A stretch of DNA of 42,000 bases from Rheinheimera sp. (GTDB lineage Bacteria > Pseudomonadota > Gammaproteobacteria > Enterobacterales > Alteromonadaceae): contig DPJG01000020.1 of the NCBI GenBank assembly GCA_003543135.1, positions 1-42,000 of the forward strand, in the 5' to 3' direction. Of the stretch, positions 1-42,000 are shown one piece after another. The translations under genes and the position numbers were made by a program. A model generated the notes under the pieces. It was not told where the DNA came from. It saw nothing but the letters and a program-made list of their open reading frames with translations, and did not search any database. Position 1 is the stretch's first letter. Each line of letters starts with the position of its first letter.

Positions 1-1
1 T

Positions 2-946
2 CAGCAACACCTGATTGCGTTAAAACACAAAAACGGTGAAGTCGGCGCCGTACTGGCAGCCGTGCCTTTTTTAAGACCTAGGGATTTGTCGCAGCGTCAG
101 GACGGTAAAAGTCAGGCTGGTCAGAGTGCCAGTGATAAAAGCCAGCAGCTGCAACAACAAATTGGCAGTTTTTATCAGGAGTTGTATCAGGCAGCGGCCG
201 ACTATGCCACTGCCCTTGGTAACAGCCAGCTGCCGCTGATTGCCACCGGCCATCTGACCACTGTGGGGGCCAGCAGCACAGAGTCGGTGCGGGAAATTTA
301 TATCGGCACGCTGGAAGCTTTGCCGGCCAGCGCCTTGCCCCCTTTTGCCTATATAGCGCTGGGCCATATTCATCAGGCGCAAAAAGTGGCGGGTTCTGAA
401 TTTATCCGTTATTGCGGCTCGCCAATTCCACTAAGTTTTGATGAAGCCAGCCAGCAAAAACAGTTGCTGCTGGTTGAGTTCAACCCAGAGCACACCAAGC
501 CTGAGGTTCGCAGTATTCAGGTGCCTTGTTTTCAGCCTTTACTGAGCCTGACTTCCGACCTTGCTTCTTTAGCAACTAAACTCCAGCCGGCGCTGTTGCA
601 GCTCGCGCCCGGGCAAACTTTGTGGCTGGAGCTGGTGCTTTGTGGTGAAGATGTGTTGTTGTCGGATATTCAGCTGCAATTACAGCAGCAGCTGGCGGAT
701 TTACCGGTTGAACTATTAAAACTGCGCCGTGAAAGGCGCAGCCGCGCTGCACCCTCATTACAGGCCGACCCTTCATTACAGGAGTTGACTGTTGCTGATG
801 TGTTCAGCGCCAGATTGCTGCAGGAAGAGCTGACGCCTGAGCTGAATCAGCGTTTAACCCAGTTGCATCAGCTGGCGTTAGCGCAGCTGGCCGAACAACA
901 AACTGTGGTTGTGAGCGCTGACAATGCAGGCGGGGTGGCCGGATGA
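2..946 (+). CDS. sbcD: Exonuclease subunit SbcD, 5'-truncated by window edge
   Basis: C-terminal part of the Mre11-type phosphoesterase SbcD, which with SbcC cleaves hairpins and processes blocked DNA ends. The reading frame is open from base 2, so about 90-100 N-terminal residues, including the first metal-binding motifs, lie outside the window. Two conserved motifs are visible: ATGHLTTVG and the metal-ligand motif ALGHIHQAQ followed by RYCGSPIPLSF. The C-terminal region ends in the usual helical cap that contacts SbcC. The TGA overlaps the ATG of sbcC (ATGA), showing translational coupling in an sbcDC operon. The first in-window start-like codon, GTG at 62, is not the real start because the homology continues upstream of it. 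Confidence 0.95.
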   Translation, partial: QQHLIALKHKNGEVGAVLAAVPFLRPRDLSQRQDGKSQAGQSASDKSQQLQQQIGSFYQELYQAAADYATALGNSQLPLIATGHLTTVGASSTESVREIYIGTLEALPASALPPFAYIALGHIHQAQKVAGSEFIRYCGSPIPLSFDEASQQKQLLLVEFNPEHTKPEVRSIQVPCFQPLLSLTSDLASLATKLQPALLQLAPGQTLWLELVLCGEDVLLSDIQLQLQQQLADLPVELLKLRRERRSRAAPSLQADPSLQELTVADVFSARLLQEELTPELNQRLTQLHQLALAQLAEQQTVVVSADNAGGVAG

Positions 947-3900
947 AAATTCTGTCGCTTCGGCTGCTAAACCTGAACTCCTTGCGTGGGGAATGGAAAA
1001 TTGATTTTCGCGACCCGGCTTTTGCCACTTCGAACTTATTTGCCATTACCGGCCCGACAGGCGCCGGCAAAAGTACGCTGCTGGATGCCATTTGTCTGGC
1101 GCTTTATCACCAAACACCCAGATTAAAGCTGCTCAGTCAGAGCAGTAACGAGCTGATGAGCCGGCACAGTGCTGAATGTCTGGCCGAAGTGGAATTTTCG
1201 GTGCAGGGTCAGGGGTATCGTGCATTCTGGAGTCAGCGCCGTTCCCGTGGTGCGCTGGACGGTAATCTGCAGGCCGCCAAAGTAGAGCTGGCCAAACTGG
1301 ACGGTGAGATTTTAACCGACAAAAGTTCGGAAAAGCTAAAACTGACCGAGCAATTAACCGGGCTGGATTTTGCCCGTTTTACCCGCTCTATGTTGTTGTC
1401 GCAGGGCAACTTTGCCGCTTTTTTAAATGCCAGCGCCAATGAAAGAGCTGAGCTTTTGGAAGAGCTGACCGGCACCGAAATTTATGGTCAGCTGTCGATG
1501 CAGGTGTTTGCCCAATGCCGTGAGCTGGAAACCGAACAAAAACTCACTCAGGCCAGATTACAGGGCATGCAATTGCTTGGTGCTGAAGAATTAGCAGCGC
1601 TGGCCACTCGGGAACAACAACTGAGCGCGGCGCAGCAAGAGTTGCAACAGCAACAACAAAGGTTGGTGCCGCAGTTAAACTGGTGGCAGCAACAGCAGCA
1701 GGCCTTGTTGCAACAGCAGCAGGCCGGGCAAAAACTGCAGCAGGCGCAAGATGCGATGGCGCAGGCCAAAGTGGGTCTGGCCAAGCTGGACACTTACCCT
1801 GAAGTCACGCGGCTGCAACCTTTGTATCAGGCGCTGCTGCAGGCCAGGCAGCAACAGGAACAGGCGCAGCTGCAACTGCAGCAATGGCAGCAACAATATC
1901 AGCCGCTGGCACAGGCGCAGCAGCAAAGTCTGGTGTTGATTGCTCAGTTGAGCGCTGAACGCCACACAGTGTTGCAGCAGCAGCACCAGCAATACAAAGC
2001 TGAGCTGGCCACTTTAGAGCAGCAGCTGTCCGGCCGCCTTTCTGCCGGCATGCTGGCCGAATTACTGGCCGCTTTTCAACCGGCCTGGCAGCAGGCTGAG
2101 CAGCGGGTGCAGCAACTTGCCCATTTAGCGCAGCAACAGCAAAAACTTGAGGCCGAGCTTCAGCAGCTGTCGCTGGCAGGCCAGCAGAAAAAGGCGCAGG
2201 AACAACAGTTTGCGACTGAACAAACCAAAGCTGAACAACAGCTAAAGCAGTTAGTCGCGGCGCAGCAACAGCTGGATGCCGGCGCTTTGCAGCAACAACA
2301 GCAGCAACTGCAACAACAGCAGTTTGTGTTGGCTGGTGCGCTGCAACAACTGACTCAGCTCAGCCAACTGCAGGCCAAAGTGCAGCAGTTGCAACAACAA
2401 AGTAGTGAGCAACAACAGCGCTCACAGCAGCTGGAGCTGCAGGTGACACAGCTGCGTCAGGCGTATAAACAGCAGGAAGCAGTGGTCAAAGACAAAGAAG
2501 TTATTTTTCAGCAGCAGCTGAAAATTACCGAATTATCGGCACTGCGGGCCAATTTGCAGCCAGGGGAAGCTTGTCCGCTGTGTGGCAGTGCCGACCATCC
2601 GGCCGTTGAGGCTTATCAGCAGCTCAGCCCCAATGCCGCTGAGCTGGCGCTGCAGCAGGCCAAACAGCTGCTGGAGCAATATTTACAGCAGGGCACAACA
2701 GCGCAGCAACAACAAACCCGGTTGCAGACCGAGCTTGCCAGTTGGCGGCAGCAACAGCAGGAGCTGCAGCAGCAACAGCAGAACATCCGCAGCCAGCTGC
2801 AGGACCTGACCCTGCCCGCTGAGCTGTTGATGCTGGTGCAACAGAGTGCGCAGAGTCTGGAGCTGACGCCTTTGGAAGAACGGCAACAACAGCTGAGCCA
2901 GACGTTAACCCAAATACAGCAGCAACTGCAGCAATATCAGCACAGTCAGCAGCAGCTTTTGGCGGCGCAGCAACAATTGCAGCAGGCACAACTGAATGTG
3001 CAGCAGCTTGGTCAGCAGCTGGCGCTGGATCGCCAGTACTACCTGCAGCTGCAAAAAGAACAAAAGCAGCATCAGGATGAACAGCAGCGGCTTGGTGTTG
3101 AACTGGAGACACAGTTGCAGGCACTGAGTGCCGAGCTGCAAAAGCTCGGTGATGCGCCTGTTGTGCACAAGCCCGCCGCACTTTGGCTGGCAGAGCTACA
3201 ACAGCGTCAGCAGCATTGGCAGGCGCAGCTGAAACTCTGGCAACAACAGGAGCAACAGCGCACACAACTGGAGCAGCAGTTGTTGCAACTGATGCCGCTG
3301 CAGGCTCAGGCGCAGGCCGAATTGGTGCACTGGCAGGCCATCAGCACAGAGCAGGGTGTGCATCTACAGCAGCAAGTATCGCAGCCTGAGCCGGCTGCAT
3401 CCGCCGAAACTTTGCAGCAGCTGTTGCAACAGCAAATCAGCCTGTGGCAGCAACAACAGCAGCAGCTGGCGCAGCTGTTGGGTCAGCAGCACAGTTTGTT
3501 ATTACAACAACAGCAGCAAGAAGCGCAGCTTCTGGCGGCGCAGCAACAATGGCTGCAGGCGCTGGCGGCCAGTCCTTTTACCACTGAAATTGCTTTTATT
3601 ACCGCCCAGCTCAGCGAAGTGCAGCTGGTGCAGTTGCAACAACAAAAACAGCAGTTACAGGACGCCGAAACCTCGGCCAAAGCTTTGCTGGCACAGGCCA
3701 CTGAGCAGCTGGCTGCACTGGAAGCCAGCAAAGCTGACGCCTTGCCGGAACTTGCTGTGCTGGAGCAACAGCAGCACCAGTTGCAACAACAGCAGCAACA
3801 GCTCAGTGAGCAGCTGGGTGAAATCCGGCAGCAGCAAAAACAACAACAGCAGCTGGCGCAACAACAACAGGCCTTGTATCAGCAGTTGCAACAGCAGCAG

Positions 3901-4416
3901 GATACCTATCAGGACTGGCAAAAGCTGAACAGCCTGATAGGGTCGGCCGATGGTGCCAGGTACCGCCGTTTTGCCCAGGGTTTAACACTGCAGCAATTGT
4001 TAAAACTGGCCAACCGCCAGCTGGACAAATTGCATAGCCGTTATCAGTTGTGCCGCAAAGCCGACAGTGAACTGGAATTACAGGTGCTGGACAGCTGGCA
4101 GGCCGACGCGCTGCGCGACACAAAAACTTTATCCGGTGGTGAGAGTTTTCTGGTCAGTCTGGCGCTGGCTTTAGCCTTGTCCGATTTGGTCAGTCATAAA
4201 ACCCGGATCGAATCGTTATTTCTGGACGAAGGTTTTGGCACCTTAGACCCAGATACGCTGGAGACCGCACTGGCCGCGCTGGATAGTCTGCAAAGCAGTG
4301 GCAAAATGATTGGTGTGATCAGCCACGTTGAAGCGCTGAAAGAGCGGATCCCGGTGCAAATCAGGGTGCAAAAACAAGCTGGTTCCGGCTGGAGCCAGCT
4401 GATTTTGCCCGCCTGA
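943..4416 (+). CDS. sbcC: Exonuclease subunit SbcC (Rad50-like ATPase)
   Basis: SMC-like ATPase partner of SbcD. The N-terminal ATPase half carries Walker A GPTGAGKST (residues 37-45). The C-terminal half carries the ABC signature LSGGES (from residue 1063) and Walker B SLFLDEG (about 1091-1097) followed by the D-loop. Between them is a coiled coil of about 850 residues interrupted by the zinc hook CPLC (Cys544 and Cys547), which dimerises two SbcC arms. The 1157-residue length is a little above the E. coli protein. The coil is unusually rich in glutamine, with runs of up to six Q encoded by mixed CAG/CAA codons, and this creates many long spurious ORFs in other frames. The start overlaps the sbcD stop. 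Confidence 0.96.
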   Translation: MKILSLRLLNLNSLRGEWKIDFRDPAFATSNLFAITGPTGAGKSTLLDAICLALYHQTPRLKLLSQSSNELMSRHSAECLAEVEFSVQGQGYRAFWSQRRSRGALDGNLQAAKVELAKLDGEILTDKSSEKLKLTEQLTGLDFARFTRSMLLSQGNFAAFLNASANERAELLEELTGTEIYGQLSMQVFAQCRELETEQKLTQARLQGMQLLGAEELAALATREQQLSAAQQELQQQQQRLVPQLNWWQQQQQALLQQQQAGQKLQQAQDAMAQAKVGLAKLDTYPEVTRLQPLYQALLQARQQQEQAQLQLQQWQQQYQPLAQAQQQSLVLIAQLSAERHTVLQQQHQQYKAELATLEQQLSGRLSAGMLAELLAAFQPAWQQAEQRVQQLAHLAQQQQKLEAELQQLSLAGQQKKAQEQQFATEQTKAEQQLKQLVAAQQQLDAGALQQQQQQLQQQQFVLAGALQQLTQLSQLQAKVQQLQQQSSEQQQRSQQLELQVTQLRQAYKQQEAVVKDKEVIFQQQLKITELSALRANLQPGEACPLCGSADHPAVEAYQQLSPNAAELALQQAKQLLEQYLQQGTTAQQQQTRLQTELASWRQQQQELQQQQQNIRSQLQDLTLPAELLMLVQQSAQSLELTPLEERQQQLSQTLTQIQQQLQQYQHSQQQLLAAQQQLQQAQLNVQQLGQQLALDRQYYLQLQKEQKQHQDEQQRLGVELETQLQALSAELQKLGDAPVVHKPAALWLAELQQRQQHWQAQLKLWQQQEQQRTQLEQQLLQLMPLQAQAQAELVHWQAISTEQGVHLQQQVSQPEPAASAETLQQLLQQQISLWQQQQQQLAQLLGQQHSLLLQQQQQEAQLLAAQQQWLQALAASPFTTEIAFITAQLSEVQLVQLQQQKQQLQDAETSAKALLAQATEQLAALEASKADALPELAVLEQQQHQLQQQQQQLSEQLGEIRQQQKQQQQLAQQQQALYQQLQQQQDTYQDWQKLNSLIGSADGARYRRFAQGLTLQQLLKLANRQLDKLHSRYQLCRKADSELELQVLDSWQADALRDTKTLSGGESFLVSLALALALSDLVSHKTRIESLFLDEGFGTLDPDTLETALAALDSLQSSGKMIGVISHVEALKERIPVQIRVQKQAGSGWSQLILPA

Positions 4417-4418
4417 CT

Positions 4419-4439
4419 GCCCGGTTGAGATTGCCGGGC
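4419..4439. terminator. Possible stem-loop between convergent sbcC and GGDEF/EAL genes
   Basis: GCCCGG (4419-4424) pairs with CCGGGC (4434-4439) around a 9-base loop in the 68-base gap between convergent stop codons. No clear T-run follows on either strand, so it may be only a weak or Rho-assisted end. Confidence 0.35.
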
Positions 4440-4484
4440 GCGGCTGATGTTGTTTGTCTGAGCACGGCTGGCTGCACTCAGGTT

Positions 4485-7400
4485 TTAGTGGGTCATCACC
4501 TTGGTTGACTGCGGGCTGGTGGCAGCTTGCTGCTGGCGCAGCAGCTGCTCAAATTTTTCTGCACAGAGCGGCGGGCTGCACAGATAACCCTGATAATGGT
4601 CACAGTGTTGCTGGCGTAAAAACTCAAGCTGGGTGGCGGTTTCCACCCCTTCGGCCAGCACTTTAAATCCTAAAGTATGGGCAATTGCGATAATAGCGGT
4701 GGCAATCGCCATATCGTCTTTGCTGGTGGGAATATCATCAATAAATTTTTTGTCGATTTTTAATACATCCAGTGGGAAACGTTTTAAATAGGCCAGCGAC
4801 GAATAACCTGTGCCAAAATCGTCAATTGCCAGCCGGATCCCCAAACCGCGCAGCTGATTCAGCGTGTCTATCACCGCTTCTTCGTTTTCCATCAACGCAC
4901 TTTCGGTCAGTTCCAGCTCGAGCGCTGCCGCCGGAAACCCTGTACTGGCGAGGGTTTCGCGCACCAGTGCTTTCATATCAAAACGTTTAAACTGACTGGG
5001 CGATACATTGACTGCCAGCGTCAGATCACACCAGCCCAGCTCGCGCCAGCGTTGCCCCTGAGCACAACTTTGCTGCAGCACAAAACTGCCGATGTCGTTG
5101 ATCAAACCACAACTTTCAGCGACCGGAATAAAACGCGCCGGGGAGATCATGCCTTGTTCCGGGTCAAACCAACGTACCAGTGCTTCTGCGCCAATAATAC
5201 GGCCGGAGCGAATGTCGAGCTGCGGCTGATAATACACTTGCAGATGACCCTGGCGGATGGCTTTACGCAGATTCGACTCCATGGTGAGCCGGTCACGCGC
5301 CGCCTGGGTAAAAGCATCCGCATAAAAGGTAAAAGTGTTACGCCCCGCTGCTTTGGCTTTATACAAAGCTGAGTCGGCGCCCTGCATCAGCGCCGCTGTG
5401 GTGTCAGCATGTTCAGGAAACAGGCAGATGCCAATACTGGCACCCAGTGTCACCTCAAACTGACTGCCCAGCACAAAAGGTTGTGACAAAGCCTGAATCA
5501 GCGCAGCGGCCAAGGTGGCGGCTTCTTCCGGCTCGGCTAGTTGTGGTAACAGCATGGCAAATTCGTCACCGCCAAGACGCGCCAGTAAATCACCGGGCCG
5601 GCTTTGTTGTTTCAGCCGGCGAGCAACTTGTTGCAGCACCTGATCACCCAGGTGATGGCCATAACTGTCATTCACATGTTTAAAGTGGTCCAGATCAAGC
5701 ATTAACACCGCACCTTTGTGCTGTTCTGTGCGGGCCAGGGTTAAACTTTGCTCCAGCAGTTGCAAAAATAAATGCCGGTTTGGCAAATGGGTCAGCTCGT
5801 CATGATCGGACAAAAACTCCATTTCAGCTTCGGTAGCCCGGATTTGCGACAGATCGGTGAATATGGCGGCATAATGGCTGATGTGTTGCTGCTCATCAAA
5901 CACAGCACTGATACTGAGCTGCAGCTGCAATAACTCACCATCTTTGCGTTTATTCAGAATTTCGCCTTGCCAGTAATGTTGTTCCTGCAACATTTGCCAC
6001 ATCTGCTGATAAAATTCAGCCGGATGGCGGCCAGAGCGGAAAATCGCCGGTGTATGACCAATCAGTTCGCTTTCGCTATAGCCAAATAGTTGCTGCAGTG
6101 CCGGGTTGGCGGAAATAATACGTTTTTGCGTGTCGGTGATCAGTATGCCTTCTCTGCTGCTGTTAAACACAGCGGCTGACAGCCTGAGTTTTTCATCCTG
6201 TTGTTTACGTTCAGTTAAATCCAGATCCATGCAAAAAATCTGCGCTGCTTTGTCGTGTAGTTTGACCACGGCGTGGCCGGAATACACCGGCACCAGATGA
6301 CCGTCTTTGTGTTGTAACAACAGTTCAGCCGAGGGAATAGGCTCGCCGGTTTCGGCCATCTGACTGATGGCGCAGCGCACATCATGCTGCATTTCTGCCG
6401 GAATAATCAGTTGCAGCAGATTTTGCCCGATAGCCTCATCTTTGCTGTAACCATAAATACGCTCGCTGGCTTTGTTCCAGTAAAAGGTGGTGCCGTCGGC
6501 TTCATAACCCTGCACTGCAATTTCCGGTGTATTGTCCAGCAAGGTGCGAAACCGCAGTTCGCTGTCCTGCCACTGTAGTTCTGCCAGTTTTTGCCGGCTG
6601 ATATCTTCAATTTCCAGCAAAATGTGGCTGAGCTGCTGATTGCTGTCGAGAATGCGGCGTAATGAATAAGCTTGCCAGTAGCTGCTGCCATCGGGTCTTT
6701 GCAGCTGAAACTGACCGCGCACCTGCTCCTCTGTTGCCTTGAGCTGTGCCATGGCATAAAGGATTTCCTGGCGTAACTGAGACGGATACAGGCTGGGCAG
6801 CGCTGCGCCCAGCAGCTGAGCTTCCGCGATGCCGGTGACAGGCTCAACTTGTTGGTTCAGATAACTGATGGTGCCATCAGGGTCACAAATCACCACAGCT
6901 ACCGGGCTTTGTTCCACCGCTTTGGATAATAAATCCAGCATGGCTTTGGCGTCGCTGCGCTCCACCAAAAATGCCGCCAGGCTAACAGTAAACTGAATTA
7001 AATCAATCTCTTCCGTATTTGGTGCCCTGGTTTCTGCCAGATAAATGGCAAAGGTTCCCAGGAGCGTTTTCTGACTGTTAAAAAAGGGCGTGGACCAACA
7101 AGCGCGCAACCAGGGATAAGGCGCGGCGAGCGCCTGAAATTCCTGCCATAACATGTCCTGCCGTACATCTGTCACTATAACCGGCTGGCCTGTGGCCGCA
7201 GCTGTGCCGCAGCTGCCATTGCCATAACGGATCGGCAGCCCATCCACTTTGGCGTTGTAGTCTGCCGGCAGACTGGGGCCGGCGGCTACTCTCAGGCACT
7301 GGCGTTGTAAGTCGGCCAGCAAAATAGAGCAGCGCAGGCCGGGTTGCTGCTGTTCGACAAAATTCACCAGTTCTGTCAGCAGCTGTGTTAATGGAATATT

Positions 7401-8447
7401 GTCCAGCAAACGGTGCAATAAATGACTCTGGGCCTGTTGTTTGGACAGTTGTTTACGTTTTTCGCGGATGTTCTGAAAACACAACACCAGTACAGTGCCA
7501 TCATGGGATGGTGGCACCGGGATAGCACGGTAAGCACAGGGGATCACTTCGTTATTGGTGTTGAGTAATAAGTCGGCTTCACCACTCTGGGGTTTAGGTT
7601 TTTGCAGTGTGGCGGCAATGTCGCGCCATACCGACAGTGCTGATTTTTGTTTGGCGATAATGGTCAGCATCGGCAGGCCAAGCAGTTGTTGTGGATGTTG
7701 GTAACCCAATTGGCTCAAGGCCGCCTGATTCACAAAAGTAATGTCACCGCCTGATGTCAGGCCAATAATGGCGTCGCCTGTGGCATCCAGTAGCAGCTGC
7801 ACCTGCGCCATACTGGATTCTAACGCCAGCACTGCCTGCTTTTTGGCGTCTATATCTTCCACCACGGCCACATAATAACTCTGTTCGGGTTCAGGGGCTC
7901 TGTGCATTGATACCGATAAATTGGCCCAGAAGAACACACCATCGGCACGGCGGTAACGTTTTTCCATGTCGTAATGTTCGATAGCACCGCGGTTCAGTGC
8001 CGACAGTAGCGTCAGATCGGCGGCGAGATCATCAGGATGGGTGATGTCATGGAAACTTCGGCCGGTCAGCTCGGTAACAGAGTACTGCAGCATATCGGCA
8101 AAGCGCTGATTGAGCGTAATAAAGTGACCGGTTAACGACACATGGGCCATGCCAACCGCGGCCTGGGCAAAGGTGCTGTGAAAATGCTGACTGGCCACGG
8201 CGGCCCTGTGACTTTGATACTGATGCAAGCGCAGCAGCCAAATCAACAGCCCGGTACAGAGTAAAAATAATAACCAGCCATTCACCTGATGCAGTTGACT
8301 GGCTTGTTGTGTTGTCATCATGCCGGATAGTAACCAAAGATCCAGCTCTGTCAGCCAGCAGACAGCCAGCAGCACAAAGACCACAACGGCCAGTTGTGGG
8401 TATATATCATGTTGTTGCTGAGCTGGCTCTGTGCTTTGGTGCCACAT
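4485..8447 (-). CDS. Membrane-bound PAS/GAF sensor diguanylate cyclase/phosphodiesterase
   Basis: Multidomain c-di-GMP enzyme of about 1320 residues. Two hydrophobic segments near the N-terminus (about 20-43 and 57-75) anchor it in the inner membrane. They are followed by PAS (about 80-195), PAS (205-325), GAF (335-495), three PAS domains (500-870), GGDEF (about 880-1040) and EAL (about 1055-1300). The cyclase motif GGDEF (959-963) is intact, and an RPGD inhibitory-site motif lies five residues before it. The EAL motif (1088-1090), ELTES, DDFGTGYSS, KIDKKF and AEGVET motifs are also intact, so both activities are possible. I chose the ATG at 8447, preceded by AGGA and AAAAGG, over an in-frame TTG at 8480. 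It is monocistronic and convergent with sbcC. Its ligand is unknown. Confidence 0.9.
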   Translation of the reverse strand: MWHQSTEPAQQQHDIYPQLAVVVFVLLAVCWLTELDLWLLSGMMTTQQASQLHQVNGWLLFLLCTGLLIWLLRLHQYQSHRAAVASQHFHSTFAQAAVGMAHVSLTGHFITLNQRFADMLQYSVTELTGRSFHDITHPDDLAADLTLLSALNRGAIEHYDMEKRYRRADGVFFWANLSVSMHRAPEPEQSYYVAVVEDIDAKKQAVLALESSMAQVQLLLDATGDAIIGLTSGGDITFVNQAALSQLGYQHPQQLLGLPMLTIIAKQKSALSVWRDIAATLQKPKPQSGEADLLLNTNNEVIPCAYRAIPVPPSHDGTVLVLCFQNIREKRKQLSKQQAQSHLLHRLLDNIPLTQLLTELVNFVEQQQPGLRCSILLADLQRQCLRVAAGPSLPADYNAKVDGLPIRYGNGSCGTAAATGQPVIVTDVRQDMLWQEFQALAAPYPWLRACWSTPFFNSQKTLLGTFAIYLAETRAPNTEEIDLIQFTVSLAAFLVERSDAKAMLDLLSKAVEQSPVAVVICDPDGTISYLNQQVEPVTGIAEAQLLGAALPSLYPSQLRQEILYAMAQLKATEEQVRGQFQLQRPDGSSYWQAYSLRRILDSNQQLSHILLEIEDISRQKLAELQWQDSELRFRTLLDNTPEIAVQGYEADGTTFYWNKASERIYGYSKDEAIGQNLLQLIIPAEMQHDVRCAISQMAETGEPIPSAELLLQHKDGHLVPVYSGHAVVKLHDKAAQIFCMDLDLTERKQQDEKLRLSAAVFNSSREGILITDTQKRIISANPALQQLFGYSESELIGHTPAIFRSGRHPAEFYQQMWQMLQEQHYWQGEILNKRKDGELLQLQLSISAVFDEQQHISHYAAIFTDLSQIRATEAEMEFLSDHDELTHLPNRHLFLQLLEQSLTLARTEQHKGAVLMLDLDHFKHVNDSYGHHLGDQVLQQVARRLKQQSRPGDLLARLGGDEFAMLLPQLAEPEEAATLAAALIQALSQPFVLGSQFEVTLGASIGICLFPEHADTTAALMQGADSALYKAKAAGRNTFTFYADAFTQAARDRLTMESNLRKAIRQGHLQVYYQPQLDIRSGRIIGAEALVRWFDPEQGMISPARFIPVAESCGLINDIGSFVLQQSCAQGQRWRELGWCDLTLAVNVSPSQFKRFDMKALVRETLASTGFPAAALELELTESALMENEEAVIDTLNQLRGLGIRLAIDDFGTGYSSLAYLKRFPLDVLKIDKKFIDDIPTSKDDMAIATAIIAIAHTLGFKVLAEGVETATQLEFLRQQHCDHYQGYLCSPPLCAEKFEQLLRQQQAATSPQSTKVMTH

Positions 8448-8473
8448 CGTCCTGATGCCTTTTCGCTGGTGGT

Positions 8474-8522
8474 GCTGCAAACCTGCCCGGCGGGCTCCGA
8501 CTGAACAGGCGTGGTTTGCAAC
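8474..8522 (-). promoter_or_regulatory. Long inverted repeat in leader of the GGDEF/EAL gene
   Basis: Two 10-base arms (8474-8483 and 8513-8522, core TGCAAACC/GGTTTGCA, with one G-T pair when read as minus-strand RNA) enclose a GC-rich segment containing a GCCC-GCC-GGGC hairpin. It lies about 27 bases upstream of the chosen ATG, so it would be in the 5' untranslated RNA. Function is unknown; it lacks the conserved sequence of c-di-GMP riboswitches. Confidence 0.4.
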
Positions 8523-8590
8523 CGCAACTTAGGAAACAAAATCGGTATTATTTTGTGGTTAAGCGTAGTTCAAGCTATTGGAATGACCAA

Positions 8591-8621
8591 TAAAATCGGG
8601 AATGGCAGCCGCCATTCCCGA
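8591..8621 (-). terminator. Intrinsic terminator of the mscS-DUF481 operon
   Basis: Perfect 11-bp stem TCGGGAATGGC/GCCATTCCCGA (8596-8621) with a 4-base loop. On the minus strand it is followed by TTTTATTGG, a short distance after the DUF481 stop codon. Confidence 0.85.
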
Positions 8622-8628
8622 CATAAGG

Positions 8629-9369
8629 TCAAAAAGCGTAGACAAAAGTTAAGGAGGTCAGAGTGTCGGTTTTTTTCTTGCCAAAAGGAACATCACTGTC
8701 GTTCTGCACTAAAAACGCTGCTTTCATCTGCATTTTGCCAATCAGGCTGGCACTGATGGACGATTCAGCCACAGTCCTGGTGTTTTCCTCACCGTATTCC
8801 ACACTCAGCGTTTGTTTAAATGAGGCTGTGGTGGAAAATGCCCAGTTAAAACTGGCTGCTGTACGCAGCATCAGACCATTTTCAGTGACATCGTCGGCGG
8901 TGCGGCCAGAGAAATAACCCGGACCAATTTCCGCGTCCAGGGTTTTGTTATCATCCTGATATAAACGATCACCATAACCCACAGAAACCAGGCTGTATTT
9001 TTGATAAGCACCAAAAGAGTCATCGGTGTAAGAGCCCAGGATGTACAGCTTGGCAAAATCATCGTCCAGTTTATAACCACCTTTGGCCGACACAAAAAAA
9101 CGTTCTGCAGATTTTTCCGTGCTGGTATTGCCGTCAGCGTCGGTGATTTCGTCTTCTTTAAAATAACCGCCCAGACTGTATTCATTGTTCCATTGGGTCA
9201 GTTCCTGTTTGCTGTCAATTTTGCCAGTGACCGAGGTACCTTTGGTGTTGCCGGACGTCATAATGGCGCCCAGTTCAGCCTGAGTGGTCCAGACTTTGGG
9301 TGTTTCTGCGGCGTGCGCCTGAGCGCCAAACAGCATGAGGGTCAGTGCGGATGTGATGCGGATTGTCAT
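8629..9369 (-). CDS. DUF481 family outer-membrane beta-barrel protein
   Basis: Protein of 246 residues with a signal peptide (first 20 residues, cleavage after AQAHA). The body is made of alternating polar/aromatic strands and ends in VYAF, a terminal aromatic typical of proteins inserted by the BAM complex. It resembles the DUF481 (YdiY, 'salt-induced outer membrane protein') family; the molecular role of that family is poorly known. Its ATG overlaps the TGA of the upstream mscS gene by ATGA, so the two are translated from one mRNA, and a strong terminator follows. Pairing with a mechanosensitive channel suggests a role in osmotic or envelope adaptation, which is inference. Confidence 0.85.
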   Translation of the reverse strand: MTIRITSALTLMLFGAQAHAAETPKVWTTQAELGAIMTSGNTKGTSVTGKIDSKQELTQWNNEYSLGGYFKEDEITDADGNTSTEKSAERFFVSAKGGYKLDDDFAKLYILGSYTDDSFGAYQKYSLVSVGYGDRLYQDDNKTLDAEIGPGYFSGRTADDVTENGLMLRTAASFNWAFSTTASFKQTLSVEYGEENTRTVAESSISASLIGKMQMKAAFLVQNDSDVPFGKKKTDTLTSLTFVYAF

Positions 9370-10193
9370 TCCTTAACCTCTTTTTTCATATGTAAACTCA
9401 TCTGAGGGAAGGGGATTTCAATCCCCTGTTGGTCAAAATCCAGTTTTACTTTTTCCAGAATATCCCAGTACACCGGCCAGTAATCCGCGGCCTGCACCCA
9501 GGGGCGCACCACCAGCTGTACTGCCGAGTCAGCCAGGGCACTGACAGCAACGACAGCGGCCGGATCTTTGAGTACCCTGGGGTCATTGCTTAAAATATCG
9601 TGCAGAATTTGTTTGGCCAGACGCAGGTCTGAGTCGTAGCTGATGCCAATCACTAAATCAATACGACGGCGTGGTTCTGCTGAATAATTGATAATGGGCC
9701 CGCCGGTGATTTGGGAGTTGGGCACAATAATTTTTTTGTTGTCGCCGGTTTTAAAAATGGTCTGGAAAATATCAATGCGCTCTACCACGCCGCTGATGCC
9801 CGCCACGTCCACCATATCACCGGCTTTAAAAGGCCGGAAAATAATGATCAGTACACCCGAGGCAAAGTTAGACAAAGAGCCCTGCAGCGCCAGTGCAATC
9901 GCTAAACCAGCGGCACCTAAAATGGCAATAAAAGAGGTGGTCTGAATACCCAGATGCGACAAAGCGATTAACGCCACGGCAATCAGAGCGCCGGCATAGA
10001 CAATACTGGATAAAAAAGACACCACAGCACGGTCGACTTTACGTAATAACAAAGCTTTACTCACCAACCGGGCGGCACCCAGCGCCAGCCAGCGGCCTAT
10101 ATAAAAAATAACGAGAGCAATCAATAAATTAACGGCTGAATTTAGCAAAAAGTCCTGGTTTTTGCTGAGGTAACTTATCATCTGGTCAAACAA
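9366..10193 (-). CDS. mscS: Small-conductance mechanosensitive channel, MscS family
   Basis: Inner-membrane channel that opens under membrane tension to release solutes during hypo-osmotic shock. Three hydrophobic helices precede the pore helix and the canonical stretch AAGLAIALALQGSLSN, then the beta domain (FRPFKAGDMVDV) and the alpha/beta vestibule. The size, 275 residues, is close to E. coli MscS. The open frame extends to a TTG at 10232, but AAGGAG lies seven bases before the TTG at 10193, which gives the start (M)FDQMISYL. I prefer that site. First gene of a two-gene operon with the DUF481 protein. Confidence 0.92.
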   Translation of the reverse strand: MFDQMISYLSKNQDFLLNSAVNLLIALVIFYIGRWLALGAARLVSKALLLRKVDRAVVSFLSSIVYAGALIAVALIALSHLGIQTTSFIAILGAAGLAIALALQGSLSNFASGVLIIIFRPFKAGDMVDVAGISGVVERIDIFQTIFKTGDNKKIIVPNSQITGGPIINYSAEPRRRIDLVIGISYDSDLRLAKQILHDILSNDPRVLKDPAAVVAVSALADSAVQLVVRPWVQAADYWPVYWDILEKVKLDFDQQGIEIPFPQMSLHMKKEVKE

Positions 10194-10353
10194 CGGAACA
10201 CTCCTTCTGAAGAACACAACAAAACAACACAACGGCAGCTATGCCATTGATCTAAACTCAAATATCATAACCCGTTCTGGATTTTTTGCCCGAAAGGCAG
10301 TCTAGCTTTGCCTTATGAACCTCAGGTGAAGCCCTCTGAATGGAGTAATTTTT

Positions 10354-10905
10354 GTGGATCTGGCCAGATTACAACAACAGCTGAAAAGCGGCCGTCAGGC
10401 ACCGCTGGAACAATGGCATCCACCCTTTTGTGGGGATATGCCAATCCAGATCAACCGCGACGGACAGTGGCATTATCAGCAAAGTCCGATTGGCCGGATG
10501 GAGCTGGTGAAGTTATTTGCCTCTGTACTGCAACGGAAAAACGGCGATTATATGCTGACAACACCAGTGGAAGAAGTACGGATTCAGGTGGCGGATGCGC
10601 CTTTTGTGATTATTGATTGGTGCTGGCAACAGCTGGAACATCAACAGCTGCTGCAACTGACCGACAATCTGGATTATCAGTATCTGGTCAGTGCTGAATT
10701 TCCGGTGTTGCTGCAGCCCGAGCCGGGTTCAGGGTTGTTCTTGCCTTATTTGCAGCTTGGCCGGGGCCTGAGCGCCAAATTCAGCCGGGCTGTGTTTTAC
10801 CAGCTGGCGGAACAGGCAGAGCTGGCTGACCTCAATGGCCAGATGCAGCTCGTGCTGACCAGTGGCAGTTACCGCTTTAGCCTGGGACTGGCGGAAGACG
10901 GCTGA
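10354..10905 (+). CDS. DUF1285 domain-containing protein
   Basis: Soluble protein of 183 residues with no signal peptide. Its beginning, PLEQWHPPFCGDMPIQINRD, and the following GQWHYQQSPIGRMELVKLF are typical of the DUF1285 family, which has no firm function. The GTG start is preceded by TGGAG at an eight-base spacing. It is convergent with hemN, with 21 bases between stop codons. A longer overlapping frame at 10308-10616 is a shadow. Confidence 0.8.
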   Translation: MDLARLQQQLKSGRQAPLEQWHPPFCGDMPIQINRDGQWHYQQSPIGRMELVKLFASVLQRKNGDYMLTTPVEEVRIQVADAPFVIIDWCWQQLEHQQLLQLTDNLDYQYLVSAEFPVLLQPEPGSGLFLPYLQLGRGLSAKFSRAVFYQLAEQAELADLNGQMQLVLTSGSYRFSLGLAEDG

Positions 10906-10915
10906 TTACCACTGG

Positions 10916-10931
10916 TTTAACCATGGTTAAA
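10916..10931. repeat. 16-bp perfect palindrome between DUF1285 gene and hemN
   Basis: TTTAACCATGGTTAAA is self-complementary and includes the hemN stop codon. It sits exactly where the two convergent transcripts end, so it may help RNA ending or be coincidental. Confidence 0.4.
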
Positions 10932-12285
10932 TGACCTTGGAATAACGTTCGGCACCACTGAGCAGATAAGCGTCAAAACAAGCAGCGATGACCCGCACCC
11001 AGGGCCGGCCCAGCTCTGTGACCGTCAGTACATCCCCATGCCAGCGGATCAACTGGTCTTTTTCACATTCAGCCAGTTGTTGCAGACTGCTGGCAAAATA
11101 CGGCTGAAAATCCAGCTGCCAGCTGTTGGCAAAAGCTGCGGTATCGAGGCGGAAATTACACATCAGACTGGCAATCAAATCGGCGCGGATCAGGTCGTCC
11201 CGGCTCAGGCTCATGCCTTTGTCGATGCTGTTGCCTTTGTCATCGAGATCGCGGTAATACTGATTTAAATCTTTTTGGTGTTGCCAGATTTCAGTGCCTA
11301 CCTGGCTGATTGCCGACACGCCAAGCCCCAGCAAGGCATCGGCATTGTCTGTGGTGTAACCCTGGAAATTGCGTTGTAACACGCCTTGTTGCTGCGCTAT
11401 CGCCAGGCTGTCGTCTGCTTTGGCAAAGTGGTCCATGCCAATTGCCAGATAACCGGCCTGTTGTAATGTGTCCACCGATAACGCCAATAACGCCAGTTTT
11501 TCGCGGCCATCCGGCAAAGCTTCAGTCGGAATTTTACGCTGGGCGGCAAATCGCTCTGGTAAGTGGGCATAACTGAACAGTGAAATGCGGTCCGGATTCA
11601 GCCTAATCACTTGTTCAAGCGTGTCGGCAAAACTGTCGGTATGCTGATAAGGCAGGCCGTAGACTAAATCCAGGTTGATCGACTGATAACCAAGAATTTT
11701 GGCGCCAAGCACCAGTTCCTGCACCAGCTCGAAACTTTGCTCGCGGTTAATACTTTGCTGCACTTTGGCGTCAAAGTCCTGCACACCAAAACTCACCCGG
11801 CTAAATCCCAGTTCGCGCAACAGGGCCAGCTTTTTTAAATCGCAGCTGCGTGGGTCAATTTCAATACTGAGCACAGCGTCTGAGCTAAAGTGAAAATGCT
11901 GACGGAGGTTCTGCATCATTAAACGCAGCTGGGCTTCATCCAGAAATGTCGGCGTGCCGCCGCCCAGATGCAGCTGAGTTACCTGTTGATGTTGAGTGGC
12001 CTGCTGATAAAACGCCATTTCCTGTTGTAAGTACTGCAGATAACGGTCGGCTTTACTCTGGTCGCGGCTAATCACTTTGTTACAGCCACAGTAATAACAA
12101 AGCTGCCGGCAAAAAGGTAAATGCAGATATAAACTCAGCGCCGGACCACTCTGACGCAGTGCTTGTAAGGCTTTCTGGCTGCTATAGCCACTGCGCAACA
12201 ACAAGGCTGTTGGGTAAGAGGTATAACGTGGCCCTTTCACGTTGTATTTTTGTACCAGAGCTTCGTCCCAAATCATCGTGTTCAT
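10927..12285 (-). CDS. hemN: Oxygen-independent coproporphyrinogen III oxidase
   Basis: Radical-SAM enzyme that decarboxylates coproporphyrinogen III to protoporphyrinogen IX without oxygen in heme synthesis. The N-terminal GPRYTSYPTA and the cluster-binding CRQLCYYCGC (Cys59, Cys63, Cys66, plus Cys68) are as in E. coli HemN, and the 452-residue length is nearly the same. GGGTP and further HemN-typical segments follow. Divergent from the amidohydrolase at 12421. The start has only a weak Shine-Dalgarno, and a second in-frame ATG lies three codons in. An FNR-like site is present upstream. Confidence 0.95.
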   Translation of the reverse strand: MNTMIWDEALVQKYNVKGPRYTSYPTALLLRSGYSSQKALQALRQSGPALSLYLHLPFCRQLCYYCGCNKVISRDQSKADRYLQYLQQEMAFYQQATQHQQVTQLHLGGGTPTFLDEAQLRLMMQNLRQHFHFSSDAVLSIEIDPRSCDLKKLALLRELGFSRVSFGVQDFDAKVQQSINREQSFELVQELVLGAKILGYQSINLDLVYGLPYQHTDSFADTLEQVIRLNPDRISLFSYAHLPERFAAQRKIPTEALPDGREKLALLALSVDTLQQAGYLAIGMDHFAKADDSLAIAQQQGVLQRNFQGYTTDNADALLGLGVSAISQVGTEIWQHQKDLNQYYRDLDDKGNSIDKGMSLSRDDLIRADLIASLMCNFRLDTAAFANSWQLDFQPYFASSLQQLAECEKDQLIRWHGDVLTVTELGRPWVRVIAACFDAYLLSGAERYSKVI

Positions 12286-12341
12286 ATCGCATTCGCTTCT
12301 GTGGTGCTGGCGACATCATAGCTGCTGTGATGTAGTAGGCT

Positions 12342-12355
12342 TTGATCCAACACAA
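12342..12355 (-). promoter_or_regulatory. Possible FNR-type site upstream of hemN
   Basis: TTGATCCAACACAA matches TTGAT-N4-ATCAA at eight of ten conserved positions, about 57 bases before the hemN ATG. hemN is commonly activated under low oxygen by FNR-type regulators, so the position makes sense; the match alone is modest. Confidence 0.35.
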
Positions 12356-12420
12356 CAACAGCACAGATTGCTGAAAACAATAAGCCAGTGCAGCACGCTG
12401 GCATTAATCCGGGAACATCG

Positions 12421-13701
12421 ATGAAAACAACATACAGTTTAATATGCAGTGCGCTGCTGATGCCGGCTCTGGCGCAGGCTGCCACCCTTATTCATGCCGG
12501 CACTGTCATTACCGCTGAAGGCTCACAGGTGTTAAAAAACCAGACGCTGGTGGTTGAAGGCGACAAAATCAGTGGCATTGAAGCCGGATTTCGCAGCCCG
12601 GCCAGCGGTGATGTGCTGATTGATCTGAAAAATCACACTGTGATGCCGGGTCTGATGGATATGCACACACACTTTTCTTACCAAAGCAGCCCGACAGCCT
12701 ACAGCGAAGGCTTTACCATGAATGAGGCTGATGTGGCGCTGCGTGGTGCCACTTATGCCGAAAAAACCCTGATGTCAGGCTTTACTACGGTGCGGGAACT
12801 TGGCGACAGTCACCATATCAGCACTGCGCTGCGTAAAGCGATTGACGCCGGTTATGTCAAAGGGCCGCGTATTTTTACCGCTGGTAAATCTATTGCAACC
12901 ACAGGCGGCCATGCCGATCCAACCAATGGTGTGGCTTATCAGCGTATGGGCGACCCGACACCGGCCGATGGTGTGATTAACGGTGTGGATGATGCCCGTA
13001 AAGCAGTGCGGCAGCGTTATAAAGAAGGCGCCGATTTAATTAAAATCACCGCTACAGGTGGCGTGCTCAGCGTGGCCAAAAGTGGCATGAATGCCCAGTT
13101 TAAAGACGATGAGCTCAAAGCTATTGTCGATACCGCCAAAGATTATGGTTTTACCGTGGCCGTGCATGCGCATGGTAAAGAGGGCATGGAACGGGCCATT
13201 AAAGCCGGTGTTCATTCAATTGAACACGGCACCTTTATGGACGACAACACCATGAAGCTGATGAAACAATACGGCACCTATTTTGTGCCAACCATCAGCG
13301 CAGGCAAATATGTGGCCGAAAAAGCCAAGGTGCCGGGATTTTTCCCTGAGATGGTGCGGTTAAAAGCTGCGGCTATCGGACCTTTAATTCAGCAAACTTT
13401 TGCCAGGGCTTATAAAGCCGGGGTGAAAATTGCGTTTGGCACTGATGCCGGTGTCGGCATGCATGGTGATAACTGGCAGGAATTTGTATTTATGACAGAA
13501 GCCGGTATGCCGGCGCTGGCTGCCATCCAAAGTGCCACTATTGAAGGTGCCCGTTTATTGGGGGTTGAGCAAAATATGGGCAGCCTGAAGGTAGGAAAAA
13601 TCGCCGATATTATTGCAGTGCCTGGCGACCCACTTGCCGATATTCAGTTGATGGGCAAAGTGAATTTTGTGATGAAAGCAGGTGTGGTTTACAAAAACTA
13701 A
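12421..13701 (+). CDS. Secreted metal-dependent amidohydrolase (dipeptidase/imidazolonepropionase-like)
   Basis: Amidohydrolase-superfamily enzyme of 426 residues with a signal peptide ([20 protein letters not shown]), so probably periplasmic. Metal ligands and catalytic residues are visible: HTH at 82-84, Lys208 in KITATGG (probably carboxylated), HAH at 249-251, His269 in SIEHG, and Asp342 in FGTDAG. This set fits the subgroup containing Xaa-Pro and other dipeptidases, although the true substrate cannot be told from sequence. I chose the ATG at 12421 over 12388 because it begins the signal peptide and follows GGGA. It is followed by a hairpin and has a paralog at 26746. Confidence 0.88.
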
Positions 13702-13709
13702 CTCGCTCA

Positions 13710-13740
13710 AAATTGCAGTGTGCTTTACACACTGCAATTT
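13710..13740 (+). terminator. Stem-loop terminator after the amidohydrolase
   Basis: Perfect 13-bp stem AAATTGCAGTGTG/CACACTGCAATTT with a five-base loop, nine bases after the stop. The A-rich left and T-rich right arms could also serve the convergent DUF2489 transcript. Confidence 0.65.
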
Positions 13741-13792
13741 CCTGCCATGAACAGCCTTGGCCTGAGGTGATAATTGCAAAGCGGCGTTGTTG

Positions 13793-14257
13793 TTAATGCC
13801 GCTGCTGCAATAAGGCCAATAAACCCTCAATATCTTTTTCAATGGCGGATTTGAGTTCAATTTCTTTTTGCTGACGCAGATGATCCTGCCGGCGTAATTC
13901 CTTTTTCTCCAGTGCCTTGCGGGCATCATGGGTTGGCATGTCTTTGATCAAATCATACATCTCAAACAGCGCCGGCCAGTGACAAGCCTGCGCCAGTTCT
14001 GGCTGCATATTTTCCAGCAATACCCAGATGCGCAGTGCCGCTTCTGACGGTTCACATTGTTGTTCCAGCGTGGCTTTGCCAATCAAAGTGATACTGTCGA
14101 GCAAATATTGCTGCCTTTCCGCCAGTTTTTGCTGATGCGCCTGCAACGCCTGCTGTTGTTTTTGCTGTTGTGCTTTTAACTGAAACAGCAACTTGCCAAG
14201 ATAAAAAGCCAGACCCGCGATAATCAACAAACCGACAACAAACAACGTCATCCACAT
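13793..14257 (-). CDS. DUF2489 domain-containing membrane-anchored protein
   Basis: Protein of about 154 residues with one N-terminal transmembrane helix (LFVVGLLIIAGLAFYLG). A glutamine-rich coiled coil and a helical domain with CEPSEAALRIWVLLENM follow, matching DUF2489. Function is unknown. It sits directly after yihI, the usual arrangement in related gammaproteobacteria. The start is ambiguous: GTG at 14266 or ATG at 14257, and I chose the ATG because AGGTGA lies a few bases before it. Confidence 0.8.
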   Translation of the reverse strand: MWMTLFVVGLLIIAGLAFYLGKLLFQLKAQQQKQQQALQAHQQKLAERQQYLLDSITLIGKATLEQQCEPSEAALRIWVLLENMQPELAQACHWPALFEMYDLIKDMPTHDARKALEKKELRRQDHLRQQKEIELKSAIEKDIEGLLALLQQRH

Positions 14258-14272
14258 CACATTCACCTGTTG

Positions 14273-14824
14273 TTACTCTCCGAGTAAGTCTTTACGCCAA
14301 TCAGTCTGTTCCAGTTTGGCCAGTGGATCTAAATCTTCGTCGTCTTCATCTTCGTCCAGATCTAAACCTAACAACGTCAGCAGCTCAGCATGGCGGGCGG
14401 TTTTGGCGTTAAAGTATTTGGCGTCTTTGCCGGTCAGAATCTCACCCTGCTCGGTGCGCTCTAATAATTCCGCCAAGCGTTCATCCTGCTCAATTTGCGC
14501 CAGCTCAACTTCAGGGGCAATTTCCACTGGTTTAGCTTTTGCCAGTACAGCTTTGGGTTGGGTGGCAGGTGCCAGTAATTTTTGCTCGGCAACAGTCACA
14601 ACCAATGGAATAGGCTTTTTACTGCCGATGCGTGGATCTTTGTTTTTGCTGCCGCTGCTTTCGGTTTTATCAGCCTGCACTAAAGCGTTACGGCTGCCGG
14701 ATTTTAAGCCTGCACCTTTTTTCTTGGTTTCTACCGGACGGTCACGTTCCTGGCGGGCTTCTGCAGCCGGTTTATGCCTGATACCTATCTGGCCTGAGGT
14801 CCGTGATTTTTTTTTGCGAGTCAT
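14273..14824 (-). CDS. yihI: Der GTPase-activating protein YihI
   Basis: Protein of 183 residues, a regulator of the ribosome-assembly GTPase Der (EngA). The very basic N-terminus (MTRKKKSRTSGQIGIRHKP) and a C-terminal acidic segment (DLDEDEDDEDLDPLAKLEQ) are the family's hallmark. AGGT precedes the ATG by seven bases. It is followed at seven to sixteen bases by the DUF2489 gene, so they are probably cotranscribed. The neighbourhood with a CsrC-type RNA, engB, spf and polA is like that of E. coli yihI. Confidence 0.92.
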   Translation of the reverse strand: MTRKKKSRTSGQIGIRHKPAAEARQERDRPVETKKKGAGLKSGSRNALVQADKTESSGSKNKDPRIGSKKPIPLVVTVAEQKLLAPATQPKAVLAKAKPVEIAPEVELAQIEQDERLAELLERTEQGEILTGKDAKYFNAKTARHAELLTLLGLDLDEDEDDEDLDPLAKLEQTDWRKDLLGE

Positions 14825-15001
14825 AATGTCTACCTGTAGAAAAGGGCGCGTATTTTAACCAGTTTTGCCGGTGCTGCCTATGTATTTTAGCGCTGAAGTC
14901 AGATCTGGCATGATTTGCCGGGTTTGAGGTTATGTTTTGGGCTGTAGTTGTGGGTGATCAGACATCTATGCTGACTGGTATGATACAAACAAAAAATGGC
15001 C

Positions 15002-15040
15002 AAAAAAAACAAAACGGCAGTAAGGGTTGCCTACTGCCGT
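15002..15040 (-). terminator. Intrinsic terminator of the CsrC-type RNA
   Basis: Stem ACGGCAGTA/TACTGCCGT (15014-15022 and 15032-15040) with a nine-base loop, followed on the minus strand by TTTGTTTTTTTT. It is over 170 bases upstream of yihI and no protein gene ends there, so it marks an independent RNA gene. Confidence 0.9.
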
Positions 15041-15296
15041 CAAAGTGTTGCACTCAAAGGTGCTGAATTTTTGCATATCGTCCTGACTTACGTGAGACAC
15101 CCTGTCTGGACAGTTTCCCTATATTGTTAGGTCATTTCCCTATTTAAATAATTATTCGCGATCGTCCTAATACTTTTTAGCTCTTCCATGGATCGCGTTA
15201 AAAACGCTGCATCAGTCATGATGCTTTTTTAATTAGCTAGCACTATTGCTGTCCGTGCATATTGTCCGTTTTGTTGAGTTGTTACAATCTGTAACG
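15002..15296 (-). ncRNA. csrC: CsrB/CsrC (Rsm)-type CsrA-sequestering small RNA
   Basis: Predicted RNA of about 295 nt. Read on the minus strand it has seven GGA motifs, including AGGGA twice and AGGACGA twice, several in or beside short hairpins. This is the signature of RNAs that titrate the translational regulator CsrA. It begins with a GTTACA-GAT-TGTAAC hairpin and ends in a strong intrinsic terminator. A promoter (TTGCCA-N16-TAAATT) precedes it and a GacA/UvrY box lies about 175 bp upstream. E. coli csrC occupies the equivalent place between yihA (engB) and yihI. The symbol rests on synteny and motifs, not on an alignment, and the exact ends are estimated. Confidence 0.8.
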
Positions 15297-15302
15297 GGGT
15301 TT

Positions 15303-15330
15303 AATTTACTCCGATCCGGCGGAATGGCAA
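15303..15330 (-). promoter_or_regulatory. Predicted promoter of the CsrC-type RNA
   Basis: -35 TTGCCA (15330-15325), 16-base spacer, -10 TAAATT (15308-15303), placing the start near 15296. Confidence 0.5.
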
Positions 15331-15462
15331 TACTGTGATCAAAAAAAAATCACAAAAAAACTGAACTATTTTCAACAGTCAAATTAAATCAGTTAGTTAG
15401 CACAATTAATGAGATGAGTTTGCGAAATTTGGAAGTGTTTTTGGGTTTTTATCTTACGTTTC

Positions 15463-15480
15463 GTGTGAGATATATCTCAC
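15463..15480. promoter_or_regulatory. GacA/UvrY response-regulator box
   Basis: TGTGAGATATATCTCACA is a perfect 18-bp palindrome. It differs at few positions from the known UvrY/SirA site upstream of E. coli csrB (TGTGAGAGATCTCTTACA) and fits the Pseudomonas GacA box (TGTAAG-N6-CTTACA). Its distance of about 175 bp from the predicted RNA start is the usual one. The half sites are eight bases apart, which argues against a CRP site (six). Confidence 0.8.
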
Positions 15481-15523
15481 AACCAACAAAGAATATTCAG
15501 TAGTAATATCAGCTTCGACACAT

Positions 15524-15550
15524 AAAAAAGCCGGTGACAGGCACCGGCTT
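15524..15550 (-). terminator. Intrinsic terminator of cytochrome c4
   Basis: Stem AAGCCGGTG/CACCGGCTT with a five-base loop, followed by six T on the minus strand, about 20 bases after the stop codon. Confidence 0.88.
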
Positions 15551-15569
15551 TAGCAGAAATAGCTGCGGA

Positions 15570-16211
15570 TTAATGTAAACCACCGAGGTATTTAGAGATG
15601 GTTTCAATATCTTCGTCGGTCAGTTTTTTCGCTACATCGCGCATCATGCCATTCATGTCATTGGCACGGGTGCCAGCACGGAATGCTTCCAGCTGAGTTT
15701 TAATATAAGCAGCATGCTGGAAGGAAATTTTCGGGAAGTTTGCCAGGCTATGACCCACGCCACGAGGACCATGACAAGCGATACAAGCTGCGATACCACG
15801 GTTCATATCACCAGCACGGAATAATTTCTGACCTGCTTCAACCACGTCTTCCGGTGTTGTGCCTGATTTCATCGTCTGACTGGAATAAAAAGCAGCCAGA
15901 TCCAGCATGTCCTGTTCTGACAGAGCGGCAACCATACCGGCCATTACGGCGTTATTACGGCCTTCTTTACCACCGCTGCTCATGCCCAGTTTAAATTCTT
16001 TTAATTGTTTAAAGATATAACCAGCATGTTGACCGGCAATTTTTGGATACATATCAGTAGGGCTGTTACCGTCTGGACCATGACAGGCGGCACAAGTGGC
16101 AGATTTAGCTTTACCTGCTTCTGCATTACCAACCGGAGCTGTTGTTTCTGCAGCAACAGCCTGACCGGCCAACCCTAAAAAAAGCATGACTGGAAGTGCG
16201 AATTTTTTCAT
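15570..16211 (-). CDS. Diheme cytochrome c4
   Basis: Periplasmic electron carrier of 213 residues with a signal peptide (cleavage near AVA/AE, residues 20-21). Two heme c sites are present: CAACH (Cys40-His44) and CIACH (Cys143-His147). The two halves are homologous (each with HGPxG and QHAxYI), as expected for class I diheme c4, which passes electrons from the bc1 complex to terminal oxidases. Single gene with its own terminator, divergent from engB across 181 bases. Confidence 0.95.
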   Translation of the reverse strand: MKKFALPVMLFLGLAGQAVAAETTAPVGNAEAGKAKSATCAACHGPDGNSPTDMYPKIAGQHAGYIFKQLKEFKLGMSSGGKEGRNNAVMAGMVAALSEQDMLDLAAFYSSQTMKSGTTPEDVVEAGQKLFRAGDMNRGIAACIACHGPRGVGHSLANFPKISFQHAAYIKTQLEAFRAGTRANDMNGMMRDVAKKLTDEDIETISKYLGGLH

Positions 16212-16392
16212 GTTTATCCGTCTCTGTTCAGCGTGAACCTGCTCAAAAAGCAGGAAGAAAAAATAATAACCCTAATAATTATGTCTATTTTACACGAATC
16301 TAAGCCAGATAAAATCCCATTCATGCGGCTAATGCTTCTTCAGATCAATCAGATCCGCTACACTATAGCCAAATTTGATGTCGGAGTAAGTT

Positions 16393-17025
16393 GTGTACAA
16401 AGCAAAATTTAATTATCAGCAGACCAGTTTTTTAACCAGCGCCCCGGATATTACAGCTCTGCCGCCAGATACCGGCATTGAAGTTGCATTTGCTGGCCGG
16501 TCAAATGCAGGTAAATCCAGTGCTTTGAATACATTAACCCGGCAAAACAATTTAGCCCGTACCAGTAAAACGCCGGGTCGTACTCAGCTGATTAACACTT
16601 TCCGCCTGGCCGATAATAAACGTCTGATCGATTTGCCAGGTTATGGTTTTGCTAAAGTGCCGCTGACGGTGAAAGAAAAATGGCAAAAATCGCTGGGTGA
16701 ATATCTGATGAAACGTCAGAGTCTGAAAGGCCTGGTGGTATTAATGGATATTCGTCATCCGTTAAAAGATTTAGATCAGCAACTGATCCACTGGGCGGTA
16801 GAAAGTGATTTGTCGGTGTTATTACTTTTGACCAAAGCAGACAAACTAAGCCCTGGCCCGCGGAAAAAAACCTTACTGGAAGTTCGTGAAGCTTCATTGG
16901 CTTTTATGGGGGATATCACAGTGCATACGTTCAGCTCGCTTAGTAAACAAGGCTTAACTGAGTTAGAACAGGTGCTTGACGATTGGTATAGCCGCGACGA
17001 CGAGAGCCAGCTTTCGGCTGAATAA
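16393..17025 (+). CDS. engB: Ribosome-biogenesis GTPase EngB (YihA/YsxC)
   Basis: Small essential-type GTPase of 210 residues acting in 50S subunit assembly. It has G1 GRSNAGKS (35-42), the switch PGRTQ (61-65), G3 DLPGYG (80-85) and G4 TKAD (about 146). The GTG start follows CGGAG by about six bases. Monocistronic with its own terminator, convergent toward the RNA genes and polA. Divergent from cytochrome c4. Confidence 0.96.
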
Positions 17026-17040
17026 TTCTGTAGCGCAATT

Positions 17041-17070
17041 GGCGATCGTTATACAAGATCGCCTTATTTA
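17041..17070 (+). terminator. Intrinsic terminator of engB
   Basis: Stem GGCGATC/GATCGCC with a nine-base loop followed by TTATTTA, 15 bases past the stop codon. Confidence 0.7.
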
Positions 17071-17142
17071 GCAGCTATCCCATGACAGTCCGCAAAATCC
17101 GCTTTATTCACTGCACTGCTTAAAACCAGATTTTATCCCGTT

Positions 17143-17240
17143 AAAAAAAGAAAAACCGGCGTCTCAGAGAGAGGCCGGTATAGCAAACGGGGAGAAGCTA
17201 TCAATAATTTCAAATCAACAGGGTGTCTTCAGAGAAGACG
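17143..17240 (-). ncRNA. Candidate small RNA downstream of Spot 42
   Basis: Independent transcription unit predicted on the minus strand, about 95 nt. A perfect -10 TATAAT (17251-17246) lies just upstream; the -35 is weak. The RNA would begin at a hairpin GTCTTC-TCT-GAAGAC (17225-17239). It continues through a single-stranded stretch containing CTTCTCCCCG, which can pair with Shine-Dalgarno sequences. It ends in the hairpin ACCGGC...GCCGGT (17155-17179, inner TCTC-TCT-GAGA) followed by TTTTTCTTTTTTT. It has no start codon with a ribosome-binding site and no coding frame of note. I do not recognise the family. Confidence 0.6.
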
Positions 17241-17315
17241 CTGCCATTATACATAGCTTTTTGCTGATTTAAAGTATTTGCTCTAAAAAATCTAATTAAG
17301 TTTCAAATTTTGGAT

Positions 17316-17432
17316 AAAAAAAACGCCCCACTGCAAGCAGTGGGGCGGCTAAATAAGCCTACTTTCTATGCGGATTCAGGATTTAACTCCTAAAACTGCC
17401 GAAAGATAGAACATCTTACCTCTGTACCCTAC
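17316..17432 (-). ncRNA. spf: Spot 42 small regulatory RNA
   Basis: About 117 nt. The 5' end (GTAGGGTACAGAGGTAAGAT, then GTTCTATCTTTC) is essentially identical to E. coli Spot 42. The 3' end, AGCCGCCCCACTG-CTTG-CAGTGGGGCG followed by eight T, matches the Spot 42 terminator. The central part differs, as usual between genera. Spot 42 is an Hfq-dependent RNA that represses secondary carbon-utilisation genes when cAMP-CRP is low. The position beside polA and engB is the conserved one. Confidence 0.95.
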
Positions 17433-17440
17433 AGTTTTTG

Positions 17441-17468
17441 ATTTTACTGCGACGAGTTCAAAAAGCAA
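17441..17468 (-). promoter_or_regulatory. Spot 42 promoter
   Basis: -35 TTGCTT (17468-17463), 16-base spacer, -10 TAAAAT (17446-17441), eight bases before the conserved first G at 17432. No convincing CRP palindrome was seen next to it. Confidence 0.6.
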
Positions 17469-17608
17469 GCGCATTTTGTAATAAAACTACATAAATTTGA
17501 TTTTGTTTTTATTTTTACGCTGATTCGTAATTAAGTTACGAGCTTAAATGCCCTAAACTTCAGATGTTGTGGGGATCGTCAGATGCATGTTTGTTGTATG
17601 GCGGGTAG

Positions 17609-17640
17609 AAAAAAGCCCCGCTCATTCAATTGCGGGGCTT
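17609..17640 (-). terminator. Intrinsic terminator of polA
   Basis: Stem AAGCCCCGC/GCGGGGCTT with a ten-base loop, followed by a T-run on the minus strand, about 90 bases after the polA stop. It separates polA from spf. Confidence 0.88.
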
Positions 17641-17731
17641 AAAGGTGAATTACCAGGAATGGGTATGCTCACGGCTAAACAGACTAAACCTGGGAAAATA
17701 AGTTCAATCAATTTCTATACTTAATATGCTT

Positions 17732-20524
17732 CTAGTGTGCTTCATCCCAATTCAGGCCAGAACCTGCCTCTGCCAGCAAAGGTACATCAAGTTTGGCGGC
17801 TTGTTGCATCAGGCTGACAATTTGCTGCTGGAATACCGGCAGCAGGTCGGCATCCACTTCAAACACCAGTTCATCGTGCACCTGCATGATCATGCTGATT
17901 TTGCTCTGATCCTGCTGCTGCAACCATTGATCAACAGCCAGCATGGCATTTTTGATAATGTCGGCAGCTGTGCCCTGCATCGGGGCGTTAATGGCCGCGC
18001 GCTCAGCACCTTTTTTACGCGCCATGTTTTTGCTGTTAATTTCCGGCAAATACAGTCGGCGGCCAAACAAAGTTTCCACATAACCAGCCTGATGTGCCTG
18101 AGCTCTGGTGTTTTCCATATAAGCCAGTACACCAGGGAAACGGGCAAAATAAGTGTCGACATAATGCTGGGCTTCGCTGCGGCTGATATCGAGCTGTCTC
18201 GCCAGGCCAAAAGCCGACATGCCATAAATTAAACCAAAGTTCACGGCTTTAGCACGGCGGCGTTGTTCTGTGGTCACTTCATTCAGCGGCACTGCGAATA
18301 CTTCGGCAGCTGTGGCGCGGTGAATATCCAGCCCTTGGGCAAAAGCATCCAGCAAGGCCTTATCCTGAGATAAATGCGCCATAATGCGCAGCTCTATCTG
18401 CGAATAGTCCACTGCCAAAATACGTTTGCCCGGTGCTGCAATAAAAGCCTGACGAATGCGGCGGCCTTCTTCGGTGCGGATCGGAATATTTTGCAGGTTA
18501 GGTTCGGTGGAACTTAAACGGCCTGTTGCTGCCACTGCCTGATGATAAGAAGTATGCACCCGTCCTGTAACCGGGTTCACACTCTGTGGCAGTTTGTCAG
18601 TGTAAGTGGATTTCAGTTTAGCCAGAGTGCGGTGTTCAATAATGACTCTTGGCAATTCATAGTCATGCGCCAGTTCTGTCAGCACTTCTTCGGCCGTGGA
18701 TGGTATGCCGGTAGGTGTTTTTTTCAGCACTGGCAAACCCTGCTCAGTAAACAGTATTTCCTGTAATTGTTTTGGCGATGATAAATTAAAGGTTTTACCG
18801 GCCAGGCTGTGCGCCTGTTGTTCCAGCTCACCAATCCGGTTGGCCAGAAATTCGCTTTGTTGTTGCAGCAAGGCTGCATCAATCAGCACACCGGTGCGTT
18901 CCATCCGCGATAACACCGAAAGCAGAGGAATTTCAATCTGTTGTAACACCTGAGCTAAGCGACCTTCAGCTTGCAATTGTGGCCATAATTGCTGATGCAG
19001 CTGCAGGGTAACGTCTGCATCTTCAGCGGCATATTCAGCGGCTTTTTCCAATTCGATCTGATTAAAAGTCAGTTGTTTGGCGCCTTTGCCGGCAATATCT
19101 TCAAAACTGATGGTCTGATGATGCAGATATTTTTGCGCCAGGCTGTCCATATCATGACGGGTGGCTACGCTGTTCAGCACATAAGATTCCAGCATAGTGT
19201 CAAAAGCCACACCACGCAGGCTGATATTGTAGCGGGCCAGCACACTCATATCGTATTTGAGGTTCTGGCCCACTTTGGCTTTGTCCGGGTTTTCCAGCCA
19301 GCCTTTGAGTTTTTGCAGCATTTCAGTCAGTGGCAGCTGCTCTGGCGCGCCTATATAGTCATGACCCAGCGGCAGGTAATAAGCCTGACCCGGTGCAACG
19401 GCAAAAGACATGCCCACCAGATCTGCCTGCATATAATCCAGACTGGTGGTTTCGGTATCAAAAGCAACCAGTTCGGTTTGTTGTAATAACGATAACAACT
19501 CATCAAATGCCTGGGCCGTCAAAATGGTCTGATAACCACTGCGATCAAGTTGTGTCGGGTTTGCGGCCAGGGTTTGTGGCGCTGAAACCTGGGTTGTTTG
19601 TGGTTCGGCGACCGCTTCGCTACGCACAGTATTAATTTTCTCTGCACTTTGTACTTCAGCCAGCCAGCGACGGAACTCACACTGTTGATAAAGTTCAGCC
19701 AGTTTTGTGTAGTCGGGCGTCTGAATATGCAAGTCAATCAGTTGTTTGGGCAGCTCCACGTCGGTTTTAATAGTGGCAAGCTGATAAGACAACTCCAGCT
19801 GATCTTTAAACTCACGCATTTTCTCAGCAATGGTTTTGCTGCCGCGAAAACCCAATGCTGCAATATCATCCAGCCGCTGATATAAAGTGGCAATAGAGCC
19901 AAGCCCCTGCAGTAGTGCCTGGGCTGTTTTTTCACCCACACCGGGCAAACCCGGAATGTTGTCAGCTTTATCGCCCATCAGCGCGAGAAAATCGATAATC
20001 AGCTCAGGTCCAACACCAAATTTTTCCCTGACACCGTCCGGGTCGAGGATGGTATTGGTCATGGTATTAATGAGGGTTACATGCGGGTTCACCAGCTGCG
20101 CCATATCTTTATCACCGGTCGAAATCAGCACATGACGACCTACCGCAGTAGCCTGCATTGCGATGGTGCCAATCACATCATCGGCTTCAACACCGGGAAT
20201 ACACAATAGCGGCAAACCTAAAGCATGAATGATCTGATGCAACGGTTCTATCTGGCTGCGTAAATCATCCGGCATCGGTGGGCGGTGCGCTTTGTATTCG
20301 GTATAAAGTTCATTGCGAAAGGTCGGCCCCTTGGCGTCAAACACCACCGCCATCTGACTGGGATTATATTGCCTGAGCAAACTCTTCAGCATGTTCACCA
20401 CACCATAAATGGCACCAGTGGCTTCGCCCCTGGAATTGGTTAAATGTGGTGGTGAGTGATAAGCGCGGAATAAATAAGAAGAACCATCAACCAGGATCAG
20501 TGGATCGGCAGGGATTTGTACCAT
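17732..20524 (-). CDS. polA: DNA polymerase I
   Basis: Repair and Okazaki-fragment polymerase of 930 residues with three domains. The 5' nuclease (about 1-300) starts [20 protein letters not shown]. The 3'-5' exonuclease (about 330-520) has [12 protein letters not shown], so the Asp and Glu metal ligands are present and proofreading should be active. The polymerase domain has VDYSQIELR (motif A), [20 protein letters not shown] (motif B) and [10 protein letters not shown] (motif C). The frame is open for 44 codons upstream, but homology and GGAG eight bases before the ATG at 20524 fix the start there. DnaA boxes lie upstream. Confidence 0.97.
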
Positions 20525-20597
20525 GAGCTGAGCTCCGAATTTTTTATTAAGCATGCCACATCCGCCCTTGAACGGCCAGAATGCTTTGCGCAGAAAA

Positions 20598-20617
20598 AGT
20601 GGATATGTTGTGGATAA
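20598..20617. promoter_or_regulatory. DnaA boxes upstream of polA
   Basis: TGTGGATAA (20609-20617) is a perfect DnaA box (TTATCCACA on the polA strand). AGTGGATAT (20598-20606) is a second match at seven of nine bases, one half-turn away. They lie 75-95 bases before the polA ATG. DnaA control of polA has been described in E. coli. Confidence 0.5.
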
Positions 20618-20723
20618 GTTTGTGCAAAAAATAACAGGCAGCAGTCTGGCTACCAAGATCTTTCAGGCATCGAATTTAAGCTAAGTTGTTGAGAATAAAA
20701 CTAAAAACGAAGGGGAGAACAAC

Positions 20724-20798
20724 ATGAACCCTTGTTATTATTCTTTACATCCTGTTGTGGAAAATCTTTTTTACCATCCGCCGACCGCATGCAAATGA
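20724..20798 (+). CDS. Candidate 24-residue small protein or leader peptide
   Basis: ATG preceded by AAGGGGAG at a six-base spacing, one of the best ribosome-binding sites in the window, then 24 codons and TGA. The peptide starts MNPCYYSLHPVVENLF and contains two Cys, three Tyr and two His, with no membrane segment. It stands alone in the 540-base gap between polA and cytochrome c5. No family is recognised. It could be a small protein, a leader peptide or chance. Confidence 0.45.
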   Translation: MNPCYYSLHPVVENLFYHPPTACK

Positions 20799-21018
20799 CG
20801 TGAGCAGTAAGGGCGAATGGCTAAGTAGACTACCACAAAGAGTTCTTTTGCAAAGCAGAAAAATGAAAAAAAATTTGTTGAATAACGCATGCTTTCAGTT
20901 AGTAATTCGATGAAAAAACCATCTGAATGTGTACAGGTTTTTAAGTTTTACCCCGAGACCTCACTGAAGGCCGGTGACTGCTGTGTCTTGGGGCTTTCCC
21001 TCTTTGCTTTGGCAGCGC
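20799..21018 (+). other. Non-coding stretch with two possible stem-loops before cytochrome c5
   Basis: No gene seen. AAAAACC (about 20911-20917) can pair with GGTTTTT further on. CCCCGAGAC (20951-20959) pairs with GTCTTGGGG (20985-20993, one G-T pair), followed by CTTTCCCTCTTT, enclosing a smaller TCAC/GTGA stem. The second could terminate a transcript from the small ORF at 20724. Confidence 0.45.
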
Positions 21019-21024
21019 TATAAT
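21019..21024 (+). promoter_or_regulatory. -10 element of cytochrome c5
   Basis: Consensus TATAAT 44 bases before the ATG; no good -35 at 16-18 bases, so an activator may be needed. Confidence 0.5.
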
Positions 21025-21067
21025 GCCCCAGAATTTGTGCGGCTTAATTTTCCGGGGATCCCGATTT

Positions 21068-21463
21068 ATGAAAAAAATCACTGTTGTTCTAGCTTTATTA
21101 AGCTGTGCTCTGGTTGCCCAGGCCAGCACCGACGACAAAAAAATTGATGAATTAAAAGCGCGGATCGCTCCGGTTGGTCAGGTTTATCTTGCAGGTTCTG
21201 AGCCTGTTGTGGCTGCGCCTACTGGCCCACGTACCGGCGAACAGGTATATCAGAGCGCGTGTTTCGCCTGTCACGGTACAGGTGCCATGGATGCACCGAA
21301 AAAAGGTGATGCAGCCTGGAAACCACGTTTAGCTCAGGGTATGGAAGTGCTGCATAAACATGCGATTGATGGCATTCGTAACATGCCACCACGTGGCACC
21401 TGTGGTGACTGTTCAGATGACGAAATTCTGAATGCGATTAAATTTATGACTGAAGGCGTTTAA
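21068..21463 (+). CDS. Cytochrome c5 family protein
   Basis: Monoheme class I cytochrome of 131 residues, exported by a signal peptide (first about 20 residues, AQAS). It has heme site CFACH (Cys65-His69), a probable axial Met106 in RNMPPRG, and the CGDC pair (Cys112 and Cys115) that forms the c5-specific disulfide. It probably carries electrons to terminal oxidases or periplasmic reductases. The ATG at 21068 is chosen over 21023 because it begins the signal peptide. Single gene with -10 element and terminator. Confidence 0.93.
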   Translation: MKKITVVLALLSCALVAQASTDDKKIDELKARIAPVGQVYLAGSEPVVAAPTGPRTGEQVYQSACFACHGTGAMDAPKKGDAAWKPRLAQGMEVLHKHAIDGIRNMPPRGTCGDCSDDEILNAIKFMTEGV

Positions 21464-21482
21464 GCCTGAATGTTGTGTGACC

Positions 21483-21514
21483 AGGCCGTCTGCTGTGCAG
21501 GCGGCCTTTTTATT
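21483..21514 (+). terminator. Intrinsic terminator of cytochrome c5
   Basis: Stem AGGCCGTCTGC/GCAGGCGGCCT (one G-T pair) with a TGT loop, followed by TTTTATTT. Confidence 0.88.
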
Positions 21515-21712
21515 TGGGCCTTCTGATGTTTTGCTTTTTTGTTGTTTTGCCGTGCAAACCGGTGCTACTCATGCGTTAGCGGAAAAATTGGCGAAAAACT
21601 CTGCGATTGTCTGACTTACACCTCTTTTATCTGGTTAATCTTTGTGCATAATAGGGGTTGTTCTGCAAAAAAGGTCCAACCTCCGGGCCGCTAACTATAA
21701 AAAGAGCATCAG

Positions 21713-24304
21713 TTGAAGGGATTAACAAAAACTGTCGGTCAGGTTGCCGGGCGCACTGTGTCGCAGCGCCGCCTAAAGGTATTGCTGGAACGCTATCGGC
21801 TGGCCTGCGCTGTGCAGCGTGCGTTATTAAATTTATCTGAACTTGCCAGTACCCTGTCTGACATGTCGGAGTTTTATCCGGCCATCCATTCTTTGCTCAA
21901 TCATTACCTGCCGGCCGATAACTTTTATGTGGTGCTGACTGACCACGACTCAGGTGAGATCAGTCTGGAATATTTTGCCGATGAAAAAGATCAGCTGAAT
22001 GTTGCTGATCTGAGTCCGGCTGATTTTGCCACAGGCCTCACTGGTTATGTGGTGCGCAGCCGTCAGCCTTTGTTGTGTGACCAGCAGCGTTTTACCGAAT
22101 TAATAGCTCAGGGTGAAATTCAGTCGCAGGGCACGCCCAGCCACCACTGGCTCGGTGTTCCTTTGTGCCGCGGTCAACAGCTGATTGGGGTGATGGCGGT
22201 GCAGGTTTATGACAATTCATACAGTTATCAGCAGCGGGATGTGGATCTGCTGGAAGCAATTGCGGGACATACGGTCACCGCCATCGACAGAGTAAAAAGC
22301 CGCGAACTGCTGGAACTGACAGTACGGGAGCGCACTAAACAGTTACAAAATATCAACCAGTCACTGCAGCGGGAGATCCGCGAGCGCAGCAATGCCGAAA
22401 AGCTGCAGGCAGCCTTATATAAAATCTCCGAGCTAACTGCCACCAATGCCGACATGCAGGGTTTTTACCGTGAAGTGCATAAAATCCTGTCGGGTTTAAT
22501 GAAGGTGGATAACTGTTATATCGCCTTGCTGGATGAAAGCGGCAAAACCCTGAGTTTTCCGTTTTATCTGGACCAATATTCACCACCGGCGCAGGAAAGA
22601 CCGCTGCGCAAAGGTTTTACCGAATATGTACTCAGGGTGGGTGAGGCGCGGTTGATCAACCGCGAACTGTCAGAATTGCTGGTGGCACAGGGCGAAGTGC
22701 TGCGGCTGGTGTCTGATCCGGATCAGCAGGTGCCATTATCGACCAGTTGGTTGGGTGCTCCATTATTGATTGATCAGCAGGCACTGGGGGTGATTGCAGT
22801 ACAGTCTTATGATGAAGCTTATCTGTACAGCGAAAACGAGCTGAATATTCTGCGTTTTGTGTCCCAGCACATTGCGGTGGCTATCCAGCGTAAACTCAAT
22901 GCTGAACAGCAAAAACAACATCAGGAAGAGCTCGAGCGGAAAATTTTTGAACGTACCCGCGAGCTGCGCCAAACCAATCTGTTTTTACGCCTGCAGGTGG
23001 AAGAGCGGAAAAAAATTGAAGAAAAACTGTTTCACGAAGCCAATCACGACACCCTGACCGGCCTTGCCAATCGTCAGCTGTTTATGCAGCACTTAAAACA
23101 GCAGTTTACCCTGCGCGGTCGGGAGCCTGGTTTACGCTTTGCTCTGTTATTCATTGACTTAGACCGTTTTAAACTAATAAACGACACTATGGGGCACCAT
23201 GCCGGCGATTGTTTTTTAGTGGAAGTCAGTCAGCGGTTATTACGTACTGTACGCGAACATGATCTGGTCGCCAGGCTGGGTGGTGATGAATTTGTGGTGC
23301 TGTTAACCCAGTTAAATTGCGACACTGATGCTGAAGAAGTAGCAGACCGTATCATTGAAGCTGTGCGCGCGCCCATGCTGCTGCAGGATCAGCAGGTGCA
23401 TTCAGGCGCCAGTATTGGTATTGCCTGTTATAAACCGGATTACAAAAATGCCGACGCTTTATTACGTGACGCCGATGCCGCTATGTATCAGGCCAAAGCC
23501 ATGGGGCGTAACAGGTTTGTGATCTTTACCAGCACCATGCGGATGCAACTGTTGCAGGAGCTCAGTATGGAGCAGGCGCTGCATCAGGCGTTGGCCGATA
23601 AACAGTTTGAAATTGCCTTTGACCCTATAGTTTGCTCTGAAAAACAACATTTGTTGGGTTTTGAAAGCAATATCCAGTGGGTGCATCCGGATCTGGGTTT
23701 ACAACAAAACTTCAGTCATCAGGCAGAGCAGGCCGGTGTACTGGCGCAAATTGAACTGCAGATTTTGCAGCAGTTATTGCAACAGTTACAACAACAGCAG
23801 CAACCGGCCTTGTTAAGCCTGAAATTATGCCCGCAACATCTCATTAATGCAGTGCATTTTGACCGTTTGCATAAATTGTTATTGCCCTATCAGTCAGTGT
23901 TACACCGATTGGCGCTGGGTTTTGCTGAAACCGATCTGATCCGGCTTGGCAGCAGTAATCTGAATTATCTGCAACAGCTCAAACGGCTGGGCGTACGTTT
24001 GTCGCTGGAACAGTTTGGTGTAGAGATGATGCCTTTTGGCTTGTTAGCCCAATATCCCTTCGATTTTGTCAAACTGGACCCTTCTTTTAGCCGCAGTGTG
24101 CTGCGCCATCCGCATAAAAAACAGCTGCTGGAATTGCTGCTGAACTTGTCACAGAGTTACAAATTCAGGGTGATTGCTGCTGGCGTCGACGACGCTGAAT
24201 TACAGCAGCAATTGTTGGAACTGGGCTGTTGTTATTTGCAGGGGCAGTTGATTCGTAATCTGCAGCAGGCGCAGGCTTCAGTCTTTCTTCAGCAGCTGGC
24301 GTAA
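21713..24304 (+). CDS. Dual-GAF diguanylate cyclase with degenerate EAL domain
   Basis: Cytosolic protein of 863 residues: a short helical N-terminus, two related GAF domains (about 45-200 and 230-385), a coiled coil, GGDEF (about 440-600) and a C-terminal EAL-like domain (610-860). GGDEF (523-527) is intact, with a REHD inhibitory-site motif five residues before it. The EAL domain has lost its catalytic set: EAL is FES, DDFGTG is EQFGVE, AEGVE is AAGVD, and the ELTE and NVSP motifs are altered. It therefore cannot hydrolyse c-di-GMP but might bind it or partners. The TTG start at 21713 follows AAGAG and is moderately sure. The 3' end overlaps convergent rep by 27 bases. Confidence 0.88.
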
Positions 24305-26296
24305 CCTTTCCAGATGCGCCAGACCGGTTTGCTGGCGCTGTGCTTCAGTTTTTACCGGCGCCGTGTGTTGCGCCCATTCTAAATCGTCCGCCGGCAGTTC
24401 CTGCAAAAACCGGCTGGGCTCGGGTTTCACCACTTCACCATATTGGCGGCGTTCGCGGGCGTAGGTAAAAGTCAGCTCACGCTGGGCACGGGTAATACCC
24501 ACATAAGCTAAGCGTCTTTCTTCTTCCACATTGTCTTCATCAATACAGCTTTGGTGTGGCAGTATGCCTTCTTCCATACCAACCATAAACACATAAGGAA
24601 ACTCAAGGCCTTTGGATGCGTGCAAGGTTAACAGCTGTACCTGATCGGCATCATCGTCTTTGTCATTACGCTCCATCATGTCGCGCAGTGTCAGTTTGGT
24701 GACCACTTCTGACAGCGTCATTGGCTCGTGCTCTTCATCGCCTTTGAGCATTTCACTCACCCAGCGATAGAGCTCATTCACGTTTTTTAGTGCCATTTCA
24801 GCCGCTTTGGGGCTGGCGCAGCTTTCAAACAAATAAGCTTCGTATTTGCTCTGGCGCAGCAGATCACGCACCGCTTCGGACGGCTCAGCCCGCACTGCAT
24901 TGTCGGCCAGCTCTACCATCCAGCGGGAAAAATCACGCACAGCCGCCAGGCTTCGGACCGATAATTCGTCAGATAATTCCGGTGCACAACAAGCTTCAAA
25001 CAGGCTGATATGTAATGAATTGGCCAGGCTGCCGATGCGCTCTAAAGTGGCTGCGCCAATTTCGCGTTTTGGCGTGTTGATAATACGCAGCAGCGCATTG
25101 TCATCGTCCTGATTCACCAGCAGCCTTAAATAAGCCATCACATCTTTAATTTCCGGTCTGGAGAAAAACGAGGTACCACCGGAAATTTTGTAAGGAATAC
25201 GGTTGGTCATCAGCGCTTTTTCAAACACCCGAGCCTGATGGTTGCCACGGTATAAAATGGCGTAGTCTTTGTAGTTGCTGCGGTTTAAAAAACGGTGGGA
25301 AATAATTTCCGCCACCACTTTTTCCGCTTCATCTTCTTCATGTTTGGTTGGCAGCACTTTAAGCGGTACACCATAACCCAAAGTACTGAACAGCGCTTTG
25401 TCGTATTCGTGCGGGTTGTTGGCAATCAGAATATTGGCAGCCTTCAGAATACGTTCGCAGGAGCGGTAGTTTTGCTCCAGTTTAATCACTTTTAAGTTGG
25501 GGAAATCTTTGCCAAGCAACACCAGATTTTGTGGTTTGGCACCCCGCCAGGAATAAATCGACTGGTCGTCGTCGCCTACCACGGTAAAACGTTGCCGCTC
25601 ACCCACCAGCCATTTCACCAGTTCGTATTGGCTGGTGTTGGTATCCTGATATTCATCCACCAGCAGATATTGCAGCTTTTGTTGCCAGCGCTGGCGCACC
25701 TCCGCATTGGCGGCAAACAACAGAGTGGGCACCATAATTAAATCGTCAAAGTCCAAAGCGTTATAAGCACGCAGCTGCTGGGCGTATTGGGCGTAATAAT
25801 TGGCAAAACTGATGCTTTGTGCGTCCATCGCCTGAGCCATGGCCTGTTGCGGTAATAATAAATCGTTTTTCCAGTTTGAAATTTTGCTTTGCAGCGCCCG
25901 CAATAAATCTTTATCCCCCTGCAAATCGGCTTCGGTCAGCTCTTTCAGTAACGCCATGCTGTCCTGATCATCAAACAGCGTAAAATTGGCTTTATAACCA
26001 ATGGCTTTGTGTTCTTTTTTGATGATTTCAAGGCCAAGGGTGTGAAAGGTAGAAACAGTTAAACCGCGCAATTTGCTGCGATCAAGCTGATGCGCAATCC
26101 GCTCTTTCATCTCGCGCGCTGCTTTATTGGTAAAGGTCACAGCGGCAATATGCCGCGCCGACATGCCACATTCTTCAATCAGATAAGCAATTTTATTGGT
26201 GATCACTCTGGTTTTGCCTGAGCCAGCGCCAGCCAGCACCAGACAAGGTCCGGAGATATATTTAACTGCTTCGTTTTGTTGTGGATTAAGTTTCAT
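24278..26296 (-). CDS. rep: ATP-dependent DNA helicase Rep
   Basis: SF1A 3'-5' helicase of 672 residues that helps replication forks pass obstacles and restart. It has the Q motif ([11 protein letters not shown]), Walker A GAGSGKT (about 23-29), AVTFTNKAA (Ia), VDEYQDTN (II), [15 protein letters not shown] (III), KLEQNYRS (IV), [15 protein letters not shown] (V) and AYVGITRAQ (VI). The length equals E. coli Rep (673), and the sequence is closer to Rep than to UvrD. Monocistronic, divergent from ubiK; its last nine codons overlap the opposite-strand GGDEF gene. Confidence 0.97.
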
Positions 26297-26482
26297 CGGT
26301 CACCCTGTGTTGCGAGGGCGCAAGTTTAGCAAAAAGCACTTTGGCGCAACAGCAAACTCTGCCGGCGCTTTTGTCGCAAAAGCGGTGCTTTGCCTGAAAT
26401 TTGCTTGAAATAGTTGTCGCCTGTCACCATCAAGGCTCGTAGAATAAATTGTTCCGACCCAGCAGAATCCGAGGCAACCCAG

Positions 26483-26746
26483 ATGATAGATCCGAAAAAA
26501 ATTGAAGATATGGCACGACAGATTGGTGCTGCTATTCCACCGAAATTCCGCGAAGTGGCAGACGATGTTGAAGCCAAAATTAAGGCGGTGCTGCAGGCAA
26601 AACTGAGCCAGCTGGATTTTGTGTCGCGGGAAGAGTTTGACGTACAAACTCAGGTGTTACAGCGCACCCGCGCCAGGTTAGAAGCATTAGAAGCACAGGT
26701 AGAACAACTGTTGCAGGAACAAAACCAGGGCAAGGATCCGTCCTGA
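26483..26746 (+). CDS. ubiK: Ubiquinone biosynthesis accessory factor UbiK
   Basis: Protein of 87 residues (BMFP/YqiC family): an amphipathic N-terminal helix (MIDPKKIEDMARQIGAAIPP) then a coiled coil (EFDVQTQVLQRTRARLEALE). UbiK works with UbiJ in the soluble Ubi complex for coenzyme Q synthesis. The frame extends upstream to 26414, but the family always begins MIDPKK, and GAGG lies before the ATG at 26483. Its TGA overlaps the next ATG (TGATG). Confidence 0.92.
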   Translation: MIDPKKIEDMARQIGAAIPPKFREVADDVEAKIKAVLQAKLSQLDFVSREEFDVQTQVLQRTRARLEALEAQVEQLLQEQNQGKDPS

Positions 26747-28029
26747 TGCGGCTGCCTGGTACCTTACTTTTATGTAGCCTGAGCACAGCACCAGCTTTTG
26801 CTGCAGTTGATGGCGTGGTGCTGGCTGGTTATCTGCTGGATGTCAGTACCGGTAACTATCAGCGTGATCAGGCGTTGTTGCTCGACGGTGAGCGCATTGT
26901 CAGCATAGTGCCGGCAGCCCAGGCGCCAAAACTTCCAAATACCATCGATTTATCCGACGCTTATGTGTTGCCTGGACTAATCGATATGCATGTGCATCTA
27001 ACGTCAGACCCGACTAAACATGGTTATAGAGCACTTGCTGAAACACCACAGCGTGAAGCTATTTTTGGTGTCAAAGCCGCTGAGGTGACATTAAAAGCCG
27101 GTTTTACCACAGTGCGCAATTTAGGCGCTGGCGGTTTTGCCGATGTGGCGCTGCGTGATGCCATTAACGATGGTGAAACCCCAGGGCCAAGGATGCGGGT
27201 GTCCGGCCCAACGATTTGTATGACCGGCGGCCATTGTGACAACAATCTGTTGCCGCATATTTACCGTGCCCAAAGCGGTGGTGTGGCCAACGGCAGTGAT
27301 GAAATCCGCAGCAAGGTGCGCGAAAACATTAAATATGGCGCTGATGTGATTAAATTCACCGCAACAGGCGGTGTGATGTCAAAAAACACCGACGTGAATG
27401 CGGCGCAATATAGTCAGGCGGAAATGCAGGCGCTGGTAGAAGAAGCCCATGACAGAGGCCGTATTGTGGCCGCCCATGCCCATGGTTTAATTGGCATTAA
27501 AAGGGCGATCCGCGCCGGGGTGGATTCAATAGAACATGCTAGTTTTGTTGACGATGAAGCCATTGCACTGGCAAAACAACAAGGCACTTATCTGGTGATG
27601 GATGTTTATGTCAGCGACTATATTCTGGCAGAAGGTGAGGCCGCTGGTATTTTGCCGGAATCACTGGAAAAAGAACGCGCCGTAGGTCAGGTACAAAGGC
27701 AGAACTTTAAAAAGGCGGTGCAGGCCGGGGTTAAAATGGCTTATGGCACTGATGCCGGTGTGTATACCCATGGTTTGAATGCCCGGCAACTGTCTTATAT
27801 GGTGCAGTGGGGCATGACGCCACTGCAGGCGCTGCAAAGTGCCACTCTTCATGCGGCCACTTTATTAAATTGGCGTGATCACAACGGCACTTTGCTGGTC
27901 GGGCAATTAAAGGCCGGCGCTTATGCTGATTTGATTGCAGTACCGCAGGACCCCTTAACCAATATCAAGGTATTAGAGCAGGCGCCGCTGGTGGTCAAAG
28001 GTGGGCAACTGGTCAGTACCGGTGAATAA
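26746..28029 (+). CDS. Secreted metal-dependent amidohydrolase, paralog of the one at 12421
   Basis: Amidohydrolase of 427 residues with a signal peptide (MRLPGTLLLCSLSTAPAFA). The active-site set is complete: HVH at 82-84, Lys203 in KFTATGG, HAH at 244-246, His264 in SIEHAS and Asp336 in YGTDAG. Spacing is nearly the same as in the other copy, so both belong to one subgroup (dipeptidase/prolidase-like, substrate unknown). Differences between HVH and the catalytic Lys, including Cys residues in CMTGGHCDNN, suggest a different substrate. It is coupled to ubiK by stop/start overlap and followed closely by a small acidic protein gene. Confidence 0.88.
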   Translation: MRLPGTLLLCSLSTAPAFAAVDGVVLAGYLLDVSTGNYQRDQALLLDGERIVSIVPAAQAPKLPNTIDLSDAYVLPGLIDMHVHLTSDPTKHGYRALAETPQREAIFGVKAAEVTLKAGFTTVRNLGAGGFADVALRDAINDGETPGPRMRVSGPTICMTGGHCDNNLLPHIYRAQSGGVANGSDEIRSKVRENIKYGADVIKFTATGGVMSKNTDVNAAQYSQAEMQALVEEAHDRGRIVAAHAHGLIGIKRAIRAGVDSIEHASFVDDEAIALAKQQGTYLVMDVYVSDYILAEGEAAGILPESLEKERAVGQVQRQNFKKAVQAGVKMAYGTDAGVYTHGLNARQLSYMVQWGMTPLQALQSATLHAATLLNWRDHNGTLLVGQLKAGAYADLIAVPQDPLTNIKVLEQAPLVVKGGQLVSTGE

Positions 28030-28063
28030 CAGCTGGAATAACAGCTTTAATAAGGACGCAAAA

Positions 28064-28216
28064 ATGAGCGAATTTGATTTTGATTTAGACCACCTGGATT
28101 TTGACGCTGCAGCGGAAAAAAATGCCAGACAACTGGAACTGGCTGACCAGGCTGCCGCCGATGCTGCAGCTTTGCCGGATGAAGATGATTGTGCCGGTGG
28201 AGCCTGTAAAATTTAA
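28064..28216 (+). CDS. Small acidic protein with CAGGACKI C-terminus
   Basis: Protein of 50 residues with a strong ribosome-binding site (AAGGACG before the ATG at 28064). It is highly acidic in its first 20 residues (SEFDFDLDHLDFDA), then a helix and a C-terminal DEDDCAGGACKI with two cysteines five positions apart. No membrane segment or signal peptide. It follows the amidohydrolase by 34 bases and a hairpin follows it, so it closes the ubiK operon. I do not recognise its function; the paired Cys might bind metal or be redox-active. Confidence 0.7.
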   Translation: MSEFDFDLDHLDFDAAAEKNARQLELADQAAADAAALPDEDDCAGGACKI

Positions 28217-28220
28217 GCAC

Positions 28221-28240
28221 CGCTGCTGATAAAAGCAGCG
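28221..28240 (+). terminator. Stem-loop at the end of the ubiK operon
   Basis: CGCTGCT/AGCAGCG with a six-base loop followed by TTATAT, immediately after the stop codon. The U tract is weak. Confidence 0.5.
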
Positions 28241-28300
28241 TTATATCCGCAAGTGCTAAATTTGTGTGCTGACCCGCTCTGCAGCGCCTGAGCGCTTGGG

Positions 28301-28306
28301 TATAAT
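28301..28306 (+). promoter_or_regulatory. -10 element before the glycosyltransferase
   Basis: Consensus TATAAT 31 bases before the ATG at 28338; the -35 region is poor. Confidence 0.45.
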
Positions 28307-28337
28307 AGAGCGCTCAAACCCCTGAGCCGGAGCGCAG

Positions 28338-29129
28338 ATGCAAACAGTGTATGGATTATGGATCGGCGGTCGCCTGAGCGCCGTCGAACAATTGGTGGTG
28401 CAGTCTTATCTGCAGCACGGCCATCACTTTGTGCTTTATACCTACGACGGTGTGCAGCAGGTACCGGCAGGTGCCGAAATCCGCGATGCCAATACCATCC
28501 TTGATAAACAACATATTTTTGTGAATCAAAAAGGCAGTCTGGCGCTGTTTTCCGACTGGTTTCGCTGGGAAATGTTGTATCGGCATGGGGGTTATTGGGT
28601 GGATATGGACATGGTGTGTTTGCAACCGCTGCCGGCACAACCCGATATCGTTTTTGGCTGGGAAAGTGAGTTGGTTGGCTCAGGTTTATTATGTTTTCCG
28701 CCGGCTCATCCGTTTTGCCGTTTTATGGCCGACAGCTGCGCCAACCCAAACCATTGGTTACCCTATGATGATCTGCGGTTGAAGCTGAAAAAACTGGCGC
28801 GCCGTTACCTGCTTGGCAATCACAGAGGCAATGTTGGCTGGGGTGAAATTGGCGGGCCCAAGGGGCTGACCCGTGCCGTTCATTATTTTGCCTTACAGTC
28901 TTATATCCAGCCTGAGCAGATGTTTTATCCGGTGCATTTTGCCAACTGGCAGCGCATTTATCAGGGGGGTATTGCGCTGAGCGATTTAACCGGCAGTTAC
29001 ACTGTGCATTTGTATAACGAAATGCTGCGCCAGCATGGTTTTGATAAAAACCAGACTTATCCGCAGCAGTCCTTGCTGGAGCAGCTAAAAAGCCGTTACG
29101 GGCTGGGTCAGGCCTCAGCGCCGCGCTGA
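28338..29129 (+). CDS. GT32-type glycosyltransferase
   Basis: Protein of 263 residues with the glycosyltransferase sugar-binding (DXD) fold. The N-terminal LWIGG and YTYDG segments are followed by SDWFRWEMLYRHGGYWVDMD, where DMD (89-91) is the metal/nucleotide-sugar site. Relatives act on capsule, LPS or other surface glycans. No polysaccharide genes surround it, so the acceptor is unknown. GGAG lies before the ATG and a TATAAT is just upstream, so it is a single gene. No signal peptide, consistent with cytosolic or peripheral location. Confidence 0.85.
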   Translation: MQTVYGLWIGGRLSAVEQLVVQSYLQHGHHFVLYTYDGVQQVPAGAEIRDANTILDKQHIFVNQKGSLALFSDWFRWEMLYRHGGYWVDMDMVCLQPLPAQPDIVFGWESELVGSGLLCFPPAHPFCRFMADSCANPNHWLPYDDLRLKLKKLARRYLLGNHRGNVGWGEIGGPKGLTRAVHYFALQSYIQPEQMFYPVHFANWQRIYQGGIALSDLTGSYTVHLYNEMLRQHGFDKNQTYPQQSLLEQLKSRYGLGQASAPR

Positions 29130-29169
29130 GTTTTAAAGCAGGATTTTAGCATTGTATTAGCGCAGTGCA

Positions 29170-29520
29170 TTAACCCTGATAAGCCGTGACTTTAATTTCA
29201 ATCAGCCAGGCCGGATTGGCCAGGCGGGCTTCAACAGTAGCGCGGGCCGGTGCCTGACCAGGCGCAACCCAGCTGTCCCATGCCTGGTTCATGCCGTTGT
29301 AGTCGGCCATATCGGCAAGATAAATCACGGTATCCACAATAGCGGTTTTGTCGCAGCCACATCTGGCCAGCAAAGCGTCAATCTGCGCCAGCACGTCTTT
29401 GGTCTGAGCCACAATGTCCCCGTCGGTGCGCTCCGGCACCATGCCGGCACAAAAGATAAAGTTGCCGGCAATCACGGCTTCTGAATAGCGGCTTGCTGGT
29501 AAAATGCGTTGAATACTCAT
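29170..29520 (-). CDS. RidA family (YjgF/YER057c/UK114) protein
   Basis: Protein of 116 residues. RidA enzymes hydrolyse reactive enamine/imine intermediates. The conserved ARATVEARL near the C-terminus contains Arg93, equivalent to the catalytic arginine, and GNFIFCAGMVP is the typical second strand. The frame extends to 29616, but the family starts MSIQRI and GGAG precedes the ATG at 29520 by eight bases. It lies 80 bases after the DUF2884 gene on the same strand, with a terminator between them ending right at its ribosome-binding site. Confidence 0.88.
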   Translation of the reverse strand: MSIQRILPASRYSEAVIAGNFIFCAGMVPERTDGDIVAQTKDVLAQIDALLARCGCDKTAIVDTVIYLADMADYNGMNQAWDSWVAPGQAPARATVEARLANPAWLIEIKVTAYQG

Positions 29521-29532
29521 TGGCTTAACTCC

Positions 29533-29559
29533 AAAAAAATGCCGCGCAGGTTGCGCGGC
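29533..29559 (-). terminator. Terminator between DUF2884 gene and ridA-like gene
   Basis: Stem GCCGCGCA/TGCGCGGC with a three-base loop, followed on the minus strand by ATTTTTTTGGAG; the T-run runs directly into the Shine-Dalgarno of the RidA gene. Confidence 0.8.
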
Positions 29560-29599
29560 GAATTCAGGAGATAAGCATAACTTGTTTAAAGCGGGCTGA

Positions 29600-30424
29600 C
29601 TATTCGGTCTGACCATCTGCTGATTTAAAGCTCAGCTGTAACCCTTTTTCACTGGTGTTGATCAGATCAAAAGCTGTCATGGCAGGCACCTGCTGCTGGA
29701 TTTGTTGCTCCAGCTGGTCAAGCTGCTGCAGGTTCTGGCAAATGCTGTTGCCACGTTTTTCTAACTCAGCACCACGACTTTCCATATCAGCTTCCAGCTC
29801 TGCACCAAACTTTTCCATTTCCTGGCCAAACTGTTCCATCCGTTGTTCAAAGTTGCCTTCGCCGCGCGACATGGCCTGACCCACCATCACCAGCATAGAG
29901 CCTGTCATTTCAGTCATTGAGCTTTCGATGGCTTGTTCAAATTCTTTGGAGAATTCCTCATCGGCATTATGTAATTTGCTGCCGTTGATACGGATCTCAT
30001 CACCGTTTTTAATCACCAGCTGGTCAATATTGCCACGCAGTTTGGCTAAAGATGTATCTACGCCTTGCTGTACATCGCTGTTGTCACCGCCAAACTGGGT
30101 CACCACCCGGCTGATGGCTTCAGATGCCATTTGCAGTGCATCGGCCACCAGCAACACAGTTTCTTGTGCCTGACCGCGTAAACCCTGCTGATATTGTTGC
30201 AGTGCCAGTTGGGTGTTTGCGTCTGTGCTGACGGCTTTGCCATCTAAAAATAACTGGCCTTCGCTATTGATCAGCCATAACGACTGGTCGGCGCGCTGTA
30301 ACTGAACTGACGTTGGGTTAATCACTAAATCGTCTTTAAATTGCAAAGCGCAGTTTTGTGATTCAGTGGCAAAACCAGAAAAAGACAGGCTGGCAGCAAT
30401 GGCGGTGGCAATTAATGTTTTCAT
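29600..30424 (-). CDS. DUF2884 (YggN-like) exported protein
   Basis: Protein of 274 residues with a signal peptide (MKTLIATAIAASLSFSGFA). The mature part begins with a Cys-containing strand region and a helical segment, then a repetitive amphipathic region rich in Glu, Met and Phe (about 195-245) that is probably coiled coil. It matches the DUF2884/YggN family of unknown function. AAGGGG precedes the ATG at 30424; an earlier TTG-type start at 30475 lacks the signal peptide start. Divergent from cysJ. Confidence 0.82.
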   Translation of the reverse strand: MKTLIATAIAASLSFSGFATESQNCALQFKDDLVINPTSVQLQRADQSLWLINSEGQLFLDGKAVSTDANTQLALQQYQQGLRGQAQETVLLVADALQMASEAISRVVTQFGGDNSDVQQGVDTSLAKLRGNIDQLVIKNGDEIRINGSKLHNADEEFSKEFEQAIESSMTEMTGSMLVMVGQAMSRGEGNFEQRMEQFGQEMEKFGAELEADMESRGAELEKRGNSICQNLQQLDQLEQQIQQQVPAMTAFDLINTSEKGLQLSFKSADGQTE

Positions 30425-30517
30425 AGTAGACCCCTTGTGTCGGTTGATAACAACACATCGCAAGGGCTGTGCCATATGTTAAGTTGTTGTATTTGTTGTT
30501 TTATTTATTGATCCATC

Positions 30518-30563
30518 AAAGTTGGCCTCACAAGGTGTCGTCAAAATGACTAACTTTTAGTCA
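30518..30563. promoter_or_regulatory. Two palindromes in the DUF2884/cysJ divergent region
   Basis: TTGATCCATCAA (30518-30529, 12 bp) and TGACTAACTTTTAGTCA (30547-30563, 7-bp arms, three-base centre). They lie between the divergent promoters and may be operators; the regulator is not known. Confidence 0.35.
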
Positions 30564-30654
30564 AAACGGAGCAGTGTTGATGTTATTACTGCTATATAAC
30601 CAAATCGCATAAAGCGGAAGGATCGATTCTTTCAGAAATATCCGTATAGACGGC

Positions 30655-30660
30655 TAAAAT
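30655..30660 (+). promoter_or_regulatory. Possible -10 of the cysJIH operon
   Basis: TAAAAT 31 bases before the cysJ ATG with a poor -35, as expected of a CysB-activated promoter. The CysB site itself cannot be identified by eye. Confidence 0.35.
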
Positions 30661-30690
30661 GCGGGCAGTTAAATAAAAACAGGTGTTGTT

Positions 30691-32499
30691 ATGCTTTTGG
30701 CTTCACTGAGTGCACAAGCAAGCCCGCTAAGTGCCGAGCAAGTTAAAAATTTACAGGCGCTGGTTAGCCAGCTCAATCCGATCCAGCAAGCCTGGGTCAG
30801 CGGTTATCTGGCCGCAGCTGCACAACTCTCCGGCCAGCAGGCGGGGCCTGTGGCTGCTGCTCAGGTGGCTGAAGCTGCAACTCTGACTATTTTATATGCG
30901 TCCCAAACCGGCAATGCCAAAGGAGTGGCCGGTAAAATGAAAGCTGCCGCTGAGCAGCAGGGTTTTGCGGTGCAGTTGCTGGATATTGCCAGTTATAAAA
31001 CCAATGCACTGGCCAAAGAGAAGTTTTTGATTATTGTCACTTCCACTTATGGTGAAGGTGAACCGCCTGAGTCTGCGGTGAGTTTTCATAAGTTTTTGTT
31101 TGGTAAAAAAGCGCCTCAGCTGCCGCAGTTACATTATGCAGTGCTGGGTTTGGGGGACAGCTCTTATGAATATTTCTGCCAGACAGCTTTAGATTTTGAC
31201 AATAAGCTGGCGGCATCTGGCGCAAAAAGGCTGCAGCCTGTGGCTTTATTGGATGTGGATTACGAAGCAAAAGCCTCTGAGTGGCAACAGCAGGCGCTGT
31301 TGCAGTTTGCGCCTTTATTAACGGCGGCAAATACCACACCTTCGGCACAAGTCATTGCCTGGCCAGGTGCGACTGACAGCCATCACAGTTTGTACAGTAA
31401 GCAAAATCCGCTGTCCGCTGAGTTGTCCGTTAATCAGAAAATTACCGGCCGTAATTCCAGCAAGGACGTACGTCATATTGAAATCTCGCTGGCAGGTTCA
31501 GGCCTGACTTATCAGCCGGGTGATGCGCTTGGGGTGTATTTCCAGAATGATCCGGCGTTGGTGAGCGCTATTCTGGCCGCCACCGGCATTGCTGCAACAA
31601 CGCAAGTGACGCTCGATGGTGCTCAAATCACCATTGAACAAGCCCTCACTGAGCAACTGGAGCTGACGCAGTCTTATCCTTCTTTTGTCGAAAAATACGC
31701 AGCGGCCACCGGCAATACAGTGTTGCAGCAACTGGCGGCAGACAAAACAGCGCTGCGCGAATTTTTAGCGCAACATCAAACTGCCGATGTAGTGCTGCAA
31801 TTCCCGGGTGCGTTAAGTGCGCAGCAGCTCGCCGACAGCCTGCGTAAGCAGCAACCGCGGTTATATTCCATCGCTTCCAGCCAGGCAGAAGTGGGTGAAG
31901 AAGTGCATTTAACAGTGGCTGTGGTGCGTTATGACGCTTTTGGTCAAACCCACTTAGGCGGTGCTTCCGGCTTTTTGGCCGAACGTTTAGCCGAAGGCCA
32001 GCAGGTAAAAGTTTTTGTCGAGCACAATGACAATTTCCGTCTGCCAGGCCACGACACACCAGTGATTATGATTGGCCCAGGTACCGGCATTGCGCCTTTC
32101 CGTGCATTTTTGCAGGAGCGTGACAACGCTGGCGCCACTGGCCAGAACTGGTTGTTTTTTGGTAACCCCCATTTCACCCAGGACTTTTTATACCAGGTAG
32201 AACTGCAGGATTATTTAAAGCGTGGTGTGCTCAGCAAGCTGGACGTGGCTTTTAGCCGCGACCAGACGGAAAAAGTTTATGTACAGCACAAGCTGCTGGC
32301 CAAAGGGGCTGAAGTCTGGAGTTGGTTAGCGCAAGGTGCCCATCTGTATATCTGCGGAGATGGCAGCAAAATGGCCAAAGATGTGCATCAGGCGTTGCTG
32401 CAAATTGCACAACAATTTGGGGGGTTAAGCGAAGAAGCGGCCGCCGATTATTTAGAGCAACTGCGTGAACAAAAACGTTATCAGAAGGATGTTTATTAA
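30691..32499 (+). CDS. cysJ: Sulfite reductase [NADPH] flavoprotein alpha subunit
   Basis: Protein of 602 residues. The N-terminal QAWVSGYL motif is CysJ-specific. An FMN flavodoxin domain (about 65-210, [15 protein letters not shown] and [11 protein letters not shown]), an FAD domain (RLYSIASS) and an NADPH domain ([30 protein letters not shown]) follow, ending KRYQKDVY. It passes NADPH electrons to CysI to reduce sulfite to sulfide. First gene of cysJIH; its TAA overlaps the cysI ATG (TAATG). Confidence 0.97.
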
Positions 32500-34223
32500 T
32501 GACAACGCCACAATACCCGATAGATCCAAAACTGCAGGTGCAGGGCGCGCTGTCTGATAACGAACGCTTAAAGGCGGAAAGTCATCATTTACGCGGCACT
32601 ATTACCACTGACTTAAAAGATGAAATTACCGGTGGTTTTACCGGTGATAACTTCTTATTGGTGCGTTTTCACGGCATGTATCAGCAAGATGATCGCGATT
32701 TGCGGGCTGAACGGGCCGAACAAAAACTGGAACCACTGCATAATGTGATGTTACGCGCCCGGATGCCGGGTGGCATTATCAAGCCTGAGCAGTGGCTGGC
32801 TATTGATAAGTTTGCCAGTGAAAAAACCCTGTACGGCAGCATTCGTTTAACCACCCGTCAGACCTTTCAGTTCCATGGTGTGTTTAAACCCAACATTAAA
32901 CCTATGCATCAGATGCTCAACAGCATTGGTATAGATTCAATAGCCACAGCCGGTGACGTAAACCGTAACGTGCTTTGCACCTCAAATCCGGTGGAGTCGG
33001 TGTTACATCAGCAAGCCTATCAATGGGCTGCCAAAATTTCTGAACATCTGCTGCCAAAAACCCGCGCTTATGCCGAGATCTGGCTGGATGAAGAAAAGGT
33101 GGAAACCACAGAAACCGAACCGGTGCTGGGTGATACCTATTTACCGCGTAAGTTTAAAACCACAGTGGTGATCCCACCACATAATGACGTGGATGTGCAT
33201 GCCAACGATTTAAACTTTGTGGCTATTGCCGAAAATGGCCAGCTGGTGGGTTTTAACGTGTTGGTGGGTGGTGGTCTTGCCATGACCCACGGTGACAAAG
33301 GCACTTACCCACGCCGTGCCGAAGATTTTGGCTTTATTGGCCTGGAGCATGTGCTGAAAGTGGCTGAACACGTGGTGACAGTACAACGTGATTATGGCGA
33401 CAGGGTGAACCGCAAAAACGCCAAAACCAAATACACCATCGACCGTATTGGCGTGGAAACCTTTAAACAGGAAGTGGAAAAACGGGTTGGTGTAAAGTTT
33501 CAGCCAAGCCGGCCTTATGAATTTACCCACAGGGGCGACCGTTTTGGCTGGGTGGAAGGCATTGATGGTAAACACCATTTAACGCTGTTTATCGAAAACG
33601 GCCGTTTGCTGGATTACCCGGGCAAACCGCTGAAAACAGGGGTGTCGGAAATTGCCAAAATTCACAAAGGTGATTTTCGCATGACGGCAAATCAAAACCT
33701 GATCATTGCCGGTGTGGCCGCTGAAGATAAAACACAGATTGAGGCTATTGCCCGGGCTCATGGTTTAATTGAAGACAGCGTGACAGCACAACGCAAAAAT
33801 TCGATGGCCTGTGTGTCTTTACCCACTTGCCCATTGGCGATGGCTGAAGCCGAACGTTATTTACCCACTTTAGTCACTCATGTGGAAGGCATTTTAGCCA
33901 AACACAATGTGGCGGATAACCACATTATTCTGCGGGTGGTGGGCTGCCCTAACGGTTGTGGCCGCGCCATGCTGGCAGAAGCGGGTTTAGTGGGTCGTGG
34001 CCCAGGCAAATACAATTTGTATTTAGGTGGCAACACAGCCGGTACCCGTATTCCAAAACTGTATTTAGATAATGTGGCCGAAGCCGACATTCTGGCCGCG
34101 CTCGATACGCTGATTGGTCGTTGGGCGGTTGAGCGCAACGCCGGTGAATGTTTTGGTGATTTTGTTATTCGGATTGGCGTAGTGGCAGAAGTGAAAGTCA
34201 GTAAAACTGATTTTCACGCCTGA
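32499..34223 (+). CDS. cysI: Sulfite reductase hemoprotein beta subunit
   Basis: Protein of 574 residues (E. coli 570) that carries siroheme coupled to a 4Fe-4S cluster and reduces sulfite by six electrons. The cluster cysteines are present: Cys438 and Cys444 in CVSLPTC, Cys483 and Cys487 in [20 protein letters not shown] and the two ferredoxin-like halves are typical. Translationally coupled to cysJ; cysH follows by 30 bases. Its siroheme is made by CysG, encoded at 39356. Confidence 0.97.
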
Positions 34224-34253
34224 TCCGGCAAAAGCTTTGGAGTTTCGAACATT

Positions 34254-34988
34254 ATGAGTTATCAGCAGTTATTACAGTTGGAGTCTGCCGCGCAGCAGCA
34301 GGCGCTGCAGGAAATTAACCAACTGCTGGCGCCTTTCACGGCGCAGCAGCGGGTTGAATTTGCACTGAAAGAACTGCCCGGTACTCATATGCTCAGCTCC
34401 AGCTTTGGGATTCAGGCTGCTGTGATGTTGCACCTTTGCACCAGCATCAAAGCCGATCTGCCGGTGGTACTCACCGACACAGGTTATTTATTTCCCGAAA
34501 CTTATCGTTTTATTGACGAGCTGATAGAGCGGCTGCAGCTGAATTTACAAGTGTATCGCAGCCACTTAAGCCCGGCCTGGCAGGAAGCCCGTTTTGGCCA
34601 GCTTTGGACCAGTCCTGAAGGCCTGAAACAATATAATCAGCTGAATAAAGTCGAGCCGATGCAACGGGCGCAGCAGGAACTTGCGGTACAAAGCTGGTTC
34701 AGTGGCCTGCGCCGTAGCCAAAGTTCCACCCGCGCCGATACACCCATTGTGAGTGTACAACGTGGCGTAGTAAAAATTTGCCCTATTGTCGAGTGGAGCA
34801 ATAAAGACGTTCACTATTACTTAAAAGACAACAACTTACCTTATCACCCGCTGTGGGAGCAGGGATATGTATCAGTGGGCGACACCCATTCCAGCCGCCC
34901 GCTGGAAGCAGGTATGAGCGAAGAAGAAACCCGCTTTAACGGCATGGGCCGCGAATGTGGTTTGCATACTTCAGGCGATGGTAGTTAA
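34254..34988 (+). CDS. cysH: Phosphoadenylyl-sulfate (PAPS) reductase
   Basis: Protein of 244 residues, the same length as E. coli CysH, which reduces PAPS to sulfite with thioredoxin. It has the PP-loop-like [25 protein letters not shown] and the C-terminal ECGLH (Cys235), the catalytic cysteine. It lacks the four-cysteine cluster motif of APS reductases, so it is the PAPS type and requires an APS kinase not seen here. Last gene of the cysJIH operon. Confidence 0.96.
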
Positions 34989-35161
34989 AAGCCATTGTTT
35001 TTACGGTACAGGCCTTGTTGTGTGATGACAGCAAGGTCAAATCACAGCCCTTGATGTCAAAAAAACGCCAATAGTTAAATATTGGAAAATTTTGCAAACT
35101 GTTTTCAACCAGCCTTCGACCAAAGCTACAGATCCCCACTCACCTGCTTTGGAAAAAATAC

Positions 35162-36559
35162 ATGTTTGCCAAAAACGTAACGATATCGGCGCTGCTGTTC
35201 AGTGTTTGGCTGTTGCCATTGGTCGGCCAGGCCGACAGTGCCACAGTGAAAACCGGCAGCCCAACTGCGCTTCAGGACCAAAAATTTAGCCCGGCACAGC
35301 TCAAAGCAGATTTACAAAGTCTGCGGACTTTTATTAAGGATACCCACCCTGATGTTGGCCATTCCGCTTCAGCCGCCGAACTGGAACGCGCCTTTTTGCA
35401 AATAGAAGCCAGCCTGGAAAAACCTCTGACCGCCAACGAATTCTGGTTGCAAACGGCAAAACTTAATCCGCTGTTTAATGATGCACACTGGTCGGTGAAT
35501 TTGCCGCAAGATCAAACGGATATGCAGCAACAGATCAAAAAAAACGGCGGAGTTTTCCCTTTGGAAGTGCATATCAGGCCTGATGGTGAGCTGACAGTGC
35601 TGGCCCTGGCCGGTGGTGCTGACACCCCATGGCGTGGTGCCACTATTCAAAGTGTTAATGCAGTGCCGGCTGCTGTGATTGGCAGGCAGTTGCTGGCGTT
35701 GCGTCATGGCGATTCCCCTATCAACAGAGCCAATTTGCTGGGGCCGGCTTTTCAGTTGTATTACGCCAAAGTTTTTGGTTCACCCGCTGAATTTAAGCTG
35801 CAACTTACCCAACACGACAAAACCATTGAAGTGACGCTGCCCGCCAGCCAACAGGCGGCAGTACTGGGCAAAGACGGTAAAAACTTCAGTGACAATTTTA
35901 GTTATCAAAGCTTAAATGCCGATACTGCCTATCTGAAACTCGGCACCTTTTATTGGCCGGATGAACAGAAAATAGGCGCTTTTACCAAAGACGCTTTTAG
36001 CAAAATACAACAATCCGGCGCTAAAACCCTGATTATTGATGTGCGGGAAAACCGTGGTGGCAACGACTCAGTCTGGATTGAGCAGCTGTTGCCTTACCTG
36101 GCTGACCAGCCATTCAGAGTGGGCTCGCATAACAAGAAAAAAGTCATTGCCAGCCGCGCCAGTGCCACTGAACCGGCAGGCCTTGTGATTGATAGTGAAT
36201 TTAAAACCTGGTATCAGCCACAATTGGATAACCCGCTGCGTTTTACCGGTAAAGTCATCGTGCTGACCGGCCGTCGTACTTATTCATCGGCCGTGCAATT
36301 TTGTAATGTGATGCAGGATTTTGCTTTTGCCACGCTAGTGGGGGAAGGCAGTTATGTGCGTTCGCGCAGCACTGGTGGTGTGCAGTTTTTCACCTTGCCA
36401 CACAGTAAGTTAGATATTGTGGTACCAAGGTTTTGGGCCGCAAGACCAAAAGGTGGTTTCACCGAACAGCTGCTGACACCGGATCTGTTATTGCCGGATG
36501 ATGTGACAGCGTCAAACACCCTTATTCAGGCAGTACTTGCACGCTCTGGTGCTCGTTAA
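35162..36559 (+). CDS. Exported S41 peptidase-like protein
   Basis: Protein of 465 residues with a signal peptide (cleavage near GQA/DS). The N-terminal helical part (LRTFIKDTHPDVGHS) resembles tail-specific protease cap regions. A central PDZ-like portion (about 130-180) precedes a C-terminal crotonase-like core with LIIDVRENRGGNDS and TYSSAVQF, where the second Ser is the expected nucleophile. The usual Lys about 25 residues further is not evident (GEGSYVRSRSTGGVQF), so activity is uncertain. Single gene between cysH and the convergent lipoprotein gene, overlapping it by 38 bases. Confidence 0.78.
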   Translation: MFAKNVTISALLFSVWLLPLVGQADSATVKTGSPTALQDQKFSPAQLKADLQSLRTFIKDTHPDVGHSASAAELERAFLQIEASLEKPLTANEFWLQTAKLNPLFNDAHWSVNLPQDQTDMQQQIKKNGGVFPLEVHIRPDGELTVLALAGGADTPWRGATIQSVNAVPAAVIGRQLLALRHGDSPINRANLLGPAFQLYYAKVFGSPAEFKLQLTQHDKTIEVTLPASQQAAVLGKDGKNFSDNFSYQSLNADTAYLKLGTFYWPDEQKIGAFTKDAFSKIQQSGAKTLIIDVRENRGGNDSVWIEQLLPYLADQPFRVGSHNKKKVIASRASATEPAGLVIDSEFKTWYQPQLDNPLRFTGKVIVLTGRRTYSSAVQFCNVMQDFAFATLVGEGSYVRSRSTGGVQFFTLPHSKLDIVVPRFWAARPKGGFTEQLLTPDLLLPDDVTASNTLIQAVLARSGAR

Positions 36560-37691
36560 CCGCCTGCAATTTTGCCTTATACATAGCTACCTGACCTTGT
36601 TCATAACTGTAACGCAGCGCCTCACGTAACACTTTACTTGCAGCTGTGTTGTTGTTTTGCTGCAAATATAGTCTGGCCAATGCCAGGTTGGCTTTATGCA
36701 GGTATGGCGCCTGTTCCAGTAACTTCTGGTAATAACGAATGGCCCTGTCTTGTTGTTGCTGTTGTTCAGCCTGATAAGCCAGATAAAACCAGTTGTAAGG
36801 GTTGTCGTCGTTGCTTTGCAGCAGCAACGCTTCCAATCGATGGATTGCGGCGCTGTCGTTCAACTCCTGCGCCACCAGCAGATAGTTACTGGCGATAGCT
36901 GCCGGGTTCATGCTGTGTTTCAGGCCAAATTCATACCATTGTTGAGCAGATCGTAAATCCCCGGCACGCCGGTACAAAATGCCGAGCAGATTAATGCTGG
37001 CGCTGTAAGTTGGATCTTGTTGCAGCGCAGCCTGGGTTAGCCAGAAGGCTTTATTTTGATCATCGGCGAGCAGCGCATCCGCCGCCAGATTGTTGTACAT
37101 CATGGCGGCAAAGCGGCGGTGATCAAACATAGCGCCCAGCCGGTCTAACCGCTCCGGAAAATAATCAATAGCGACTGCGGCCCGTTGTACCCGCAGCTGT
37201 TGCATTGTGTCCTCTTGCGGCGCAAAGAGATAAGTGCGGACATGGTCTGAGCTGATAAACACATCACCGGAAAAATTCAACATCGGTTCGCCATAAGTTG
37301 CCCGGTAACCCACCTCAATATTCACCAGTTTTGCCAAAGCTGTGGTGAGCACCGCCAAAGACATGCAATTGCCCGACATCAGCTGCATGGTTTGGCTGGC
37401 GCTGTAGTTTTTGCCTTCATAATGAAAATTCGACAACTGCTTGCTCAGAAACAGTTCCAGCCTTTCATAGCCGGGCATCTGTTGAAGCTCGCTTTGCTGA
37501 TAAAACTGCAAAAACTGTTGTTGCTGTTTTTCGCTCAGCTGATAAAAAGCAGCCACCTCTGGAATGGCATGGGCCGCTGGTTTGGCAAAATAATGTTGTG
37601 GTGTCTGTGGTGGTGTTATTGTTGGTGCAGGCGTTTGACTGCAAGCTTGCAATAAAATAAGCAGCAGAATCAACGGCAGAGGTAATTTCAT
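36522..37691 (-). CDS. TPR lipoprotein with transglutaminase-like domain
   Basis: Protein of 389 residues with a lipobox LLQAC (Cys17), so anchored to a membrane. Residues about 75-180 resemble the transglutaminase-like cysteine fold, with Cys109 in SGNCMSLA and His150 in SSDHVRTY. The rest (about 200-375) forms tetratricopeptide-like helical repeats (FWLTQAALQQDPTYSASINLLGILYRRAGD and others), a protein-interaction scaffold. Function is unknown. Its 3' end overlaps the S41-like gene on the other strand. Confidence 0.8.
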   Translation of the reverse strand: MKLPLPLILLLILLQACSQTPAPTITPPQTPQHYFAKPAAHAIPEVAAFYQLSEKQQQQFLQFYQQSELQQMPGYERLELFLSKQLSNFHYEGKNYSASQTMQLMSGNCMSLAVLTTALAKLVNIEVGYRATYGEPMLNFSGDVFISSDHVRTYLFAPQEDTMQQLRVQRAAVAIDYFPERLDRLGAMFDHRRFAAMMYNNLAADALLADDQNKAFWLTQAALQQDPTYSASINLLGILYRRAGDLRSAQQWYEFGLKHSMNPAAIASNYLLVAQELNDSAAIHRLEALLLQSNDDNPYNWFYLAYQAEQQQQQDRAIRYYQKLLEQAPYLHKANLALARLYLQQNNNTAASKVLREALRYSYEQGQVAMYKAKLQAVNEHQSVQVLPE

Positions 37692-37797
37692 CCGGGTAAG
37701 TCCATTTACAACTATTTCATATTGATAACATGCAGGTGGTTAAAATCCAAGCCTTGTCAAAGAGCAAAATTCAGTGAACTTGCGCAGGAACACCGGG

Positions 37798-37850
37798 GCG
37801 CCGCCGCAGTTTTAGCACTTGCCACAGCACACAACTTGCTGCGGCGGCGC
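37798..37850 (+). promoter_or_regulatory. GC-rich hairpin in the leader of sstT
   Basis: Perfect 12-bp arms GCGCCGCCGCAG (37798-37809) and CTGCGGCGGCGC (37839-37850) separated by 29 bases, followed by TTTAACGG. It sits 50 bases before the sstT ATG. It resembles an attenuator or a translation-affecting structure; a short T-run makes it a poor terminator. Confidence 0.5.
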
Positions 37851-37899
37851 TTTAACGGCACAATCGGCGACAAAATAAAACAACAGGAACAATGCGCTG

Positions 37900-39102
37900 A
37901 TGACTTCTACAACTTCAACACCGGGCTTTAAGCTGGGCCTGGTGCCGCAAATTATGCTGGGTATTCTTTGTGGTATTGTGCTCGCCAGCTGGTCGGCTGA
38001 GGCCGGGCAGGCGGTTGCCATTTTGGGAGCGCTGTTTGTCAAAGCGCTCAAAGCCATAGCGCCAATTCTGGTGTTTATTCTGGTGGCCTCATCCATTGCC
38101 AACCGCAAAATTGACGGTCAGGCCAAAATGAAACCCGTGCTGGTGCTGTATTTAACCGGCACTTTTTTAGCGGCCTTAACCGCTGTAGTGGCAAGTTTTT
38201 TATTTCCTACCACATTAAACCTGGCCGCAGCTGCTGAAGCTGTCACACCGCCTGAAGGTATTGCTCAGGTATTAAAAACAGTGTTATTCCAGGTGGTGGA
38301 TAACCCGATCAATGCCCTGCTGACCGGTAATTTTATTGGTGTTTTGGCCTGGGCTATTGGTCTGGGTTTGGGGTTACATCATGCCAATAAAACCACCAAA
38401 CAGGTGTTTACCGATGTGTCGCACGGTATTTCGATGCTGGTCACTTTTATCATTAAACTGGCCCCTATTGGTATTTTTGGCCTGGTTGCCGAAACAGTGG
38501 CCACCACAGGTTTTGCCGGTTTAGCCAGTTATGGCCAGTTGTTGCTGGTGCTCGTGGGTTCTATGTTGTTTATCGCGTTGTTGGTCAACCCGCTGCTGGT
38601 GTTTATTACCACCCGCAAAAACCCATATCCTTTAGTGCTCACCTGCTTAAGAGAAAGTGGTATTCCGGCCTTTTTTACCCGCAGCTCAGCCGCCAATATT
38701 CCGGTCAATATGATGTTGGCGGAAAAACTCAAATTAGATGAAGACACCTATTCAGTGTCTATTCCGCTGGGCGCCACTATTAATATGGCCGGTGCTGCCA
38801 TTACCATCACTGTACTGACGCTGGCAACAGTACACACTCTGGGCATTCAGGTGGATTTTGCCACTGCAATGTTATTGAGTGTGGTGGCCGCTGTGTGTGC
38901 TTGTGGTGCATCCGGTGTTGCCGGTGGTTCATTATTGTTGATCCCGCTGGCTTGTGGCCTTTTTGGCATTTCCAGTGATGTTGCCATGCAGGTGGTGGCT
39001 ATAGGTTTTATTATTGGTGTGGTGCAGGATTCCTGTGAAACGGCATTAAATAGCTCAACTGATGTGGTCTTTACTGCCGCTGTTTGTCAGCGTCAGGTTT
39101 AA
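37900..39102 (+). CDS. sstT: Serine/threonine:sodium symporter SstT
   Basis: Inner-membrane transporter of 400 residues in the dicarboxylate/amino acid:cation symporter family. The N-terminus [17 protein letters not shown], the [19 protein letters not shown] loop, [19 protein letters not shown] and [15 protein letters not shown] are SstT signatures. About nine hydrophobic segments. It imports L-serine and L-threonine with Na+. Serine feeds cysteine synthesis, which may explain its place beside the cys genes (inference). AGGA precedes the ATG at an 11-base distance, and a GC-rich hairpin lies upstream. Confidence 0.93.
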
Positions 39103-39114
39103 TTGTGGCTCTGC

Positions 39115-39146
39115 TGCTGTTGCTTCGGTGAGTAACAGCAGCAACC
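39115..39146 (+). terminator. Stem-loop after sstT
   Basis: TGCTGCTGTT pairs with AACAGCAGCA around a 12-base loop, but C8 rather than a T-run follows, so termination is uncertain. Confidence 0.35.
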
Positions 39147-39211
39147 CCCCCCTTGCTGAGTTGTCGTGACGCTTTAATTTCTGAATTCCTCTTCTGCTAA
39201 TTCCATTTGGT

Positions 39212-39217
39212 TATAAC
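39212..39217 (+). promoter_or_regulatory. Possible -10 of the cysG-cysDN operon
   Basis: TATAAC with a weak -35, placing the start near 39224 and a leader of about 130 bases. Confidence 0.3.
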
Positions 39218-39242
39218 TGAGCGCAATCCCTTCTTGGATTCA

Positions 39243-39258
39243 GGACGTTTAGACGTCT
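39243..39258. promoter_or_regulatory. Tandem MetJ-like operator upstream of cysG
   Basis: GGACGTTT (39243-39250, six of eight) directly followed by AGACGTCT (39251-39258), the exact consensus met box. MetJ binds tandem 8-bp boxes. It would lie just after the predicted start site. Confidence 0.45.
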
Positions 39259-39310
39259 AATATCGCATCGTTGATGATCCGGCGGCGATGAGGGGTCCAC
39301 TCTGTCCAAT

Positions 39311-39349
39311 CCCGCTGCAGGCAAGAAAATAGCTACTTGGTAGCGGGAG
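39311..39349 (+). promoter_or_regulatory. Leader hairpin overlapping the cysG ribosome-binding site
   Basis: CCCGCT (39311-39316) pairs with AGCGGG (39342-39347), with an inner CAAG/CTTG stem. The right arm covers part of the Shine-Dalgarno GGGAG (39345-39349), so folding could limit cysG translation. Confidence 0.45.
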
Positions 39350-39355
39350 CAAGCA

Positions 39356-40777
39356 GTGCAGTATTTACCTATCTTCACCGATTTAACCGGCAAAGCCGTG
39401 TTGCTGGTTGGCGGCGGCCATGTGGCGCTGCGAAAAGCGCGCACTTTGTTAAACGCCGGTGCGGTATTAACTGTGGTGTCTCACCAGTTTGAAGCCGAAT
39501 TTTATGCCTGGCAGCAACAGCAAAAAGCCCATTTAATTCAGGGCGATTTTGACGCTGCACAGTTAGCCGGTCATTGGCTGGTGCTGGCCGCTACCGACGA
39601 TGATGGGGTGAATGCCGCTGTACATCAGGCCGCCACTGCCAGACAAATCTGGGTCAATACTGTCGACGACCAGGACAAATGTGAGTTTATTTTCCCTTCG
39701 ATTATCGACCGCTCGCCTATTCTGGTGGCTATTTCCAGCGGCGGCACTGCGCCTGTGCTGGTGCGGCGGTTACGCGAAAAACTAGAAACTTTGTTACCTC
39801 AGCATTTAGGGCCCCTGGCTGAACTGGTCGGCCGTTTTCGCACCAAAGTGCAGCAAAAACTGCAGGGGTTTGCGCAGCGGCGGCAATTTTGGGAAAAAGT
39901 GTTTAATTCCAATATCGTCAGCCTGGTGCAAACACAGCAGCTGGGCGCCGCCGAAGCCGAATTACAGCAAGCACTACAAGACCAGCAAAGCAACAAAGGC
40001 GAAGTCTATGTGGTGGGGGCAGGCCCGGGCGACCCTGAGCTTCTCACTCTGAAAGCTTTGCAGCTGATGCAACAAGCCGATGTGGTGGTGTACGACTATT
40101 TAGTGTCCGAACCCATTATGCAGCTGGTACGCCGCGACGCCGAACTGATTTGTGTTGGCAAAAAAGCCGGCGCCCATTCAGTGGCGCAGGAGCACACCAA
40201 TCAGTTACTGATAGATTTAGCCCTTGCCGGTAAAAAAGTCTGCCGGTTAAAAGGTGGCGACCCCTTTATCTTTGGCCGTGGTGCTGAAGAAATTGAAGTG
40301 TTATTGCCACATCAAATTCCGTTTCAGGTGGTGCCCGGTATTACGGCCGCTGCGGGTTGTGCCGCTTATGCCGGTATTCCGCTGACACACAGAGATTATG
40401 CGCAGGCAGTGCAGTTTGTCACAGGCCATTGCCAGAAAGACGGCAAAGAGCCGGACTGGCATAGCTTAAGCCGCGCCAATCAAACCTTAGTGATTTATAT
40501 GGGGCTGATGAAATCGGCTCATATTCAGGCGCAGTTGTTAGCCGCAGGCCGGGCGGCCGATACCCCTATCGCCATTTTAGAAAACGGCACCAGGCCTGAG
40601 CAAAGGGTGATCACCGGTACCCTAGCGCAACTGGCAGATTTAATTGAGCAACAGCAGGTGCAGTCGCCGGCCTTATTGGTGATTGGTGAAGTGGTGGTAC
40701 TGCAGCACAAGCTGGCCTGGTATGGCAACAGAACACAGGCCGCAGTATTTGCCCAGCCTTTGGCAGCTTTGGCCTGA
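39356..40777 (+). CDS. cysG: Siroheme synthase CysG (trifunctional)
   Basis: Protein of 473 residues that makes siroheme, the CysI cofactor. The N-terminal half is precorrin-2 dehydrogenase/ferrochelatase ([20 protein letters not shown], with KCEFIFPS and [19 protein letters not shown]). The C-terminal half is uroporphyrinogen-III methyltransferase ([57 protein letters not shown]). GTG start six bases after GGGAG. cysD follows at 43 bases, so probably one operon cysG-cysD-cysN. Confidence 0.96.
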
Positions 40778-40820
40778 AGACTGGCACAACTTTAAATGTT
40801 TTAACTTGAGGGACATCCTG

Positions 40821-41723
40821 GTGCAAACCTTAACGCATTTACAACAGCTGGAAGCAGAAAGCATCCAGATTTTCCGTGAAGTGGCGGCCGAGTTTGATAA
40901 CCCGGTGATGCTGTATTCGATTGGTAAAGACTCGTCGGTGCTGCTGCATCTGGCACGCAAAGCTTTTTATCCGGGCAAAATTCCATTTCCGTTGCTGCAT
41001 GTCGACACCGACTGGAAGTTTCGCGAAATGATTGAGTTTCGTGACCGGCTGGCCAAAGAGTATGGCTTTGACCTGCTGGTGCATAAAAACCCGGAAGGTT
41101 TGGCCATGGGCATGAACCCCTTTACTTTTGGCAGCGCCAAACATACCGATGTGATGAAAACCGAAGGTTTAAAGCAGGCACTGAACAAATATGGTTTTGA
41201 CGCCGCTTTTGGTGGTGCCCGTCGTGACGAGGAAAAATCCCGCGCTAAAGAACGCATTTATTCGTTCCGTGACCAATACCATCGTTGGGACCCAAAAAAC
41301 CAGCGGCCAGAGCTGTGGCACACCTACAACGGTCAGGTAAATAAAGGTGAAAGTATCAGGGTGTTCCCACTGTCGAACTGGACTGAACTGGATATCTGGC
41401 AATACATCTATCAGGAAAATATTGAAATTGTGCCCCTTTATCTGGCGGCTTACCGCCCTGTGGTGGAGCGCAACGGCACCCTGATCATGGTGGACGATGA
41501 CCGTATGCCGTTAGAGCCTGGCGAAAAACCCGAGCAAAAGCTGGTACGTTTCAGAACCCTGGGCTGTTATCCGCTGACCGGCGCCATTGAGTCGGACGCC
41601 GACAGTTTAACTGCCATTATCGAAGAAATGTTGTTGTCGCGCTCCAGCGAGCGGCAAGGCCGGGTGATTGACCACGATTCCAGTGGTTCGATGGAAAAGA
41701 AAAAACGTGAGGGCTACTTCTGA
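40821..41723 (+). CDS. cysD: Sulfate adenylyltransferase small subunit
   Basis: Protein of 300 residues (E. coli 302), the ATP sulfurylase catalytic subunit, which makes APS from sulfate and [20 protein letters not shown] and the PP-loop [20 protein letters not shown] are diagnostic; ends [20 protein letters not shown]. The open frame starts at 40683, but homology starts at the GTG at 40821, preceded by GAGGG. TGA overlaps the cysN ATG. Confidence 0.96.
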
Positions 41724-42000
41724 TGTCAGTCGCTATTGAATTGGAACAACTGGGGATTGAAGAATACCTCAGACAACAACAGCACAAGTCTTTGCTGAAA
41801 TTTTTAACCTGTGGTTCAGTGGACGACGGCAAAAGCACGCTGATTGGCCGTTTGTTGCATGACAGTGCGCAGATTTATGAAGATCAGCTGGCGGCTTTGC
41901 ATAAAGACAGCAAAACCCATGGCACCACAGGCGAACAAATCGACTTGGCGTTGTTGGTGGACGGTCTGCAGGCGGAGCGTGAACAAGGCATCACTATTGA
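41723..42000 (+). CDS. cysN: Sulfate adenylyltransferase large subunit, 3'-truncated by window edge
   Basis: First 92 residues of the GTPase subunit of ATP sulfurylase, which couples GTP hydrolysis to APS formation. G1 motif [15 protein letters not shown] is present, and the sequence runs to REQGITI (switch I). The ATG overlaps the cysD stop. Whether it is CysN alone or fused to APS kinase (CysNC) cannot be told. Confidence 0.95.

What the first reader, a model, noticed from the sequence alone, without database searches (positions are those of the whole stretch)
15002..15480. CsrB/CsrC-type RNA with its own GacA/UvrY box between yihI and cytochrome c4
Seen: a perfect 18-bp palindrome close to the UvrY/GacA site; about 175 bp further a promoter; then about 295 nt with seven GGA motifs and an intrinsic terminator, with no protein gene. 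Known: GacA/UvrY activates CsrB/CsrC/Rsm RNAs from such distal sites, and E. coli csrC lies next to yihI. The primary sequence seems divergent and the AGGGA/AGGA sites are few compared with E. coli CsrB, so homology searches may miss it.
Basis: partly seen in the sequence, partly recalled or inferred. Interest (0 to 1): 0.8.

Follow-up and report, generated by a model that had tools for sequence, protein, structure and literature searches.

The report
CsrC-like RNA sponge beside yihI
This stretch of a Rheinheimera genome very probably encodes a small RNA that soaks up the regulator protein CsrA, a counterpart by position of the E. coli RNA CsrC that standard RNA-family searches miss.

Summary
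On the minus strand of a Rheinheimera genome, between a cytochrome c4-like gene and yihI, lies a non-coding RNA gene of about 295 nt with seven GGA motifs, an intrinsic terminator, a weak but conserved promoter, and a perfect UvrY/GacA palindrome (15464-15481) centred about 176 bp before the predicted start. Seven GGAs alone are unremarkable (5.4% of shuffles reach it); their conservation is not: all seven are kept in 22 of 22 congeneric genomes, while the base before most of them varies. The strict box pattern occurs at two places in this 4.0-Mb genome; the other fronts a csrB-like RNA with 34 GGAs. CsrA, UvrY and BarA are encoded. E. coli csrC also lies beside yihI. Rfam CsrB and CsrC do not match this RNA, but a model built here finds relatives beside yihI across the family and order, including Pseudoalteromonas, where it is probably Pf3, a published CsrA-binding RNA. 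Best reading: a UvrY-activated CsrA-titrating RNA at the csrC position, a new member of a known kind in a lineage that curated models overlook. Transcription, UvrY control and CsrA binding are untested here.

The parts
15464..15481 (-). UvrY/GacA-type 18-bp palindrome TGTGAGATATATCTCACA, centred about 176 bp upstream of the predicted start
   Evidence: conserved in the genus
15341..15360 (-). two T-tracts (T7 and T9), centres 12 nt apart, just upstream of the -35; possible UP element or bent DNA (inference)
   Evidence: two or more T-tracts in 21 of 22 loci; the 22nd is cut by its contig end
15303..15330 (-). predicted sigma-70 promoter TTGCCA-16-TAAATT
   Evidence: (9 of 12), conserved block in relatives
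15002..15300 (-). CsrC-like non-coding RNA, about 295 nt (start predicted near 15296-15300)
15281..15295 (-). 5' hairpin GTTAC-loop-GTAAC, stem invariant in 22 sequences while the loop varies
15265..15267 (-). GGA site 1 (ACGGAC)
   Evidence: 20 of 22 in the exact columns, 22 of 22 within 3 columns
15252..15254 (-). GGA site 2, in the loop of a GCAC/GTGC hairpin
   Evidence: GGA in 22 of 22
15185..15187 (-). GGA site 3 (ATGGAA)
   Evidence: 22 of 22, preceding base only 41% conserved
15165..15167 (-). GGA site 4 (TAGGACG) in a short hairpin loop
   Evidence: GGA in 22 of 22
15137..15139 (-). GGA site 5 (AGGGAA)
   Evidence: 22 of 22
15116..15118 (-). GGA site 6 (AGGGAA)
   Evidence: 22 of 22, preceding base 55% conserved
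15081..15083 (-). GGA site 7 (CAGGACG) in a short hairpin loop
   Evidence: GGA in 22 of 22
15147..15176 (-). conserved core AAAGTATTAGGACGATCGCGAATAATTATT around site 4
   Evidence: its 12-mer GATCGCGAATAA is exact in 19 of 20 loci L060-L079 and in none of L080-L139
15013..15041 (-). intrinsic terminator, 12-pair stem and T run
14273..14824 (-). yihI (Der GTPase-activating protein), downstream neighbour as in E. coli csrC
   Evidence: NF003560, 137 bits, cut-off 90
   Evidence: PF00034 80.9 bits, two stretches
16393..17025 (+). engB/yihA-type GTPase, next neighbour, as beside E. coli csrC
   Evidence: PF01926 66.7 bits; the name engB rests on place and recall

Best explanation
A CsrB/CsrC-type RNA at the csrC position. 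Proposed mechanism: when BarA phosphorylates UvrY, UvrY-P binds the distal palindrome and, perhaps helped by the T-tract-rich DNA before the promoter, activates transcription of a ~295-nt RNA ending at an intrinsic terminator. The RNA shows CsrA up to seven GGA sites, three of them in short hairpin loops of the consensus fold, takes up a few CsrA dimers and so frees CsrA-bound mRNAs. It works beside a larger csrB-like RNA elsewhere in the genome, with 34 GGAs and the same box. Shown here: the elements, their conservation, synteny and genomic context. Inferred: transcription, UvrY activation, CsrA binding and titration.
For: All seven GGAs kept in 22 of 22 Rheinheimera genomes (on average 21.7 of 22 sequences keep a GGA, 10.7 for any trinucleotide, p = 1e-5 by resampling; the sequences are related, so p is rough). 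Opposite strand has 0-3 GGA. Box in 19 of 22 loci by a loose pattern; the other three are two with a mismatch at the last base (L007, L013; read) and one cut contig (L011). The only other strict box in the genome fronts a csrB-like RNA (RF00018 41.9 bits, E 6e-10, below gathering); in 21 of 21 genomes with a box at such a second locus the richer side has 21-43 GGAs. CsrA, UvrY (357.5 bits, cut-off 280) and BarA (1081 bits, cut-off 890) are present. Gene neighbours match E. coli csrC. Model R1 matched 45 of 61 yihI loci outside Rheinheimera at E up to 1 (18 at E up to 0.01), all on the yihI strand within 966 nt upstream (one of the 45, L079, was in the training set, and most are Pseudoalteromonas). 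E. coli csrB carries its palindrome at -183/-182 (PMC4682653, passages). Pseudoalteromonas Pf3, probably the same locus, binds CsrA (PMC11882849, sections 6 and 7 and passages).
Against: GGA number alone is close to chance. Rfam CsrB and CsrC give no match at this locus in 22 of 22 genomes at E up to 1 (within the tool's first look). GGA exposure in predicted folds is only modestly high (mean unpaired probability 0.54 against 0.45 for other trinucleotides; in the window sequence sites 1 and 7 are partly paired). The fold is only moderately more stable than shuffles (5 of 200 fold as well) and about as stable on the other strand (z -2.33 and -2.05). The GGA hairpins show only one-sided pair changes. 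In S. oneidensis a predicted csrC at another place was not UvrY-dependent (PMC3171408, passages), so a csrC label does not guarantee UvrY control.
Confidence: 0.92

Rival explanations
1. A 5' leader or attenuator of yihI: the conserved RNA is the start of the yihI mRNA and regulates yihI rather than CsrA.
For: It lies upstream of yihI on the same strand in 22 of 22 genomes and in the window ends in a terminator before the gene.
Against: In many relatives another gene (215 codons in L013, methyltransferase-like by eye) sits between RNA and yihI and the RNA is still conserved. The pattern of invariant GGA with varying neighbours fits CsrA binding. An antiterminator was not searched for.
Confidence: 0.04
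2. The palindrome is a site for another regulator such as CRP and the RNA is not UvrY-controlled.
For: TGTGA and TCACA are CRP half-sites (recalled), and CRP controls CsrC in Salmonella (PMC7591399, start of abstract in the listing).
Against: The half-sites are 8 bp apart where canonical CRP sites have 6 (recalled), while the site fits TGTAAG-N6-CTTACA (PMC4682653, passages) except for one base change in each half. Only two places in the genome carry it and both front GGA-rich RNAs, unlike a global regulator. In five other genomes of the genus seven further matches lie at neither locus (not followed up).
Confidence: 0.05
3. A small protein gene or an antisense transcript explains the conservation.
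For: ATG-started frames of up to 48 codons exist in single relatives, and a piece like SIRTIANNY or SIRMIANNY recurs where the conserved core is read in one frame.
Against: 8 of 22 sequences have no ATG-started frame of 20 codons or more, and others read the core in a different frame (GTG and TTG starts not tested there). The alignment has indels not in threes. The opposite strand has few GGAs, although a hairpin with a T run could also end a plus-strand transcript.
Confidence: 0.02

Closest known systems
E. coli CsrC (Rfam RF00084)
   Same: Same place between engB/yihA and yihI, same strand as yihI, similar length (246 nt), GGA-rich, distal UvrY site; both contain ACAGGGTGT (seen by eye, may be chance).
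   Different: Seven GGAs here, 14 in E. coli csrC. No match to RF00084. The palindrome is perfect here and of weaker symmetry in E. coli csrC. A cytochrome c gene lies between RNA and engB.
CsrB/RsmB (Rfam RF00018)
   Same: AGGA(C/T)G motifs and a UvrY palindrome near -180 (the CsrB motif is recalled).
   Different: Far fewer sites; the model does not match here, but matches the other RNA of this genome below its threshold.
Pseudoalteromonas fuliginea Pf3 (PMC11882849; sections 6 and 7 and passages read)
   Same: Pf3 has 9 GGAs; the yihI-linked RNA has 9 in 22 of 36 mostly Pseudoalteromonas loci and AATAA-rich stretches. The paper says Pf3's zebrafish matches hold TAA- or AAT-rich repeats. The Rheinheimera-based model matches the yihI-linked RNAs.
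   Different: That Pf3 is the yihI-linked RNA is my inference; its locus tags were not mapped. The paper names one bacterium outside the genus with a Pf3 match, Thalassotalea.
Alteromonas Aln1a-c (PMC5864184; passages read)
   Same: CsrA-sequestering RNAs proposed in Alteromonas, the most highly expressed genes of that data set.
   Different: Three RNAs from one 404-nt intergenic region; whether this is the yihI locus was not tested.

Membership tests
CsrB/CsrC-type CsrA-sequestering RNA | Intergenic non-coding RNA with intrinsic terminator | tested here: met
   that it is transcribed is not shown
CsrB/CsrC-type CsrA-sequestering RNA | Multiple GGA motifs under selection | tested here: met
   seven sites kept in 22 of 22; number alone not significant
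CsrB/CsrC-type CsrA-sequestering RNA | GGA motifs displayed in hairpin loops or single strands | tested here: inconclusive
   modest exposure; hairpins at sites 2, 4, 7 kept with only one-sided changes
CsrB/CsrC-type CsrA-sequestering RNA | UvrY/GacA box upstream of the promoter | tested here: met
CsrB/CsrC-type CsrA-sequestering RNA | CsrA, UvrY and BarA encoded in the genome | tested here: met
CsrB/CsrC-type CsrA-sequestering RNA | Binds CsrA and relieves its repression | not testable with these tools
   needs gel shift or co-purification; in print for the probable relative Pf3
CsrB/CsrC-type CsrA-sequestering RNA | Transcription depends on UvrY | not testable with these tools
   box present only
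Rfam CsrC RF00084 | Scores over the gathering threshold of 61 bits | tested here: not met
   no match at the locus in 22 of 22 genomes at E up to 1
Rfam CsrB RF00018 | Scores over the gathering threshold of 71 bits | tested here: not met
   no match at the locus; the other RNA of the genome gets 41.9 bits
csrC by gene position | Lies between engB/yihA and yihI, reading towards yihI | tested here: met
   a cytochrome c gene intervenes on the engB side
csrC by descent from the enteric gene | Detectable sequence homology to enteric CsrC | tested here: inconclusive
   model R2 gives E 0.036 upstream of yihI in one Budvicia (L131), 0.55 (partial) in L138 and 0.94 in L133, none there in the other Budvicia (L120) or in K-12; matches of E 0.5-1.8 also fall at unrelated places

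The most novel reading that the evidence does not exclude
The yihI-linked RNAs of Rheinheimera, Alishewanella, Pseudoalteromonas, Alteromonas and the enteric bacteria are one ancient csrC gene that stayed in place while its sequence drifted beyond the reach of curated models. In Rheinheimera and Alishewanella a core of about 30 nt around GGA site 4, with a related form in Pseudoalteromonas and Alteromonas, is conserved well beyond the GGA itself, more than a plain sponge needs, and may serve a second role such as a nucleation site for CsrA or a recognition or cleavage site for regulated decay.
Probability: 0.3. Interest if true: 0.55.

Novelty: new member of a known kind. Interest (0 to 1): 0.4.

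Why it matters
It indicates that a CsrA sponge at the csrC position is conserved across Rheinheimera and many relatives although Rfam release 15 at its gathering scores matched none of the non-enteric ones tested here, so Csr circuits in environmental gammaproteobacteria are easily missed. It offers a simple finding rule (look beside yihI, look behind UvrY boxes), and it probably links the Pseudoalteromonas RNA Pf3 to the classic CsrC.

Tried and rejected
Rfam at gathering and at E up to 10 gave no Csr/Rsm family at the locus; the gathering scan of L009, L012, L016, L005, L008 and L030 also gave nothing. RF00018 and RF00084 searched over the 22 genomes gave 41 and 33 matches at E up to 1, none at yihI; some RF00084 matches elsewhere reach E 6e-6 (G003:C16) and were not followed up. 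GGA number against shuffles was not significant by itself. Single-strand folding gave z -2.33 for the RNA strand and -2.05 for the other, so it does not tell the strands apart. A test of GGA strand bias in ORF-free segments upstream of yihI over 80 named loci (78 with a segment) was weak: the yihI segment had the largest bias in 49 of 78, partly because chance frames masked the RNA. Covariation in the GGA hairpins was absent beyond G-U changes; RNAalifold's 9 of 43 doubly changed pairs lie in other stems, including the terminator, and some may be misaligned. CsrD: no protein over the NF008281 cut-off, best 313 of 663 bits. R2 also weakly matches the csrB-like RNA of this genome (E 0.014 and 0.019), so weak R2 hits are not specific to csrC. 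One search also read two yihI loci (L042, L054): in 900-nt stretches they show no GGA excess. A CRP site, a yihI leader and a small ORF were set aside (see rivals). Dropped rows: L020 was left out of alignment A3 because of its duplication; R2 was built from 49 chosen loci, of which 47 matched.

Full report
What was checked. The window comes from a Rheinheimera genome: the nearest relatives of its yihI are Rheinheimera strains, the closest Rheinheimera sp. 4Y26 at 98%. The finding lies on the minus strand between yihI (14273-14824) and a cytochrome c gene (15570-16211).

Observation. The palindrome TGTGAGATATATCTCACA is at 15464-15481 and perfect. It fits the UvrY consensus TGTAAG-N6-CTTACA except for one base change in each half (PMC4682653, passages read); its TGTGA and TCACA halves are 8 bp apart, not the 6 of CRP sites (recalled). 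In 4.0 Mb the strict pattern occurs at two places. The predicted promoter (15330-15303) is weak by consensus but conserved. The RNA of about 295 nt has seven GGAs and a strong terminator. The GGA number alone is not significant: shuffles average 4.03 and 5.4% reach seven.

Conservation. A relative was found in 22 of 22 genomes of the genus, beside yihI in 22 of 22, with cytochrome c seen in 19 of 22 within the fetched stretch (not in L005, L007 and the short contig L011). The RNAs, taken as 296-324 nt, carry 7-9 GGAs and 0-3 on the other strand. All seven window GGAs are kept in 22 of 22 within 3 alignment columns (20-22 in the exact columns), while the base just before them is kept in 41-100%. 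In L020 a 21-nt insertion, by eye a tandem duplication, adds one more AGGGA site. No ATG-started frame of 20 codons or more is shared by all 22 sequences.

Structure. In the consensus fold sites 2, 4 and 7 lie in small hairpin loops that are kept almost always, but with one-sided changes only. GGA has a mean unpaired probability of 0.54 against 0.45 for other trinucleotides, second among 23 trinucleotides with two G or C. This is modest support.

Regulation. The box centre lies 125-126 or 141-142 nt upstream of the -35 in 16 of the 17 loci where both were located, and 115 nt in L015 (the five others lacked one element in that script). This puts the window's box about 176 bp before the predicted start; E. 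coli csrB has it at -183/-182. Six of 22 loci have two boxes 22 bp apart by a loose pattern. Two T-tracts with centres 10.5-12.5 nt apart lie just before the -35 in the 21 loci that could be read; they may act as an UP element or bend (inference).

The rest of the circuit. CsrA, UvrY beside uvrC and BarA are encoded. CsrD is not called over its cut-off. The second box of the genome fronts a minus-strand RNA of about 551 nt (start assumed) with 34 GGAs and 2 TCCs, which matches Rfam CsrB below gathering (41.9 bits, E 6e-10). In the genus, 21 of 22 genomes have a second box of this kind, and on the richer of its two sides 21-43 GGAs against 1-12 TCCs in up to 900 nt. The genomes have 1-5 strict matches each; seven matches, in five genomes, lie at neither locus and were not followed up. 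An RF00018 match lies at the second-box locus in 20 of 22 genomes; G019 has none there and G021 has one without a strict box. Neither RF00018 nor RF00084 matches at yihI in the 22.

Wider family. E. coli K-12 csrC lies in polA-spf-yihA-csrC-yihI-hemN. Here the order is polA, engB, cytochrome c, RNA, yihI, a DUF2489 gene, an amidohydrolase gene and a HemN-type gene. Model R1, built from 21 Rheinheimera sequences and one Alishewanella, matched 45 of 61 yihI loci outside Rheinheimera at E up to 1 (18 at E up to 0.01), all on the yihI strand within 966 nt upstream. The 16 misses include 8 of 9 enteric loci and one locus with 4 nt upstream. These 61 are part of the best 80 of 170 loci found. In the family R1 matched 41 of 147 genomes, and 15 of 15 loci inspected lie beside yihI. 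R2, built from 47 matches, found 64 of 295 genomes of the order; of 27 loci inspected, 26 have yihI within the fetched stretch and the 27th has the methyltransferase-like gene, cytochrome c and engB. Genomes without a match are not proof of absence, since stricter filters were used and divergence is high. Whether enteric CsrC is homologous in sequence stays open: R2 gives E 0.036 upstream of yihI in one Budvicia, nothing there in another and nothing in K-12. Among 14 named loci scanned, Rfam CsrC rang in one of three enteric ones (L135; not L120 or L126) and in none of the 11 others.

Link to published RNAs. Pseudoalteromonas fuliginea Pf3 has 9 GGAs, an active promoter, CsrA binding by gel shift and enrichment in CsrA RIP-seq (PMC11882849, sections 6 and 7 and passages). 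Upstream of yihI in loci L081-L118, mostly Pseudoalteromonas, stretches of up to 390 nt ending at the terminator hold 8-11 GGAs, 9 in 22 of 36, with AATAA-rich stretches (two of 38 lacked the terminator pattern). I infer that this is Pf3; the locus tags were not mapped. On print: three papers hold both Rheinheimera and CsrA, none of the papers listed first holds Rheinheimera, small RNA and CsrB together, two hold yihI and csrC; seen as listings only, none is about this RNA by its title. Most subscription papers are not held.

Verdict. A CsrA sponge at the csrC position under a UvrY box: the class is known, the member is new, and the curated RNA models miss it. Shown: sequence, conservation, synteny, circuit genes. 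Inferred: transcription, activation, binding, titration.

Noticed in passing
L030 780-1333 minus strand (own genome, contig C5 about 76.8-77.4 kb): A csrB-like RNA with 34 GGAs, by eye in imperfect repeats of about 60 nt, behind the only other UvrY palindrome of the genome, between an ammonium transporter gene and a Dyp-type peroxidase gene; sub-threshold Rfam CsrB match.
   Followed up: yes
L020 (RNA at 1366-1689, minus): A 21-nt insertion, by eye a tandem duplication, has added another AGGGA site, showing how site number can grow.
   Followed up: partly
L012, L014, L019, L021, L022, L023, upstream of the RNA: Two UvrY-type boxes 22 bp apart, about two helical turns, in 6 of 22 Rheinheimera loci.
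   Followed up: partly
window 15341-15360: Two T-tracts about one helical turn apart just upstream of the -35, present in all 21 readable loci; UP element or bend.
   Followed up: partly
L013 772-1417 minus and the same place in many relatives: A methyltransferase-like gene (named by eye) lies between the RNA and yihI in part of Rheinheimera and in much of the order, and is missing in the window.
   Followed up: partly
G006:C71:334484, G010:C48:3603, G011:C1:286, G011:C147:20099, G013:C32:93395, G013:C51:30199, G014:C9:2634: Strict UvrY-pattern matches at neither of the two RNA loci; possible further UvrY targets or chance.
   Followed up: no
window 17026-17731: The spacer between engB and polA, where E. 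coli has Spot 42, holds hairpins with T or A runs by eye but no Rfam match.
   Followed up: no
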